In this document: positions 1-55,069 of the stretch, piece after piece
Layout of the letters: the number at the start of each line of letters is the position of its first letter
How positions within the stretch are numbered: the first letter of the stretch is position 1
Source: an archaeon
Lineage (GTDB): Archaea > EX4484-52 > WAPT01
Direction of reading: 5' to 3'
Assembly: GCA_029258795.1 (NCBI GenBank)
Contig: JAPDKB010000007.1
Span: forward strand, 1-55,069
Length of the DNA: 55,069 bases
The notes under the pieces: model-generated
The model's database searches: none
Told to the model about the DNA's origin: nothing
What the model saw: the letters and a program-made list of their open reading frames with translations, nothing else
Position numbers and translations under genes: made by a program

Positions 1-2
1 CC

Positions 3-104
3 GGTGTGCAGGAAGGAATGGAGGAGAAGAAAAAAGGCCTTACAAAATCCCTTTTGGTTTTAACAATATTAGCGGTGGTTCTTCTGATAGTGGGGCTTCT
101 CTAA
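3..104 (+). CDS. C-terminal end of an unidentified membrane-anchored protein (5' partial)
   Basis: An open frame runs in from the left edge and stops at 102-104. It ends in a lysine-rich stretch (EEKKKGLTKS) followed by about 17 hydrophobic residues and the stop codon, which is the pattern of a C-terminal membrane anchor. An internal ATG at 18 could instead start a 28-residue peptide. The frame has no stop upstream inside the window, so a longer protein starting outside is more likely. Function cannot be judged from this remnant. Confidence 0.45.
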   Translation, partial: GVQEGMEEKKKGLTKSLLVLTILAVVLLIVGLL

Positions 105-148
105 AAACCATCAGCTAATTTAAAAATCTCTCATCGAAATAGTGTAAT

Positions 149-1012
149 TCACCCGTTTTTCAAAATATCGTATCTCTTAACAACATTTATCGCCTCGGGA
201 TGCTGAGGGTGACAAAAGATTATGGAGCTGTGACCGCTCCCGTTTTTGGCAGGAATCATATACGCGGCCTTCCAATCACCATGTTTTTTCAGAACATGGT
301 CTGGAAATTCTTCCGGTCTGAAATACACCATTTCAACCCTATCAGTTACAAAGCCAAATGCAACATCATCGTTCACCACACCAACAGGTTTATTTATTTT
401 TAAACTCTCAGGGGCTTCCGCACCGACCATAACCATTGTTTCAACTTCCATGAGCGATACGGGACGAAAAGCTGGATGGATGGTATTTTCTCGCTTCGCA
501 TCATCGATTCTGTTTACCATCGATTTCACAATATAGTACTGAGATTCGTAATCTCGAGGTAATTTTAAAAGAGGCTCAGCACATATACTTATTAAGCAAT
601 CGGGTTCGTTTATTTCAACATGCTTCACATCTCTCCACAATAACATGTATATTTCTACTTCGTTCAGATTTTTGATACGTTCGTATCCGTCTTTCGGGAA
701 AATCACCAATCCATCCCGAAATTCAGGATTTTGATCACTTATCCAACCTTCCACCTTCAAGGACAAATTCGTAACGATTTCAGAGAGTTTTCCATACCCT
801 TTCACACATTCTACATCTCCGCTATAATTATCTCCCCTAAAAACCTCAACCCATGAACAGTCAACATTTCCATTTCTTTTTAGGCCAATATCTCTTAGTA
901 GGTGTTCAAAGTCCACACAATCAACACTTCTCGGATCGAATCCATAAAGTTCCAGAGTTTTACCAGCATCCTCATACACTGAGTTTAACACATCATCAAC
1001 ATCCAGAAACAT
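149..1012 (-). CDS. Hypothetical protein, 287 aa
   Basis: I do not recognise this protein. It looks soluble and acidic, with no signal peptide, membrane segment or obvious nucleotide-binding motif. The C-terminal third has hydrophobic beta-like stretches and a His-rich patch (CHPQHPEA). A TATA-like AT-rich element (ttaaatttt in the minus reading) lies about 25-30 bases before the ATG, suggesting a leaderless transcript of its own. It is more AT-rich than the Hel308 gene upstream. The length and clean single frame support a real gene, but no function can be assigned. Confidence 0.7.
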   Translation of the reverse strand: MFLDVDDVLNSVYEDAGKTLELYGFDPRSVDCVDFEHLLRDIGLKRNGNVDCSWVEVFRGDNYSGDVECVKGYGKLSEIVTNLSLKVEGWISDQNPEFRDGLVIFPKDGYERIKNLNEVEIYMLLWRDVKHVEINEPDCLISICAEPLLKLPRDYESQYYIVKSMVNRIDDAKRENTIHPAFRPVSLMEVETMVMVGAEAPESLKINKPVGVVNDDVAFGFVTDRVEMVYFRPEEFPDHVLKKHGDWKAAYMIPAKNGSGHSSIIFCHPQHPEAINVVKRYDILKNG

Positions 1013-1068
1013 GCTTCAAAACTCCACAGCAAAATTTAAGTTCATTTTCATCATTTATAAATCGTAAA

Positions 1069-3300
1069 TCAGCGCTCCAGTTCGTTAAGGCTGCGCTGCA
1101 GCTCGCCACTTTTCAAAGCATCTCTAACCTTCTGAGCAGTTTTTTTGCCAAGAATGCTCTCCAGCAGAGGGAGTGACGCTTTCTCTACATCCTTGAGAGT
1201 TCTTATGCCAGCGTTGTAAAGCTTTCTCGCCTTGACCCTCCCAACACCCGGGAGAAGCACGAGCTCGAGCAGCTCTTCCTTCACGCCGTGCTGCAGACGC
1301 TTCCTTATTCTTTCCAGCTTGTTTACGATGTCGCGCTTCACACCCTCTATTGCCGCTATCTCCTTCAATGAATAAAGAAGCCAGTCCGCATTTTCAATCA
1401 TGACGCGCAAATCCCCGGGTGCAACCCCGTAATTGGACGCTATCACATCTTCCTTCACTTCATCCATCCACGCCTTGAGCACAAGAGCGGCTTTAACGGC
1501 ATACATGTGCTTGGCCATCTCAAAACTCCAGAGCGGCGGAAGCTCGGTAAGCAGTTTGTCCTCATACTCCTCCAGCAACATCAGCACTTCATCTTCCTCC
1601 TTCTTGGTGACTCTAGGTAACGGTCTGAATTCGGTTGTAAGCGCTATCAAGTGAAGGAACGAGATTTCATCTGCACGCTTGATATTCTCGTGTCTCAACC
1701 CGCTAAGCATTATGTGTGCTGAAAGCGGATCGATGTAGAGCTCGGAAACCCTCCTGCCGAGCTTGGTGGCTCTTATCTTCATGTCAGCAAGCAATGAAGA
1801 AGCTCTTGCAAAAAAAGAGGAGCTGGAGGAGCTTCTGGCTTCAATTTCCACAAGCTCGTAAACCTCAAGCATGTCCACAACCTTCCTTATCTTGGCTTCC
1901 AGCTCGTCAAGCTTTTTGTACTGGTGCGCATAAAACGTCTTCGACATGAACTCCATGAGCTGTCTGAAGGTGGTGAATGGAACGCTTGCTATCAACCCGA
2001 GCAGATGGATTCTGAGCACGGGCTCGACAGCAAGTTTTGAATAGATGGGTTCCGGCTTACCCTTTATGTAGTTTTCCATTATGTACTCCGCATCCCTATC
2101 ATTTCTTGCAACGGCTATAGCTAAACCTTCCTTATCATACTTGGGCCTTCCGCTCCTCCCTATCATCTGCTGGAATTCCAGCACAGGAATGTAGTTCATG
2201 CCCTCTCCGCTCTCGAATCTGTGCAGGTGTTTAACCACAACGATGCTGGCAGGCAGGTTCACTCCCGCAGCCAGAGTTGGTGTGGCCACAATTATCTTTA
2301 TTGCGCCCTTCCTGAACCATTCTTCCACCAGCTCCCGCTGCTTCTGCACCAGACCGGCATGATGAAAAGCCACGCCACACGCCACACATGAAGCCAGCTT
2401 CCTGCACTGCTCCGTGGGAGTTTCGAGAGCATGTTCCACCTCTTTTGCTACGCTTTCAAGCAGCGCTTTCTCGTTCTTCTTCACCACCACTCTTCTTGCA
2501 AGCTTCACAGCCAGATTTTCAGCATTTCTTCTCGAGTTTACGAACACAAGAAGTTGTTTGTTGCGCGCTGCAAAGTAGAGAATCATGTCATCAGCATCCA
2601 GAACATTCGGAAGAGTGTTCACCACTCCGTTCTCAAAAACAAGCTTACCGCCGAGAAAAACGGCCTTTCTGACCGGAACGGGTCTGTAGCTGGACTTCAC
2701 AAGCTCGGCATCGAGCCACTTGGCCAGCTCTTCAGCGTTGCTTATCGTGGCCGATAGCGCAAGAACGCGCAGCTTGCTCAAACTTTCCCTCAACTTGGTT
2801 ATCACCACCTCCAGCGTTGGACCCCTGCTGACATCGTTAAGCAGATGTATCTCATCCACCACCAGCAGACCAACATCCTTTATCCATTCCACATTGTGAC
2901 GCAGCAAAGATTCGAGCTTTTCGGCAGTCACTATTATTATGTCATAGTATCTGAGCCACGGGTCATCACTATCATAGTCGCCCATGCTCAGCGCGATTTT
3001 CACGTTAAGGTCTTCATATTTTTCTTTGAACTCCCTGTACTTCTCGCTTCCTATCGAGCGGAGAGGCACCACGTAGAGGGCTTTTCTTTTGTTTTTCGTG
3101 ACCTCATAAAGCGCGGCAAGCTCCGCGATAAGCGTTTTGCCGGAAGCGGTTGGGGCTGCAACTACCATGTTCACATCGGAAAACAGACCCGCTTTGATGG
3201 CCTTGATCTGGGGATCGTTCAGCTCAACCACACCATCTTTCTCCTTTATGCTCGCCACAACGTCTTCTCCAACAAAAGGAGCGAGCTCATCGATTTTCAT
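1069..3300 (-). CDS. hel308: Hel308 family superfamily 2 DNA helicase
   Basis: This is the archaeal Hel308/Hjm 3'-5' DNA helicase, which acts on stalled or branched replication forks. The 743 residues match the usual length. Walker A is at about 48-56 (AAPTASGKT), the DEIH box at 149-152, motif III reads LSATISNA, and motif VI reads QMIGRSGRP. A C-terminal helix-hairpin-helix (LPGVGRVKARKLYNAG) provides DNA contact. A TATA element (tttataagg, minus reading) sits about 25-30 bases before the ATG, so it can be transcribed separately from kae1, which ends 44 bases upstream. Together with Hef (6757-9309) this window carries two fork-processing helicases. Confidence 0.95.
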   Translation of the reverse strand: MKIDELAPFVGEDVVASIKEKDGVVELNDPQIKAIKAGLFSDVNMVVAAPTASGKTLIAELAALYEVTKNKRKALYVVPLRSIGSEKYREFKEKYEDLNVKIALSMGDYDSDDPWLRYYDIIIVTAEKLESLLRHNVEWIKDVGLLVVDEIHLLNDVSRGPTLEVVITKLRESLSKLRVLALSATISNAEELAKWLDAELVKSSYRPVPVRKAVFLGGKLVFENGVVNTLPNVLDADDMILYFAARNKQLLVFVNSRRNAENLAVKLARRVVVKKNEKALLESVAKEVEHALETPTEQCRKLASCVACGVAFHHAGLVQKQRELVEEWFRKGAIKIIVATPTLAAGVNLPASIVVVKHLHRFESGEGMNYIPVLEFQQMIGRSGRPKYDKEGLAIAVARNDRDAEYIMENYIKGKPEPIYSKLAVEPVLRIHLLGLIASVPFTTFRQLMEFMSKTFYAHQYKKLDELEAKIRKVVDMLEVYELVEIEARSSSSSSFFARASSLLADMKIRATKLGRRVSELYIDPLSAHIMLSGLRHENIKRADEISFLHLIALTTEFRPLPRVTKKEEDEVLMLLEEYEDKLLTELPPLWSFEMAKHMYAVKAALVLKAWMDEVKEDVIASNYGVAPGDLRVMIENADWLLYSLKEIAAIEGVKRDIVNKLERIRKRLQHGVKEELLELVLLPGVGRVKARKLYNAGIRTLKDVEKASLPLLESILGKKTAQKVRDALKSGELQRSLNELER

Positions 3301-3344
3301 GGAGAAAACTTTACGGAGAAACCTTATAAATAGAGTGCAAGGAC

Positions 3345-4322
3345 TTACAGCTCCACCTCCTCAATTCTCCATCTCTGCATGCTCTTCACAGCCGTAATGT
3401 CCTTCGTTCCGTATGTGGGCGCCATCACTATACCCGTCCAGGCAATCATGGCTCCGTTGTCTCCAGCATACTCCTTCGGCACAACAAGGAACTTGACATC
3501 CCTGTCATCGCACATCACTCTCAGCATTTCCTGAAGTCGTTTGTTGGCAGCTACACCTCCGGTAAGAAGCACCTCCCTCTTTTCCGTATGCGCCAGTGCT
3601 CTTTCAACGGCCTCCACCATCATGGCAAAAGCATGTTCCTGAAAGGAATAGCAGAGATCCTCCAGCCTGTATCCCTGCTCCAGCTTCCTCTCAAGCTCCG
3701 TAACCAAACCCGAAAAGGAGAAGTCCATACCCTTCACAACATAAGGAAGCGGCACGAATCTGCCCTTCCTGGCAAGCTCCTCTATCTTCGGCCCGCCTGG
3801 AAAGCCAAGGCCGGCGCTTCTTGCAAACTTGTCAAGCGCATTGCCGATGGCTATATCCAAAGTTTCCCCAAACACCCTGTAGCGGTTGTTCAGTTTTGCA
3901 ATTATCTGCGTGTTACCTCCTGAAACGTAAAGCGTCACAGGATCCTTGGCTTTCGTTACGAGCAGCCCTATTTCCACATGAGCTTGACAATGGTTGACGG
4001 GCACGATCACTTTATCGTGCTTCAACGCAAGATACTTAGCCACGATCTCCCCGATCTTCAGGCACGGCCCCATACCGGGTCCAGCTGAGAAAGCTATGAT
4101 ATCAATCTCCTTCACACTCACTCCGGCTTTTTCAAGTGCTCTGTCCAATACCTCCCTCGCTACGGAAGCATGATGCTCCGCAACATCCCTTGGCCTCATG
4201 CCTCCATGCTCTGTGGTGAAAACGCTCTTTTCGTTGGCAAGAATCCTTCCCCTACCGTTTTCCTTGACAGCAATCCCGACTCCAAGGGTGTGGGCCGTGC
4301 TCTCAATACCGAGACAGAGCAT
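3345..4322 (-). CDS. kae1: tRNA N6-threonylcarbamoyladenosine synthase subunit Kae1
   Basis: Kae1 is the catalytic subunit of the KEOPS complex, which transfers threonylcarbamoyl from TC-AMP to A37 of ANN-decoding tRNAs. The protein opens with GIESTAHT, carries the metal-binding histidines H111 and H115 (NHCQAH) and the ASKHA-fold motif YVSGGNTQ. It ends at residue 325 shortly after RWRIEEVEL. The Bud32 kinase fused at this point in many euryarchaea is absent, and no Bud32 gene is in the window. The partner enzyme Sua5 lies at 25328-26386. It follows the S27ae gene, a conserved archaeal order, with a TATA-like element in the 62-base gap. Confidence 0.96.
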   Translation of the reverse strand: MLCLGIESTAHTLGVGIAVKENGRGRILANEKSVFTTEHGGMRPRDVAEHHASVAREVLDRALEKAGVSVKEIDIIAFSAGPGMGPCLKIGEIVAKYLALKHDKVIVPVNHCQAHVEIGLLVTKAKDPVTLYVSGGNTQIIAKLNNRYRVFGETLDIAIGNALDKFARSAGLGFPGGPKIEELARKGRFVPLPYVVKGMDFSFSGLVTELERKLEQGYRLEDLCYSFQEHAFAMMVEAVERALAHTEKREVLLTGGVAANKRLQEMLRVMCDDRDVKFLVVPKEYAGDNGAMIAWTGIVMAPTYGTKDITAVKSMQRWRIEEVEL

Positions 4323-4384
4323 ATCAAGGTGTATGGAGAATCAGAATTTTAAAGGTAATGAAAAGCAGAAATCGAAAGAAGGCA

Positions 4385-4609
4385 TCAGCCGGACTGCTGT
4401 GCCGCCCGCGCTTCCCCTTCTTTTGCTTCCTTCGGCACTTCCACATACCAGCACTTGCCACAGAAAAGCCTGTTTCCGGCTTCAGCAAGAAAGCTCCTGC
4501 ACTTGGGGCAGAGTTTACCCTTTCTTATGACCTTCCCATCCTTGACCTCATACTTTTTCCACAGTTGCACCTTCTTATGCTTGCTCTTGCTCTTTGGTTT
4601 CTTTGCCAT
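4385..4609 (-). CDS. rps27ae: Small ribosomal subunit protein S27ae
   Basis: This is a zinc-ribbon protein of the archaeal small ribosomal subunit. The 74 residues start with a lysine-rich segment (MAKKPKSKSKHKK). They carry a four-cysteine zinc site, CPKC and CGKC, separated by about 12 residues. The C-terminal tail (about 15 residues, Glu/Ala-rich) extends past the usual end. It sits between S24e and Kae1, as in many archaea, and has a ggtgtga ribosome-binding sequence before the ATG. Confidence 0.93.
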   Translation of the reverse strand: MAKKPKSKSKHKKVQLWKKYEVKDGKVIRKGKLCPKCRSFLAEAGNRLFCGKCWYVEVPKEAKEGEARAAQQSG

Positions 4610-4657
4610 GGTTCATCACACCCTAAAGAGTAGTGGGAAAAAGTTTAAAATAGTTTA

Positions 4658-5044
4658 TCACTCGTCTCCCTTGCTTTCCTCTTCCTCCTTGCCCTCCTTT
4701 TGCTCTTCCTTACCCTCTTCCTTCTCTTCCGAAGCTTTCTCAGCTCCACCTTCCTGCTCTGTCTGGCTTTCTTCGCCGCCTTCCTCCTTTTCCTCCTTCA
4801 CCTCGACCTTCTTCTCCCTCACCGGCTTGTCGAACACAAACGCTATTACTTTCGCTTCCTGCCTGCCGAAGCGCTGGTAAATTTTATCCACTTCCACGTG
4901 CGTGTCATCAACCTTCAGCACCTTTGCGAGCTCCACGAGCACTTCATCCCTTTTAGGAGTGGGGCCCTGAAAAGCAATTATCGCCTCTATTTCCCTTCTC
5001 TCAAGTAAGGGGTTCTTGACATCCTTGACGATCGTTATCTCCAT
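4658..5044 (-). CDS. rps24e: Small ribosomal subunit protein S24e with acidic C-terminal tail
   Basis: The first roughly 85 residues are a standard S24e core (start MEITIVKDVKNPLLERRE, then PTPKRDEV and IYQRFGRQEAKVIAFVFD). The last roughly 40 residues are almost entirely Glu, Lys, Gly, Ser and Ala and are predicted to be disordered. Archaeal S24e is usually close to 100 residues, so the tail is an addition. The start is supported by ggaggtg upstream of the ATG. In many archaea a DUF359 gene (GTP-dependent dephospho-CoA kinase) sits between spt4 and rps24e; here the two are separated by only 46 bases and no such gene is present. Confidence 0.94.
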   Translation of the reverse strand: MEITIVKDVKNPLLERREIEAIIAFQGPTPKRDEVLVELAKVLKVDDTHVEVDKIYQRFGRQEAKVIAFVFDKPVREKKVEVKEEKEEGGEESQTEQEGGAEKASEEKEEGKEEQKEGKEEEESKGDE

Positions 5045-5090
5045 AACATCACACCTCCAGCATACTTATTGATGATCGAATAGGACAAGC

Positions 5091-5270
5091 TCAGTAAACA
5101 TTGAGAGCATACTTGCCCGGGGCTTCAATGCCGAGCTTCTTGGCTATCTCGCTGTTCACATCCCAGATTATGACTATGCCCTTCCAGTTTCTGGTGAGGT
5201 CCTTACTACCACACACAGCACATTCATTACCCTCTTCCACAATCCTCTTGCAGACCCGACAAGCTTTCAT
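5091..5270 (-). CDS. spt4: Transcription elongation factor Spt4 (RpoE'')
   Basis: This 59-residue zinc protein is the partner of Spt5 and increases RNA polymerase processivity. It begins MKACRVCKRI and carries two CxxC pairs (CRVC and CAVC) followed by the Spt4 core with WKGIVIIWD and a PGKYAL end. ATG is at 5268-5270, preceded by ggtgagg; the stop is at 5091-5093. It lies 21 bases downstream of rpoE', the conserved archaeal arrangement. Length and motifs leave little doubt. Confidence 0.94.
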   Translation of the reverse strand: MKACRVCKRIVEEGNECAVCGSKDLTRNWKGIVIIWDVNSEIAKKLGIEAPGKYALNVY

Positions 5271-5291
5271 TCAACCTCACCACACACACCG

Positions 5292-5861
5292 CTACTTCTT
5301 ATCCTGAGTTTTTTCCTTCTCCTCTCTTTCCATCTTAATCCATTCCAGCGCTCCAAGTCCGGGCTGCCTCATGGTCAAAATTATCTTGTTCTGCTCGCTC
5401 TTCTTCATGCTCACACCTATAATTCTGGCTCTCACGATGTGACCCACTCTCAACGTCTTTTTGGTATCTCTACCCACCAGCATAATGTTCTTTCTGTCGT
5501 AGCTCAGGTAATCGTTTGTAACTTGTGAGATGTGGCACAATGCATCTATCGGTCCAAATCGCACAAACACGCCGAACTCAGCAATATCGACAACTTGTCC
5601 TTCCACCACTTCATTAAGCATGGGCTTGAACACGAGCGCTTTGAACTTCACAGGATAGTGCACACCCGGATCTTCAACAATCAGTCTGCCCTGTCCAACT
5701 TCCAGTATATCCATTATGGCAAGCACAACTCCTTCAAGTTCAGGTACAATTTTGTTTTCATATTTTTGTGCAAGCGCTTTTTTTATCGCAACCTTCTTAT
5801 CTTCGTTCATCCACTCCGGCGGAACTCTCACCCTGTCTTCAATTGTTGCAACGACATACAT
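5292..5861 (-). CDS. rpoE1: DNA-directed RNA polymerase subunit E' (Rpo7, Rpb7 homologue)
   Basis: Rpo7 is the S1-domain half of the RNA polymerase stalk. The 189 residues contain the N-terminal Rpb7 fold (PGVHYPVKFKALVFKP at about 64-79) and a C-terminal S1/OB domain (VVEGQVVDIAEFGVFVRFGP at about 84-103). The last 15 residues are charged and probably flexible. It is the first gene of a minus-strand operon, rpoE1-spt4-rps24e-rps27ae. A TATA-like cctttaaaaaatta (minus reading) lies upstream, and ggtgag precedes the ATG. Confidence 0.95.
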   Translation of the reverse strand: MYVVATIEDRVRVPPEWMNEDKKVAIKKALAQKYENKIVPELEGVVLAIMDILEVGQGRLIVEDPGVHYPVKFKALVFKPMLNEVVEGQVVDIAEFGVFVRFGPIDALCHISQVTNDYLSYDRKNIMLVGRDTKKTLRVGHIVRARIIGVSMKKSEQNKIILTMRQPGLGALEWIKMEREEKEKTQDKK

Positions 5862-6007
5862 TCAAGCTCACCAGAAGTTGGTTTTTGAAAGTGAAAAACA
5901 AAATGTAAAGTTAAATGGGAGGGTAATTTTTTAAAGGTTTGTGAACGCGCAGACAAAATCTCGATGCTGAAAATTTTATAAAATTTTAATCCCCCATCAA
6001 CTTTATC
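5862..6007. promoter_or_regulatory. Divergent promoter region between rpoE1 and a nucleotidyltransferase gene
   Basis: A 146-base AT-rich gap separates two divergent genes. Toward the plus strand, attttataaaattttaat ends about 20 bases before the ATG at 6008, which fits a TATA box with an almost leaderless transcript. Toward the minus strand a cctttaaaaaatta element serves rpoE1, leaving a leader of roughly 40-60 bases. The assignments rest on sequence appearance only. Confidence 0.5.
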
Positions 6008-6715
6008 ATGACGAAGGCGGTTATTCTTGCTGGAGGAAAGGGAACACGACTCAGACCCTTAACATATGCCGTACCGAAACCACTCCTCCCCATCAATGAA
6101 AGACCTATGCTGGAACACATTCTTATGCATCTCAAGAATCACGGCATTAATGAGTTCATAATAACAGTTGGATATCTTGGTTATCAGATCAAAAATTACT
6201 TCAGGGATGGTAGCGATCTGGGAATAAAGATCGAATATGCTGAGGAGAAGGAGCCGCTTGGCACGGCTGGCTGTCTCCTTCCGATCAAGGACAAGCTGCA
6301 GGAAACATTCCTGCTTTATGGCGGAGACAACGTAACCACCATGAATATAAGTAAGTTCTTGGAGTTCCACAAGGAAAAGGGAGGTATAGTGACGGTTGCG
6401 CTAAGCGAGATGGAAATACCTATAGAGTATGGAGTTGTGGAGTTTGACGAGGATCACGTCATCACGGGCTTCAGAGAAAAACCGCGACTCAAGTTCAACA
6501 CCGTTACCATGATCATGGCGGTTGAGCCGCGCATATTTGAGTATATAGAGCCGGGTTTCAGCAACATAACCGATCACGTGTTTCCAAAGCTCCTGAAGGC
6601 GGGAGAAAAAATAGTTGCCTACCCGTTCCGCGATTTCTGGCTGGATGTTGGAAGACCAGATGACTACCACAAGGTTAACAACGTGCTCAACTCAAACGTG
6701 CAGAATCAGTCCTGA
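6008..6715 (+). CDS. Sugar-1-phosphate nucleotidylyltransferase
   Basis: The enzyme condenses an NTP with a sugar 1-phosphate to give an NDP-sugar. The signature GGKGTRLRPLT is at about 9-19, followed by PKPLLPI, and the metal-binding aspartate is probably in YGGDN. At 235 residues it has only the nucleotidyltransferase domain and lacks the C-terminal beta-helix of longer relatives. Sugar specificity (mannose-GDP, glucose-dTDP/UDP) cannot be read from the sequence. If it makes UDP- or ADP-glucose it could feed the glycogen synthases at 41.7-45.6 kb, but the locus is far away. Confidence 0.87.
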   Translation: MTKAVILAGGKGTRLRPLTYAVPKPLLPINERPMLEHILMHLKNHGINEFIITVGYLGYQIKNYFRDGSDLGIKIEYAEEKEPLGTAGCLLPIKDKLQETFLLYGGDNVTTMNISKFLEFHKEKGGIVTVALSEMEIPIEYGVVEFDEDHVITGFREKPRLKFNTVTMIMAVEPRIFEYIEPGFSNITDHVFPKLLKAGEKIVAYPFRDFWLDVGRPDDYHKVNNVLNSNVQNQS

Positions 6716-6756
6716 TTTCAGCTTTCTATTTAACTTTTTGTAACCAACCCATTAGC

Positions 6757-9309
6757 ATGAGTCATGAGGAAATAAAGAATGAGATGAGAAGCAATAACGA
6801 TGTGCAGTATTTCTCACATCCCTTACTGAAACCCAACAAAATGGAAAGGAGAAAATATCAGGAAATAATAGCTGCAAGCTGCTGCAACAAGAACTCACTG
6901 GTGGTGCTTCCTACAGGGCTTGGAAAGACACCCATAGCAATTCTCGTTGCGGCACACCGTCTTCACAGGTTTCCCGAAAGCAGGGTGCTTGTACTTGCTC
7001 CCACAAAGCCGCTTGTGGAGCAGCATCGAAAGACCTTTGAAGAGTTCATGAACCTGCCTCCCGATGCTTTTGTGGTGGTTACCGGTAAGATCAAAAGGGA
7101 TAAAAGGGCTGAGCTGTGGAGAAAAGGTAAGGTCATCTTCGCAACCCCGCAGGTGGTGGAGAACGATATAATGACCGGATTGCTCAACCTCCACGACTTC
7201 TCCCTCATTGTTTTTGATGAGGCGCATCGCGCTGTTGGAGATTATGCTTACACGCACATAGCAAAGAGGTATATGGAGGAAGGAGAAAACTCTCTGATAC
7301 TTGGCTTAACCGCATCTCCCGGTGGTACTGCTGAAAAGATAGGTGCGATATGTGGCAACCTCTTCATAGAGAACGTGGAGATAAAGACGGAGCATGACTG
7401 GGATGTCAAACCCTATGTTGCCAAAAAGGAGATGGAGTGGGTGATGGTAAAGCTGCCTGATGAATTCATGAAAGCTCTGAAATTGCTTGAAGAAGCGTTG
7501 AGCAAGCAGCTTGAAACTCTCAGAGAGTGCGGGTTCATGGAAGTGCCGGCAAGCCCGAGAAAAATCAGTAAGAAGGTGTTGCTCGAGCTGCAGAACAGAA
7601 TAATGAAAGCTCTGGATAGGCGCGAAGCTAAGGCGTATCTTTTTTCAGCGGCTCAGGCGAATGCCATAGCCCTAAAGATATTGCATGCCATAGAACTTTT
7701 GCAGACGCAGGGTGTTAAGCCGTGTTATGAATTTTTCAGAAAGCTGGATGAGGAGAGAGAAAGCAGAGCGGACGAGCTCTTGCTTGCGGATGAAAAAGTT
7801 CGCGCTGCCATAGCAATACTCGCTTGGATGATGGAGCGCGGGATAGAACATCCGAAACTGAGAGTGCTCACAAAACTCCTCCAAAAGGAGCTGACAGGTA
7901 AGGATAAGAAAGCCATAGTTTTCACACAGTATGTAAAGACAGCTGAACTTATAGTTGAACATCTTAAGAAAGTTGGGCACCTCAAACCTGTTCTGTTTGT
8001 GGGTCAGAGAAAGGGCTTCACCCAGAAAAAGCAGCTGGAGGTCATGGAAGCTTTCAGGAAAGGACTTTACAATGTGCTTGTGGCTTCATCCGTTGCGGAG
8101 GAAGGGCTTGATATTCCAAAGGTGGATGTGGTTGTGTTTTACGAGCCAATCCCATCAGAGATAAGGAGCATACAGCGCCGCGGCAGGACGGGCAGGTTTG
8201 GAGCGGGTAAAATTTACATTCTTATAGGAAAGGGGACGATGGACGAAGCTTTTTACTGGAGCGCATACCACAAGGAAAGAAAGATGATGCGTTACCTCCA
8301 GAAGCTCAGAAGGGAGCTTCGAGGGACGAGCGTTAAGGTGAGAAGTGTACCGCCCATTTTCAGGGAAGCGAGCAATAATGTAGAAATTGCATCACATCAC
8401 ACACCTCGTGGTGGAGAAGGAGGAAGTACTGAGGAAAATAAAGGTGTGGCAGAAGTCAGGAAATCATCTTTGCCCGTCCAGATGTCGCTTGATAATTTTT
8501 TGAAGAATTTAGGTGTGTTAGGAAGTAATGGAAGGAATAAAAACACAGAAAATAAAGGGGAGCGAGGAGAGAGTAATGAGGAAGAGAACGGAAATGACGG
8601 TACGGGAGGAGAGGAGGACGCAAGCATTTCTGAAAAGGGGAATAGGAAGAACAGCGCTCCGATCATCTATGTGGATTCTCGCGAGAGAAAACTCATTCGA
8701 ATTCTGCAGGAGTTTGGCGCGGATGTGAGAGTAAAACAGGTGGATGTTGGTGATTTCCAGCTTTCCACACGTGTGGGTGTGGAGAGAAAGACAGCCAAGG
8801 ATTTCGTTAACTCGATAATTGATGGTCGCCTTTTCAACCAGCTCAAAAACCTTGCGGATGCGTTTGAAAAGCCCATACTCATAATCGAGGGAAAGGATTA
8901 CGGGTTGAGGAATGTGCATCCCAATGCGATTAGAGGAGCGATTGCATCAGCGGTGCTGGATTTCGGAATCACAACACTCTTTACGGAGGATGAGCGAGAA
9001 ACTGCGTTGCTTCTGATTGCACTTGCAAGGAGGGAGCAGGAAGGTGAAAAAAGCGCGGTCGGCATAAGAACGAAAAAACAACCCAGAAGTTTGGCAGAAC
9101 TACAGGAGTTTGTGGTTGCAGGATTGCCGGGAGTCAATGCTAAGCTAGCCAGAAGGTTATTGAGTCATTTTGGTTCTGTCAGAAGAGTGTTTATGGCGGA
9201 TGAGCATGAACTTCAGAAGGTGGAAGGAATAGGTAAAAAGAAAGCAAGAGAAATAACAGGGCTTCTGGATGCGAAGTATGAGGGGAGAGATGACGATAAT
9301 GAGAGCTAA
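6757..9309 (+). CDS. hef: Hef fork-structure helicase/nuclease (FANCM/XPF type)
   Basis: Hef joins an SF2 helicase to an XPF-type nuclease and processes stalled forks. Walker A LPTGLGKT is at 51-58, DEAH at 154-157, then LTASPG and QRRGRTGRFG. The nuclease domain begins near residue 637 (YVDSRERK) with the ERKxxxD active site at about 676 (VERKTAKDF). Two helix-hairpin-helix motifs follow (LPGVNAKLARRLL and VEGIGKKKAREI). Both activities appear intact. About 90 residues between helicase and nuclease (roughly 540-635) are low-complexity, rich in Glu, Asn, Gly and Lys. A TATA-like element precedes the ATG. Full-length Hef is typical of euryarchaeal lineages. Confidence 0.95.
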   Translation: MSHEEIKNEMRSNNDVQYFSHPLLKPNKMERRKYQEIIAASCCNKNSLVVLPTGLGKTPIAILVAAHRLHRFPESRVLVLAPTKPLVEQHRKTFEEFMNLPPDAFVVVTGKIKRDKRAELWRKGKVIFATPQVVENDIMTGLLNLHDFSLIVFDEAHRAVGDYAYTHIAKRYMEEGENSLILGLTASPGGTAEKIGAICGNLFIENVEIKTEHDWDVKPYVAKKEMEWVMVKLPDEFMKALKLLEEALSKQLETLRECGFMEVPASPRKISKKVLLELQNRIMKALDRREAKAYLFSAAQANAIALKILHAIELLQTQGVKPCYEFFRKLDEERESRADELLLADEKVRAAIAILAWMMERGIEHPKLRVLTKLLQKELTGKDKKAIVFTQYVKTAELIVEHLKKVGHLKPVLFVGQRKGFTQKKQLEVMEAFRKGLYNVLVASSVAEEGLDIPKVDVVVFYEPIPSEIRSIQRRGRTGRFGAGKIYILIGKGTMDEAFYWSAYHKERKMMRYLQKLRRELRGTSVKVRSVPPIFREASNNVEIASHHTPRGGEGGSTEENKGVAEVRKSSLPVQMSLDNFLKNLGVLGSNGRNKNTENKGERGESNEEENGNDGTGGEEDASISEKGNRKNSAPIIYVDSRERKLIRILQEFGADVRVKQVDVGDFQLSTRVGVERKTAKDFVNSIIDGRLFNQLKNLADAFEKPILIIEGKDYGLRNVHPNAIRGAIASAVLDFGITTLFTEDERETALLLIALARREQEGEKSAVGIRTKKQPRSLAELQEFVVAGLPGVNAKLARRLLSHFGSVRRVFMADEHELQKVEGIGKKKAREITGLLDAKYEGRDDDNES

Positions 9310-9343
9310 ACTTTATTAACTGCCATTTCCTCAAATAAATGAT

Positions 9344-11149
9344 ATGGGTGAGTCCTTAGTATCTCGTATAGAACATAACAGAGATGATCCAAAGCTGAGA
9401 GAATATTTTGGAGATATGGGTCCCAATCCTATTTTCTGGAGGGAAGGGAAGTGGTGTGGTAACGCATGGGCTATGTCTCCGAGAAATCAGCAGATAAGTA
9501 TAAATCCAACGGGTTTTCCGGGATTCATTTCAAAAGTTTATTTTGGAACAATATTTGAGATCAAGAAGGATAAATATAATGTTGAGAAGGTAAACGAAGC
9601 GATAGACGTCTCTCCGGAACATCAGCAGTACTGGCAGATAACTCTTGCCCAGAAGGAAGCGCTCGAACAGAAAATCAAGCAGGCGCTCATGGGTATAAGC
9701 TCATCCATAGCTGATCTCGAGCTTGTAAAGACGGACCTTGAGCGTTATGAGGAGTTTCTGAACTGGATAAAGGATCTGGAAAGTGATGATGAGAAGAAGA
9801 GGAAGGAAGCGATGCTTGTTCTCAAGAGTTTTTTTGTGGATCAGGTGGATTATTATGCAGGAGGTGGCGGAGCTGAAGGTCCGGGTAGATTAAGCATGGC
9901 TTTCATGCGCAACAGAAACATAATGCCGACGATAGTTCAGGACTTCATGATGATGGAAAGTGAGGGTGATCTGAAAGAAGGTGGGAAGCTTGCTCATTTA
10001 CCAGAGGTTGAAAAACAGGTTTTGAGAACAAAATGGAAAGCTTTTGAGGACTGGCTTGAAGTTTTCAGGAGCAATGTGGAGAGAAGAGTGGAGCATTTAC
10101 GCACTCTCGTGAGGAGCAGAGAAAAAACCATTGAAGAAATGAGAGAATCGGCAAAACCGCTTATATTGCGTTACAAGATGATTGTGGATGCGCTTAGCTC
10201 TCCTAAGATGAGAAAGGAAATGCCGCACATTTTTGTTAGAGTTGTGGGTCATGCGATATCCATGACCACCATAGATCTCTGGGTGTGGAAGGTGTATCCG
10301 CTTTTTGATGAATTTCCCGTACCCGGAGAGCTGAGAGCGAAAGTGGAGAGCGAGATAAACCCGTATAATGACTGGACCAAGGAAAATCTTATATTTCACT
10401 CCCAACTCGGACTCATTGCGGATTATCCGTGGATAACTGAAGAGTGGGTTGAGGATAAGAAGTCAGGCATTCTCAGTAAGATGGGGTGGAAGGGGAGGTA
10501 TTACCACTACTACATCTTCATGCCCATAACCCTTGAGAAAGTAAATATAAGGTTTGCGGATGGAGGCGAGCTGGAGGACGGTGTTTTTAAAGTGACGAAC
10601 TGGGCATTGAGCGCTAACGTTATGTTCACGAAACTGCTTGAACTTGAAGCCATGAAGGAAGAAAATGAGATTTACGTGGATGATATGCTTGGGCTAAAAC
10701 ACGAGATTCCTGGAAATCCGGTGGTGTTTTACAAAAAAAGTAAGAAAAAACGGGAGAATCAGGAGATAGTCAGAAAGCACTACGATAGAATAACCAAATT
10801 CGTCTTTCGGGCGAAGAACAAAAAAGGGGATGAGAAGCTTATAGAGCTGCCACGCCTCACCAAATACACAGTGGGGGAGCTTGAGGAGAAACTCGGCAAG
10901 GATGTTGTGCAGGAATTTATCGACCTGAAAGAAGCAAAAGAAGAAAAAAGTTTGCTTGACTCCATAAAGAGATTTTTCGAGTTTTTTGGAATAGATATAA
11001 CTCCATACAGGTTTAAGGGCCCTTACGGTCATTTCAACAAGGACTTTGCGAACAAATACATTGCAAAACCCATGTCTTCGAACTTCAACTATGTGTCCGG
11101 AACGATTCTCAACAAATCGGCGTTTGGCAAAATCCTAAAACCCGCTTAA
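9344..11149 (+). CDS. Unknown 601-residue protein with helical middle region
   Basis: I do not recognise this protein. It is soluble, with no signal peptide or convincing membrane segment. The N-terminal 85 residues are rich in Trp, Gly, Pro and Asn (GPNPIFWREGKWCGNAW). A long charged helical region with coiled-coil character spans about 100-300, interrupted by a glycine patch (YYAGGGGAEGPG near 170). The C-terminal half has aromatic beta-like strands (GRYYHYYIFMPITLEKVNI) and another charged segment. A TATA-like tttattaac lies about 25-30 bases before the ATG, so it is probably leaderless and transcribed alone. It ends 4 bases from the convergent glycosylase gene. Confidence 0.8.
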   Translation: MGESLVSRIEHNRDDPKLREYFGDMGPNPIFWREGKWCGNAWAMSPRNQQISINPTGFPGFISKVYFGTIFEIKKDKYNVEKVNEAIDVSPEHQQYWQITLAQKEALEQKIKQALMGISSSIADLELVKTDLERYEEFLNWIKDLESDDEKKRKEAMLVLKSFFVDQVDYYAGGGGAEGPGRLSMAFMRNRNIMPTIVQDFMMMESEGDLKEGGKLAHLPEVEKQVLRTKWKAFEDWLEVFRSNVERRVEHLRTLVRSREKTIEEMRESAKPLILRYKMIVDALSSPKMRKEMPHIFVRVVGHAISMTTIDLWVWKVYPLFDEFPVPGELRAKVESEINPYNDWTKENLIFHSQLGLIADYPWITEEWVEDKKSGILSKMGWKGRYYHYYIFMPITLEKVNIRFADGGELEDGVFKVTNWALSANVMFTKLLELEAMKEENEIYVDDMLGLKHEIPGNPVVFYKKSKKKRENQEIVRKHYDRITKFVFRAKNKKGDEKLIELPRLTKYTVGELEEKLGKDVVQEFIDLKEAKEEKSLLDSIKRFFEFFGIDITPYRFKGPYGHFNKDFANKYIAKPMSSNFNYVSGTILNKSAFGKILKPA

Positions 11150-11153
11150 TTGA

Positions 11154-11987
11154 TCACTTTTCCTCCCTCAAGAACTGCTGGAGGTAAAGTCCCGCAAGCC
11201 CGCTGTACTTTCCAAACCTCCTTTTTGCGTATCTCTCAAGCTCAGCATCCCTCTCAAACACGAAGTTGTAGTGCTGCGCGAATATCTTTCGCATGAGCAC
11301 ATCCACGTAAAATCTGGAGTAGTCCCTGCCCTGCAACAGGTAGAAGAGGGTTGTTGTGTAGTTACCTACGCCCTTCATGTTTTTCAATCTGGATTCTTCG
11401 GGTAGGGCAAATCTATCCACCCTCGAAAAGAACCTTGCCGCCTCCAGAATATAGGTTGCGCGATACCCCACACCGCTATTCTCAAGCAAATGAGGATTTT
11501 CAAGCACCTCAGCCCATGTAGGGAGTCGGTCTTCCAGCCCATAGGAACTCACAACTCTCAACAGCATTTTCTTGTAGGTGTTGAAACTGACGTTCTGCGA
11601 GCATATTATTGCAAATATCGCCTCAAAGGAATCGAAAAAGGCAAGAGCCCTCGTTCCGTAAATTCTATCGTAAAATCTGGAGAGAACTCCATCGTTTTTC
11701 ACAAGCGCATAAAACTCATCCAGTTTTTCCCGGCAGCCAAGGCAGAATTCCAGTCTGTTTTTGATGAAGTCAAGCATGTTTCCATTCAGCTTATCCCTAC
11801 ACCTCACATGACAAACGAGTTTTCCATCTTCTTTCTGATCCAGCTCAAGAAAAACATCTCTACCAAACACATGCAGACATCTTTTTGCATCATTCCCGAA
11901 AAAGAAAGCAAACGGCTCGTTTTTTAGAATCTTGTTCAGATCAAAGTCCTCCGCACATTCAAGAAAAAAGGTGTTGCGATATTCCAT
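11154..11987 (-). CDS. HhH-GPD DNA glycosylase of the OGG1/AlkA type
   Basis: A base-excision repair glycosylase. The OGG1-like N-terminal domain is followed by the HhH-GPD domain: ICSQNVSFNTYKKML aligns with the OGG1 segment ICSSNNNIARIT, GVGYRATYI with GLGYRARYV, and MKGVGNYTTTLF with the hairpin LPGVGTKVADCI. The catalytic Asp is in FYVDVLMRKI. The OGG1 lysine in GTK is Tyr here (GNY), so a monofunctional enzyme without beta-lyase activity, as in AlkA, is expected. A strong ggaggtga precedes the ATG. It is the last gene of the operon begun by Rpp30. The substrate base is unknown. Confidence 0.85.
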   Translation of the reverse strand: MEYRNTFFLECAEDFDLNKILKNEPFAFFFGNDAKRCLHVFGRDVFLELDQKEDGKLVCHVRCRDKLNGNMLDFIKNRLEFCLGCREKLDEFYALVKNDGVLSRFYDRIYGTRALAFFDSFEAIFAIICSQNVSFNTYKKMLLRVVSSYGLEDRLPTWAEVLENPHLLENSGVGYRATYILEAARFFSRVDRFALPEESRLKNMKGVGNYTTTLFYLLQGRDYSRFYVDVLMRKIFAQHYNFVFERDAELERYAKRRFGKYSGLAGLYLQQFLREEK

Positions 11988-11997
11988 GTCTCACCTC

Positions 11998-12552
11998 CTA
12001 TTCCCCGCTTTCCACCACATTTTTGAAGAACTCCTCGACCTTCCCCTTGAGCGTGTCTATCGCATTCTCATTGATGATCACGTAATCTGCCATTGCTATG
12101 GGTCCTGCTTTGTTCAGCTTTTCAATCTCCGCTTTATCACGTTCCCACGCTTCCTCCTCGCTCAACGGCCTTACGGGTCTGTTCTTCAACCTTTTGTATC
12201 GGGTGCGGGGAGATGCATACACGTGAAGCACAACAAATCTATCTCCATAATTTTCCCGCATGTAGAGGTATTCCTCCCAGCTGTACAGCCCATCTATCAC
12301 CACCACCTTACCCTCAGAAAGAAAGCCATCTATTTTATTCTTGTTCAGCTTCGCGTAGGCATCCATCCCATACTCCTTCCTTATCTGCTCCCTTATCATC
12401 CTCTCGTTCTTTTCATTCACCTCAAGCCCCCTTTCCTTCAAAATCTCCTCGGTTATATCCCCAAACCTTATCACAGCACAACCAAGCTCTTTGAAAAAAG
12501 AGGCCGCGGTCGTCTTACCGCTTCCAGGCATTCCAACGATACCCACGATCAT
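11998..12552 (-). CDS. UPF0200-type P-loop nucleotide kinase
   Basis: The 184-residue protein starts MIVGIVGMPGSGKTTAA, a Walker A motif, and continues with features of adenylate/dephospho-CoA kinase-like proteins (VVVIDGLYSWEEYLYM, then an RPVRPLSEEEAWERD lid-like segment). It resembles the archaeal UPF0200 family, whose substrate is not established to my knowledge. An upstream in-frame ATG would add 14 residues, but the ATG at 12550-12552 has ggaggga at good spacing and puts Walker A next to the N-terminus, as usual. The gene overlaps the end of the YkgJ-like gene by 38 bases, so they are translated from one message. Confidence 0.85.
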   Translation of the reverse strand: MIVGIVGMPGSGKTTAASFFKELGCAVIRFGDITEEILKERGLEVNEKNERMIREQIRKEYGMDAYAKLNKNKIDGFLSEGKVVVIDGLYSWEEYLYMRENYGDRFVVLHVYASPRTRYKRLKNRPVRPLSEEEAWERDKAEIEKLNKAGPIAMADYVIINENAIDTLKGKVEEFFKNVVESGE

Positions 12553-13021
12553 GCTTCTCCCTCCTTCTGACAATCCTCGTTCCTTCCCTTCCACCTTGCT
12601 CTCTTGCCTTTAAATATCTTTTCACCCACTCACAATGCTTCCACGCAAGTGTGTCCGTTCTGAAAGGGAATGCTCTACATATTGATGGTCTGCTGTGATA
12701 AATTGTGCATCTTCTTCTTTTTGGATCGTAGAAAGCACACCCACCCGCATTTCCCTTTTTATTCGTTATTATCTTAAATGCCATGAGCATACCACTCTTC
12801 TCTCCATATCGAATGTAGTTTTTGAAATATTTGAGAGAGCGCTCATCATGCCTGACTATACGCGCCATATCCTTACTGCTTATAGGGCCTATGATTAAGG
12901 AGGAGCAGCATCTCCCACATCTCAAACATCTGAATTTTTTTCTTGCATGCCTGTCAAGCTGTACATAATCCTCCAGCTCAAAAACAGTCCTGCCGTCTTT
13001 TCCGTTGCGCAGCTCTTCCAT
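12515..13021 (-). CDS. YkgJ-type cysteine-cluster protein
   Basis: A small protein with the CxxCGxCC cluster (CLRCGRCC) and downstream cysteines in GGCAFYD, RCTIYHSRPSICRAFPF, the pattern of the YkgJ family of putative zinc- or iron-binding proteins. The biochemical role of the family is not known. The ATG at 13019-13021 is preferred over an upstream GTG because aaagggggtg lies at normal distance from it. It stands between ABCE1 and the UPF0200 kinase in a packed operon, and ABCE1 is itself an Fe-S protein, which makes a cluster-related role thinkable but unproven. Confidence 0.82.
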   Translation of the reverse strand: MEELRNGKDGRTVFELEDYVQLDRHARKKFRCLRCGRCCSSLIIGPISSKDMARIVRHDERSLKYFKNYIRYGEKSGMLMAFKIITNKKGNAGGCAFYDPKRRRCTIYHSRPSICRAFPFRTDTLAWKHCEWVKRYLKAREQGGREGTRIVRRREKHDRGYRWNAWKR

Positions 13022-13086
13022 GGGCACCACCCCCTTTCAGAACAGGAGTGGAAATCCGGAGCTGCGCACCAGTATTTAATTAATTA

Positions 13087-14856
13087 TCAGCCCAAGAAAT
13101 AAATGCCTTTCTCCTTCTGTTCCATATCCTTCTGCGATCCGGGTTTGTTTGCCCTCGGTCTGAAGGTTTCTTCATCCTTCCTGAAAGTTATACCCACCTT
13201 TTTCAGGAAGATGTTGATGCCTTCATCAAAACTCATAACTCCTGATGCCTTACCTTCCACTGATGGAATACCATCAAACACCACACACTCCTTGGCAAGA
13301 TAGGTTAGCAGGAGGAGGTCGTGGTCTATAACCATACAGCCCTTGTGAGTGTCCATCAGGAAGCGCTTAAGAAGCTTGGCAAACTTGACACGCTGCTCCA
13401 CATCAAGGAAGCTGGAGGGCTCATCAAAAAGATAAAAATCGGCATCCTTCAGCATGCATGCAGCTACGGCAACACGCTGAAGCTCTCCTCCACTCAGCTC
13501 GTTGAGCTTTCTTTCCATCAGATCATCGATTTCCAATGGCTTGAGTATTTTCTCCTTTATCGAGCTTGCCATTATGTTCTTACCACCTGAAGCGCTCATT
13601 AGAGCTTGAAGGACGGTAATGTCTCCTTCCTTCACCTGAATGTACTGGGGCTTGTACGCTATCTTTATCTCCGCTTCCACCTCGCCTTCATCCGGCTTTA
13701 TCACGCCTGCAAGCATTTTTGCAAAGGTCGTCTTACCCAGAGCATTTGCTCCGAGCACAGCTATTATGTTCTTGTTTTTGAGCGAGCTTCCCTCAACTTC
13801 CAGCTTGAAGGAAGGGAATTTCTTGACAAGTTTGGTGTAGCGTACCACCTCTTCTCCTTCCTCCTCAATTCTTGCCTGTGGTTGGAAGGATAAAGGTTCA
13901 TCCCTGAATCGCACGTTCTCCTCCTTTATGTAACCATCAAGATAGAGGTTTATCCCCCTCCTCACGCCGTAGCTGTTGGACACCACACCATATACGCCGG
14001 ATTCTCCATAGAAAATGTGAACATAGTCCGCCATGAAGTCAAGCGTTGCCAGATCGTGCTCCACCACCATCACGCTCTTGCCACTTTCAGCCAGGGACCT
14101 TATGGCTTTGGCCACATTCAAACGCTGCTCCACATCAAGGAAGCTGGAGGGCTCATCAAAAAGATAAAAATCGGCATCCTTCAGCATGCATGCAGCTACG
14201 GCAACACGCTGAAGCTCTCCCCCACTCAGCTCGTTGAGCTTTCTTTTCAGAAGGGTGCGGAGGTTCAGCATTTCAACAACTTCATCCATCGCTCCGCGTT
14301 CATCCTTGAGAAGGTTTTCAACCTTATCGTTGTAGTAGAGAGGTATCTTGTCCACTTCCTGCGGCTTCAAACTGGCTTTTATCTTTCCTTCAGCCAGCTT
14401 TTTGAGGTAGGTCTGGAGTTCATTCCCTTTAAAGCGCTCCAGAACTTCATCCCAAGCGACATCCTCCTCTCTTCCTAAATTGGGTTTCAGCAGACCAGCA
14501 AGTATCTTTATGGCGGTGGACTTGCCTGTACCGTTCAGGCCAAGCAGACCAACCACACTTTTTTCCTTCGGCACAGGCAAGCCGTAAAGTCTGAAGCCAT
14601 TCTTTCCATACTGATGAACCTTGTTTTTCGGTTCAGAAGCAAGATTCACTATCTTCACGGCTTTCTTGGGACACTTCTTAACGCATATACCACACCCTAT
14701 ACAGGTCAGCTCATCGATGTAAGCACGTTTATCATCCACCACAACCGTTTCATCTCCGGCCCTCACCCTCGGGCAAAACCTCTTGCACTCCTGATTGCAT
14801 TTTTTGGGGTTGCACTTCTTAACATCAACAACAGCTATTCTTATCCTTTCTTCCAT
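13087..14856 (-). CDS. abce1: ABCE1/Rli1 ribosome-recycling ATPase
   Basis: ABCE1 splits ribosomes after termination. The 589 residues show an N-terminal two-cluster ferredoxin domain with eight cysteines (KKCNPKKCNQECKRFCP and CIGCGICVKKCP). NBD1 follows (Walker A GLNGTGKST, signature LSGGELQRV, Walker B YLFDEPSSFLD), then NBD2 (Walker A GANALGKTT, same signature and Walker B). The segment around signature and Walker B is the same protein sequence in both NBDs, and the DNA is also nearly identical (13391-13514 and 14123-14246). That is unusual, since the two domains normally differ here. It follows a zinc-KH gene by 21 bases. Confidence 0.96.
   Translation of the reverse strand: MEERIRIAVVDVKKCNPKKCNQECKRFCPRVRAGDETVVVDDKRAYIDELTCIGCGICVKKCPKKAVKIVNLASEPKNKVHQYGKNGFRLYGLPVPKEKSVVGLLGLNGTGKSTAIKILAGLLKPNLGREEDVAWDEVLERFKGNELQTYLKKLAEGKIKASLKPQEVDKIPLYYNDKVENLLKDERGAMDEVVEMLNLRTLLKRKLNELSGGELQRVAVAACMLKDADFYLFDEPSSFLDVEQRLNVAKAIRSLAESGKSVMVVEHDLATLDFMADYVHIFYGESGVYGVVSNSYGVRRGINLYLDGYIKEENVRFRDEPLSFQPQARIEEEGEEVVRYTKLVKKFPSFKLEVEGSSLKNKNIIAVLGANALGKTTFAKMLAGVIKPDEGEVEAEIKIAYKPQYIQVKEGDITVLQALMSASGGKNIMASSIKEKILKPLEIDDLMERKLNELSGGELQRVAVAACMLKDADFYLFDEPSSFLDVEQRVKFAKLLKRFLMDTHKGCMVIDHDLLLLTYLAKECVVFDGIPSVEGKASGVMSFDEGINIFLKKVGITFRKDEETFRPRANKPGSQKDMEQKEKGIYFLG
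13391..13514 (-). repeat. Internal direct repeat copy in ABCE1 NBD2
   Basis: These 124 bases match 14123-14246 at an offset of 732 bases with a single difference (t at 13489, c at 14221), which is silent. They encode the NBD2 signature motif, the helix after it and Walker B, about 41 codons. Similarity falls off abruptly on both sides. Confidence 0.95.
14123..14246 (-). repeat. Internal direct repeat copy in ABCE1 NBD1
   Basis: This is the NBD1 partner of 13391-13514, same orientation, 123 of 124 bases identical. Flanking bases diverge at once (Lys-Arg-Lys before the signature is shared in protein only loosely; the codons after the glutamine-arginine differ). The pattern fits intragenic gene conversion. 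Confidence 0.95.
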
Positions 14857-14877
14857 TCTATCAGCCCCCAGAAAACG

Positions 14878-15381
14878 TCACTCAAAAACTATTTCAACCT
14901 TTTTGGAAGTTATCAGGGTGGCTGCACTTTCAATCACGTTTTTCGGGATTTCCAGGTTATTCTGGAGATTTGCAGCCACTCTAACTCTATAAACCTCACC
15001 CTCCTTGGTGTACAGGATGTTTATTCCTTTGATGGTGGCAGGTTTTATCAAGCGTTCAACCGTTTTTTCCACATCCTTATTTTCCTCAATCACTTTCACG
15101 TTCTTGCCAAGCTCTTTGGATATTTTTTTGATGGTTGTGCCCTTCTTTCCTATCACCTTTCCAACATCCTCCTTTCTGACCACCAGAATGTAGAAGTCCC
15201 TTGCCTCGATAACCCTTTTTATAACAACATCTTTCAGAGCAGGAATTTTTTCCTCGAGCTTCACAAGCTTCCTGCTAACCTCCACATCAGCTGGAGTTAT
15301 CTTACCTTCCTTTAATTTTGCTTCACATCCTGCACACAGAATGTCGTTCTTTAAACATATCTCGCATATGGGTGCCTTCAT
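14878..15381 (-). CDS. Zinc-ribbon plus KH-domain RNA-binding protein (NusA-like)
   Basis: The 167 residues begin with a CxxC-x6-CxxC zinc site (C6, C9, C16, C19). A KH domain follows with a GxxG loop in KVIGKKGTTIKKISKEL (about 78-95) and probably a second KH-like fold at the C-terminus. This matches archaeal NusA-like KH proteins. RNA binding is likely; the target is unknown. It is 21 bases upstream of ABCE1 and 70 bases downstream of Pop5, so a role in ribosome or tRNA-related RNA handling is suggested by context only. Confidence 0.85.
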   Translation of the reverse strand: MKAPICEICLKNDILCAGCEAKLKEGKITPADVEVSRKLVKLEEKIPALKDVVIKRVIEARDFYILVVRKEDVGKVIGKKGTTIKKISKELGKNVKVIEENKDVEKTVERLIKPATIKGINILYTKEGEVYRVRVAANLQNNLEIPKNVIESAATLITSKKVEIVFE

Positions 15382-15451
15382 AAAAGAAGCTTTGAAGGGG
15401 AACTTTTAAATTGATTGGGGGTGGAGCTTTCTCACAAGTTATTGTGGTGCT

Positions 15452-15814
15452 TCAATCTTTCATGAATTTCTTTTTAGCTCTCTTTATCGTTCCAGAAACT
15501 CCGAGAACATGAAACACCACTTTCTCCCCTTCAATCTCGGTTATGGTTGCAAGCGCAAACCTAACCATCTCAACGGTTCTGGATGTGCACCTTATCACAC
15601 CTACCCTTTTCTTCTCATCGTAAAGGTTGGATGGGACCCAGAGCATGATTGAAGCGCAGCCAACACTCCCAAAATTATTCATGCAAGCATTCCATACAGA
15701 ATTAACAACCTTCTCAAGCGGGAATGTAACATCATCCCTTTCAGCGATTATTCTGAAGGCAACCCATCTTTCCTTCTCCCTTAGCGTTGGAGGGAGCGGA
15801 TTAAGCTTTGCCAT
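15452..15814 (-). CDS. rnp2: RNase P protein component 2 (Pop5)
   Basis: Pop5 is a protein subunit of archaeal RNase P, which removes 5' leaders from pre-tRNA. The 120 residues match the family (KERWVAFRIIAE, then a central FGSVGCASIMLWV and the C-terminal VLGVSGTIKRAKKKF). The ATG at 15812-15814 is chosen over an upstream in-frame GTG because gaggtga lies before it at normal spacing. The first bases overlap the end of Rpp30 by 14 bases; Pop5 and Rpp30 form a subcomplex, and their genes are often adjacent. Confidence 0.92.
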   Translation of the reverse strand: MAKLNPLPPTLREKERWVAFRIIAERDDVTFPLEKVVNSVWNACMNNFGSVGCASIMLWVPSNLYDEKKRVGVIRCTSRTVEMVRFALATITEIEGEKVVFHVLGVSGTIKRAKKKFMKD

Positions 15815-16589
15815 TCTTCTTCTCACCTCTTTTCACAATTTTAACTCCCGGTATGATAAGGCTGGGGTTTCTCCTCCATGCGGCAGCTTTCAACATTTTT
15901 TCAGGATTTTCCGAAACAAATGCCAGAGCTCTGTCCTGCCTGACCCCGAGCACTGATGCGAGCGAAGCCAGAGCCCTACCATCCCTCATCTCCAACGGGT
16001 TTGTCGCTCCCGAGACCAAAATAAAGCTGGCTCCATACTTCTCACAAAGAATGATGTTTCTCTTTATGTGCTGCAGAATGTGGCTCATCTTTTTGCTTCC
16101 CGCATCCAGCAGGCATTTGAAGGATGATGCAATCCCCACATTGAACTCGGCTGCGAGCTTGGCCATCACGTGATCCATCCCACTATCTTTTCTTCCGGCA
16201 TGCGGATCAAGCAGTAAGTCAACCCACGGATGTGAACATGCTACCCTGTTGATGGTAACTTCTCCACCTTTAACCACAACAAAGTCCACTCTTTTTTTCA
16301 ATTTGTCCACATTTCTTTTCAGCTCCTTCTCGCTGGACGCTTGAATACATGCACCCATCCAACATTTCAAGGCGGGGTTAGCGTTGCTCTTGCATTCTTC
16401 CAGCATTTTTCGCGCTTTTTTCACTTCCGAAGTTCTGGAAAAGTTAAAAACAACACCCACCCCATCAATTCCGAGTTTTGATGCCATGGAGAGCATAGAA
16501 CTGAGGTTGTTGATGATTTGTTCGCTATCTTTTTCAGCAAATGCACCATCTCCTGCTGGCATCACCGCAAGGTCAAAAAAGCGACGCAT
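15801..16589 (-). CDS. rnp3: RNase P protein component 3 (Rpp30)
   Basis: Rpp30 is the TIM-barrel subunit of archaeal RNase P and pairs with Pop5. The 262 residues start RRFFDLAVMPAGDGA and include the family strand-loop features (LGIDGVGVVFNFS, VDFVVVKGGEVTINRVAC and a C-terminal segment KMLKAAAWRRNPSLIIPGV). It heads the long minus-strand operon that continues through Pop5, the KH protein and ABCE1. A TATA element (tttataaat, minus reading) lies about 20-30 bases before the ATG, so the transcript should be nearly leaderless. Confidence 0.9.
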   Translation of the reverse strand: MRRFFDLAVMPAGDGAFAEKDSEQIINNLSSMLSMASKLGIDGVGVVFNFSRTSEVKKARKMLEECKSNANPALKCWMGACIQASSEKELKRNVDKLKKRVDFVVVKGGEVTINRVACSHPWVDLLLDPHAGRKDSGMDHVMAKLAAEFNVGIASSFKCLLDAGSKKMSHILQHIKRNIILCEKYGASFILVSGATNPLEMRDGRALASLASVLGVRQDRALAFVSENPEKMLKAAAWRRNPSLIIPGVKIVKRGEKKNGKA

Positions 16590-16674
16590 ACCGAATCATC
16601 GTACTAAAATTTATAAATATATTTGCAGTAAATTTAACTAAACTTTTCGCGTATAAACTGCATGGTGGTAAGTG
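16590..16674. promoter_or_regulatory. Divergent promoter region between Rpp30 and SepF genes
   Basis: The 85-base gap is AT-rich and holds the rpp30 TATA element (near 16609-16618) and, in the other direction, gtataaact near 16650 ahead of the sepF start. ggtggtaag precedes the sepF ATG. Confidence 0.45.
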
Positions 16675-17019
16675 ATGCCCATAAGAGGATTTTTGTCAAG
16701 GACTAAAGAACCCGAATATGAGGACTTTGATTATATTGAAGTTGATGAGGATGTGGTGCATGAGGAGGGTGGAAAACTTCTCATAAAGGTGAGAACTCTT
16801 TCAGAGTTCAAGGATGTTGAGGTTATTCAGCAGGATGTTAGGTCTGGCAATATAGTGTTCGTGAAAATAAAGCCATTGAAGGAAAGAGATATGATGGAGC
16901 TCAAAAGGGCCATAGATAAGCTCAGAAAGACATGTGTTGCTCTCGATGGAGACATTGCGGGCGTGGATGAGGATTACATCGTTGTCACTCCTGCTGGTGT
17001 GAGAGTACACCGAGGGTGA
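16675..17019 (+). CDS. sepF: SepF-like cell division protein
   Basis: Archaeal SepF anchors FtsZ to the membrane during division. The 114-residue protein has a short N-terminal amphipathic-type segment (MPIRGFLSR), an acidic linker, then the SepF/DUF552 core (KVRTLSEFKDVEVIQQDVRSG, DMMELKRAIDKLRKTC and a final GDIAGVDEDYIVVTP). Archaeal SepF is about this size. The ATG at 16675 is favoured over the GTG three bases earlier. No ftsZ is in the window. The next gene, a membrane protein, starts about 90 bases downstream. Confidence 0.88.
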   Translation: MPIRGFLSRTKEPEYEDFDYIEVDEDVVHEEGGKLLIKVRTLSEFKDVEVIQQDVRSGNIVFVKIKPLKERDMMELKRAIDKLRKTCVALDGDIAGVDEDYIVVTPAGVRVHRG

Positions 17020-17111
17020 CCATTTCTCCTTTCTTTTTCTGTAGAGAGTATTGCTCAACATTTCGAGACACCAAAACCAATAAATACAGATTCATTACAT
17101 CTTTTCATTCT

Positions 17112-17630
17112 ATGGACACTCAAACTCTTTTGAAAAAATTTGATGACTTTATGTTCCTGCTCATCCTGATGGTGTGTGGAGAGCTAGTCATTTATATATT
17201 CTTTCCGGAGGTTGCTCACACTCATCACAATTTACTGCACTTAATAGATTATATAGTTTTGATTGCTTTCAGCACAGAGCTTCTTCTGGGATATCTCAAA
17301 TCCCGCGACTTTAACAAATTTTTGAGGGAGCACTGGCTCTCCGTGATTACTCTTTTTTTCGCGCTGGGGGCGGCAAGAATTTTCAGGGCTGGTCGATTGA
17401 TGAACATTCTGACAGAAGAAGAAAAAATACTGACAGCCACACTACCCAGAGGTTCGAGATTGGTGGAAGCACCCATCATCTTTGGAAAACTGGGAAAAGT
17501 AGGTGCTTATGCCCATAAAAAAAGAAAGATGAGTGCGGGTTATGGTGGACAAACCAGTGTGAGTAAATACACTTTCACTTTTTACAACCCCATTGAACTC
17601 AAAGAGTTGAGGGACCGGGTGGTGAGGTGA
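17112..17630 (+). CDS. Compact voltage-sensor-like membrane protein without a pore
   Basis: A 172-residue membrane protein with hydrophobic segments at about 14-31, 41-60 and 75-88. Acidic residues sit in the first two (E24, D46, E56). The third runs into an arginine series at every third position, R89-IF-R92-AG-R95, like the S4 helix of voltage-gated channels. No pore helix or selectivity filter follows; the last roughly 75 residues are polar and basic. The frame is open to 17016, but the ATG at 17112 fits a TATA-like aataaatac about 30 bases before it. The assignment is by pattern; it could be another small membrane family. Confidence 0.6.
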   Translation: MDTQTLLKKFDDFMFLLILMVCGELVIYIFFPEVAHTHHNLLHLIDYIVLIAFSTELLLGYLKSRDFNKFLREHWLSVITLFFALGAARIFRAGRLMNILTEEEKILTATLPRGSRLVEAPIIFGKLGKVGAYAHKKRKMSAGYGGQTSVSKYTFTFYNPIELKELRDRVVR

Positions 17631-17638
17631 ACTGATGC

Positions 17639-18313
17639 TCAGCTGCTGTTTTGCTTGACGGAAACGAATTCGCAGTATTCATCTCCTCTTGCCTCACATT
17701 TCACTTCTCTTATTTCCACATCCTTGCCGATTATTTCTTTCAGGGCTCCGGCACACACCCCCGCTATCAGATGGCACACTGGCTCTTTCGTTTTTATACC
17801 TTTCTGCTTGTAATAAGAAGCTATGAATACATTTTGCATTCTTGCCCTTACAATACCTTCATTTGCATCGAACTCAACGAGCTCAAATTTTCCCAGCCAT
17901 CCGTTGTGTCGACCATAACCGAATATTTTTGCTATGATGTCTACAGCATCATTTCCTTTAATTTTCTTTAAGAGCTCTAAATCAAACCCTGATTTGAACG
18001 CAACTCGAAGTTTGGTCATTGTACCGCTTTTCGCCATTCTTTTAAACATCCTTGCAATATCCTGTCCTGCGTTAACTCCTATTTCGTACATCACCTTTTT
18101 GCCAAAGGATGCTCCCAGAAATTCCATAAACGCATCCTGAACTTTCACGAAGGTGCTGTGTGTTATGGCAACCTGCCTTCTTCCATGATATTCTATCACG
18201 CCAACTTCCGAAGGAGTTATCGGCGTGAGCTTGTACCCAAGCCGGTACATGGCTTCCGAAACTTCTTTAAGCCTTTTCCTTTCAGCTTCATCGAGAGTTG
18301 CGGATGTTGACAT
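17639..18313 (-). CDS. V4R-domain protein
   Basis: The 224 residues end with a V4R domain, a small-molecule binding fold first seen in VnfR/PoxR regulators; the signature lies in CHLIAGVCAGALKEIIG followed by KCEARGDEYCEFVSV. No DNA-binding domain is visible in the N-terminal part. Stand-alone V4R proteins in archaea are thought to bind hydrophobic ligands or tetrapyrrole-like molecules, but this one cannot be assigned. A TATA element lies at 18358-18370 and gaggtgttc before the ATG, so it has its own promoter. It converges with the voltage-sensor-like gene. Confidence 0.82.
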   Translation of the reverse strand: MSTSATLDEAERKRLKEVSEAMYRLGYKLTPITPSEVGVIEYHGRRQVAITHSTFVKVQDAFMEFLGASFGKKVMYEIGVNAGQDIARMFKRMAKSGTMTKLRVAFKSGFDLELLKKIKGNDAVDIIAKIFGYGRHNGWLGKFELVEFDANEGIVRARMQNVFIASYYKQKGIKTKEPVCHLIAGVCAGALKEIIGKDVEIREVKCEARGDEYCEFVSVKQNSS

Positions 18314-18449
18314 TCAGAACACCTCACGTGCTTTTTAGATTTAGTTCAGTATTCCCACTATATATCTTTATCTACGTTTAATGTCGAAGATTTCTCTAAA
18401 AACGCTCTATTTTCTATAGAATCGTGCAAAATTCAAGAAAAAGTATTGT
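18314..18449 (-). promoter_or_regulatory. Promoter of the V4R gene and FttA 3' region
   Basis: The 136-base gap holds gatatatag (minus reading, 18358-18370) with a purine-rich BRE-like ataaa before it, placing transcription start about 20-25 bases before the V4R ATG. The rest is AT-rich and holds the 3' end of the fttA transcript, with T-runs in the minus reading that could act as terminators. Confidence 0.5.
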
Positions 18450-20351
18450 TTATCTTAACCTGTACGCATCCAGGTTGGATGGAACCACCGTCTCAACTCT
18501 GTGTATTTTGTGGAGTGTTGCTGCAAGGTTGTGTGATTTGGATGGCTCACCGTGGTTAAGGAAGATTCTCTGCGGTCTACTCTTAAGCCTGCTGACGAAA
18601 TTTATGAGCTGGTTCCTGTCTGAGTGGCCAGAGAAACCCTCGACCGTCACAACCTCCATTTCAATTTTGAGCACCTTGTTCTCACCAGACACTGATGAAA
18701 GTGGAATTTCCCGCCATCCCTTCTGAATCTTTGCTCCTAATGTACCTTCTGCCTGATACCCCACAAATATGAGCGTGTTCTTGCTATCGGAGGCAAGGCC
18801 TTTCAAATACTCCATGACAGGACCGCCGTTTATCATACCAGAAGTTGTTATTATGACCGCAGGCTCCTTACTGTCTATGATGTTCGCTCTCTCGCTCGCG
18901 GTTGTGACATTATTGAATATCTCCTCCGCAAACGGATTCTTATCCTCCCTGAAAATCAGCTTTTGCAAGTATCTGGACAGAAATTCAGGATAGGTAGTGT
19001 GGATTATCGTGCTTTCCCATATCATACCGTCAAGATAGACAGGTACATCTATTTCGCCCTTCCTCCAGCGGTCTGCAAGAACCATCATTATTTCCTGCGC
19101 TCTTCCAACCGCAAATGACGGTATTATGACCTTTCCTTTTCTTTCCACAGTTCTCTTTATGACATCAATCAAATTCTCCTGCGCTTTCTTTATGGGAGGC
19201 ATTATATCGTTCTTCCCACCGTATGTGCTCTCCATGATCATCGCTTCCACTCTGGCAAAGTTGGTGTATGCGGGCTCGAAGAGATAAGTTCTTCCATACT
19301 TGAAGTCGCCAGTATAAAGCAGATTGAAAAAGCCCTCTCCTATGTGGAGGTGTGCCATGGCACTACCCAGAATATGACCCGCATTCTGGAATGTTAATCT
19401 CATGTCCGGAGTGATGTCGCAAACCTCTCCGTAATCAAGAGCTATGCTGTGCTTCACAGCATTTCTAATTCCTTTAGAAGTGTAAGGAGGATCTATCCCA
19501 TCCTTCTGCAACACATCTATATAGTCCAGTTGTAGTAGCACCATCAAATCTCTGGTGGGAGCGGTCAAATACACAGGTCCTTTGTATCCGTACTCATAAA
19601 GAAACGGCAAAAAGCCAGAGTGGTCGAGGTGAGCATGGGTGAGTATGACGGCATCCAGCTCATCCATCTGGAACTCTGGAGCGTCAAGGTAGGGATGAGG
19701 GTTGTTACCTATGGACATGGATTCTCCACAATCAAGAAGCACTTTGCTCTCTTTCGTTTGAAGCAGGATGCAGCTTCTTCCAACCTCTCCAGCACTGCCG
19801 AGAAAAGAAACTCTCACCCACCCTTTCTTCGAACCTTTCTTGAACTTAATCATCTCTCCTATCTTGTTGAGGAACTTGACTCTGTATTTCGCTTCCTCGT
19901 GCAAAATCTCTCTGGCCTTTTCGACTATGGGTGAGTGGTAGAGTGGAACTCTCAGAACCTCAGGGCTCCAGCCCACTGCCTCCTTTATTTTTCGCAACGT
20001 CTCACCATTCTTTCCAATCACAAGCCCGGGCTTTTTGGCAAAGATCAGAACTTTGGAGAACTCCGGCTCGAATTTTATGTCCTTTATCTCGGCTTCTTTC
20101 GGCACAATTTCCATTATTTTCTTCTTTGCTTCTTCCGGATCAAGTGAAAGGACGGGGTCAGGCCTTATCTCTATTCTCTTCCTTATCTCGGAAATAATTT
20201 CCTTTATTTTTTCCCCTCCATTCAAAAAGAAATCTTTGTTTTTAGTGTAGACCACTATGTTCGGTCCTTCAAACAGCGCTTTTGTTATCTCCGCATCTTC
20301 CGGAAACTTTTTTTCTATCAGTTCCTGCAAGCTCTTATATTCCACACTCAT
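18450..20351 (-). CDS. fttA: FttA/aCPSF1 transcription termination ribonuclease
   Basis: This is the archaeal CPSF73-like factor that cleaves nascent RNA and terminates transcription. Order: two N-terminal KH domains (to about 145; GxxG in LVIGKNGETLRKI), then a metallo-beta-lactamase domain (LTHAHLDHSGFLPFL) with an inserted beta-CASP domain and C-terminal FSGHSDRNQL and LNHGEP histidine motifs. All metal ligands look present. Length 633 matches the family. An ATG nine bases further upstream directly abuts aaggag, while the ATG at 20349-20351 has it at normal distance, so I use the latter. It lies downstream of psmB. Confidence 0.94.
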   Translation of the reverse strand: MSVEYKSLQELIEKKFPEDAEITKALFEGPNIVVYTKNKDFFLNGGEKIKEIISEIRKRIEIRPDPVLSLDPEEAKKKIMEIVPKEAEIKDIKFEPEFSKVLIFAKKPGLVIGKNGETLRKIKEAVGWSPEVLRVPLYHSPIVEKAREILHEEAKYRVKFLNKIGEMIKFKKGSKKGWVRVSFLGSAGEVGRSCILLQTKESKVLLDCGESMSIGNNPHPYLDAPEFQMDELDAVILTHAHLDHSGFLPFLYEYGYKGPVYLTAPTRDLMVLLQLDYIDVLQKDGIDPPYTSKGIRNAVKHSIALDYGEVCDITPDMRLTFQNAGHILGSAMAHLHIGEGFFNLLYTGDFKYGRTYLFEPAYTNFARVEAMIMESTYGGKNDIMPPIKKAQENLIDVIKRTVERKGKVIIPSFAVGRAQEIMMVLADRWRKGEIDVPVYLDGMIWESTIIHTTYPEFLSRYLQKLIFREDKNPFAEEIFNNVTTASERANIIDSKEPAVIITTSGMINGGPVMEYLKGLASDSKNTLIFVGYQAEGTLGAKIQKGWREIPLSSVSGENKVLKIEMEVVTVEGFSGHSDRNQLINFVSRLKSRPQRIFLNHGEPSKSHNLAATLHKIHRVETVVPSNLDAYRLR

Positions 20352-20441
20352 ACTTTCCATCTCCTTCAGTTTTCACATGAAAAGCATGAAACATTCGTTC
20401 GGGCTCGGACGGAAAAAGAAGATAAAATGATCTATACATAT

Positions 20442-21092
20442 TCACCCATTTAGCTTCTTTTCTATCAGTTCCTGTGGCACTTCCTCCACGCCTTTTTGCG
20501 TGACGGTAATTATCGTCATGGATTTACCACCACTATATACGTCTCTTTCCCTTGCTGCTTTTATCGCTCGTAGCAGGAGGTCTACCCCTTCCTTAGTTGT
20601 CATTTCGGGATTGTACTGGTCTTCCAGCACACCAACGGCTATGGGTGAACCAGATCCGGTGAAAGTAAACGTCTTTTCCTCGCTCACACCTCCAGCCACA
20701 TCAAGGGAGAACAATCTTGCCCCAGTGTGATCATAGCCACCTATAACCAGCTGCACAAGCTCGGGCACGAAGGATTTATAAGAAGCTCTAAGGATGTTCG
20801 CAAGCAGCGTTGCGGCAGCTTTAACCGTCACAACTCCATGCTCAAGCTCGTACAATTTCATCTCAGCCCTCAGCAGCCTGACCATCGCCTGAGCATCTCC
20901 CACACTTCCCGCTATGGTCATGGCTATGTTATCGGTTATCTTAAACACCTTCTGGGCTTCCTTCGAAGCTACGATGTTTCCCATAGTGGCCTTTTGGTCT
21001 GCAGCCAGTACCACACCATCCTTGCAAACGATACCTGCAGTGGTCGTTCCCGTTTTTAGTATGTATTCAGAAATCTTCACCACCCCTTTCAC
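20442..21092 (-). CDS. psmB: Proteasome beta subunit
   Basis: The catalytic subunit of the archaeal 20S proteasome. A short propeptide ends ILKTG and is followed by the nucleophile Thr16 (TTTAGIV). Conserved Asp and Lys (VLAADQKATMG) and SVGDAQAM are present, with SGSGSPIA near the C-terminal half. 216 residues fits. Initiation at GTG (21092) or one of two GTGs 9 and 12 bases later is unclear, because a ggggtggtga ribosome-binding-like string overlaps the first codons; the mature enzyme would be the same. A TATA element lies upstream. Confidence 0.94.
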   Translation of the reverse strand: MKGVVKISEYILKTGTTTAGIVCKDGVVLAADQKATMGNIVASKEAQKVFKITDNIAMTIAGSVGDAQAMVRLLRAEMKLYELEHGVVTVKAAATLLANILRASYKSFVPELVQLVIGGYDHTGARLFSLDVAGGVSEEKTFTFTGSGSPIAVGVLEDQYNPEMTTKEGVDLLLRAIKAARERDVYSGGKSMTIITVTQKGVEEVPQELIEKKLNG

Positions 21093-21199
21093 AGAATACT
21101 TGGGTTATTTTTAATCTTGAGGGAAATTTTATAAATGTTTGCCAGCTCGTGAAAAATTTATAAAAAATAGACTCCTGATTGAGTTGCGGGTGGTGAAAT
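21093..21199. promoter_or_regulatory. Divergent promoter region between psmB and an HD-domain gene
   Basis: The gap carries two TATA-like blocks, ttttataaatg near 21128-21138 and aatttataaaaaatag near 21155-21170. The second suits the plus-strand HD gene (start 21200) and the first suits psmB. Both are followed by ribosome-binding-like ggtggtga sequences near the starts. Confidence 0.45.
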
Positions 21200-21763
21200 G
21201 TGAAAAGAGAGGACGCGCTTCAGCTCTTGCAAAAATATGTGAAGGATGATAAGCTTGTGAAGCACTGCATTGCTACTGGCGCGATAATGAGAATGCTTGC
21301 GAGAGAGCTGGGAGCTGATGAGGAAATGTGGGAAGCTATCGGCATTCTGCACGATATAGATTATGAGGTTGTTGGAAAGGACATGAAGAGGCACGGAAAG
21401 GAAGGAGAGAAGATTTTGCTGGAGGAGAGAGTGGATGAGGAGATCGCAAGAGTGGTTGGCAGGCACAATCATTTCGCGCTTGAGATGAGCATAGAGGAAT
21501 ATGAAGAACCGGTGGAGATAGCATTGCAGTGTGCCGACAACCTGTCCGGGCTGATTGTGGCATGTGCCCTTGTAAAGGACGGAAAGCTGAGCGAGGTGAG
21601 CGTGAAAACAATTAAAAAGAAGTTCAAAGAGAAGTGCTTTGCTGCCGGGTGCCTGAGAGAGAACATAAAGCTGGTGGAGAAACTCAACATCCCGCTGGAA
21701 AGAGCTTTCGAGCTTGCTCTGGAAGGAATGCTTGATGTGAAGGACGAGCTTGAGCTGGAATGA
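21200..21763 (+). CDS. HD-domain phosphohydrolase
   Basis: A 187-residue HD-superfamily protein. The metal ligands are visible: His in KHCIATG, the HD pair in ILHDIDYE, later histidines in RHGKEG and GRHNHF, and an Asp in CADNLSG. Such proteins hydrolyse nucleotides or phosphate esters; the substrate is unknown. It starts at GTG with ggtggtga upstream. Close relatives are annotated simply as HDIG-domain proteins. Confidence 0.85.
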   Translation: MKREDALQLLQKYVKDDKLVKHCIATGAIMRMLARELGADEEMWEAIGILHDIDYEVVGKDMKRHGKEGEKILLEERVDEEIARVVGRHNHFALEMSIEEYEEPVEIALQCADNLSGLIVACALVKDGKLSEVSVKTIKKKFKEKCFAAGCLRENIKLVEKLNIPLERAFELALEGMLDVKDELELE

Positions 21764-21788
21764 GATGGTGATGTTTACTTGGACAAAT

Positions 21789-22499
21789 TCATCTGAGCTG
21801 TTCCGCAATCCCCTCCTTTCCATACTCCAAATCCTTTCTGCACTCACGGCAAAGAGCATCTCCCGTCTTTCTTTTTCTTTTCGCAACCTTCACGGCCTGC
21901 TCTCTAAGATCCACGAATCTGTGCTCGTACCTCCCGGTTCTGCCGTTCACCACTGGCCTTACAACGTTCACCTGTCCCATCGCACAGTCATCCAGAATGC
22001 AGTGAGTACCCAGTATTTCCACAGTTCCTTCTCTTCCGGGTCGCGGAGCGCTGAAAAGATGAGAGAACTCATGCAATATCATGGTGTACATCGCTTGTGG
22101 TTTCACATCGGAGTACCATTCGCTTATTCTGTAGTCGGAGATTATCGTGAATCCGGGCGGAATCCTTCCTGTATTGATGGGAATTGTGGTTCCGTAAACA
22201 AAATTGTTATTTCTATCACCGGAATAGAGATCGATTCCTGTGAGAACGAACTCCACATGGGGCTCTGCCTTTTGGTAGGGTTCCATGGCGCATTTAACCA
22301 ACACCGCGAGAGTTGATGCCTGCTCTGTTCCCTTGGTCTCCCTCCCCACGTTCAGTGCTTCTTCAAAATAATCGAGAGAGGACACACCGAAGTACTTAAC
22401 AGGGAACTTGGTTTCGTACCCTCTACGCACAATCTCCTCATCGAGGACTCTCAATCCCAGCTCAACAGTATCTCTACCCACCTTTCTGTCGTGCCACAC
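21789..22499 (-). CDS. Variant archaemetzincin metalloprotease
   Basis: The body follows archaemetzincin: TEQASTLAVLVKC, LTGIDLYSGDRNNNFVYGTT (canonical DVDLYxxxLNFVFG), then zinc motif HEFSH at 143-147. The canonical enzymes have HExxHxxGxxHCxxxxCxM with six residues between second and third His. Here the third His is H166 (THCILDDCAM), 19 residues on, so about 13 residues (APRPGREGTVEIL) are inserted. The structural cysteines C167, C172 and CREC near 216 remain. The start is GTG. Activity is uncertain with the altered motif. It lies 17 bases after the enolase gene. Confidence 0.75.
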   Translation of the reverse strand: MWHDRKVGRDTVELGLRVLDEEIVRRGYETKFPVKYFGVSSLDYFEEALNVGRETKGTEQASTLAVLVKCAMEPYQKAEPHVEFVLTGIDLYSGDRNNNFVYGTTIPINTGRIPPGFTIISDYRISEWYSDVKPQAMYTMILHEFSHLFSAPRPGREGTVEILGTHCILDDCAMGQVNVVRPVVNGRTGRYEHRFVDLREQAVKVAKRKRKTGDALCRECRKDLEYGKEGIAEQLR

Positions 22500-22516
22500 G
22501 TAGAACGGAAGTCAGT

Positions 22517-23764
22517 TCATTCCATTTCCAGTTCGAATATCTCCAGAAGCCGGTTGTACTTGCACGTTCTCTCTGCTCTCGCAGGTGCGCCGAACTTTAC
22601 CAGATCTGCCCTCGCGCCGGCAGCAAAATCCGCAATGAACACATCTTCGCTATCTCCTGACCGGTGAGAAGGGATGACAGCAATTTTTTTCTTCTTCGCA
22701 GCTTTTACAGCCATGATGGCTTTCGTCACAGTTCCTATCTGGTTCGGTTTTATTATCACCCCGTTTATCAGCTTCTTCGCATACCTGTCAATCACCACAT
22801 AGTTCGTTGTGGTTAGATCATCGCCCACCACCAACACTCTCTTGCCAATCGAGGCGTAAAGCAGTTGCCACCCTTCCAGATCATTCTCATCCATCCCATC
22901 TTCGAGATAGACAAGCGGGAATGCTGATGCAAGTTCCTCGTACACCTCCGCCAGCTTTTCTCTGCTCATCTTCCTCTTCTGCAAAACATACAAATCTCGC
23001 TTCTCATTGTAGAATTGAGAGGCCGCAGCATCCAGACCAAGTGCTATTCTACCCGTGATTCCAACTTCATCCGCGCATGCAAGAATGAGCTCAAACCTGT
23101 CACGCACATCTCTCAGCGGAGGAACGAAGCCGCCCTCATCAGCAACCAGTGTGTGCACGGCTCCGTATTTTTTCTTCACCTTCTCCCTAAGAACATTGTA
23201 AAGCATGCATGCGTCCATAACCGCTTCGCTCAGCTTCCTGTAGTTTTTCATTATAACCAGATGCTCCTGAAAATCGTTCTCTATACCAGCATGCACCCCA
23301 CCGTTTATGAAGTTCATCAGCGGGAGCGGAAAACTCCGCCCTTCGGTCTTCGCTTCACCATTTTTGCCAATAAATTCCTCAATCAGCTCCCAGCACTTCA
23401 CACCTTTTGCATGGGATGTTGCTTTGAATAGAGCAATGGATGTGGCTATGGTGAAGTTACCCCCTACACCCTTTTCCAGCATTGAATCCAGCAAGCTCTC
23501 CAGCCCCTCCAAGCAGGTAATTTCGCTTCCTACAAGATGTTCGGCATACTTCGTGTTAAACTCTTTACAGCTTTTTTTCACTCGCAAAGCATTAAAGCCG
23601 GCACCACCATCCGTTCTGATTTTCACTTCCCTGCTGCCGGTTGACGCTCCTGACGGAGATGTGCCCGAGAAAACGCTACCGTCCTCCAACACTACAACAA
23701 CCCTAACCGTCGGTCTTGCTCTGGAATCCACAACTTCCATGGCATGCACAGCTTTTATTTTCAT
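22517..23764 (-). CDS. eno: Enolase
   Basis: Catalyses 2-phosphoglycerate to phosphoenolpyruvate. 415 residues. The phosphate-binding and catalytic residues are present: SPSGASTGSRE, INGGVHAG with FQEHLVIM, DEGGFVPP, the metal ligands in LGLDAAAS, YLEDGMDE and VVGDDLTTTN, the catalytic Lys in IIKPNQIGT and the SHRSGDSED loop. Sequence is rather divergent (VREVKIRTDGG region, unusual C-terminus), and the gene is not in the usual archaeal rpo/rps operon, so it may be a second enolase. It reads toward the archaemetzincin gene. Confidence 0.9.
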   Translation of the reverse strand: MKIKAVHAMEVVDSRARPTVRVVVVLEDGSVFSGTSPSGASTGSREVKIRTDGGAGFNALRVKKSCKEFNTKYAEHLVGSEITCLEGLESLLDSMLEKGVGGNFTIATSIALFKATSHAKGVKCWELIEEFIGKNGEAKTEGRSFPLPLMNFINGGVHAGIENDFQEHLVIMKNYRKLSEAVMDACMLYNVLREKVKKKYGAVHTLVADEGGFVPPLRDVRDRFELILACADEVGITGRIALGLDAAASQFYNEKRDLYVLQKRKMSREKLAEVYEELASAFPLVYLEDGMDENDLEGWQLLYASIGKRVLVVGDDLTTTNYVVIDRYAKKLINGVIIKPNQIGTVTKAIMAVKAAKKKKIAVIPSHRSGDSEDVFIADFAAGARADLVKFGAPARAERTCKYNRLLEIFELEME

Positions 23765-23777
23765 CCGCCCACCATAT

Positions 23778-24722
23778 CTACGCAGTTACGTATGCAGCAT
23801 ACATGAACACGAAGTAAAGTGAGAGAAGTATGATCCCCTCCCATCTTGTGTATCTTTTATGGAGAGTCATCAGCGTGAAAATAACTGTGATGAGTATCAT
23901 GTTAATCGTGCTAACCATTCCGCAGAAATCCACCACCATGGGCCTAAGAATCGCAGCACCTCCCAATGCAAGGAGGAGATTCACAACGTTGCTCCCGACT
24001 ATGTCTCCCACAAGCAGCTCATAGTAGTGCTTCCGCATAGCTGCTATGGTTGTAAAGAGCTCCGGCAGAGAGGTGCCGACAGCCACAGCAGTCATCCCTA
24101 TAAAAGTATGTGTTATGCCCAGAGCATCAGCGATCATTGCGGCCGAGTTGACGACGAGCTGCGCACCAAAAATCACGAAGACAGAGCCGAAGTAAAGGAG
24201 AGCCAGTTCCTTTCTGGCTAATTTGTTCGCTCTCACTTTTTTTCTTTTCATCTCGCTGGCCCTTCTCTTCTTTTCTTTATTGTACCATAGATAAAAGTAA
24301 AGGATGAAAAGAAGAAGAGACACAAAACCCTCAACCCTGCTTATGAACCTTCCTGAAAAGATGAAAATGCTCCACAGAAGTGTTATGGCAAGCATTTCCA
24401 GCTCCCCGCCCCGTTCACTTCTCGTTACCTTCATCGATCTTATGCCGAGCATTCCTATTCCAAACACGAGCCCTATATTGGCTATGTTGCTCCCCACTAT
24501 GTTACCTACGGCTATCCCTCCAACTCCCTTGTAGGCAGCATATAGTGTGGAGGCTATCTCTGGCAAAGATGTGCTGATGGCCACGCCGAAGAACCCCACG
24601 ATGAATGGAGAAACATGCATCTTTTCAGCGATTCTCTGACAGCTCTCCACAAACCAATCGCTACCCTTGTTAAGGAGCACAAGTCCTACCACGAACATGA
24701 GAAGCAGGATGCTTAGCATCAT
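23778..24722 (-). CDS. Cation/Ca2+ exchanger (CaCA family, YrbG-like)
   Basis: A 314-residue membrane protein with about ten hydrophobic segments. Two alpha-repeat motifs of the Ca2+:cation antiporter family are seen: GNIVGSNIANIGLVFG in the first half and GDIVGSNVVNLLLALGG in the second. The basic cytoplasmic loop (KEKKRRASEMKRKKVRANKL) lies between. It probably exchanges Na+ or H+ for Ca2+. A TATA element (tttatatgg, minus reading) precedes the ATG, so it has its own promoter, and the enolase start is 13 bases downstream of its stop. Confidence 0.9.
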   Translation of the reverse strand: MMLSILLLMFVVGLVLLNKGSDWFVESCQRIAEKMHVSPFIVGFFGVAISTSLPEIASTLYAAYKGVGGIAVGNIVGSNIANIGLVFGIGMLGIRSMKVTRSERGGELEMLAITLLWSIFIFSGRFISRVEGFVSLLLFILYFYLWYNKEKKRRASEMKRKKVRANKLARKELALLYFGSVFVIFGAQLVVNSAAMIADALGITHTFIGMTAVAVGTSLPELFTTIAAMRKHYYELLVGDIVGSNVVNLLLALGGAAILRPMVVDFCGMVSTINMILITVIFTLMTLHKRYTRWEGIILLSLYFVFMYAAYVTA

Positions 24723-24811
24723 GATTTTTTATCTTTTCGAGCTCCCATATAAAGGTTTTGTCCCGCAGAAGACGTGAAACACTCTTTTCCAGTTGCTCGC
24801 TCTCAATCCAT

Positions 24812-25279
24812 TTACGCGCTTTCGTTCATCCACACATCATATACATTTGCGCACTCTGTAGTTACTCTCACTTTATACACACTGCCAAATCCAGCGGGGC
24901 AGGTGGCTGTGAAGTCCCTCACTTCATTGCTACCGAACTCCACACCATCACCTCCAGAATACACATCACATCCGCTGAAGGACTTGTTGAAAGCAAAAAC
25001 TCTCGTTACCTTTATCGGCTCAGCTCCCGGGTTTTCAACTCTCACCACAAGCCGATCCCCCTGCCAGAATACCCCACTTATCTTTATCAGCTTGTTGGAA
25101 CAATAAATTACGTTGGTGGTGGAGCTTTCAGTTTCTTTCGTCTGAGTTAAAGCATAGTTCCTGAGCCATGAGCCCACAAACATGGAGAGACCAACGGTTA
25201 TCACCACCAGAATAACCACGGCTATGAAAGGGGAGATAGCCTTTCTGCCGGAAGACACATCTCTTGCTTTTTCACTCAT
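24812..25279 (-). CDS. Archaeal type IV pilin-like protein
   Basis: The 155-residue protein starts MSEKARDVSSGRKAISPFIAVVILVVITV, a class III signal peptide: basic residues, probable cleavage before AISP, then a hydrophobic helix that acts as pilin core. The remainder is beta-rich with four cysteines and FGSVYKVRVTTEC near the end, as in DUF1628-type pilins. An in-frame ATG further upstream would put 9 residues before this start, which does not suit a signal peptide. No pilus assembly ATPase is nearby, so it would rely on machinery elsewhere. Confidence 0.82.
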   Translation of the reverse strand: MSEKARDVSSGRKAISPFIAVVILVVITVGLSMFVGSWLRNYALTQTKETESSTTNVIYCSNKLIKISGVFWQGDRLVVRVENPGAEPIKVTRVFAFNKSFSGCDVYSGGDGVEFGSNEVRDFTATCPAGFGSVYKVRVTTECANVYDVWMNESA

Positions 25280-25327
25280 AACAATTATTTCCGGCAGGAA
25301 TTGCATATAAAATTTTCGGTTTTATGT

Positions 25328-26386
25328 TTAAACTTGAATTATTCTGCCCTCAGCAGCTTTTTTCAACCTGTTCATTATGCTTATCCACAACCCATCTTCA
25401 ATCCTTCCTTCTGCAACGATGAAATCCACGTTTTCTTTATCAAATTCTCTCAAGACGGAGAACAGAGTTCTTGCTGCTTTTCTCGCGTCTCTTCCACACA
25501 GCTTTATCACCACAAGGTTTTCAAGCTTTTTCAAGGCAGCATGAGTTTCATCATCGAAAAGCAGGGTCCCGACTTTCCTCCCTTTCTTCAGCTCGGAGAT
25601 CGCAACTTCAGAAATCTTCCTAATCACAAGGTCGCGGTTTTCACCCACCACAACCACCATGTCAGCATCAGGAGCATAATGCCTGTACTTCATGCCGGGA
25701 GAAAGGGGCTTGCTCAGGTCTTTTCCTTTCAGCTGCTCGTAAAGAACGGCTTTCTTCCCAATCACACTTTCGATATCCTCTGGCGTTATGAATCCCGGCC
25801 GGAGCACAACAACCCTGTCCTTCTCGATCTTTACAACCGTCGACTCTAGGCCAAGAGGAGTATCTCCGCTGTCTATTATCACGTCCACTTTGCCGTAAAA
25901 ATCCTGCATGACATGTTCCGCTTTCGTTCCGCTTGGCTTGCCCGCTATGTTTGCACTGGGCGCGGCTATGGGTGTTTCACACCCCTCTATGAGTTTAAGC
26001 GCAACCCTGTGGGAGGGCATTCTGACTGCTACGGTATCCAAACCTGCGGTTACCTCAGCAGGTACTTCCTCTCGCTTGGGAAGCACTACGGTCAGCGGTC
26101 CCGGCCAGAAAGCATCCATGAGCTTCTTAGCATCATCACTTATCTCCCTTGCCACGTTTTCCACCTGTTCCATGGAACAGACGTGAACGATAAGCGGGTT
26201 ATCGGCTGGCCTGCCCTTTACCTCAAATATTTTTCTCACCGCTCTTCTGTTGAACGCATCAGCTCCGACACCATACACGGTTTCGGTGGGGAAGACGACC
26301 ACCCCGCCCCTTCTTACCGCTTCTATTGCCGGCTTTAACGCATCAATGCTCGCTTTTTCCTCATCAACCCTGATGATCTCGGTCAT
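25328..26386 (-). CDS. sua5: L-threonylcarbamoyladenylate synthase Sua5
   Basis: Makes threonylcarbamoyl-AMP, the donor for Kae1 (3345-4322). 352 residues: a YrdC domain (GGVVVFPTETVYGVGADAFN, KGRPADNPLIVHV, APSANIAGKPSGT) and a C-terminal Sua5 domain (LSPGMKYRHYAPDADMVVV onward). This is the long form typical of archaea. Kae1 and Sua5 being in the same window but 21 kb apart indicates no operon. The start ATG faces the divergent cysteine-cluster gene across a shared symmetric TATA. Confidence 0.95.
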   Translation of the reverse strand: MTEIIRVDEEKASIDALKPAIEAVRRGGVVVFPTETVYGVGADAFNRRAVRKIFEVKGRPADNPLIVHVCSMEQVENVAREISDDAKKLMDAFWPGPLTVVLPKREEVPAEVTAGLDTVAVRMPSHRVALKLIEGCETPIAAPSANIAGKPSGTKAEHVMQDFYGKVDVIIDSGDTPLGLESTVVKIEKDRVVVLRPGFITPEDIESVIGKKAVLYEQLKGKDLSKPLSPGMKYRHYAPDADMVVVVGENRDLVIRKISEVAISELKKGRKVGTLLFDDETHAALKKLENLVVIKLCGRDARKAARTLFSVLREFDKENVDFIVAEGRIEDGLWISIMNRLKKAAEGRIIQV

Positions 26387-26441
26387 GTGAAGAGCGATGG
26401 TGCGGAATCTTTAAAGAATTTGCTTTCGAGAAATTTCTTAC
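26387..26441. promoter_or_regulatory. Symmetric TATA shared by two divergent leaderless genes
   Basis: The only AT-rich core in this 55-base gap is the perfect palindrome tctttaaaga at 26408-26417. Its centre is about 27 bases from the sua5 ATG (26386) and about 30 from the cysteine-cluster gene ATG (26442). Those distances match a TATA box placing both transcription starts at or next to the ATGs. The spacing is observed; the shared use is inferred. Confidence 0.55.
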
Positions 26442-27242
26442 ATGGAACGCAAGGGTTTCGCACAGCTTTTTGCTGTTGCGCTTATCGTGCTCGGTTTGAC
26501 AGCGGTTTTTATGGTGAGCACGCATCAGAATCCGCACGCTGCAAGTTCACAAACTCGCAAGCTCAGCTTCCAGTACGACGTTTCTGGATGCGGTGATGAC
26601 AGCAGGAGCGAGGTAAAAAGAGCGGACATGAATGTTGAAGCCGGCGGAGGAATAAACGTTAATACAACCTCAGATTCCATCATGATTCTTCATGAGCTCA
26701 ACTACTTCTGCTGCGCAAAGCTCAAACTGGAGGCAGCACGACAGAACAGCACCATTATCGTCACAGAGGTGAATGAAGGGGATGTGTGTAAGTGCATATG
26801 CACCTACAGGGTGAGCGCTGAGATAAAAGACCTGCAGCCGGGCAGATACACCGTGATCCTGAAAGGCGTGGAAATGAAGCACGGCAACATAACGCACGAG
26901 GGAAGCGTGCTGTGGAAAGGCGAGGTTGCGGTTGGCTCGGAAGGAAACATGAAAAGTGACGCGGGGCAAAAAGAGCAGGAAGAATCAGGCACTGCCGGTG
27001 CTGAAAAAGAGGGGAGCGGAAATGAAGGAGATGGTGGGGAGTTCTGTGGCCTCTCAACCAAAGGTAAGTGCAGCAGCGATGACGACTGCATCGTATCCGG
27101 ATGTTCAGCGCAGGTCTGTCAGAGCAGGTTTGAAGCACCTGTTATGACGACGTGCGAGATAAGGAAGTGCTATAACGCTGCTGCCTACGGAATGAAGTGT
27201 AAATGCGTTGACGGTAAGTGCATGTGGGTCAAGGTTGCATGA
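26442..27242 (+). CDS. Membrane-anchored protein with C-terminal eight-cysteine cluster
   Basis: The 266 residues start with a short basic end and a hydrophobic segment (LFAVALIVLGLTAVFMV), so the protein is exported or membrane-tethered. A beta-rich domain with CC and CKCIC clusters follows (ending RYTVILKG). Next comes a Glu/Gly/Ser-rich linker (about 175-205). The C-terminal domain has eight cysteines from CSSDDDC through SGCSAQVC, TTCEIRKC to CKCVDGKCMW, the pattern annotated elsewhere as eight-cysteine-cluster domain. The cluster probably holds disulfides or metal. It shares a divergent promoter with sua5. Confidence 0.72.
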   Translation: MERKGFAQLFAVALIVLGLTAVFMVSTHQNPHAASSQTRKLSFQYDVSGCGDDSRSEVKRADMNVEAGGGINVNTTSDSIMILHELNYFCCAKLKLEAARQNSTIIVTEVNEGDVCKCICTYRVSAEIKDLQPGRYTVILKGVEMKHGNITHEGSVLWKGEVAVGSEGNMKSDAGQKEQEESGTAGAEKEGSGNEGDGGEFCGLSTKGKCSSDDDCIVSGCSAQVCQSRFEAPVMTTCEIRKCYNAAAYGMKCKCVDGKCMWVKVA

Positions 27243-27251
27243 TCTTCTGTT

Positions 27252-28364
27252 TTACACAAGAGACAGGTACGCTTCGCAATACTCGTTCGATACTCTTTCC
27301 CAGCACGCCCTTTTGAGATCGCAGGACGGTGGAGTAAGTTTCTCTGCTGAATAATCAAAAGCAATCAGCGCTTCAGCCAGTTCCTCCACAGCAACACTCC
27401 TGAAAGTTTGCACGTTTTCGATCACTTCCAGAGCTCCGCACCGTTCTGAGCAGAGCAGCGGGATATTCAGCACGGCGCAATCCACGAGACTTATCCCGTA
27501 AGGCTCAAAATGAGCCGGATGGACCACCGCTCTGGCTTTCGAATACGCTTCTAGCAACTCGTTTTTCTCCACGAACCCCCGAAACTCGACCATGTTCTCG
27601 AGCCCGAGAAGTCCAGCCAGCGTTCTCAGCTTGTCTCTCAGCTCACCATCTCCGATAATCACAAGCTTTGCGGGCTCTGAACTTTCATCCAGATATCTTC
27701 GATAAGCGCACAGGAGCACATCAACACCCTTGTGTCTGGTCAATCTTCCGACGTAAAGGAAACAAGAGCTTTCATCATCTTTTGTTTTTGCATGATGTTG
27801 GAAATATCTTACAATATCTTGAGATGAAAATGTTGGTCCGCCATAGGTAACGCTATCTATGCGCATCCCCCTCCTTGTGGCTTCCTTTTCCATCAACCTG
27901 CTCACGGTGAAGACGAAAGATGCCTTATCTGCAATTTCTTCCAGTCGCCTGAGCTCATCATTCTCATGCTCGAAGGCCTGTCTTGTAAACCAGAAAGAAT
28001 GGTGGGTGTGCACCCATCTAACATCCTTTCCCAAATGGTTCGCCAGCATGATACCCATCCAGTCGTGCGTGTGAATTACATCAAACTTCTCGCTTTTAAC
28101 GAGTCGTTTCAATCTGCTTGCGTAATGAATCGAATTTTCAATTATGTTTTCTGAATGAGGAAGATGAACGTTGATGACTTTCTCATTCGGAGAAATGCTG
28201 TACGGTGATGCACGTCCTTCCCATGATGGGAGCGCCATCCAGACATCAAGCCCTTCTTCTTGCCTTAAAAAGGAGAACACCCTCTCCAGATGCACCTCCA
28301 ATCCACCATAGATGGTGGGATGCGTTCTCCACCCAACCAGCAGAACTCTTGGCTTAGACATCAA
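27252..28364 (-). CDS. GT4 family glycosyltransferase
   Basis: A GT-B fold enzyme of 370 residues. N-terminal domain has YGGLEVHLERVF and HTHDWMGIMLAN; the C-terminal domain has FLYVGRLTRHKGVDVL. The donor-binding motif reads HFEPYGISLVDC, so the usual second Glu of the E-x7-E is Asp. The acceptor is unknown; such enzymes build polysaccharides or glycolipids. Its start overlaps the preceding membrane-protein gene by 4 bases, so both are translated together. Confidence 0.88.
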   Translation of the reverse strand: MMSKPRVLLVGWRTHPTIYGGLEVHLERVFSFLRQEEGLDVWMALPSWEGRASPYSISPNEKVINVHLPHSENIIENSIHYASRLKRLVKSEKFDVIHTHDWMGIMLANHLGKDVRWVHTHHSFWFTRQAFEHENDELRRLEEIADKASFVFTVSRLMEKEATRRGMRIDSVTYGGPTFSSQDIVRYFQHHAKTKDDESSCFLYVGRLTRHKGVDVLLCAYRRYLDESSEPAKLVIIGDGELRDKLRTLAGLLGLENMVEFRGFVEKNELLEAYSKARAVVHPAHFEPYGISLVDCAVLNIPLLCSERCGALEVIENVQTFRSVAVEELAEALIAFDYSAEKLTPPSCDLKRACWERVSNEYCEAYLSLV

Positions 28365-28996
28365 GCAATAATGATGTGGAACACAAATTTATAGATGAAG
28401 ATCATCAACAGCAGGTTAACCGCCGAGCTGACTGCAGAGTGCATGTATTCCGGCACGTCTGAGGAACGCGTTCTCAGAATGTTAAGGATGGACTTAACAC
28501 CAAGGGTGAGCACAAATACAGCCAGCAGAGGTACACCACTGAGCTGAGACGCCATATAACCGAATGCGCACACCACAAAATCTATCAGCGTGGTTAAGCC
28601 AAAGTTCACCGGCCACTCGTCAGGATTGACGTACTCCCTCCACAGCCAGAACTTCAACAGCTTGAGAGCAATGTTGGGTACGAGCAGAGTCAGCAGGATG
28701 CCATTAACTAATCCGTACCTGTAACCGAAGAGAAAGGTGGCTGTGGTGGTGAACTCCAGTCCCGGAAAGGAAAGGGTGCTCAGCACGGTCTTTTCCATCA
28801 GCATGATGAAAAGACAGAAGGCCATGAGCTTGTCGAAAGGCAGCACAATCATCACCGGAAGAAAGGTTATGTAAATTCTGTATTTTTGAAAGATGTTTTG
28901 GCTTTCCGCCGGGTCCACATTGCGTGTTTTAGAATCAGCATGCCGAGCTTTACGGTGGTCGTCATCACCACTACTTGATTCACCATCACTCTCCAT
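28361..28996 (-). CDS. Multi-spanning membrane protein of unknown function
   Basis: A 211-residue protein with a hydrophilic, acidic N-terminal 35 residues and then about five or six hydrophobic segments (FLPVMIVLPF, LFIMLMEKTVLS, GYRYGLVNGILLTLLVPNIA, LIDFVVCAFGYMAS, LLAVFVLTLGV, LLLMIFIYKFVFHIIIA). I do not recognise the family. Its stop overlaps the GT4 start by 4 bases (ATGA), so the pair likely works together; a membrane component for polysaccharide or glycolipid synthesis is a context guess only. Confidence 0.7.
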   Translation of the reverse strand: MESDGESSSGDDDHRKARHADSKTRNVDPAESQNIFQKYRIYITFLPVMIVLPFDKLMAFCLFIMLMEKTVLSTLSFPGLEFTTTATFLFGYRYGLVNGILLTLLVPNIALKLLKFWLWREYVNPDEWPVNFGLTTLIDFVVCAFGYMASQLSGVPLLAVFVLTLGVKSILNILRTRSSDVPEYMHSAVSSAVNLLLMIFIYKFVFHIIIA

Positions 28997-29082
28997 AACG
29001 ATAAAGAGATATGCGGGTTGGATTTTTATTTTTTAGGGTATGCCACCCCCAAGCAAAAATGTAAGGTATGTGTTGTATTATT

Positions 29083-30051
29083 TTAACTCCTTCCCATCAT
29101 TATCTCCAGCAACACCTCCCTGACCTTCTTGGGATCGTAAGCTACATCTCCCTTCTCAAGAAGCAGATCTCTGCCTATGAACCTTTCATCCTCGACACCG
29201 CACTTCACCACATCCAGAAGCAATGGCTCTTTCATCTTGTATTGGCGCAACCGTTTTTCATCGACGCTTGTAGTGTTGTATATCACGTAGTCCAGCTTCG
29301 TTCCAGCATACCTCTCTATCACATCCACGAAATCCTCAACGAAGAAGCCGTTGCTCTCACCGAACTTCGTCATGGCAGGAGCTATGAATATTTTTTTCGC
29401 TTTGGTTTCTGCTATCGCTTCCCTGATTCCTTTCGGCAGGAAACAGCACACCAAACTTGAGTAAATGTCGCCGGGCCCGATTATTATGAAGTCAGCGCTT
29501 TTTATCTCTTCCACCACAGGAGGATAGGCTTCCGCTTCCGGCTCCAGCCACACCCTGACTATGCGCAGATTTCCGTCGTGCTGCTTCGGCACATCTATCT
29601 CATCCTCTCCCTCAATCACCTGCCCGTTCTCAAGCTCAGCACACAGCTGCACCTTCTCAAGGGTTGCAGGGTAGCACTTACCCTTCACCTTCATGAATTC
29701 GTGCACCACTTTCATCGCTTCCTCAAAGCTGCCGAGCACGTGCTCCAGCCCGGCAATAAAGACGTTCGCAAAGCTGTGCCCTCTATGACCTCCACCGAAA
29801 ACAACGTCATTGGCAAACCTCAGCTGCCAGAGCTTCTTTTTCCATTCTTCCGCTTCCGAAAGAGCGAGTATGTGCCTCCTTATATCCCCGGGGGGAAGAA
29901 CATCCAATTCTTTCCTCAACGCTCCGGTTGAGCCACCGTTATCCACCATCGAAGTTACGGATACAAGTTCCACACCCTCGACATCCTTCAGCTGAGAGAG
30001 CACGAGTTCTGGCATTGCCGAACCGCCGCCAAAGCAGAGCACTTTCACCAT
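29083..30051 (-). CDS. YvcK/CofD-like protein
   Basis: The 322 residues start MVKVLCFGGGSAMPELVLSQL, the nucleotide-binding opening of the YvcK/CofD fold. SMVDNGGSTGALR and PPGDIRRHIL follow, then GHRGHSFANVF and IIGPGDIYSSL. Bacterial YvcK affects growth on gluconeogenic carbon and cell-wall metabolism; archaeal CofD acts in F420 synthesis. The YvcK branch seems closer. The ATG at 30049-30051 is preferred to one 27 bases upstream, which lies inside the HAD coding end. It ends an operon with a HAD phosphatase and a GlmU-like enzyme. Confidence 0.85.
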   Translation of the reverse strand: MVKVLCFGGGSAMPELVLSQLKDVEGVELVSVTSMVDNGGSTGALRKELDVLPPGDIRRHILALSEAEEWKKKLWQLRFANDVVFGGGHRGHSFANVFIAGLEHVLGSFEEAMKVVHEFMKVKGKCYPATLEKVQLCAELENGQVIEGEDEIDVPKQHDGNLRIVRVWLEPEAEAYPPVVEEIKSADFIIIGPGDIYSSLVCCFLPKGIREAIAETKAKKIFIAPAMTKFGESNGFFVEDFVDVIERYAGTKLDYVIYNTTSVDEKRLRQYKMKEPLLLDVVKCGVEDERFIGRDLLLEKGDVAYDPKKVREVLLEIMMGRS

Positions 30052-30064
30052 CCACTCATCACCC

Positions 30065-30763
30065 TCACATCTTCTCAATCATCTTTTCGAGCTCGTCCAG
30101 TTTCTGAACCCACCCATCCGGACTGCCTTTCTTCTCAGCTGAAACCAGCACAGTTTTCATGCCGAGCTGTTTTGCCGGCTTTAGATCGCGTTCCCAGTCA
30201 TCACCCACAACCACACACTCTTCCGGCTTGACATTCAGTTCTTCCATTATGATGCGATAGAATTTGCGGGAGGGTTTCATTGTGCCCGTTTTTTCCGGCG
30301 TGACAACCATCCTGAAAATACCCCGCCATGAAGGTAACGCTTTATCGAGCTTCAGCTCGAGCATGTCCATGAACTCGTCACTGGCTATGCATAGCACGTA
30401 CTTTTCAGCAAGCTTTTTTATGAACCTCTCAAGCTCTGGTACGGCAGGACTGAGCGTGGAGAGTATGCCCTCCCAGAAAATGGAAAGCGCTTCCTCCATT
30501 ATCCTTTCCACACCATCCTCGTGCGTCACTCCGAACTGCCCGAGAACTATGTAGAGAGAGTAGTATCTGCTCCTTTTTTCGGGATTTTTCGCATCCTTCG
30601 AGTTAAGTATGTTTCTCACATGTTCACGCCACACGCGTTCAACCACACTCTTCTCCTCTTTCAGCACTTTGGCAAGGTAGCGAAACATCTCGTCGTAAGC
30701 GTGAGAGGTGTCCGTCGTGTAGAGGGTGTGATCCGCGTCAAATATAACAACCTTAACGCTCAC
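30065..30763 (-). CDS. HAD superfamily phosphatase
   Basis: A 232-residue HAD hydrolase: motif I IFDADHTLYTTD (nucleophile Asp plus Asp two later), motif II region VLCIASDE, Lys in TPEKTGTMKPS and motif IV VVGDDWERDLKPAKQLGM. A helical cap sits between motifs I and II. It hydrolyses a phosphate ester, probably a sugar phosphate given its neighbours; the substrate is unknown. Its start overlaps the GlmU-like gene by 11 bases. Confidence 0.88.
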   Translation of the reverse strand: MSVKVVIFDADHTLYTTDTSHAYDEMFRYLAKVLKEEKSVVERVWREHVRNILNSKDAKNPEKRSRYYSLYIVLGQFGVTHEDGVERIMEEALSIFWEGILSTLSPAVPELERFIKKLAEKYVLCIASDEFMDMLELKLDKALPSWRGIFRMVVTPEKTGTMKPSRKFYRIIMEELNVKPEECVVVGDDWERDLKPAKQLGMKTVLVSAEKKGSPDGWVQKLDELEKMIEKM

Positions 30764-32045
30764 GCTTCACCACCATTTTCTCGCCTTTTGTGAAGTAGAG
30801 CACGTTTGAAGGCACGTTTTCATCAACAAGCGTTGCCGGTCCCACCACCACATTGCTTCCCACCATCTTGCCGGGCATTATGCTGCAATTTATACCGATT
30901 TTCGTGTTCACCCCCACAATCCCGCCCAGTTTTCTTCTGCCCGTATCGATCTTTTTTCCTTTCACCTCCGCCATGATGTTCTTCCTGTCAAGCCTGACGT
31001 TTGCGAAGATCGTGCCCGCTCCAACCTTGACTTCTTCCGCCAGCACCGTATCTCCGAAAAATCCTGAATGGACGTGCACACCATCCAGAAAGGCGCTTCT
31101 TGTGACTTCAGCGTTGGCTCCGACCACCACATCCTCCTCCAGCACCGTGTAATCCCTCACAAGAGCATTTGTTCCAACAACAGCATTCCTTCCTATATAT
31201 GCTGGACCTTTGATCACCGCGTTTTCCATAATTTTCGCTCCACTTTCAACCATAACGTTACCTTCTATCACCGCTCTTTCGGAAATGCTGGCATCATCAC
31301 TTATCCAACCATCCCTGAACCATTCATCAAGCACGCTTCTTGCAAAGTCAAGAACATGCCACGGGAATTTAAGGGTGGTGGTTTCTCTTTCCATAATCAT
31401 GAGCTCCGCGCTCTCTTTTTTCAGCATGGCGTCCAGAGCTTCTTCATAGGAATAATGGTGTTTGCTCACCTTTTTATGATAATCAAAGAACTTGGAAGAC
31501 AGGAGGTAGATACCCATTATTCTGATGTTCGACGGCTCTTTACCCTTCTCCGGCTTCTCCACAAGTCCGACTGGTTTACCATCCTCTCCCAGCACGAAAA
31601 CTCCATAGTTCCATGGCGCTTCTGTCTTCCTGCCCACAACTACCGTATCCGGCTTTTTTCTCTTCCACACATCCAGCATGCTTTTAACGAAGTGGTGCGC
31701 ATCCGCATGATTGGGATTGAGCACAAGGAAATAATCATCTACAAGCTCTCTCGCCTTTTCAACAGCATCCCCCATGCCTGCAGGCTTCTCTTGCACGACG
31801 AAATCGATGGTTGCATCCACATCGTAGCTTTCAAGCGCTTTCTCAACATCTCCCGAGGGAGATTGCACCACCACGAAATCCTTTATGCCGGCTTTCATCA
31901 AACTCAGAATCGTCCACAGGATAATGGGTTTTCCCGCTATCTTAATTGTGCTCTTATGCCTCGTTTTTCCGGATGGCGCTTCATTCAGAGGCCAGAATCT
32001 TGAGCTTTCTCCTGCAGCAAGCAGAACAGCTTTGATGTTCCTCAT
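30753..32045 (-). CDS. Bifunctional-type sugar-1-phosphate nucleotidylyltransferase/acyltransferase (GlmU-like)
   Basis: 430 residues in two parts. The nucleotidyltransferase (LLAAGESSRFWPLN, KPIILWTILSLMKAGI) covers about 1-230. A left-handed beta-helix covers about 240-430 with hexapeptide repeats (SISERAVIEGNVMVESGAKI, AYIGRNAVVGTNALVRD). Archaeal relatives join UTP to glucosamine or glucose phosphates and may acetylate. First gene of the operon with the HAD phosphatase and YvcK-like protein, so a hexosamine or glucose-nucleotide branch is plausible. The catalytic histidine of GlmU acetyltransferases could not be pinned down by eye. Confidence 0.88.
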   Translation of the reverse strand: MRNIKAVLLAAGESSRFWPLNEAPSGKTRHKSTIKIAGKPIILWTILSLMKAGIKDFVVVQSPSGDVEKALESYDVDATIDFVVQEKPAGMGDAVEKARELVDDYFLVLNPNHADAHHFVKSMLDVWKRKKPDTVVVGRKTEAPWNYGVFVLGEDGKPVGLVEKPEKGKEPSNIRIMGIYLLSSKFFDYHKKVSKHHYSYEEALDAMLKKESAELMIMERETTTLKFPWHVLDFARSVLDEWFRDGWISDDASISERAVIEGNVMVESGAKIMENAVIKGPAYIGRNAVVGTNALVRDYTVLEEDVVVGANAEVTRSAFLDGVHVHSGFFGDTVLAEEVKVGAGTIFANVRLDRKNIMAEVKGKKIDTGRRKLGGIVGVNTKIGINCSIMPGKMVGSNVVVGPATLVDENVPSNVLYFTKGEKMVVKRER

Positions 32046-32147
32046 TTACTTATCACCAATCATATTTTAGCGGTAATATTTTTATTACTCAATTGTACTG
32101 TTTACTCGTGTTTGTAAAAAATAAAAAATAGTAGCGATTTTGCGCGT

Positions 32148-32735
32148 TTATTGCATCAAGGATTCGTTTATGACTTCCTCGATCGCCTTTTTTACGTATT
32201 CTCGTTTATCTGCCGGTACTTTGAATATGTTCCGTAAGGCGTCATAGCCCCAGAAAGGAGGCTCTGCTATAAATGGAGGATTATCTCTGCCTTTTTCACT
32301 GTAAGCATCTCTAGATGGCACACCCGCCAGCAGGATATCCTTACTCTCATAATCTGGTATATTGTAGACCCAATCTCTAATTACTCTTGAAATGTGGTCT
32401 TTGCTGCTTACTGCAAATATTCCCTTTGCTCCTTCTTTCTTAGCCAGATCATATATATTTTGTACATTTTCAAAGGTATTTTTGGAATCCTTCTCTAAAA
32501 CGACATTATATTTCTTTATTTCAGGCATTTTTTCTTTAGCCCACTGATAAATTATGTCTGCTTCCTTTATGCCATCTTTTTCGACACCTCCAGAAATCAC
32601 CACTTCACATTCGATGCCATATTTTTCCAAAAATTTAGCCACTTCTAATGTTCTACTCAATCTGTCGTTAACCACAGCATCAAAATTATCTGCACTTGGA
32701 TTGTATCCGTGCATTGCAACAATAATATCGCTCAC
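32148..32735 (-). CDS. DUF218 (YdcF-like) protein
   Basis: The 195-residue protein has the DUF218/YdcF pattern: ISGGVEKDGIKEADIIYQW, EKDSKNTFENVQN (the conserved E..S.NT.EN) and VSSKDHISR. No signal peptide or membrane segment, unlike SanA-type relatives, so it is cytosolic. The function of the family is not established. Two GTG starts nine bases apart are possible; the second (32735) has ggaggtga at normal spacing and is chosen. More AT-rich than neighbours. Confidence 0.8.
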   Translation of the reverse strand: MSDIIVAMHGYNPSADNFDAVVNDRLSRTLEVAKFLEKYGIECEVVISGGVEKDGIKEADIIYQWAKEKMPEIKKYNVVLEKDSKNTFENVQNIYDLAKKEGAKGIFAVSSKDHISRVIRDWVYNIPDYESKDILLAGVPSRDAYSEKGRDNPPFIAEPPFWGYDALRNIFKVPADKREYVKKAIEEVINESLMQ

Positions 32736-32873
32736 ACCACTCACCTCCTTTATTCACTTTCTCGTGGTTAAAAAATAGAGCAGAAGCTTTTTAAACAGAT
32801 ATTTAAAAACTTTTTTAATCCATTTTTACCGATTTCAAAAATATTTTTAAAGATTCCACACAAATTTTCAAGC
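32736..32873. promoter_or_regulatory. Divergent AT-rich promoter region
   Basis: Between the DUF218 gene and the HTH regulator. Plus: atatttttaaag at 32841-32852 is about 25-30 bases before the ATG at 32874, so leaderless transcription is likely. Minus: gtttttaaatatctgtttaaaaag supplies a TATA and aaaggaggtga the ribosome-binding site. The regulator may act on this gap, but no inverted repeat stood out. Confidence 0.5.
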
Positions 32874-33782
32874 ATGTTTCTGATCGTGGATGAAGGAAAA
32901 AAGAAAGCGTATCCTGCTGTGCAGGCAGATGAGGAGATGTTGAAGGTTGTGACACATCCCTTACGGCTCAGAATTCTCGAGCTTCTCTCCCAGGACTCGC
33001 TCTATCTTTCGGAAATTGCCAGAACGCTCGGCACAAATGAGCAGAAAATCTTTTATCACCTCAACTTGCTAAAGAGGGCAGGACTGGTTATGGAGGACAA
33101 GAAGAAAAGCCACGCCGGGTTGAAATATTTTAAGGCGGTGAAAAAGGGGATCGCGTTTCTGCCCGATTATGTTGCTTCTCTTACCCATGATCTCGAGCTG
33201 AGCGATTTCATAGCGGTTCCTGAAATTCTGGACGGGTTCGTGCAGGACGGAAAGATAAACTGCAAGATCGTGGTTGGTGCGCCATTTCCCCACGGAAAAT
33301 GGAACAAAGGAAGTAGATCCAATTATCTGGCTGCTGAAGTTGCAAGTGTGCTGGGGAAGTACGGCACCACCACGGAAAGGCTTGCCTATCTGGACGTGGA
33401 GCTGGACGATGAGATGAAAAAGGATAATCTGGTGGTTATAGCTGGCATGCACGTCAACACCCTACAAGAAGAGCTAAACCCATACCTTCCTATAAGGTTC
33501 GATGAACACGGTACCCGAATAATCTCAACCATCAGCGGAACCGAGTATACGGATGATGATTGCGGTTTTGTTTGTGTGGCGGAAAATCCGTTCGCTTCGG
33601 GCAAAAAAGTGCTCGTTCTTGCAGGACTGGAATCGATTGGCACGAGGGCTGCGGTCTTTGCCTTCAAAAACTACATCGAAAAGCTAAACAAGGGAAATAT
33701 GTATGATCGCGAGATTAAGGCACGGGTTGTAAGGGGAGTGGAGAGCAAGGGCGATATAAAAGAAATTGTGTTTCTTGAGTGA
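32874..33782 (+). CDS. Winged-helix regulator fused to an S-layer-like C-terminal domain
   Basis: Residues about 20-95 are an ArsR-type winged helix (VVTHPLRLRILELLSQ, LSEIARTLGTNEQKIFYHL, LLKRAGLV). Residues about 130-290 have VVGAPFPHGKWNK, LVVIAGMHVNTLQEEL, AENPFASGKKVLVLAGLESIGTRAAVFAF. That resembles the 'IVGGP..N' and 'NPF...KKVLVVAG...GT.AA' strands found in S-layer protein C-terminal domains of methanogens and Thermococcales. The domain may bind a ligand or partner. Fusion to DNA-binding HTH is unusual; the S-layer similarity is by recall and uncertain. Leaderless promoter. Confidence 0.75.
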   Translation: MFLIVDEGKKKAYPAVQADEEMLKVVTHPLRLRILELLSQDSLYLSEIARTLGTNEQKIFYHLNLLKRAGLVMEDKKKSHAGLKYFKAVKKGIAFLPDYVASLTHDLELSDFIAVPEILDGFVQDGKINCKIVVGAPFPHGKWNKGSRSNYLAAEVASVLGKYGTTTERLAYLDVELDDEMKKDNLVVIAGMHVNTLQEELNPYLPIRFDEHGTRIISTISGTEYTDDDCGFVCVAENPFASGKKVLVLAGLESIGTRAAVFAFKNYIEKLNKGNMYDREIKARVVRGVESKGDIKEIVFLE

Positions 33783-33879
33783 GAAGATTAACCGAAAAGT
33801 GATGAAAAAATTGAAAAGTTTTTTTCTCTCAGGAATGAGTTAGAGATAACACACAAATCAAATTAGTGGGGTGAGTAAG
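33783..33879 (+). terminator. T-tract after the HTH regulator gene
   Basis: A run of seven T's at 33819-33825 follows the stop codon at 33782 by about 36 bases, in keeping with archaeal T-rich termination sites. No stem-loop is evident. ggggtga before 33880 belongs to the next gene. Confidence 0.35.
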
Positions 33880-34170
33880 ATGAACGAGATTAAAGCTGTG
33901 CCTTACGTGGAGGTTGATTTCTCCAGAATCTCAGAATCTAAGGTGCTGGGGTTGCTGAATGAACCACCTTTTAGAACAACAGAATGTGTAACGGCCAACA
34001 CCATTTACAGAGGTATTTTATTGGAGGACTACACTACATTAATAGGAGCGGTAGAAACTCTGAAAAAATCAGACCCTACTACCTATGAGTTGGTGCTTGA
34101 AGCTCTTGAGGAAGATGGCAGGAAGGGAATAATAAGATTAGTTTACTCTTCGAGAAATGAGCGCGCATAA
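33880..34170 (+). CDS. Small hypothetical protein, 96 aa
   Basis: I do not recognise it. It is a compact soluble, acidic protein with a beta-like N-terminal (IKAVPYVEVDFS) and helices (LEDYTTLIGAVETLKK, TYELVLEALEED). An upstream in-frame GTG at 33871 is possible, but ATG 33880 has ggggtga at good spacing. Its 3' end overlaps the convergent MFS gene by 33 bases. Confidence 0.6.
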   Translation: MNEIKAVPYVEVDFSRISESKVLGLLNEPPFRTTECVTANTIYRGILLEDYTTLIGAVETLKKSDPTTYELVLEALEEDGRKGIIRLVYSSRNERA

Positions 34171-35352
34171 AATAGCGCACAATCCAAGAGCGATGCCGTC
34201 CATCAGGAAAGCAGCCCTTATGCCGTGGTTGTGGGCAACGAAGCCAGCAACCAGAGAGCCGACAGCCACACCCAGAGCAGTGATGAAAGTATCTAACACC
34301 GCCCCTTCTTCTTCGTTGTGTCTGAACGTCCGTGCAATTAGCCCGCTCTTCCCGCTTTCTGAGACAAGCTTTGCGCTGTATTCGATAAGGTAAATGATGA
34401 AGAGAAGTGGCAGGTAGAAGCACGTAGCAACACCGAGAGCCATGATGGATGATATGCTATTTCCCACGAGCAGATTGTTCTCACTTTTCCTTTTCTCCAC
34501 AAATTTTGCAAGTTTCCATGAGATTATTATGGAAATTAGCGAGGTAATGGATATCCATCCAACTATCCAGCTTTTTGATAGATAAAACTCATTTTTGAGA
34601 AGTAAAACAAAAAAGCTGCGGTACACACCGGCAGAAAACATTGCTATGAATGCTGCTGCAAGGAAGATTGCGATTTTCATCTCGTAGCGGGTTTTTTTAT
34701 GGCTTGTAGCTTTGCTTTTTTTAGTTAGAGTTGCGCTATCAGCATCTGTTTTAATGAATTCCCACTCCCGCACTGCAAAAACCACCGCGATGAAATAAAC
34801 CAGCAGCGAGGTCATAAAAACCTCTCTGAACGAAAACGCCCAGAGAATCACACCCCCGATTGTGGGTGCGAGAAAGTTGGAGTAGAATGGTGCACTGTAA
34901 AAATACAGGAAATCCTTATCGTACGACTTGCTTTTATGTTCCATTATAACGCTCCTCATGCCAACATAAAACAGTGCGGCGCTCAACCCTAGCTCCACCT
35001 GCCACAAATAGAAGGTTGTAACACTCCTTGCAAATAGCATGCCGATGGAGTAAGCAGCATAACCCATCATACCTGTGGGAATAGCGTATCTGGCCGACAC
35101 TCGCTCTCGAGTGATGAGTATCCACACCACGATGCTGAAAAAGGCCATGCTTGCATAGAGCAGCATATACATCGAACCTATGACTGCCAGATCGAATCCC
35201 TTCTGCTCAAGAAAAAGTGGATAGTAAAGGGAGAACATCTTGTAGCCAAAGAGTACGAGAAAATGAGACAGAGAAGCGTAGAGCACGGGCGTCATTTCGG
35301 AAGTATGAAGCAAAAATGTTCTTTTCATGGAAGTACTGTTTTGATTTTCCAT
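34138..35352 (-). CDS. MFS transporter
   Basis: A 404-residue membrane protein with about 11-12 hydrophobic helices in the two-bundle layout of the major facilitator superfamily (N-half LSHFLVLFGYKMFSLYYPLFL, central charged loop KTDADSATLTKKSKATSHKK, C-half ending IALGLCAILCALIS). Substrate is not predictable. It follows the small tandem-repeat gene by 10 bases and is probably co-transcribed with it. Its 3' end overlaps a plus-strand gene. Confidence 0.85.
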   Translation of the reverse strand: MENQNSTSMKRTFLLHTSEMTPVLYASLSHFLVLFGYKMFSLYYPLFLEQKGFDLAVIGSMYMLLYASMAFFSIVVWILITRERVSARYAIPTGMMGYAAYSIGMLFARSVTTFYLWQVELGLSAALFYVGMRSVIMEHKSKSYDKDFLYFYSAPFYSNFLAPTIGGVILWAFSFREVFMTSLLVYFIAVVFAVREWEFIKTDADSATLTKKSKATSHKKTRYEMKIAIFLAAAFIAMFSAGVYRSFFVLLLKNEFYLSKSWIVGWISITSLISIIISWKLAKFVEKRKSENNLLVGNSISSIMALGVATCFYLPLLFIIYLIEYSAKLVSESGKSGLIARTFRHNEEEGAVLDTFITALGVAVGSLVAGFVAHNHGIRAAFLMDGIALGLCAILCALISRRVN

Positions 35353-35362
35353 TAGATAAATG

Positions 35363-35641
35363 TTATTCTTTATACTGACTCATACTCTCTCTGTAGCTTT
35401 TCAGTTTCTGTGCTGATGTGTTTGCAGGATCAAAATAAAAGCCATTCACAGGGTCGAAGAAAACGATGCCAGTTTTGACACATACTATGGGGTGGCGGAG
35501 TCCCACGACACCTTCTTCTCTGAACTGACCCACTTTGTCCTGATAGCTCTCTTTTGGTTTGCCGATAAGTTCGACGTAAAACCCATTCACGGGATCAATA
35601 TATGCTCTTCCTCTTTTTGTATCAACCACAGGATGTCTCAC
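35363..35641 (-). CDS. Small protein of two tandem repeats
   Basis: A 92-residue protein made of two copies of a roughly 46-residue unit. Unit 1 starts RHPVVDTKRGRAYIDPVNGFYVE, unit 2 RHPIVCVKTGIVFFDPVNGFYFD. Both share DPVNGFY and end in a charged segment with ESYQDKVGQF versus KSYRESMSQY. I know no named family. The start is GTG with aaaggtggtg before it. The gene precedes an MFS transporter by 10 bases; it could be a regulator or partner but this is a guess. Confidence 0.7.
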   Translation of the reverse strand: MRHPVVDTKRGRAYIDPVNGFYVELIGKPKESYQDKVGQFREEGVVGLRHPIVCVKTGIVFFDPVNGFYFDPANTSAQKLKSYRESMSQYKE

Positions 35642-35745
35642 GAAACACCACCTTTTTAACTTTCGAATGTGTTGAAAAACTTAAAAATCATTTCTCCTCG
35701 GCGGTGAAGAAAAAGTTATAAGGGAGTTCTGATCAAGATTATCTC

Positions 35746-36903
35746 ATGGAACTCTTCACACTTCTTGCGGTGATGTACCTGGCCACGGTAGCTGTGGGTA
35801 TCGTGCTTGAAAGGCTTCGTGTGCCTTGGATTTTTGGAGCGCTGCTATTTGGGGTTGCTTTGTCCGCGCTTGGAATTAAAATGAAAAATGGCAACATGGA
35901 ATATCTTGAACCTTTAGGGGAGCTCGGGATGCTCTTCTTGCTGTTCATAATAGGGTTCGAGATCAGCATACATGAACTTAGAAGACAGAGCAAATACGTA
36001 ATCTCTCTCACGACGTTCATCATTCTTTTTGAAGCACTGATGGGAGGGCTGACACTCCACTACATTTTTCACTATCCTATTAAAGTATCCTTCATCGCAG
36101 CATTATCTCTGGCCACCATCGGGGAAGCTATTCTCGTACCCATCCTTGACGAGTTCGGGATCGCGAGAACGAGAATCGGGGAAGTGATAATAAGCGTTGG
36201 CACACTTGATGATATCTTTGAAGTTGTGGCCATATTCTTTGCGGGATTGCTCGTAAGCGCGACAAGCTATCAGACCCTCGAGAGAAGTGCGATTGCTCTT
36301 GGAGTACTGCTCATCAGCACCGCGGTGCTTCTCAAAGTCAGAAAACTGATAAAGGAAGAAATAAGGCATGCTAAGCTCAAGTACTTCCTGCTGGGAGGCT
36401 GTCTGTTCGTATTTTTCAGCTTTGTGAGCATTGCGAAGTGGGGAGGAATGGATGCCGTGGGGGCCATCTTGGCTGGAGTGGTTGCGGGAAATCTCCTGCC
36501 TTCCGGACTCAAACGGCACATTGAAAGCGAGGTGAGGGTTCTTGCGTATGGATTTTTTGCCACCATATTCTTCTTCGTGGTCGGGCTGAGCATGGATGTG
36601 CATGAAATCCTCGCATATCCTCTGCTAACCCTGACCATATTTGCGGTTGCGACCGCAAGCAAATATGTTGCGGTGTGGGTTGGCGGACTCGGAAGGATGA
36701 ATGTAAGGGAGCGGCTGGTAACAGCAACAGGACTTTCGGTCAGATTTTCCACAAGCTTGGTGGTGGCAAAGATATTGCTGAACAACAAACTCATAGATAT
36801 CTCCCTTTATAGCGCGTTCGTTGCAGCTTCATCCATATCAACAATTCTCGTGCCCTTCGTTTTCGCATGGATGCTGAAAAGGTGGAGGGAAACGTTCGTA
36901 TAA
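35746..36903 (+). CDS. CPA2-type cation/proton antiporter
   Basis: A 385-residue KefB/NapA-like antiporter with about 12 hydrophobic helices. The family strand includes FGVALSALGIKMKN, PLGELGMLFLLFIIGFEISIHELRR and a central GTLDDIFEVVAIFFAG carrying the paired Asp of ion exchange. No C-terminal TrkA domain. TATA gttataagg about 25-30 bases before the ATG points to a leaderless transcript. Confidence 0.9.
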   Translation: MELFTLLAVMYLATVAVGIVLERLRVPWIFGALLFGVALSALGIKMKNGNMEYLEPLGELGMLFLLFIIGFEISIHELRRQSKYVISLTTFIILFEALMGGLTLHYIFHYPIKVSFIAALSLATIGEAILVPILDEFGIARTRIGEVIISVGTLDDIFEVVAIFFAGLLVSATSYQTLERSAIALGVLLISTAVLLKVRKLIKEEIRHAKLKYFLLGGCLFVFFSFVSIAKWGGMDAVGAILAGVVAGNLLPSGLKRHIESEVRVLAYGFFATIFFFVVGLSMDVHEILAYPLLTLTIFAVATASKYVAVWVGGLGRMNVRERLVTATGLSVRFSTSLVVAKILLNNKLIDISLYSAFVAASSISTILVPFVFAWMLKRWRETFV

Positions 36904-36958
36904 AAGTTAATCGTCAGCGACCGGATGGAAAATGAGAAAATAACAGCTCTTCCATCAC

Positions 36959-38332
36959 TCAAACCGCACCCATGGATTTGAGCACACTCTCCAGCTCATT
37001 CATGATCTCTTCCTTTATTCTTTCCAGGGCTTCCTCGTTATCGGCTTCGAACCTGCATTTTATCATCGGCTCCGTGTTTGATGGCCTCACTATCCCCCAA
37101 CCATCTTCAAAGTCAACTCTCACTCCATCCATCGTGTTGAGCTGATAGCCCTTGGCTTCAAGCCTTTCCCTCAGCTTTTCAATGACATCCCATTTCAGCT
37201 CATCCTTCACTTTTATGTGGATCTCCGGCGTGGCCATGGCTTTCGGCAGCTCTGCCACGAAAGAACTCAGCGGAACATCAAGCTTGCTCACGAACTCCGC
37301 CATTTTCGCGCATGCGAAGATACCGTCGTCAAAGTAATGGTAGCAATAGGGGAAATACATGTGGCCCGAGAGCTCTCCTCCAAAAACAGCATTTCTCTTC
37401 ATCACCTCGTCCAGAATGTAGGCATGCCCAACTTTAGTTATAACAACCTTCCCTCCATTTTCCTCCACGAACTTCATGACAGCTTTTGATGTCCTGACCT
37501 CAAACACGACATAACCCTTTCTGTGCTCCAGAGCCTGCTTTGCGAGTATCATGAGGATCTGATCCTGCGTGACAACATTTCCTTTCTCATCCACAACTCC
37601 AATGCGATCACCATCTCCGTCAAGCGCTAAGCCGAGATCCGCTTTCTCTTTCACGACCTCCTCCTGAAGCCATTTCAGTGTTTCAGCTTTGAGGGGATCA
37701 GCTATATGGTTGGGAAATGTGCCATCCGGCTCCTTGAATATGGTCTTGACATCACAGCCGAGCTCCTTCAGAATTCTCTCGGGAATGTCCGCGCATGCTC
37801 CGTTACCAACATCCACCACAACCTTCAGCTTCCTTCCCAGCTTTACACGGGAAACTATGTTCTGGATGTAATCCTCAACCATGTTTTTATTCTCAACAAC
37901 TCCTCTCTCACTTGCTTTCTCTACCTCACCTTCCGCAACCATCCTTCCTATCTCATAGATTCCATTTTCGGCGTAAATTGGGTAGGCATTCTTACCGTTC
38001 AGCTTGAAGCCGTTATACTCGGGTGGGTTGTGGCTTGCTGTGACAGCAACACCACCATCGGTACCCAGCTTTATTATGCCGTAATACATGAGCGGGGTTG
38101 GACCGAAACCCAGATCAATTACATCACACCCCGCATCGAGAATTCCCTCGATTAGCTTTCCTTTGAGCTGGGGTGTGCTTGTCCTGTAATCTCCTATCAC
38201 CACCAGCTTTTTTGCTTTCAGAAACTGTGGAAAAGCGAGCCCCATCCTGTAAGCTATATCCTCGTTCAGCTCAGAAGGGTAAATGCCACGAACATCATAA
38301 GCTTTGAAGATGCGCGGGATCTCAGCAGGCAT
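36959..38332 (-). CDS. Phosphomannomutase/phosphoglucomutase
   Basis: Interconverts hexose 1- and 6-phosphates, here probably glucose 1-P/6-P for glycogen and mannose for glycans. 457 residues of the alpha-D-phosphohexomutase family: FKAYDVRGIYPSE, active serine in TASHNPPEYNG, metal loop DGDGDRIGVV, sugar loop GGELSGHMYF and phosphate loop RPSNTEPM. The frame is open 28 codons upstream, but the ATG at 38330-38332 fits a TATA (tttaaatatttt, minus reading) about 25 bases before it. The gene follows FBP aldolase/phosphatase. Confidence 0.93.
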   Translation of the reverse strand: MPAEIPRIFKAYDVRGIYPSELNEDIAYRMGLAFPQFLKAKKLVVIGDYRTSTPQLKGKLIEGILDAGCDVIDLGFGPTPLMYYGIIKLGTDGGVAVTASHNPPEYNGFKLNGKNAYPIYAENGIYEIGRMVAEGEVEKASERGVVENKNMVEDYIQNIVSRVKLGRKLKVVVDVGNGACADIPERILKELGCDVKTIFKEPDGTFPNHIADPLKAETLKWLQEEVVKEKADLGLALDGDGDRIGVVDEKGNVVTQDQILMILAKQALEHRKGYVVFEVRTSKAVMKFVEENGGKVVITKVGHAYILDEVMKRNAVFGGELSGHMYFPYCYHYFDDGIFACAKMAEFVSKLDVPLSSFVAELPKAMATPEIHIKVKDELKWDVIEKLRERLEAKGYQLNTMDGVRVDFEDGWGIVRPSNTEPMIKCRFEADNEEALERIKEEIMNELESVLKSMGAV

Positions 38333-38412
38333 ACTGCACAACCATGAGGTAAGAAAAATATTTAAAGGGAAGGGTGCTCGAAAACGGCAAGCAGCACCCC
38401 ACCGAACCAACT

Positions 38413-39519
38413 TCACTCCGGCCCTTCCAGCTTTTCAAACCTGTCCTTGAACTTCTCGAGCACGTGAGGCAGTGTGGTGTACTCCATCTCGTCAGCGCTG
38501 AGCCTGTGTGGCTCGAACGGTCCGTGCCTTCTGATGTAATCAGCAACGAAATTGGCTGTCTCTCTTGCTCTGTCAAATGCCGGGTCATCGAACATGTCAA
38601 TTGGACCATCGAGCATTCCGTTACAGAGCTGGAATCCGGCTGCTATGACACGCGGAGGTCCGTCAAACCTTGAAGGAGTTGCGTGCTTGAAGCTCACAGG
38701 CATTAATGGACCGTGGTGGCTGCCGCGCATCCACCCTGCAACCATGTGAGGGAAAGCAAATGGCTCAAGCACCTCACCCACTGCGGGGAAACCACTCTGG
38801 CATCTCACTATCATGACAGGGTCGTCCTTGCCAACGTACTTGCCTGCCATGAGGTTCAATCTCTGGGTTGAGGTTACTGCCGCCACCTCGCCATCACTCT
38901 TCCTGAACACGCTTTTTATCACGTATCTGCTGGGCTGACCGATTAGGGCAAGTAGATCATACATTTCTTCCGGCACATTGAACCTTATCTTTTTGTGCTC
39001 GATCACATCATGCACCTCAAAGATGAAGCCATCATGCATTTTTGGATCTATCACAAGACCTGCTGTGTTGAATGGATCCGCGAATATCCTGAATAGAGGC
39101 ATGTTCCATGCTCCCGGCTCCGTCTTATCAGCCATGAAAACGATTACCGGTTCGGAGGGTCTCTCCTCAAAAGCCATTTCAGCCACGCCCGGCCCCATAC
39201 CTTTCACATTACCGCTGAACGTGTCCTTGAGTAAGTCCTGACCGGCTCCGTAGAGCTTTTTCTCCTTCGCAACCTCTGTAGCTGCAAGAAAAGTATCCCA
39301 TGCCGCTTTGTGTATCTCCTCGTTCTCTATGAACTTATCATGCGTCATGATAAGCTGGAGATCATCACCGCATGCCATGACCCTGTAGTCAAAGATCACT
39401 CCTTCCTCTTTCTTTTGTTCCAGTACTTCTCTTGCCTTCTCCATCAGTGCGTAATGCACGCGAGAGTGGCCAACAAGGCCACCAACATCCGCCTTTATTA
39501 CGGACAGCGTTACTTTCAT
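38413..39519 (-). CDS. fbp: Fructose-1,6-bisphosphate aldolase/phosphatase (class V)
   Basis: This archaeal enzyme makes fructose 6-phosphate directly from triose phosphates, the committed step of gluconeogenesis. 368 residues with TLSVIKADVGGLVGHSRVH at the N-terminus (metal-binding Asp/His) and the conserved end GPFEPHRLSADEMEYTTLP. Almost full identity to the family pattern. It sits between debranching enzyme (17 bases upstream) and phosphohexomutase (80 bases downstream), so trioses could be led to a glucan. Confidence 0.96.
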   Translation of the reverse strand: MKVTLSVIKADVGGLVGHSRVHYALMEKAREVLEQKKEEGVIFDYRVMACGDDLQLIMTHDKFIENEEIHKAAWDTFLAATEVAKEKKLYGAGQDLLKDTFSGNVKGMGPGVAEMAFEERPSEPVIVFMADKTEPGAWNMPLFRIFADPFNTAGLVIDPKMHDGFIFEVHDVIEHKKIRFNVPEEMYDLLALIGQPSRYVIKSVFRKSDGEVAAVTSTQRLNLMAGKYVGKDDPVMIVRCQSGFPAVGEVLEPFAFPHMVAGWMRGSHHGPLMPVSFKHATPSRFDGPPRVIAAGFQLCNGMLDGPIDMFDDPAFDRARETANFVADYIRRHGPFEPHRLSADEMEYTTLPHVLEKFKDRFEKLEGPE

Positions 39520-39535
39520 TTTATCACCTCCATCA

Positions 39536-41611
39536 TTATTTGATAAAGCACTTGATCATGTTACGCTTAGATGGCTTGAAAACAGCCACATTACCCTCAT
39601 ACACTTTATCATTTATACTTATCATCTCCACATCTTTCGGCATGATGAGTTTGCACTTACAGTTTGGCTTCTTATCGAACACAATCTCCATCTGATAAAG
39701 ATGTGAGAGCTTTGCAGCGGTCAAGCTGAAATTCTCACCCAGCATTCTCAACTTCCCACGCTTCCAGAACCGAATACCTGCGGGAAATTTGGGAGATACT
39801 ACTATGCAGTTTTCTTCCGCATCCACACCCATCAGGAAGCGATCAACTATGAACGGCACGAGAGACACGCTCCAGAGCTGAGCTCCCGCTCCGACCAGCT
39901 CACCTGTTTCGGAATTCCACGCTTCTCCCACAAACCCTATATGACCTCTATCCACATCCGCAAGCAGCTTTCTCAGCAAAATGATGCCGTGATGGAGTTC
40001 GCCGGCCATAAAGCACGTGGCACTTCCAAGCAATGTGGTGAAACCCCACGCACTTCCTCTGTGATAACTCCAGCTCCAGTATTTTGCATCGAGGTTAGAG
40101 AGTGTTCTTATTCCATAATCGCATTCGAGCTCCTCCTTCATCTTTCTCACGATGGCTTTGAGCTCGTGTTTTGTGTAAGCGCCAAAAAGTGCGGCTATCA
40201 TGCAGTTAGGAGTTACGGAAGCATCCACCACTCTCCCAAAGGAATCAAACGGATACATGAAATCGTTGTTCCAGTAAAACTTTCTGAACGCGGTTTCAAG
40301 CTCCTTCGAAAGCTTCCTCTTTCTGTTTCTCAAAGCCTTCCACCACATGGATTGAATTTCCACTGCTGTTGGCCCTCTGCTTATCGAGTCCATCCACGTT
40401 TCGTTTCCCTTGTGAATGACAAAATTCTGCTCCACTTCAAGCGATTTAAGCACTTTATTTTCCACATTCTTGATAAAAGGAAGAGCGATGCCACTGATTT
40501 TTTCGTATTCATCAGCCACAAGAAGGAAAAGCGGAGAAACATCAGCGCCATGATATAAAGCTTCCACATGATTAACATCCAATGTGAGAGTGCATGGCAC
40601 TCTGTTCTTGGTGTTCTTGGCTAACAGCTCCATAATTTTACCGGCTTCTTCGTCCATGCCGAGAGAGAGTAAAGAGAGAGCAGAAAAGAGATTGTCTCTA
40701 CCCCACATCTCGATAAACCATGGGTATCCCGAAATCAAATAAGTTCTATCATCCTTTTCATATAGAAATGAATCCATATTCAGGAGAGCGATCTTGAACA
40801 TCGTGTTGAGAGATTCATCATTGGAAATCAAGACGTTTCTCCTCAGAAGTTCGAGGACGTGCTTGACTCTTTCCTTCATCAGCTTTCTCCAGTCGGCTAT
40901 GCATGCATCTAAGCTATCGATCGCTTCCCTCTTTCTGAACCCTGCTGCCAGCACAAACGGTAAGTAGTAAGTTTCATGAGGAGCCAGTGTAAATTTCACA
41001 ACATAGCTTGCGGGCAAAAAGCATTTCTGTAGCTCTCCCGAAGGATAATGCTCTTTGTAATGAAGAATGGGAGTTATCTTAATATCCAGCGCCTCTTCCA
41101 TGAAATCACTGCCATAGCACGCATAAAGTCCATCATCACTCCTCACTATAACACTCTTTCTCTTACTTTCAACTTCAACATCATACTTCCTCAAATTGAA
41201 TTCTTCCTGCTTCCGTCTGATGTTAACTGCGACCTCTGCCCCCACCTCCACATCCCTTTCCTCATTACTCTCATTCGTGAACTTGAGAAGCACGACGAGC
41301 GAGTTCTGGTTTAAAGGCACGAAAAGAATCTCCTCCACCTCAACATCATCGTTCATACTGTTTTCAAGCCGATATTTGTGAGTTGCACTATAATAACAAT
41401 ATTTAGTTTCAGTTATATTCTGAGGAGAAAGCCACTCATCGTTGATCTTGAAAGCGAAATATTCGTAGAATTTGAATGGTGGCTTCCATATTCCACACCA
41501 CTTGTTCACAAATCCATTATTCGTGCATCGATAAAGAAACAGTTTTCTTCCTGAAAGGGAGTAAAATGATCGATGAATTTTCTCCCCTTTCACGACATAA
41601 TGCGGTAACAT
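39536..41611 (-). CDS. Glycogen debranching enzyme, amylo-alpha-1,6-glucosidase (GH133 type)
   Basis: The 691-residue protein corresponds to the amylo-1,6-glucosidase part of debranching enzymes. N-terminal domain to about 260, then the (alpha/alpha)6 barrel with YLISGYPWFIEMWGRDNLFS, NETWMDS, YWSWSYHRGSAWGF and VGEAWNSETGELVGAGAQ. No glucanotransferase domain is present, as in other archaeal forms. It heads the minus arm of the glycogen locus; aagtatataag lies 24-34 bases before its ATG, so it is probably leaderless. Confidence 0.92.
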   Translation of the reverse strand: MLPHYVVKGEKIHRSFYSLSGRKLFLYRCTNNGFVNKWCGIWKPPFKFYEYFAFKINDEWLSPQNITETKYCYYSATHKYRLENSMNDDVEVEEILFVPLNQNSLVVLLKFTNESNEERDVEVGAEVAVNIRRKQEEFNLRKYDVEVESKRKSVIVRSDDGLYACYGSDFMEEALDIKITPILHYKEHYPSGELQKCFLPASYVVKFTLAPHETYYLPFVLAAGFRKREAIDSLDACIADWRKLMKERVKHVLELLRRNVLISNDESLNTMFKIALLNMDSFLYEKDDRTYLISGYPWFIEMWGRDNLFSALSLLSLGMDEEAGKIMELLAKNTKNRVPCTLTLDVNHVEALYHGADVSPLFLLVADEYEKISGIALPFIKNVENKVLKSLEVEQNFVIHKGNETWMDSISRGPTAVEIQSMWWKALRNRKRKLSKELETAFRKFYWNNDFMYPFDSFGRVVDASVTPNCMIAALFGAYTKHELKAIVRKMKEELECDYGIRTLSNLDAKYWSWSYHRGSAWGFTTLLGSATCFMAGELHHGIILLRKLLADVDRGHIGFVGEAWNSETGELVGAGAQLWSVSLVPFIVDRFLMGVDAEENCIVVSPKFPAGIRFWKRGKLRMLGENFSLTAAKLSHLYQMEIVFDKKPNCKCKLIMPKDVEMISINDKVYEGNVAVFKPSKRNMIKCFIK

Positions 41612-41744
41612 GATGTAAATTAGCGGTAGAAAATCTTATATACTTATTGTTCCCAAAATAAAAACCATAAAGTACAAAGATTTGCCATCACGGCAAAATC
41701 GTAGCATTAAATCATCACTACCAAATAATGAACTCGTGATTTTT
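41612..41744. promoter_or_regulatory. Divergent promoter of the glycogen locus
   Basis: The gap between debranching enzyme and GT3 synthase starts with cttatatactt at 41635-41645, a near-symmetric TATA. On the minus strand it sits correctly for leaderless transcription of the debranching gene. On the plus strand it would give a leader of roughly 75 bases; attaaatca near 41705 is an alternative nearer TATA. No clear operator repeat seen. Confidence 0.5.
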
Positions 41745-43589
41745 ATGGAACAGAAAGCTAAATTCGTGTTTGAGGTTTCTTATGAGGTGTGCAATAAAGT
41801 TGGGGGCATCCACACCGTCATTTCTTCAAAAGCCCAGTTCATGAAGGACGTGTATGGTGATAATTACATAGCAATCGGTCCATATTTTGAGGAGAAAGCA
41901 AAAATGGAGTTTGATGAAACAAAATGTCCACATGCATTTCTGGAGGAAGCCATAAAAGAGATGAAAGATGCAGGAATAGAATGCAAATTCGGTGTTTGGC
42001 GAGTGCCCGGCAATCCGTATGCTGTTCTGGTGGATTATCGTGCGGTCATGGATATCAAAAATGCTGTTAAGGGTAAGTTCTGGGAGCTTTACGGCATCGA
42101 CTCCATAAGATCTGGAATGGATTACGATGAACCCCTTATGTGGAGTTACGCATGCGGCATTCTGATAGAAAAAATGCTGGAGAAGATGAAGCACGATGAA
42201 AAAAAGAGAGTGGTGGTGCATCTCCATGAATGGTTGAGTGGCGGCACATTGTTTTACCTTAAGATGAGGGACATAGACGTGCCTGTTGTTTTCACCACTC
42301 ATGCGACCATGCTGGGTAGAACGCTTGCACACCATCTCCACAACTTTCATGAGGTGGTGGAGTCGGGATTAAAGGAAGGGAAAGTGGTTGATGAGAAGAT
42401 GGCATACAAATTCTGGATGGAGGCAAAGCACCAAACAGAAAGAAAGTGTGCTGAGCTTGCAACGGTTTTCACTACCGTCTCCGACACCATGGTTGAGGAG
42501 TGCATGTTCATTCTGGGGAGAAGACCTGATCTTGTTCTCCCAAACGGGCTGGATATGAGGAGTTTCCCTTCCATAGAAATGATCACATATTTGCATGTGA
42601 TGAATAAACAAAAGTTGCTGGATTTTGCAAGGGGATACTTTAGCCCGTATTACGAAATAAAAACGGACGGTACGAGATTCATATTCATCTCTGGAAGGTA
42701 CGAGTTCAGGAATAAGGGCATAGATATTTTCATTCGTGCTCTGGGGAAAGTGAACAGAATGTTGAAGGCAGAGGGGTGCAAAACGGATTACTTTGCATTG
42801 ATTCTGGTGCCTTCTGGAGTAAAGGCAGAACGTCAGGACGTGCTCGAGAACATCTCCCTTTATAGAGGTATAAAGGACTACATGGAAGAAATACTGGAGC
42901 GTGTGGAAGATAGATTCATGGATGTGGTGACAAACAGGAGAAAGGGCGACATAGCCTCACGCATAAGAAACGTGCTGACGGAGGAAGAGCGGTTGAAACT
43001 GAGAAAGCTTTCCCTCTCGTTCCAATCAAGAACAGAGGATCGTGCACCACTCACACCTTTCGTCTTGAATTACGAGGAAAAGGATGATATCATTCTCAAT
43101 GAGCTAAAAAAAGAAGGTCTTCTCAACAGAAAGGAGGATAAGATTAAGGTTGTGTTCTATCCTTCTTACCTCTCCATCACCGATCGTTTGCTCGGCATGG
43201 ATTACAAATCCGTTGTGATGGGTTGTAGTGTGGGTATCTTTCCTTCATATTATGAGCCATGGGGCTACACACCTCTTGAAACGGCAGCGTTGGGGGTTGT
43301 TGCCATTACGACTGATTTTGCTGGATTTGGTAGGGCTGTAATGAAGCTGGAGGAAGTGGATAAAGATGGTATCATCGTGCTGAAAAGAAAAGGTAAGAGT
43401 GATGAGGAGGTTGTGGAAGAGCTTGCTTCACATATTTACACACTTCTCAAATCTCCAAAGGAAAGAATAGGTGTGCTAAAACATCATGCGGTGGAGCTTT
43501 CCAGACATTTTGACTGGAATGTGCTTGGGTGGAGATACATCGAAGCGCATAATTTGGCGATTGATAAAGTGAGTAAGGAAGGCACTTAA
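41745..43589 (+). CDS. Eukaryote-type glycogen synthase (GT3)
   Basis: Elongates alpha-1,4-glucan from a nucleotide-glucose donor. 614 residues that follow eukaryotic GT3 synthases step by step: FEVSYEVCNKVGGIHTV, HLHEWLSGGTLFY, FTTHATMLGR, VFTTVSDTM, PDLVLPNGLDMRSF, FISGRYEFRNKGIDIF and SYYEPWGYTPLETAA (E504 and E512). The arginine-rich helix by which glucose 6-phosphate activates animal and yeast enzymes is replaced by SPKERIGVLKHHAVELSRHFDW, so that control is probably missing. The frame opens earlier (41682), but homology begins just after ATG 41745. Confidence 0.93.
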   Translation: MEQKAKFVFEVSYEVCNKVGGIHTVISSKAQFMKDVYGDNYIAIGPYFEEKAKMEFDETKCPHAFLEEAIKEMKDAGIECKFGVWRVPGNPYAVLVDYRAVMDIKNAVKGKFWELYGIDSIRSGMDYDEPLMWSYACGILIEKMLEKMKHDEKKRVVVHLHEWLSGGTLFYLKMRDIDVPVVFTTHATMLGRTLAHHLHNFHEVVESGLKEGKVVDEKMAYKFWMEAKHQTERKCAELATVFTTVSDTMVEECMFILGRRPDLVLPNGLDMRSFPSIEMITYLHVMNKQKLLDFARGYFSPYYEIKTDGTRFIFISGRYEFRNKGIDIFIRALGKVNRMLKAEGCKTDYFALILVPSGVKAERQDVLENISLYRGIKDYMEEILERVEDRFMDVVTNRRKGDIASRIRNVLTEEERLKLRKLSLSFQSRTEDRAPLTPFVLNYEEKDDIILNELKKEGLLNRKEDKIKVVFYPSYLSITDRLLGMDYKSVVMGCSVGIFPSYYEPWGYTPLETAALGVVAITTDFAGFGRAVMKLEEVDKDGIIVLKRKGKSDEEVVEELASHIYTLLKSPKERIGVLKHHAVELSRHFDWNVLGWRYIEAHNLAIDKVSKEGT

Positions 43590-43612
43590 AGATTGTTGGA
43601 GGGTATGAGAGC

Positions 43613-44335
43613 ATGGAGGAGCAGGCGCTGAGCAGGAAGATCGCAGAGAAGATAATAAAAAGACTGGGTGTGGATGAGAAGGACATCGAATATGGAAAGA
43701 AGCCAAAAACAGTAGTGCTTATAACCCCTGATTTCTTTCCAAGAATGAGTAATGAGATAGCATACACAACTAAAGAAATTGCTCAGCATCTCGCCTCAAG
43801 AAACCTAAACGTGCATGTTGTGAGCTACGATCCGTGGAAAGCCGAGCAAAAAGAGAGTTTTGCAGGTTTTACCGTGCATTATGTCAACAATCCTGTGAGG
43901 GCATACTCCCCATTAACATGGACTCTCACCTTATCCATGGAAGTCAGCAGGGTCATTGCAGATATATTTCATGAGGAGGGCAATATAGACCTCATACATG
44001 CTCACGAATGGTTGAGCTTTCCTGCTGGCATTCATTTGCAGGCAGCCCTGAAAAAACCGTTGCTTGTAAACTATTACTCCATCGAACATATAAGAACACC
44101 GGGAGTATGTAATGGTTATACAGAGGCAGTAAAGCAAATTGAGTGGCTGGCGAGCTACGAATCAAGAAGAATATTTGTGAATCAGGAATGGTTAAAGAAC
44201 CTACTCCACATGCATTACAGCACGCCGTATGATAAAGTGAATGTCGTGAATCCGGAGGATAAGGAGTTTGATAGAAAAATTTTGCGCGATTACACATGGG
44301 TGATGAGGCAATGGAGAGAAATGATGGAGAAATAA
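43613..44335 (+). CDS. N-terminal half of a GT-B glycosyltransferase
   Basis: The 240 residues resemble only the N-terminal Rossmann domain of GT4/GT5 glucan synthases (TVVLITPDFFPRMSNEIAYT, LIHAHEWLSFPAGIHLQAAL at about 127-146, TYESRRIFVNQEW-like). The KxGGL loop is lost (RMSNE instead), and there is no C-terminal donor-binding domain. Not a frameshifted first half of the next gene, which has its own complete N-terminal domain. ggaggg precedes the ATG. Probably a catalytically inactive partner or regulator of the next protein, with which it overlaps by 40 bases. Confidence 0.78.
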   Translation: MEEQALSRKIAEKIIKRLGVDEKDIEYGKKPKTVVLITPDFFPRMSNEIAYTTKEIAQHLASRNLNVHVVSYDPWKAEQKESFAGFTVHYVNNPVRAYSPLTWTLTLSMEVSRVIADIFHEEGNIDLIHAHEWLSFPAGIHLQAALKKPLLVNYYSIEHIRTPGVCNGYTEAVKQIEWLASYESRRIFVNQEWLKNLLHMHYSTPYDKVNVVNPEDKEFDRKILRDYTWVMRQWREMMEK

Positions 44336-45570
44336 CTGTGTTGCATCTGAGCTGGGAGTTTCCGCCTTTCAAAGTTGGAGGGCTGGGTACGCACGTTTAC
44401 AATCTGAGCAGAGCTCAGGCGAAAGTGGGGTTGAAGCCCATTGTGCTCACCTGCGGATTTAACGGACTCTATGGAAAGGAGGAAACGAAGGATGGCGTTA
44501 CCATCTACCGGATAAACGCGGACAACATTCCTGCTGAAGATTTTTTCTCTTGGGTTCTGCAGATGAACATGCTTTTGCAGATCGAGGCTGCAAGGATTTT
44601 CCGTGAGAACAGAATAAGCATAATTCATGCTCATGACTGGCTCGTGACCACGACAGCAGTTGCGCTAAAACACATATATCGTGTGCCGTTGGTGGGGACC
44701 ATCCATGCTCTTGAAAGCGGAAGGTATGGTGGGATAAGAGGAGATAGGCAGGTGTTGATTCATGATCTGGAAGCCAAACTTGTTTTTGAAGCGTGGCGTG
44801 TCATCTGCTGCTCCAACTTCATGAAGTACAGTGTTGTAAGCACCTTCGGCACGCCAGAGAACAAGATTGATGTCGTGCCCAATGGTGTGAATGCTCAGGA
44901 CTTTGACTTCGAGTTTGATGAGGAGGAGTTCAAATCAAGATACGCTTTACCCGATGAAAAAATCGTGCTGTTTGTGGGGAGACATGTTTGGGAAAAGGGT
45001 CTTGACATTCTGATGGGAGCTGTGCCGATGATCTTGGCAAAGCATCCTGAAGCCAAATTTGTGGTCACGGGAGACGGTTATCTTAAGCCCAAATGTGAGG
45101 AACTCGCAAGGCAGAACGCGCCTGAAGGAAAGGTGCTCTTCACGGGCTACGTGGACGATGACACACTCAAAAAGCTGATGAGAGTGGCAAGCGTTATAGT
45201 TGTACCCTCCCGATACGAGCCATTCGGCATAGTTGCTCTTGAAAGCATGGCGGCAAGAACGCCTGTGGTGGTGGCAGATACAGGGGGGCTTGGAGAGATT
45301 GTGGAGCACGATAAAACCGGCATAAAGGTGTGGGTGGATAATTCCGAGTCGGTGGCGTGGGGTGTCAATTACGTTCTTGATGAAGCCAACGCACAGAAGA
45401 TTAAGGAGATTGTGGATACCGCACATAAAATTGTCCGAGAAAAATACAACTGGGAATATATTGCTAAAGGAACAAAGTCCGTGTACAGCAGAGTGCTCGA
45501 AGAGTATGAGCAGATAACTTGGAAGCCCAGACCGGAAATATTTGGGTGGAGAGAAATTGAAACTGCGTGA
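44296..45570 (+). CDS. GT4/GT5-type alpha-glucan synthase or related glycosyltransferase
   Basis: A complete GT-B enzyme of 424 residues: PPFKVGGLGTHVYNLSRA (KxGGL at about 26-30), IIHAHDWLVTTTAVAL, VVPNGVNAQDF, VLFVGRHVWEKGLDIL and SRYEPFGIVALES (E308, E316). Looks like archaeal ADP/UDP-glucose glucan synthases. The start may be 44296 or 44311; both lie within the end of the half-GT gene, so translation is coupled. Two kinds of synthase in one locus suggests division of roles, e.g. different donor or chain length. Confidence 0.9.
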   Translation: MGDEAMERNDGEITVLHLSWEFPPFKVGGLGTHVYNLSRAQAKVGLKPIVLTCGFNGLYGKEETKDGVTIYRINADNIPAEDFFSWVLQMNMLLQIEAARIFRENRISIIHAHDWLVTTTAVALKHIYRVPLVGTIHALESGRYGGIRGDRQVLIHDLEAKLVFEAWRVICCSNFMKYSVVSTFGTPENKIDVVPNGVNAQDFDFEFDEEEFKSRYALPDEKIVLFVGRHVWEKGLDILMGAVPMILAKHPEAKFVVTGDGYLKPKCEELARQNAPEGKVLFTGYVDDDTLKKLMRVASVIVVPSRYEPFGIVALESMAARTPVVVADTGGLGEIVEHDKTGIKVWVDNSESVAWGVNYVLDEANAQKIKEIVDTAHKIVREKYNWEYIAKGTKSVYSRVLEEYEQITWKPRPEIFGWREIETA

Positions 45571-45648
45571 GGTTTTGGCACTGCGGGAGAGTCGATATAC
45601 TAACAATATAAATATCACAGGATTTTACGGATCGAGTAGTGGTGTGCT

Positions 45649-46926
45649 ATGGTATCTGTTTGCTTCTACTTCGAGGTTCATCAGCCGCGCAGGTTGAAGC
45701 CGGGATGGAGGATAAAGCTGGAGGGAGTTGAAAGCTTTGAGGAGTTTGAGAAAGCGATATTTGATGAGGATACGAATGAAAGGATAATGAAAAAAGTTGC
45801 ATCCAAATGCTATCTCCCGACCAACAAGCTCATTCTAACTCTGGTGGATAATTATCGGAAACAAAAAAAGAAGTTCAAGGTTAGCTATTCTCTCTCCGGA
45901 GTATTTCTGGAACAGGCCCAGAAGTACGTTCCGGATGTTGTTGAAAGCTTCAGATGGCTGGCCGATACTGGCTGTGTGGAGTTTCTGGCTGAAACCTATT
46001 ACCACAGCCTCTCCAGCCTGTGGATCAACAACGAGCTCCATGATGAATTTGTCGAGCAGGTGGAGATGCACAAAGCCATGATCAAGGACCTGCTTGGTGT
46101 TGAGCCGAAGGTTTTCAGGAACACGGAACTCATTTTCAACAACGACATAGCCAAGGTTGTGGAAAAAATGGGATTTAAGGCGATGCTTGCTGAGGGGATA
46201 GAGCATGTGCTGAATGGCAAGAGTCCTGAGCATATCTATAAAGCTTACGGCACGAATTTGCCCGTTTTGCTCAGGCATTACAGGCTCAGCGATGATATAA
46301 GCTTTCGGTTTTCTGCAAGGTGGTTTGAAGCTTGGCCTCTAACCGCTGATAAATTCGCGAGCTGGGTGGCTGCATGTCAGGGAGAGGTCATAAATCTATT
46401 CATGGATTACGAAACGTTCGGGGAGCATCAGTGGGAAGATACGGGCATTTTTGAGTTTCTGAAACACCTGCCCTATGAAATTTTCAAGTATGAACATGTC
46501 GATTTTGTAACGATAAGTGAAGCGGTGCAACGATATCCCATTAGAGGCGAGATAGATGTGCCTGGATGGAGCACTATATCGTGGGCTGACCTTGAAAGGG
46601 ATCTCTCAGCATGGCTTGGAAATGAGATGCAGAGAATAGCTTTCAAGGAGCTCGAAAAGATAGGAAAGATGCTGAAGGAGAGAAACATCGAGGAAGCAAG
46701 AAGGTTGTGGCGCTACCTTCAAACATCGGACCATCTCTACTACTGCTGTACCAAACACTGGAGTGATGGTGATGTGCACAAATACTTCAGCCCGTATGGT
46801 ACGCCGCACGAAGCTTTTGAGGGTGTGATGAAGGTGCTCACCCATCTCCAGTATCTCATGAAAAAGAGTTATGAGGAAGATGAAGCTGATCTGGATGTAG
46901 AGGAAAAGGCAATGAGTGCGGAGTGA
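45649..46926 (+). CDS. GH57 alpha-amylase
   Basis: A 425-residue GH57 retaining glycosidase that breaks alpha-1,4 links in glucan. Opening VSVCFYFEVHQP matches the family. The nucleophile is E160 in KVFRNTELIFNN and the acid/base is D253 in LFMDYETFGEHQW. Similar to the MJ1611-type intracellular amylase; no signal peptide. A TATA-like atataaata at about 45606-45614 allows own transcription as well as read-through from the synthase genes. Confidence 0.92.
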   Translation: MVSVCFYFEVHQPRRLKPGWRIKLEGVESFEEFEKAIFDEDTNERIMKKVASKCYLPTNKLILTLVDNYRKQKKKFKVSYSLSGVFLEQAQKYVPDVVESFRWLADTGCVEFLAETYYHSLSSLWINNELHDEFVEQVEMHKAMIKDLLGVEPKVFRNTELIFNNDIAKVVEKMGFKAMLAEGIEHVLNGKSPEHIYKAYGTNLPVLLRHYRLSDDISFRFSARWFEAWPLTADKFASWVAACQGEVINLFMDYETFGEHQWEDTGIFEFLKHLPYEIFKYEHVDFVTISEAVQRYPIRGEIDVPGWSTISWADLERDLSAWLGNEMQRIAFKELEKIGKMLKERNIEEARRLWRYLQTSDHLYYCCTKHWSDGDVHKYFSPYGTPHEAFEGVMKVLTHLQYLMKKSYEEDEADLDVEEKAMSAE

Positions 46927-46931
46927 TTGCA

Positions 46932-47300
46932 ATGGCTCTGGAGGTTTTGATTTCTGAAAGTGAAGACAAAGTGGAGGCGACAATATTCAGCAGAAAGGGG
47001 AATGAGTATGTTGATGTTCAGTTCGTTATTCTTGCAAGGTATGGTGGTAGTGAGGGGAAAGAATTGCTGGACATCCTCTGTTTTCAGGAGGAAGGTGGAG
47101 CGCAGGTTTCACCCATCTTTCACTATTACGCCAGCTTTGAGGATGAGTGTGGGATAAGGAAACTCGCTACCGGAATTTACAGATTGGTTTTGCCGAAATG
47201 CGCCGCTGATGGAAAACAACTGCAAGAGCTTGAGGTTGTGGGTAGTGCCGGCATTGTGCTGAAAAAAATAGAAGTTGGAAGAGTAAGAGGTCACTCATAA
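46932..47300 (+). CDS. Small unknown protein of the glycogen locus
   Basis: The 122-residue protein is not recognised. It alternates beta strands ([34 protein letters not shown]) with [32 protein letters not shown] and looks like a small beta-sandwich, as in carbohydrate-binding modules, but no motif confirms this. ggagtga precedes the ATG (a GTG 9 bases upstream is possible). Begins 5 bases after the GH57 stop and is almost surely co-translated. It overlaps the convergent ndk gene by 10 bases. Confidence 0.75.
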
Positions 47301-47752
47301 ACCCAGTCAACATCGCATCGCTCATAGTTCAGAATTTCTGATTCGTTAAAAAACAGTTCGATTTCCCTTTTTGCTGTTTCAGGCGAGTCGGAAGCGTGAA
47401 TCAAATTCCTTCCTATGTCCATGGCATAATCATGCCTTATGGTGCCGGGCTCAGCTTCCTGCGGATTCGTTGCTCCGACCATTTTTCGAACACAAGCAAT
47501 GGCGTTCTTGCCCTCAACCACCATCGCCACGATTGGAGCAGAGGTTATGTAGTTGATAAGGCCCTCAAAAAAGGGCTTACCTTTGTGCTGTTCATAATGC
47601 TTTTCCGCAAGCTCATTCGTAACTTTCATCATTTTCATGGCAACAATCTTGAGACCCTTTTCCTCAAATCGTGTGATTATCCTGCCCATAAGGCCGCGCA
47701 TAACTCCGTCGGGCTTTATAAGAACCAGCGTCCTTTCCACACCCTCGCTCAT
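47291..47752 (-). CDS. ndk: Nucleoside diphosphate kinase
   Basis: Balances NTP pools by gamma-phosphate transfer. The 153 residues have [16 protein letters not shown] at the start and the active His in [14 protein letters not shown], with [12 protein letters not shown] before it. Last gene of the L7Ae-S28e-L24e-Ndk operon. In many archaea infB (aIF5B) follows; here the operon ends and overlaps the convergent glycogen-locus gene. Confidence 0.95.
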
Positions 47753-47763
47753 GAAATGTCACC

Positions 47764-47970
47764 TCATTTCTTTCCTCCCTTGTGTTTACCCAGCCTCAGC
47801 ATCTTGTTCTTTCGATAGGCCTCAGTCCACCTGACCTTAACCGGATTTCTCATCTGAGCGTTCCTCTCGCACTTTGAACTGCAGTAATAAAACACAGTGC
47901 CATCATTCTTCACAAACATGGTGCCTCTTCCGGGTGGAATTTCCTTCCCACAAAACGAACAGCTCACCAT
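47764..47970 (-). CDS. rpl24e: Large ribosomal subunit protein L24e
   Basis: A 68-residue zinc-binding ribosomal protein. The zinc cysteines are in VSCSFCGKEIPPG and YYCSSKCERN (CxxC pairs). FVKNDGTVFYYCSSKC and NPVKVRWTEAYRKNK follow the family. 11 bases upstream of ndk and 50 bases after S28e in the same operon. Confidence 0.95.
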   Translation of the reverse strand: MVSCSFCGKEIPPGRGTMFVKNDGTVFYYCSSKCERNAQMRNPVKVRWTEAYRKNKMLRLGKHKGGKK

Positions 47971-48020
47971 TTCGTTTCACCCCACATTTCATGGTGTAAA
48001 CTTCTGAAAAATTAAAGGCG

Positions 48021-48215
48021 TCACTCGATTGTACCGACGGTCTCCATTTCCGGCTCTGCTATCATCAAAATATCGCCCTTTCTTACGGGCCCGAGTACGT
48101 TCCTGATTATTACCCTGTCCTTTCTTGGCCCTTCAAGCACTCTACACCTTGCTCTGGTAACGCCTTTTGACCCGCTTCTGTCAATGATTTCTATGACCTC
48201 AACAGGCACAGCCAT
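48021..48215 (-). CDS. rps28e: Small ribosomal subunit protein S28e
   Basis: An OB-fold ribosomal protein of 64 residues. Family features: [23 protein letters not shown] and the end [13 protein letters not shown]. In the conserved archaeal order between L7Ae (21 bases upstream) and L24e. Confidence 0.95.
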
Positions 48216-48236
48216 GAAACATCACCAATATCTGGT

Positions 48237-48617
48237 TCACTCATTCTTTTTGCCTCTCAATGCTTCAACTTCCTTGATTATTTCAGCCATCTTTTTCTCG
48301 GCTTTTCCCGCATCAACCACAGCAACGGCTGAGGCAGCTACTTCTATACCTGCGGCAGCCCCCAGCTCTTTCTTGCTGGGCACGAATGCATAAGGAACGT
48401 TCTTTTCCTTACAGAGTGGTGGTATGTGCATCACTATTTCTTCCGGATTAACATCCTCTGCCACCACCACAAACTTCGCAAATCCCCTCTCTATGGCTTT
48501 GGTTGTTTCGTTGCTTCCCTTCTTAACAACTCCACCACTTTTCACGATTTCCTCTATCAGATCGTAAATCTTTTCGGCAAGTTCCGCAGGAATCTGCACA
48601 TCCACATACGCTGGCAT
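48237..48617 (-). CDS. rpl7ae: Large ribosomal subunit protein L7Ae
   Basis: Binds kink-turns in rRNA, C/D and H/ACA guide RNAs and RNase P RNA. The 126-residue product has GVVKKGSNETTKAIERGFAKFVVVAEDVNPEE, VPYAFVPSKKELGAAAGI and a Glu/Lys C-terminal end. Three in-frame starts lie within 9 bases; the last (48617) has gaggtgat at the right distance and gives MPAYVDVQIP. It heads the ribosomal-ndk operon. As an RNase P subunit it joins Rpp30 and Pop5 functionally. Confidence 0.93.
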   Translation of the reverse strand: MPAYVDVQIPAELAEKIYDLIEEIVKSGGVVKKGSNETTKAIERGFAKFVVVAEDVNPEEIVMHIPPLCKEKNVPYAFVPSKKELGAAAGIEVAASAVAVVDAGKAEKKMAEIIKEVEALRGKKNE

Positions 48618-48739
48618 GTTCATCACCTCTTTTCATCAGCTCATCAAAACATGAAATTTAGGTTGCGTGATGTCATAATAAATAAAGAGGATAATTTTAT
48701 AAAGGTTGCGAGCTCACGAAAACTGCTCATAATCGGGTC

Positions 48740-50485
48740 TTATTTCTTCACTTTACTCTTACCTCCTCGATAACTTCCTTTCGCAACAATGACAGCAAGA
48801 GCTGGCACAACAGTGATGGCTGCGATGAAACACATCGCAACGCCGTAGCTCATCATCGCGCCCAGATCTTTAAGGATAGTTATGGTACCCATGCCCATGG
48901 CTCTGAAGCCTATCAAAGCGGCGAGCGTTGTGATCAGCATGGGGTAGAACGTTCTTTTGATTGCTGTTTCTGCCGCTCTTTCCACATCTCCGTTCCTGAG
49001 CTCCTGCCTGAAACGGTTCACCACCTGTATTCCGAAATCTATACCTATACCCATTATCATGGAGATGGCTCCTGATGTTGAGGGGCTTATATCCACACCC
49101 ATCAATCCAAACATTCCATAGACCCAGATCGTGCCGAACAGTATGGCCGCAAGGGAAGTCAGCCCGAATCTGACGGAATAGAGGATAAGGCAAACTATTA
49201 TCAGAATGGAAAGCAGGGAGATGGTTGAGGTTTTCCTCATTATTTCACCAACTCTCATTTTAATCTCGGTTCCATAAACAATACCCCCTCCAAGTTCAGC
49301 CACAACTCCGGGAGGAGCGGGCACATCCTCCACAACTTCCTCCAGTTCCTTTACGAGTTCAGCGCTCTGATCCTCGTTGAGAGCATAAACGGAAAGGTGT
49401 ATTACGGCTAATGTCCTGTCATCGCTGACATACCCCTTCAGGGGATCGGTTCTGATGCACTGGATGGTGTGCTTTTGTTGCGGAACGATGGTTGAAAGCA
49501 TGATTTCGAGCTGCTGTAAACCTGAGGAGAGGTTGACCAGAGCTTCTGAAACCATCATGCTTGCGTTTGCTGAAGCATTCATTCCCGCTGAAATCTGCTG
49601 GAGGGATGCGCTTATTCCCTCCAGAGCCATGGCCATTCCGTCCAGAGCACCGGCAAGTTCATTAAAGTGGTATCCGATGTTCTGAAACGCGTTCGTTATG
49701 CTGTTCAGATCGTCCTCAAGCTGCGCAAGCGAGGCAAGCATTGCATCCTTCTCCTGCTGCGAGAGGGTTGGTGATGTTGAGATAGCGTAATTAAGCGTGT
49801 AGAGCTGCACGTAAGCATCTTCCAGAGCTTTGGTATCCATCTTTCCCTCCCTGATGTTTCTGCTTATCGTTTTTAGTGTGAGACTGAGGGAGCTCAACCC
49901 GGCAGATATTTCAGAAAGGCCGTAACTCATGTTGAGCTGCGCTTCCCCAACTTTCTCCGAAACTTCAGAGAGCTGAAAGCCGGCTTCAGCAGCCTGATGA
50001 ATTGCTTCCTGCGGAGATGGTGCTGGCGGGTAGCATCTGATCTCGGAAGCGTGAATCGCCCTCAAAACGTCGGACTTGGCGGAGGGTATCGTGCCATTGG
50101 TGTACGGCAGAATGACATCCAGAATTGAGGAAGCGGAGTCAATGTAGGGATTGGTCAGCAACGCCCCCGTTAACCTGTCCATGTACCTGAGCACTGTCGG
50201 ATCCAGCACGTCGGCAGCGCCACTTCCATCAGCTTTCACAACCACATATACCGTGGAGGATGTCATACCGAACTCATCAATTATCGTGAACATCGCACCT
50301 ATCTCATCCACACTCTTGGGTAGCATTTCCTCATAATTCATCGACTTCGTTTTCACCTTGGATCCGGCCACACCCATCACGATCGTGAATATGATTATGA
50401 TTGCAAGTACCAGCTTTGGATTTCTTGCAAGGAAGCGTGCATAGGTCCCCACAGCTCTTGAAAACACACTTTCTTCCCCTCTCAT
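48740..50485 (-). CDS. MMPL/RND-family membrane protein with long periplasmic coiled-coil
   Basis: 581 residues. One transmembrane helix at the N-terminus (LVLAIIIIFTIVMGVAG), then a large outside region (about 45-395), then about five more helices with the RND motif GIGIDFGIQVVNRFRQ. The external region, about 150-320, is a helical Ser/Ala/Leu-rich repeat rich in LSSxLxxI patterns (SYGLSEISAGLSSLSLTL). Half the size of a full RND transporter; it probably pairs with the second MMPL protein whose gene end overlaps it by 4 bases. Last gene of the export operon. Confidence 0.88.
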   Translation of the reverse strand: MRGEESVFSRAVGTYARFLARNPKLVLAIIIIFTIVMGVAGSKVKTKSMNYEEMLPKSVDEIGAMFTIIDEFGMTSSTVYVVVKADGSGAADVLDPTVLRYMDRLTGALLTNPYIDSASSILDVILPYTNGTIPSAKSDVLRAIHASEIRCYPPAPSPQEAIHQAAEAGFQLSEVSEKVGEAQLNMSYGLSEISAGLSSLSLTLKTISRNIREGKMDTKALEDAYVQLYTLNYAISTSPTLSQQEKDAMLASLAQLEDDLNSITNAFQNIGYHFNELAGALDGMAMALEGISASLQQISAGMNASANASMMVSEALVNLSSGLQQLEIMLSTIVPQQKHTIQCIRTDPLKGYVSDDRTLAVIHLSVYALNEDQSAELVKELEEVVEDVPAPPGVVAELGGGIVYGTEIKMRVGEIMRKTSTISLLSILIIVCLILYSVRFGLTSLAAILFGTIWVYGMFGLMGVDISPSTSGAISMIMGIGIDFGIQVVNRFRQELRNGDVERAAETAIKRTFYPMLITTLAALIGFRAMGMGTITILKDLGAMMSYGVAMCFIAAITVVPALAVIVAKGSYRGGKSKVKK

Positions 50486-51687
50486 TCACGACCCCTCCTG
50501 AAGCGAACAATTGTGCTTTCCATCAGCAAAAGCGAAGGCATGAAAAAGATGGTTATGAAGAGCATGCATCCTATACCCAGAGCGAGAGCTATACCGAGTG
50601 ACTCGAGCATGGGAAATGCCGTACTTAGCAAAGCGAGAAATCCTGCTATCGTTGTCATGCCGGAACCCGTTATGCTTGAACCCACCGACGGAAGCGCATT
50701 TCTTATGGCGTCAGGTGGTGTTGAGCCCCTCTCAACCTCCTCCCTGTAGCGCTCCACCATGAAAACTCCGTACTCCACCCCAAGCCCCACAACCATGGCT
50801 CCGACACCCACGGTGGCCATGGTAAGCTTCCACCCCATCCACCCGAAGATTCCGGCAGTCCAAGCAACGCCCATTGTGAGGGGTATGAATATGAGCACAG
50901 CGTCCTTCAAACTTCTTCTCAGGAACACGAGAAGAACGAAAATGATAATGATCGCCAAACCCAAGGTGTAAGCCATATCGTGCAGCATCAGCTCAAACAG
51001 CTTGCGACGCATTGGCGGCATGCCGGTTATGGTGTATTTCAGACATGCAGGCCTCTCGACGCTCTCCATGATCTGCCGAATTCTGTCCGTGTTTCTCTTG
51101 ATGCTTTCCTCACTGCTACCTACATCCATATCGATCAGCATCACCGTGGATCTCCTGTCCTTGCTGATGAGCGAATCCAGACCCGCCTTTTCTATTATGC
51201 TCTTGATCATACCCTCATCGGCGGGCACATAACCCATGGACGTGAAGGGCAGTGCAATTGAAACAACGCTCCGGACATTCGGCTCATGTGAAAGCTTTTC
51301 AGATGCATCAATCAAAAACCGGATGATGGCCGGGGAGGTAATCTCCTTGGGTGTGGAGGTTGCAGCGCAGTTCTCATCCAAACTGACCAGAATGAAAACT
51401 TTGTCGGCCGTGCCGAAAACATCTCTAACCGCAAGCTCGAGCTTCACGCTTTCTATATTGGAGGGAAGGAGTTTTACGATGTCGGTTTCCATATTCACAC
51501 TGGGTATGCTCAAAATCATCAAGAAGGTAATTGTTGTCATCAGCACCAGAATATAAGGATAATAATTAATGTGGATTTCGGCCAGCTTTCTCAGCGCTCT
51601 TTCCGCTGGCGTTGAGCGGGATGAAGCTTCCGCTCTCTTTCCTTCGGTCACTCTCCTTCTCTTACTCTTTCGTCTCGAATCCGTCAT
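50482..51687 (-). CDS. MMPL/RND-family membrane protein, shorter partner
   Basis: 401 residues: a basic N-terminal (SRRKSKRRRV), one helix at about 40-60, an outside domain to about 220, and five helices with VGAMVVGLGVEYGVFMVERY, the RND motif seen also in the partner. No coiled-coil, unlike 48740-50485. The frame opens at 51765, but the ATG at 51685-51687 lies 14 bases after the permease stop and fits the operon. Together the two half-sized proteins may form one transporter or two related ones. Confidence 0.88.
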   Translation of the reverse strand: MTDSRRKSKRRRVTEGKRAEASSRSTPAERALRKLAEIHINYYPYILVLMTTITFLMILSIPSVNMETDIVKLLPSNIESVKLELAVRDVFGTADKVFILVSLDENCAATSTPKEITSPAIIRFLIDASEKLSHEPNVRSVVSIALPFTSMGYVPADEGMIKSIIEKAGLDSLISKDRRSTVMLIDMDVGSSEESIKRNTDRIRQIMESVERPACLKYTITGMPPMRRKLFELMLHDMAYTLGLAIIIIFVLLVFLRRSLKDAVLIFIPLTMGVAWTAGIFGWMGWKLTMATVGVGAMVVGLGVEYGVFMVERYREEVERGSTPPDAIRNALPSVGSSITGSGMTTIAGFLALLSTAFPMLESLGIALALGIGCMLFITIFFMPSLLLMESTIVRFRRGRE

Positions 51688-51701
51688 GAAGTGCACACCC
51701 T

Positions 51702-52493
51702 TCAAACTTCCATTCTGCTGAAGCTTATCGCGCTCAGGACAAAGGTTATGGTTGCTGCGATGCATGCTACGAAAGCGTCATACACAAGCCCAATTTCCCC
51801 GCTGCCGATCAGCATGTGCCTTATCCCATCCAGAATGTAAGATACCGGGTTGATGAGAAGTATGTTTCTCAACCATTCGGGAGCAAGGGTTATCGGCATG
51901 AAAGCCGTTGAAAGAAACACCATCGGCATTATGAAGATGTTCTGCACGAACTGAAAGCTCTCCATGTCCTGCATTCTTGAGGACACTGTCAATCCTATCC
52001 CCGTGGCAAATATGGAAAGAGCAATTATAAACGGCACGGCTGAAATAAAACCGGGAAGGTTCAGGTTTATTCTCATCATCATCGCTATCAAAACTATCAC
52101 GCACGCCTGAATCAGCGCCGTTGTCACAGCTCCCAGCGTTCTGCCCAGAACTATGGATAACCTGCTGACGGGAGCAACGAGCACCTCCTTCAGGAAGCCG
52201 AACTGTCTGTCCCATATCACCGCTATTCCAGCCATGACGGATGCGAAGATAACACTCATACCTATGAGCCCGCAGAGCAGAAATTGAAGGTATGTGATAC
52301 CACCGCTTGCCCCAGCTGATGCTCCACCGCCCAGGGTCAGCGCTCTCCCCACACCCATTCCGAAAGCCAGCAGGAAGAATAATGGCTGTAGCACGCTCCC
52401 CAGCACCCTGCCTTTCGTTCTTACAAATCGCTTCATGTGTCTCATCCAGATTATGTACACTGCCTGAAGCTCGTTGGTGGTTCTTTTTCTCAT
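51702..52493 (-). CDS. ABC-2 type transporter permease
   Basis: The 263-residue protein has six hydrophobic helices in the ABC-2 pattern; family strand SFLQ-like PLFFLLAFGMGVGRALT, RQFGFLKEVLVAPVSRLSIVLGRTLGAV and PVSYILDGIRHMLIG. It starts 10 bases after the ATPase gene. Frame is open further upstream, but ATG 52491-52493 gives the right N-terminus. Partner of the ATPase; substrate may be drug, lipid or peptide. Confidence 0.9.
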   Translation of the reverse strand: MRKRTTNELQAVYIIWMRHMKRFVRTKGRVLGSVLQPLFFLLAFGMGVGRALTLGGGASAGASGGITYLQFLLCGLIGMSVIFASVMAGIAVIWDRQFGFLKEVLVAPVSRLSIVLGRTLGAVTTALIQACVIVLIAMMMRINLNLPGFISAVPFIIALSIFATGIGLTVSSRMQDMESFQFVQNIFIMPMVFLSTAFMPITLAPEWLRNILLINPVSYILDGIRHMLIGSGEIGLVYDAFVACIAATITFVLSAISFSRMEV

Positions 52494-52503
52494 TATCAAC
52501 ACC

Positions 52504-53508
52504 TCATGCCATTCTCGAAAACCTCCTTTTTCTGAAGGGAGGAATATAAGCCCCACCATCGTTTCCGTTTTCAACATCTTCCGTGAGTTCCAGATAAACA
52601 TCTTCAAGCGAGGGATACTTCACGCTGAGCTCAATTAGCCGGACACCCCTCCTGACAAAAAGTTTTCGCAGAGCGCTGATCTTTTCCTCTATTCTCGAGC
52701 TTTCCAGCTCCACCGATTTCTCTTTCTCCACGATTACGCGCATCTCGCCCATCTCCCGCTTCAGCATTTCAAGGGCTTTTTTCTTGTCCGCTTCTGAAGA
52801 AAACACCACCACCAGCCTTTTCCTTCCGAACTTCTTTTTCAGCTCCTCAGGCGTGCCTTCCGCGACGATCCTGCCTTTATCGATCACAGCCACCCTATCG
52901 CACAGTTTCTCTGCTTCCTCGATGTAATGCGTTGTGAGAAATATGGTCAAACCCTTCTCCTTCTTTATTCTCAGTATATGCTCCCATATTTTCTTTCGGG
53001 TGTGGGCATCCAGCCCTATGGTCGGCTCATCCAGGAAAAGCAGTTCGGGATCATGCATAACGCTTCTCGCCACCTCCAGCTTTCTCCGCATACCTCCGGA
53101 GTAGCTTGAAACGAGCTTATCTTCCCACCCCTCAAGCTCCACAAGAGACATGAGTTCCTTTATCTTTCTTTTTATTTCATCCCCGCGCAAGCCATAAAGA
53201 CGCGCGTGATACTCCAGATTCTCTTTACCCGTGAGCTTGTCATCAAGAGCTGGATCCTGAAACACAACCCCAATCTTTCTTCTGACTTCCCATGGGTCCT
53301 TCACAACATCATGGCCCATAACAATGGCATTTCCACTCGTTGGTTTAAGCAGAGTGCAGAGAATTTTCTGCGTGGTCGTCTTTCCAGCGCCATTTGGTCC
53401 GAGAAACCCGAATATTGTGCCTTTTTTGACACGGAAGCTTATGGATTTAAGTGCCTGCACCCCACCTGCATACGTTTTGGTTAAGTTTTCAACAATTATG
53501 GCGTCCAT
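52504..53508 (-). CDS. ABC transporter ATP-binding protein (ABC-2 partner)
   Basis: A 334-residue ATPase of the DrrA/CcmA type: Walker A GPNGAGKTT, Q-loop VFQDPALD, signature YSGGMRRKLEVARS, Walker B LLFLDEPTIGLDAHTR, H-loop LTTHYIEEAE, and a C-terminal extension (KRLVVVFSSEADKKK onward). ATG 53506-53508 is taken as start, four codons after an upstream ATG. Drives the permease encoded next. Confidence 0.93.
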   Translation of the reverse strand: MDAIIVENLTKTYAGGVQALKSISFRVKKGTIFGFLGPNGAGKTTTQKILCTLLKPTSGNAIVMGHDVVKDPWEVRRKIGVVFQDPALDDKLTGKENLEYHARLYGLRGDEIKRKIKELMSLVELEGWEDKLVSSYSGGMRRKLEVARSVMHDPELLFLDEPTIGLDAHTRKKIWEHILRIKKEKGLTIFLTTHYIEEAEKLCDRVAVIDKGRIVAEGTPEELKKKFGRKRLVVVFSSEADKKKALEMLKREMGEMRVIVEKEKSVELESSRIEEKISALRKLFVRRGVRLIELSVKYPSLEDVYLELTEDVENGNDGGAYIPPFRKRRFSRMA

Positions 53509-53529
53509 GATCAGCATCACCCACCATCC

Positions 53530-54075
53530 TCAATCCATTTCTGCCATTCTTTCCAGTTTCTTCCTCGCGTTTTCAAGCACCTTTCTGACTTCTTCCGCGT
53601 CCACATTTTTTTCGGACACGGCAATGAACACCATCTTGATCAATTCGTTCAGCTCATCGATCAGACCGCTATCTCCAAGCTTCTCCTTACTGATGTTATT
53701 GAAGGTCTCGAACAGCATCCTAACCTCGTTAACATTCAGACATGTGGACACGCTTATCATCTCGTACATCTTTTCCCTGAGCTCTCTCTTGATCTCGCTC
53801 ACCTTCTCGGCAAGCTCGCTGCCCTTCTGAGTCAGCCGATACACCTTCTTTCCCCTTTCCTCGCGCGAAACTACAAGACCCTCTTTTTCCATGCTTTTCA
53901 GCGCGGGATAAAGCGTGCCGAAGGACGGCTTCCAGAAGCCCGTCTCCCTCATTATCCTGTTTCGGATTTCATATCCGTGAGCATCCCCCTCCCTCAGCAC
54001 AGCCAAAATGTGAGCTCTCAAAAACCCTTTTGGAATGAATTTTTTACCTTCAACTCCAGTTTTTTCATCCATCAA
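53530..54075 (-). CDS. PadR family transcriptional regulator
   Basis: The 181-residue regulator has a PadR winged helix: FLRAHILAVLREGDAHGYEIRNRI, FGTLYPALKSMEKEGLV, REERGKKVYRLTQKG. The C-terminal part is helical and would dimerise. PadR proteins often repress adjacent ABC exporters and release upon binding substrate. Located directly before the ABC genes (21 bases), which supports local control of this operon. Confidence 0.92.
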   Translation of the reverse strand: MMDEKTGVEGKKFIPKGFLRAHILAVLREGDAHGYEIRNRIMRETGFWKPSFGTLYPALKSMEKEGLVVSREERGKKVYRLTQKGSELAEKVSEIKRELREKMYEMISVSTCLNVNEVRMLFETFNNISKEKLGDSGLIDELNELIKMVFIAVSEKNVDAEEVRKVLENARKKLERMAEMD

Positions 54076-54102
54076 AACTCACCGTAATGGTGACCTGCTG
54101 CT

Positions 54103-55069
54103 TTACCCTTTCCTTCTGCGGTAGAGATACACAAGAATCAATGCAATCACACCCATTATCGCAACCAGAACGGCTCTTCTTACCATGATATTTCTTGCCT
54201 CCGCAACATTCACATTCACGTACTCTTCTCTCACCACCACATCATCTCCCGCCAGATACCTTATCTCCACCTTCAGCTGGTAGCTCTTTGGCTGCGCGTT
54301 TCTGTCTGCGCTGAGTGTGAAAACAGCAGTACCTTCAGCCTGTGGTTCGAGAGTTCCGATGTAATCGTACCTGTTATCCAAGCTTATGGGGACGAGAGCG
54401 CTTTTGACCAGTCTCACGGAAACGCTTTCAGCTTTCTCCTCGCCTCTATTCACAACCTTCAGCACAAGCCTGCCGTCACCACCCTGCACAACCTGATCCG
54501 GCTGGACGGAATAGCTTTCAAGCACGACTTCCGGATAGGGCGGGAGCTCTATGATGAGAGGTAATCGAATCTCCCGCTTAACCGATTTGCCACCACTCCT
54601 CTCCACATATTTTATCAGCAAAGTTGCATTGTAGTTGCCGGATTTAACACCTTCGTCGATATCAACATAAAAGCTGGCTGTGGCGGAATCCCCTTCCTTT
54701 ATCTCTCCCAGACCCGCAACATTGCTGTATGAGTGAGATGGCTCGAATCCATCCGGCAAAATGAGGGTTGCAACCACCCCGTAGGCAGGAGCATCCCCCA
54801 CATTCGTAATCTCGACCTCAAGCAGGTTTTCCTCGCTGTCTGGAAGAAGCTTGGAAGGCACGGTGGAAAGCTTGGTTATCACGAACTCGGACTGCTTGCT
54901 TTCCACATATATCCGGAGTTTTTCCTCCTTCCAGATGGCTCCACCTGAAGCTGTGCACCTGATCTTGAGCTCGTTCCAGCCGTCAGATGCCAGTTCATCC
55001 ACCCTCAACCTGAACTGCATCAGAGCTTCCTTCCCGGGAAGTAGATCTCCAACGGTGCAGGATTTCTGC
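54103..55069 (-). CDS. Membrane-anchored CARDB/COG1361-like protein (5' partial)
   Basis: The frame remains open through the right edge (preceding residues read TVGDLLPGKEAL), so the true N-terminus lies outside and the ATG at 55020 is likely internal. The visible part is a series of beta-sandwich repeats of about 100 residues (LLEVEITNVGDAPAYGVVATL and LVLKVVNRGEEKAESVSVRL are equivalent strands), ending with one transmembrane helix and RRRKG. Such CARDB/NEW3-like domains face outside. It reads toward padR with 27 bases between and is likely first in the export operon. Confidence 0.85.
   Translation of the reverse strand, partial: QKSCTVGDLLPGKEALMQFRLRVDELASDGWNELKIRCTASGGAIWKEEKLRIYVESKQSEFVITKLSTVPSKLLPDSEENLLEVEITNVGDAPAYGVVATLILPDGFEPSHSYSNVAGLGEIKEGDSATASFYVDIDEGVKSGNYNATLLIKYVERSGGKSVKREIRLPLIIELPPYPEVVLESYSVQPDQVVQGGDGRLVLKVVNRGEEKAESVSVRLVKSALVPISLDNRYDYIGTLEPQAEGTAVFTLSADRNAQPKSYQLKVEIRYLAGDDVVVREEYVNVNVAEARNIMVRRAVLVAIMGVIALILVYLYRRRKG

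Follow-up and report, generated by a model that had tools for sequence, protein, structure and literature searches.

The glycogen locus described here raises the question of what a glycosyltransferase without its donor-binding half does beside a complete enzyme. The locus lies in a stretch of 55,069 nucleotides (the window) from an archaeal genome of 1.17 Mb, and it encodes a eukaryote-type GT3 glycogen synthase, a half glycosyltransferase (hereafter, the half), and a complete GT4/GT5-type synthase. The occurrence of GT3 in DPANN glycogen loci has been reported previously (PMC11046441); the combination of GT3 with a second synthase in one archaeal locus is therefore not surprising, and the novel element is the half. 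According to this 2024 review, archaeal GT3 enzymes are uncharacterised and their enzymology is unknown, and the role of an extra GT4 in archaeal glycogen metabolism needs clarification (PMC11046441).

Organization of the glycogen locus

The locus extends beyond the three transferases, which are flanked in the window by genes for a debranching enzyme (GDE) and a GH57 enzyme (Table 1), the latter being a conserved neighbour of the half and synthase in relatives. The usual gene order among relatives is GDE, GT3, sometimes phosphoglucose isomerase, half, synthase, and GH57. For comparison, contig L039 is from the same genus as the window, L040 to L042 (Nanohaloarchaea MAGs) and L008 are from the same order, and Nanohaloarchaea L053 and L054 belong to another phylum, that of G050.

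Table 1 Features of the glycogen locus, with positions in the window.
Feature	Position	Strand	Basis or remark
GDE_C-type glycogen debranching enzyme-like gene	39536-41611	-	Pfam; divergent from the GT3 gene
GT3 glycogen synthase, 614 aa, eukaryote-type family	41745-43589	+	Pfam Glycogen_syn
Half glycosyltransferase, 240 aa; GT-B NH2-terminal acceptor domain and COOH-terminal crossover helix, donor domain absent	43613-44335	+	Pfam, model, Foldseek
Crossover-helix segment (codons for half residues 220-239)	44270-44329	+	Alignment and model
Complete GT4/GT5-type synthase, putative glucan synthase	44311-45570 (longest ORF from 44296)	+	Pfam, motifs
Overlap of half and synthase genes, 25 bp	44311-44335	+	Conserved start; 40 bp only with the non-conserved ATG at 44296
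GH57 family enzyme (amylase or glucan transferase)	45649-46926	+	Pfam Glyco_hydro_57, 5.6e-81

Additional open frames adjoin the locus. A 125-aa ORF (46923-47300, plus strand) overlaps the end of the GH57 gene by 4 bp; it gave no match in a search of Pfam and NCBIfam, and a homologue with 32% identity occupies the equivalent place in L039. Past the debranching gene on the minus strand are genes for a product that by our reading resembles FBP aldolase/phosphatase (38413-39519) and for a phosphomutase-family protein (36959-38416), so that sugar-phosphate genes appear to adjoin the glycogen locus.

The sequence-only reading gave the overlap of the last two genes as 40 bases. The overlap itself was found, and its length was revised: the ATG at 44296 reads CTG in L039, which retains an in-frame ATG equivalent to that at 44311, and the conserved overlap is therefore 25 bp. 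Other half/synthase pairs mostly overlap by 1 to 40 bp or lie 9 bp apart, with one gap of 186 bp.

The two complete synthases

The assignment of the first gene to the eukaryote-type GT3 family was borne out by a full-length match to Pfam PF05693 (Glycogen_syn; 447 bits, cut-off of 27) and by an alignment with yeast Gsy2 over 601 residues (E value of 1.7e-105). The protein also aligns along its length with the human muscle synthase, and it carries a KVGG-type loop and the E-x7-E motif (NKVGGIHTV and YEPWGYTPLE, aligned to Gsy2). Most arginines of the Gsy2 stretch QRINQRNRTERLSD, an arginine cluster that we take to be the eukaryotic glucose-6-phosphate sensor, are replaced in the COOH-terminal part of the window GT3 in this alignment, and eukaryote-like control by glucose-6-phosphate therefore appears doubtful. 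Across the phylum of the window, 30 of 34 genomes encode a GT3.

The downstream gene was likewise found to encode a full GT4/GT5-type synthase, as proposed previously. It has both GT-B Pfam domains and the KxGG, R-x4-K, and E-x7-E motifs, with KxGG and those R, K, and E positions being 98 to 100% conserved across 46 synthases. Its closest solved relatives are GlgM (6tvp) and Pyrococcus abyssi GlgA (2bis), and its whole fold matches the group of GlgM, MshA, and P. abyssi GlgA. Context and relatives suggest that the product is a glucan and the donor an NDP-glucose.

Structure of the half glycosyltransferase

Pfam searches with the half yielded only NH2-terminal domain families (Glyco_transf_4, 8e-16) and no COOH-terminal domain family, and the donor-binding COOH-terminal domain is missing from all halves. 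The alignment of half to synthase breaks at the start of the donor domain and picks up again at the last helix, which contains a conserved tyrosine (Tyr227, in 98% of halves). The last ~22 residues of the half correspond to the GT-B crossover helix, modeled as a helix at residues 219-239. The protein had been described as consisting of the NH2-terminal GT-B domain only, without the donor half; the absence of the donor half stands, whereas the "only" does not, given that the crossover helix is also kept. A structure model of the half (pLDDT of 91.9, pTM of 0.84) matched MshA, GlgM, P. abyssi GlgA, and 6ldq (TM of 0.76 by target) in Foldseek; a sequence search of the PDB with the half alone returned no match.

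In a comparison of 50 halves with 46 synthases, W133, P149, R161, and E177 (half numbering) were invariant in both proteins, H129, K208, and Y227 were nearly so, and the KxGG loop was present in 100% of synthases and absent from the aligned halves. The TxHS histidine is lost in halves of the window lineage (Tyr155). The half of G358, an archaeal genome of 3.8 Mb with 6% contamination, has RVVGS at the position of the KxGG loop. This half (L224, 8313-8948, plus strand) is the least changed of the halves found, with PPRVVGS, HAHDW, and HSTETHR being kept, and a synthase of the window's type adjoins it.

Judged from these alignments, the half is a paralogue of a GT4/GT5-type synthase; it has lost the donor-binding Rossmann domain, whereas its acceptor side and closing helix have been kept. 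By its anatomy it is predicted to be non-catalytic. The proposal that it is a probable pseudoenzyme partner of the downstream synthase gained from the lack of both the donor domain and KxGG and from the conserved association of the two genes.

The domain cut, which leaves exactly the acceptor side and crossover helix, invites the explanation that the half serves as a substitute acceptor module, docking on the synthase donor domain in place of the synthase's own NH2-terminal domain and thereby changing acceptor choice, much as in Alg13/Alg14 or in GT-B dimers engineered from interchangeable domains; indeed, separately expressed GT-B domains can form an active enzyme (PMC10937113). However, the synthase already has an NH2-terminal domain of its own, and the loss of KxGG, together with Tyr155 in place of the TxHS histidine in the window lineage, makes a composite active site unlikely. 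We consider such domain exchange quite improbable.

Conservation and descent of the half

The half is under strong purifying selection, with dN/dS ranging from 0.038 to 0.065 between close relatives wherever dS could be estimated; dS was saturated in several pairs. A check of relatives for decay of the gene found an intact half throughout most of the window's phylum (30 of 34 genomes, with G018 left out of the count given that its match is a 404-aa enzyme) as well as in other phyla, and a pseudogene was rejected on the basis of this conservation and dN/dS. The loss of the whole donor domain might still be taken to mark the half as a leftover of duplication with no present role, as might its faster evolution relative to the synthase in Nanohaloarchaeota (for example, 67% versus 83% identity). 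Its intact state over three phyla and further archaea, the low dN/dS, the invariant positions, and the structured model all argue against a mere leftover, to which we assign only a very slight chance.

The 53 halves formed one clade (96.1/100) in a tree of 118 sequences, with the support for monophyly having been reached after the addition of the G358 sequences and a full tree search. Halves of the window's phylum together with that of G358 formed a clade with support of 99/100 in this tree, as did their synthases (99/100), and the half and synthase of G005 both fall in the other group. The half and synthase trees thus share their main split, consistent with a single ancient origin and with the two proteins having descended jointly. 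In an earlier, smaller analysis, independent truncation in each lineage was worse by 37 to 52 log units and was not rejected by the AU test (p = 0.14 and 0.07).

Outside the window's phylum, the half was found in about 18 of 28 Nanohaloarchaeota (including one fusion and one broken copy), in about 14 of 145 sampled genomes of the phylum of G037, and in three further archaeal genomes (G295, G327, and G358). With its reading frame kept open in about 65 genomes, the gene goes far beyond chance. The remaining strong matches in the 394 archaeal genomes searched were full-length enzymes, and a search of plasmids for the half gave no match. Two Bacteroidota candidates (L093 and L105) were rejected as halves, both being complete enzymes of 452 aa.

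Pairing of the half with the GT4/GT5-type synthase

The synthase accompanies the half in every genome but one, which is 57% complete, and nearly always lies immediately downstream. In the window's phylum, 29 genomes have both genes, that single genome has the half only, none has the synthase only, and four have neither (Fisher p = 1e-4, with kinship ignored). Adjacency and kinship by themselves also lead to co-occurrence.

In family f5, the two genes are unlinked, the half being next to a FEN-1-like gene and the synthase close to genes for ribosomal proteins, as we read these neighbours; G006 and G011 nonetheless retain both. In G327, the pair is located beside translation-factor genes and away from the glycogen cluster. 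In some relatives of G037 (L032, L191, and L194), another synthase is present in the position of GT3. Given this replacement of GT3 and the off-cluster pair of G327, the conserved unit is the half with the GT4/GT5-type synthase and not a complex with GT3, and the earlier grouping of GT3 into a synthase complex was abandoned. The protein that occupies the GT3 position in L032 (4154-5674), L191, and L194 is synthase-like, with a length of 506 to 530 aa, and Pfam matches only its COOH-terminal domain.

L225 and L226, from other archaea, contain a GT4 of this kind by a GT5-like synthase, GH57, an isomerase, and a kinase-like gene, but no half. On the evidence of these loci, the half appears to be an addition in certain lineages that is not always needed, and they offer a natural comparison for its contribution.

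These distributions also bear on the explanation that the half acts alone as a glucan- or sugar-binding protein, either lectin-like or sensing and concerned with glycogen turnover, that is co-transcribed with the synthase and not bound to it. An intact acceptor-side fold with several invariant shared positions would suit such a protein, as would the encoding of the half in glycogen clusters with GDE and GH57 and its unlinking from the synthase in f5. On the other hand, the synthase is kept with the half in all genomes but one, even off the glycogen cluster, the two trees share their main split, and a joined chain of both proteins was predicted with a pTM of 0.83 (see below). A free-standing binding protein is therefore, in our estimation, unlikely.

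Predicted arrangement of the half and synthase

A read-through chain of half and synthase from L008 was modeled in one prediction, with a resulting pTM of 0.83, compared with ~0.60 expected for two independent bodies of that size as calculated from the pTM formula rather than from a control run. The alignment for this chain had 20 rows, consisting of 11 naturally in-frame pairs and nine further halves; the first mixed alignments had placed halves onto the synthase NH2-terminal domain, and only alignment A8 was usable. The prediction suggests that the joined half and synthase have a defined arrangement, but the pTM may instead reflect a homodimer-like signal. P. abyssi GlgA trimerises via its NH2-terminal domains (PMC11046441), suggesting a way in which an NH2-terminal domain paralogue might bind.

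A single open frame of 567 aa in G083 (L179, 7472-9172, minus strand) unites half and synthase and is possibly either a fusion or a sequencing error. We set it aside as proof, given that it comes from one genome of mixed quality and that the second copy (L180) is composed of two ORFs.

With a probability of about 0.6, we interpret the half as a subunit that is dedicated to the neighbouring GT4/GT5-type glucan synthase and has no catalytic function itself. It would bind this enzyme, most likely by contacts between acceptor domains of the kind by which related synthases oligomerise, and the resulting heteromer would combine a single active site with an additional acceptor-type surface. This surface might hold glucan or primer, and the second synthase might thereby start or channel chains that GT3, or elsewhere another synthase, then lengthens.

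Discussion

We found no earlier description of a conserved half-synthase that is linked to a complete synthase. Published work on glycogen synthases in truncated or inactive form was also searched, and the matches listed were all unrelated. Plant SS5 presumably lacks the COOH-terminal GT1 domain. It is a non-enzymatic starch-synthase-like protein that is counted among initiation proteins and whose mutants have fewer granules (PMC10801857, PMC9667719). The half resembles SS5 by description, with each being a non-enzymatic synthase-like protein beside active synthases and the half having the NH2-terminal domain without the catalytic COOH-terminal domain; in contrast, SS5 belongs to the GT5 type, is located in plant plastids, and has other partners (MRC), whereas the archaeal protein is GT4-like, with its gene lying by that of its synthase. 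A GlgA fragment of Bacteroidetes is similarly a partial synthase kept in a lineage that uses GT3 glycogen synthase (PMC11046441), although it has been reported only as a fragment and is likened to the half by description.

MshA and GlgM (corynebacterial/mycobacterial GT4 enzymes) and P. abyssi GlgA share the NH2-terminal domain fold with the half but are complete enzymes with a donor domain. The 6ldq structure (SPS tll1590, residues 27-220 and 406-426) contains the NH2-terminal domain and crossover helix with the donor domain cut out, and thus has the same architecture, but it is an engineered truncation, whereas the archaeal half is natural and conserved. In Alg13/Alg14, GT-B activity is also divided between two polypeptides; each of these supplies one needed domain, however, whereas the partner of the half is already a complete GT-B enzyme.

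A search for GT8 glycogenin-family proteins in the 34 genomes of the window's phylum gave no match, and no glycogenin homologue has been found for archaea with GT3 (PMC11046441). The pair might therefore be a heteromeric glycogen-starting enzyme of DPANN archaea that plays for GT3 the part of glycogenin in eukaryotes, and the half would then serve as an acceptor module devoid of catalysis. This initiation role is drawn solely from the lack of matches to the glycogenin family and from the parallel with plant SS5, and we put it forward as a tentative possibility of fairly low probability. A paper on nanohaloarchaea lists glycogen genes and reports that they are expressed, and no mention of the half was found in its passages on the subject (PMC10266531).

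How glycogen chains are started in archaea with eukaryote-type GT3 is open (PMC11046441), and the half with its synthase provides a concrete candidate. Nanohaloarchaeota, a group with members that are maintained in co-culture, also contain relatives of the half. If our interpretation is correct, the half would be a natural instance of a GT-B enzyme of which just the acceptor side was retained, in the service of a subunit role.
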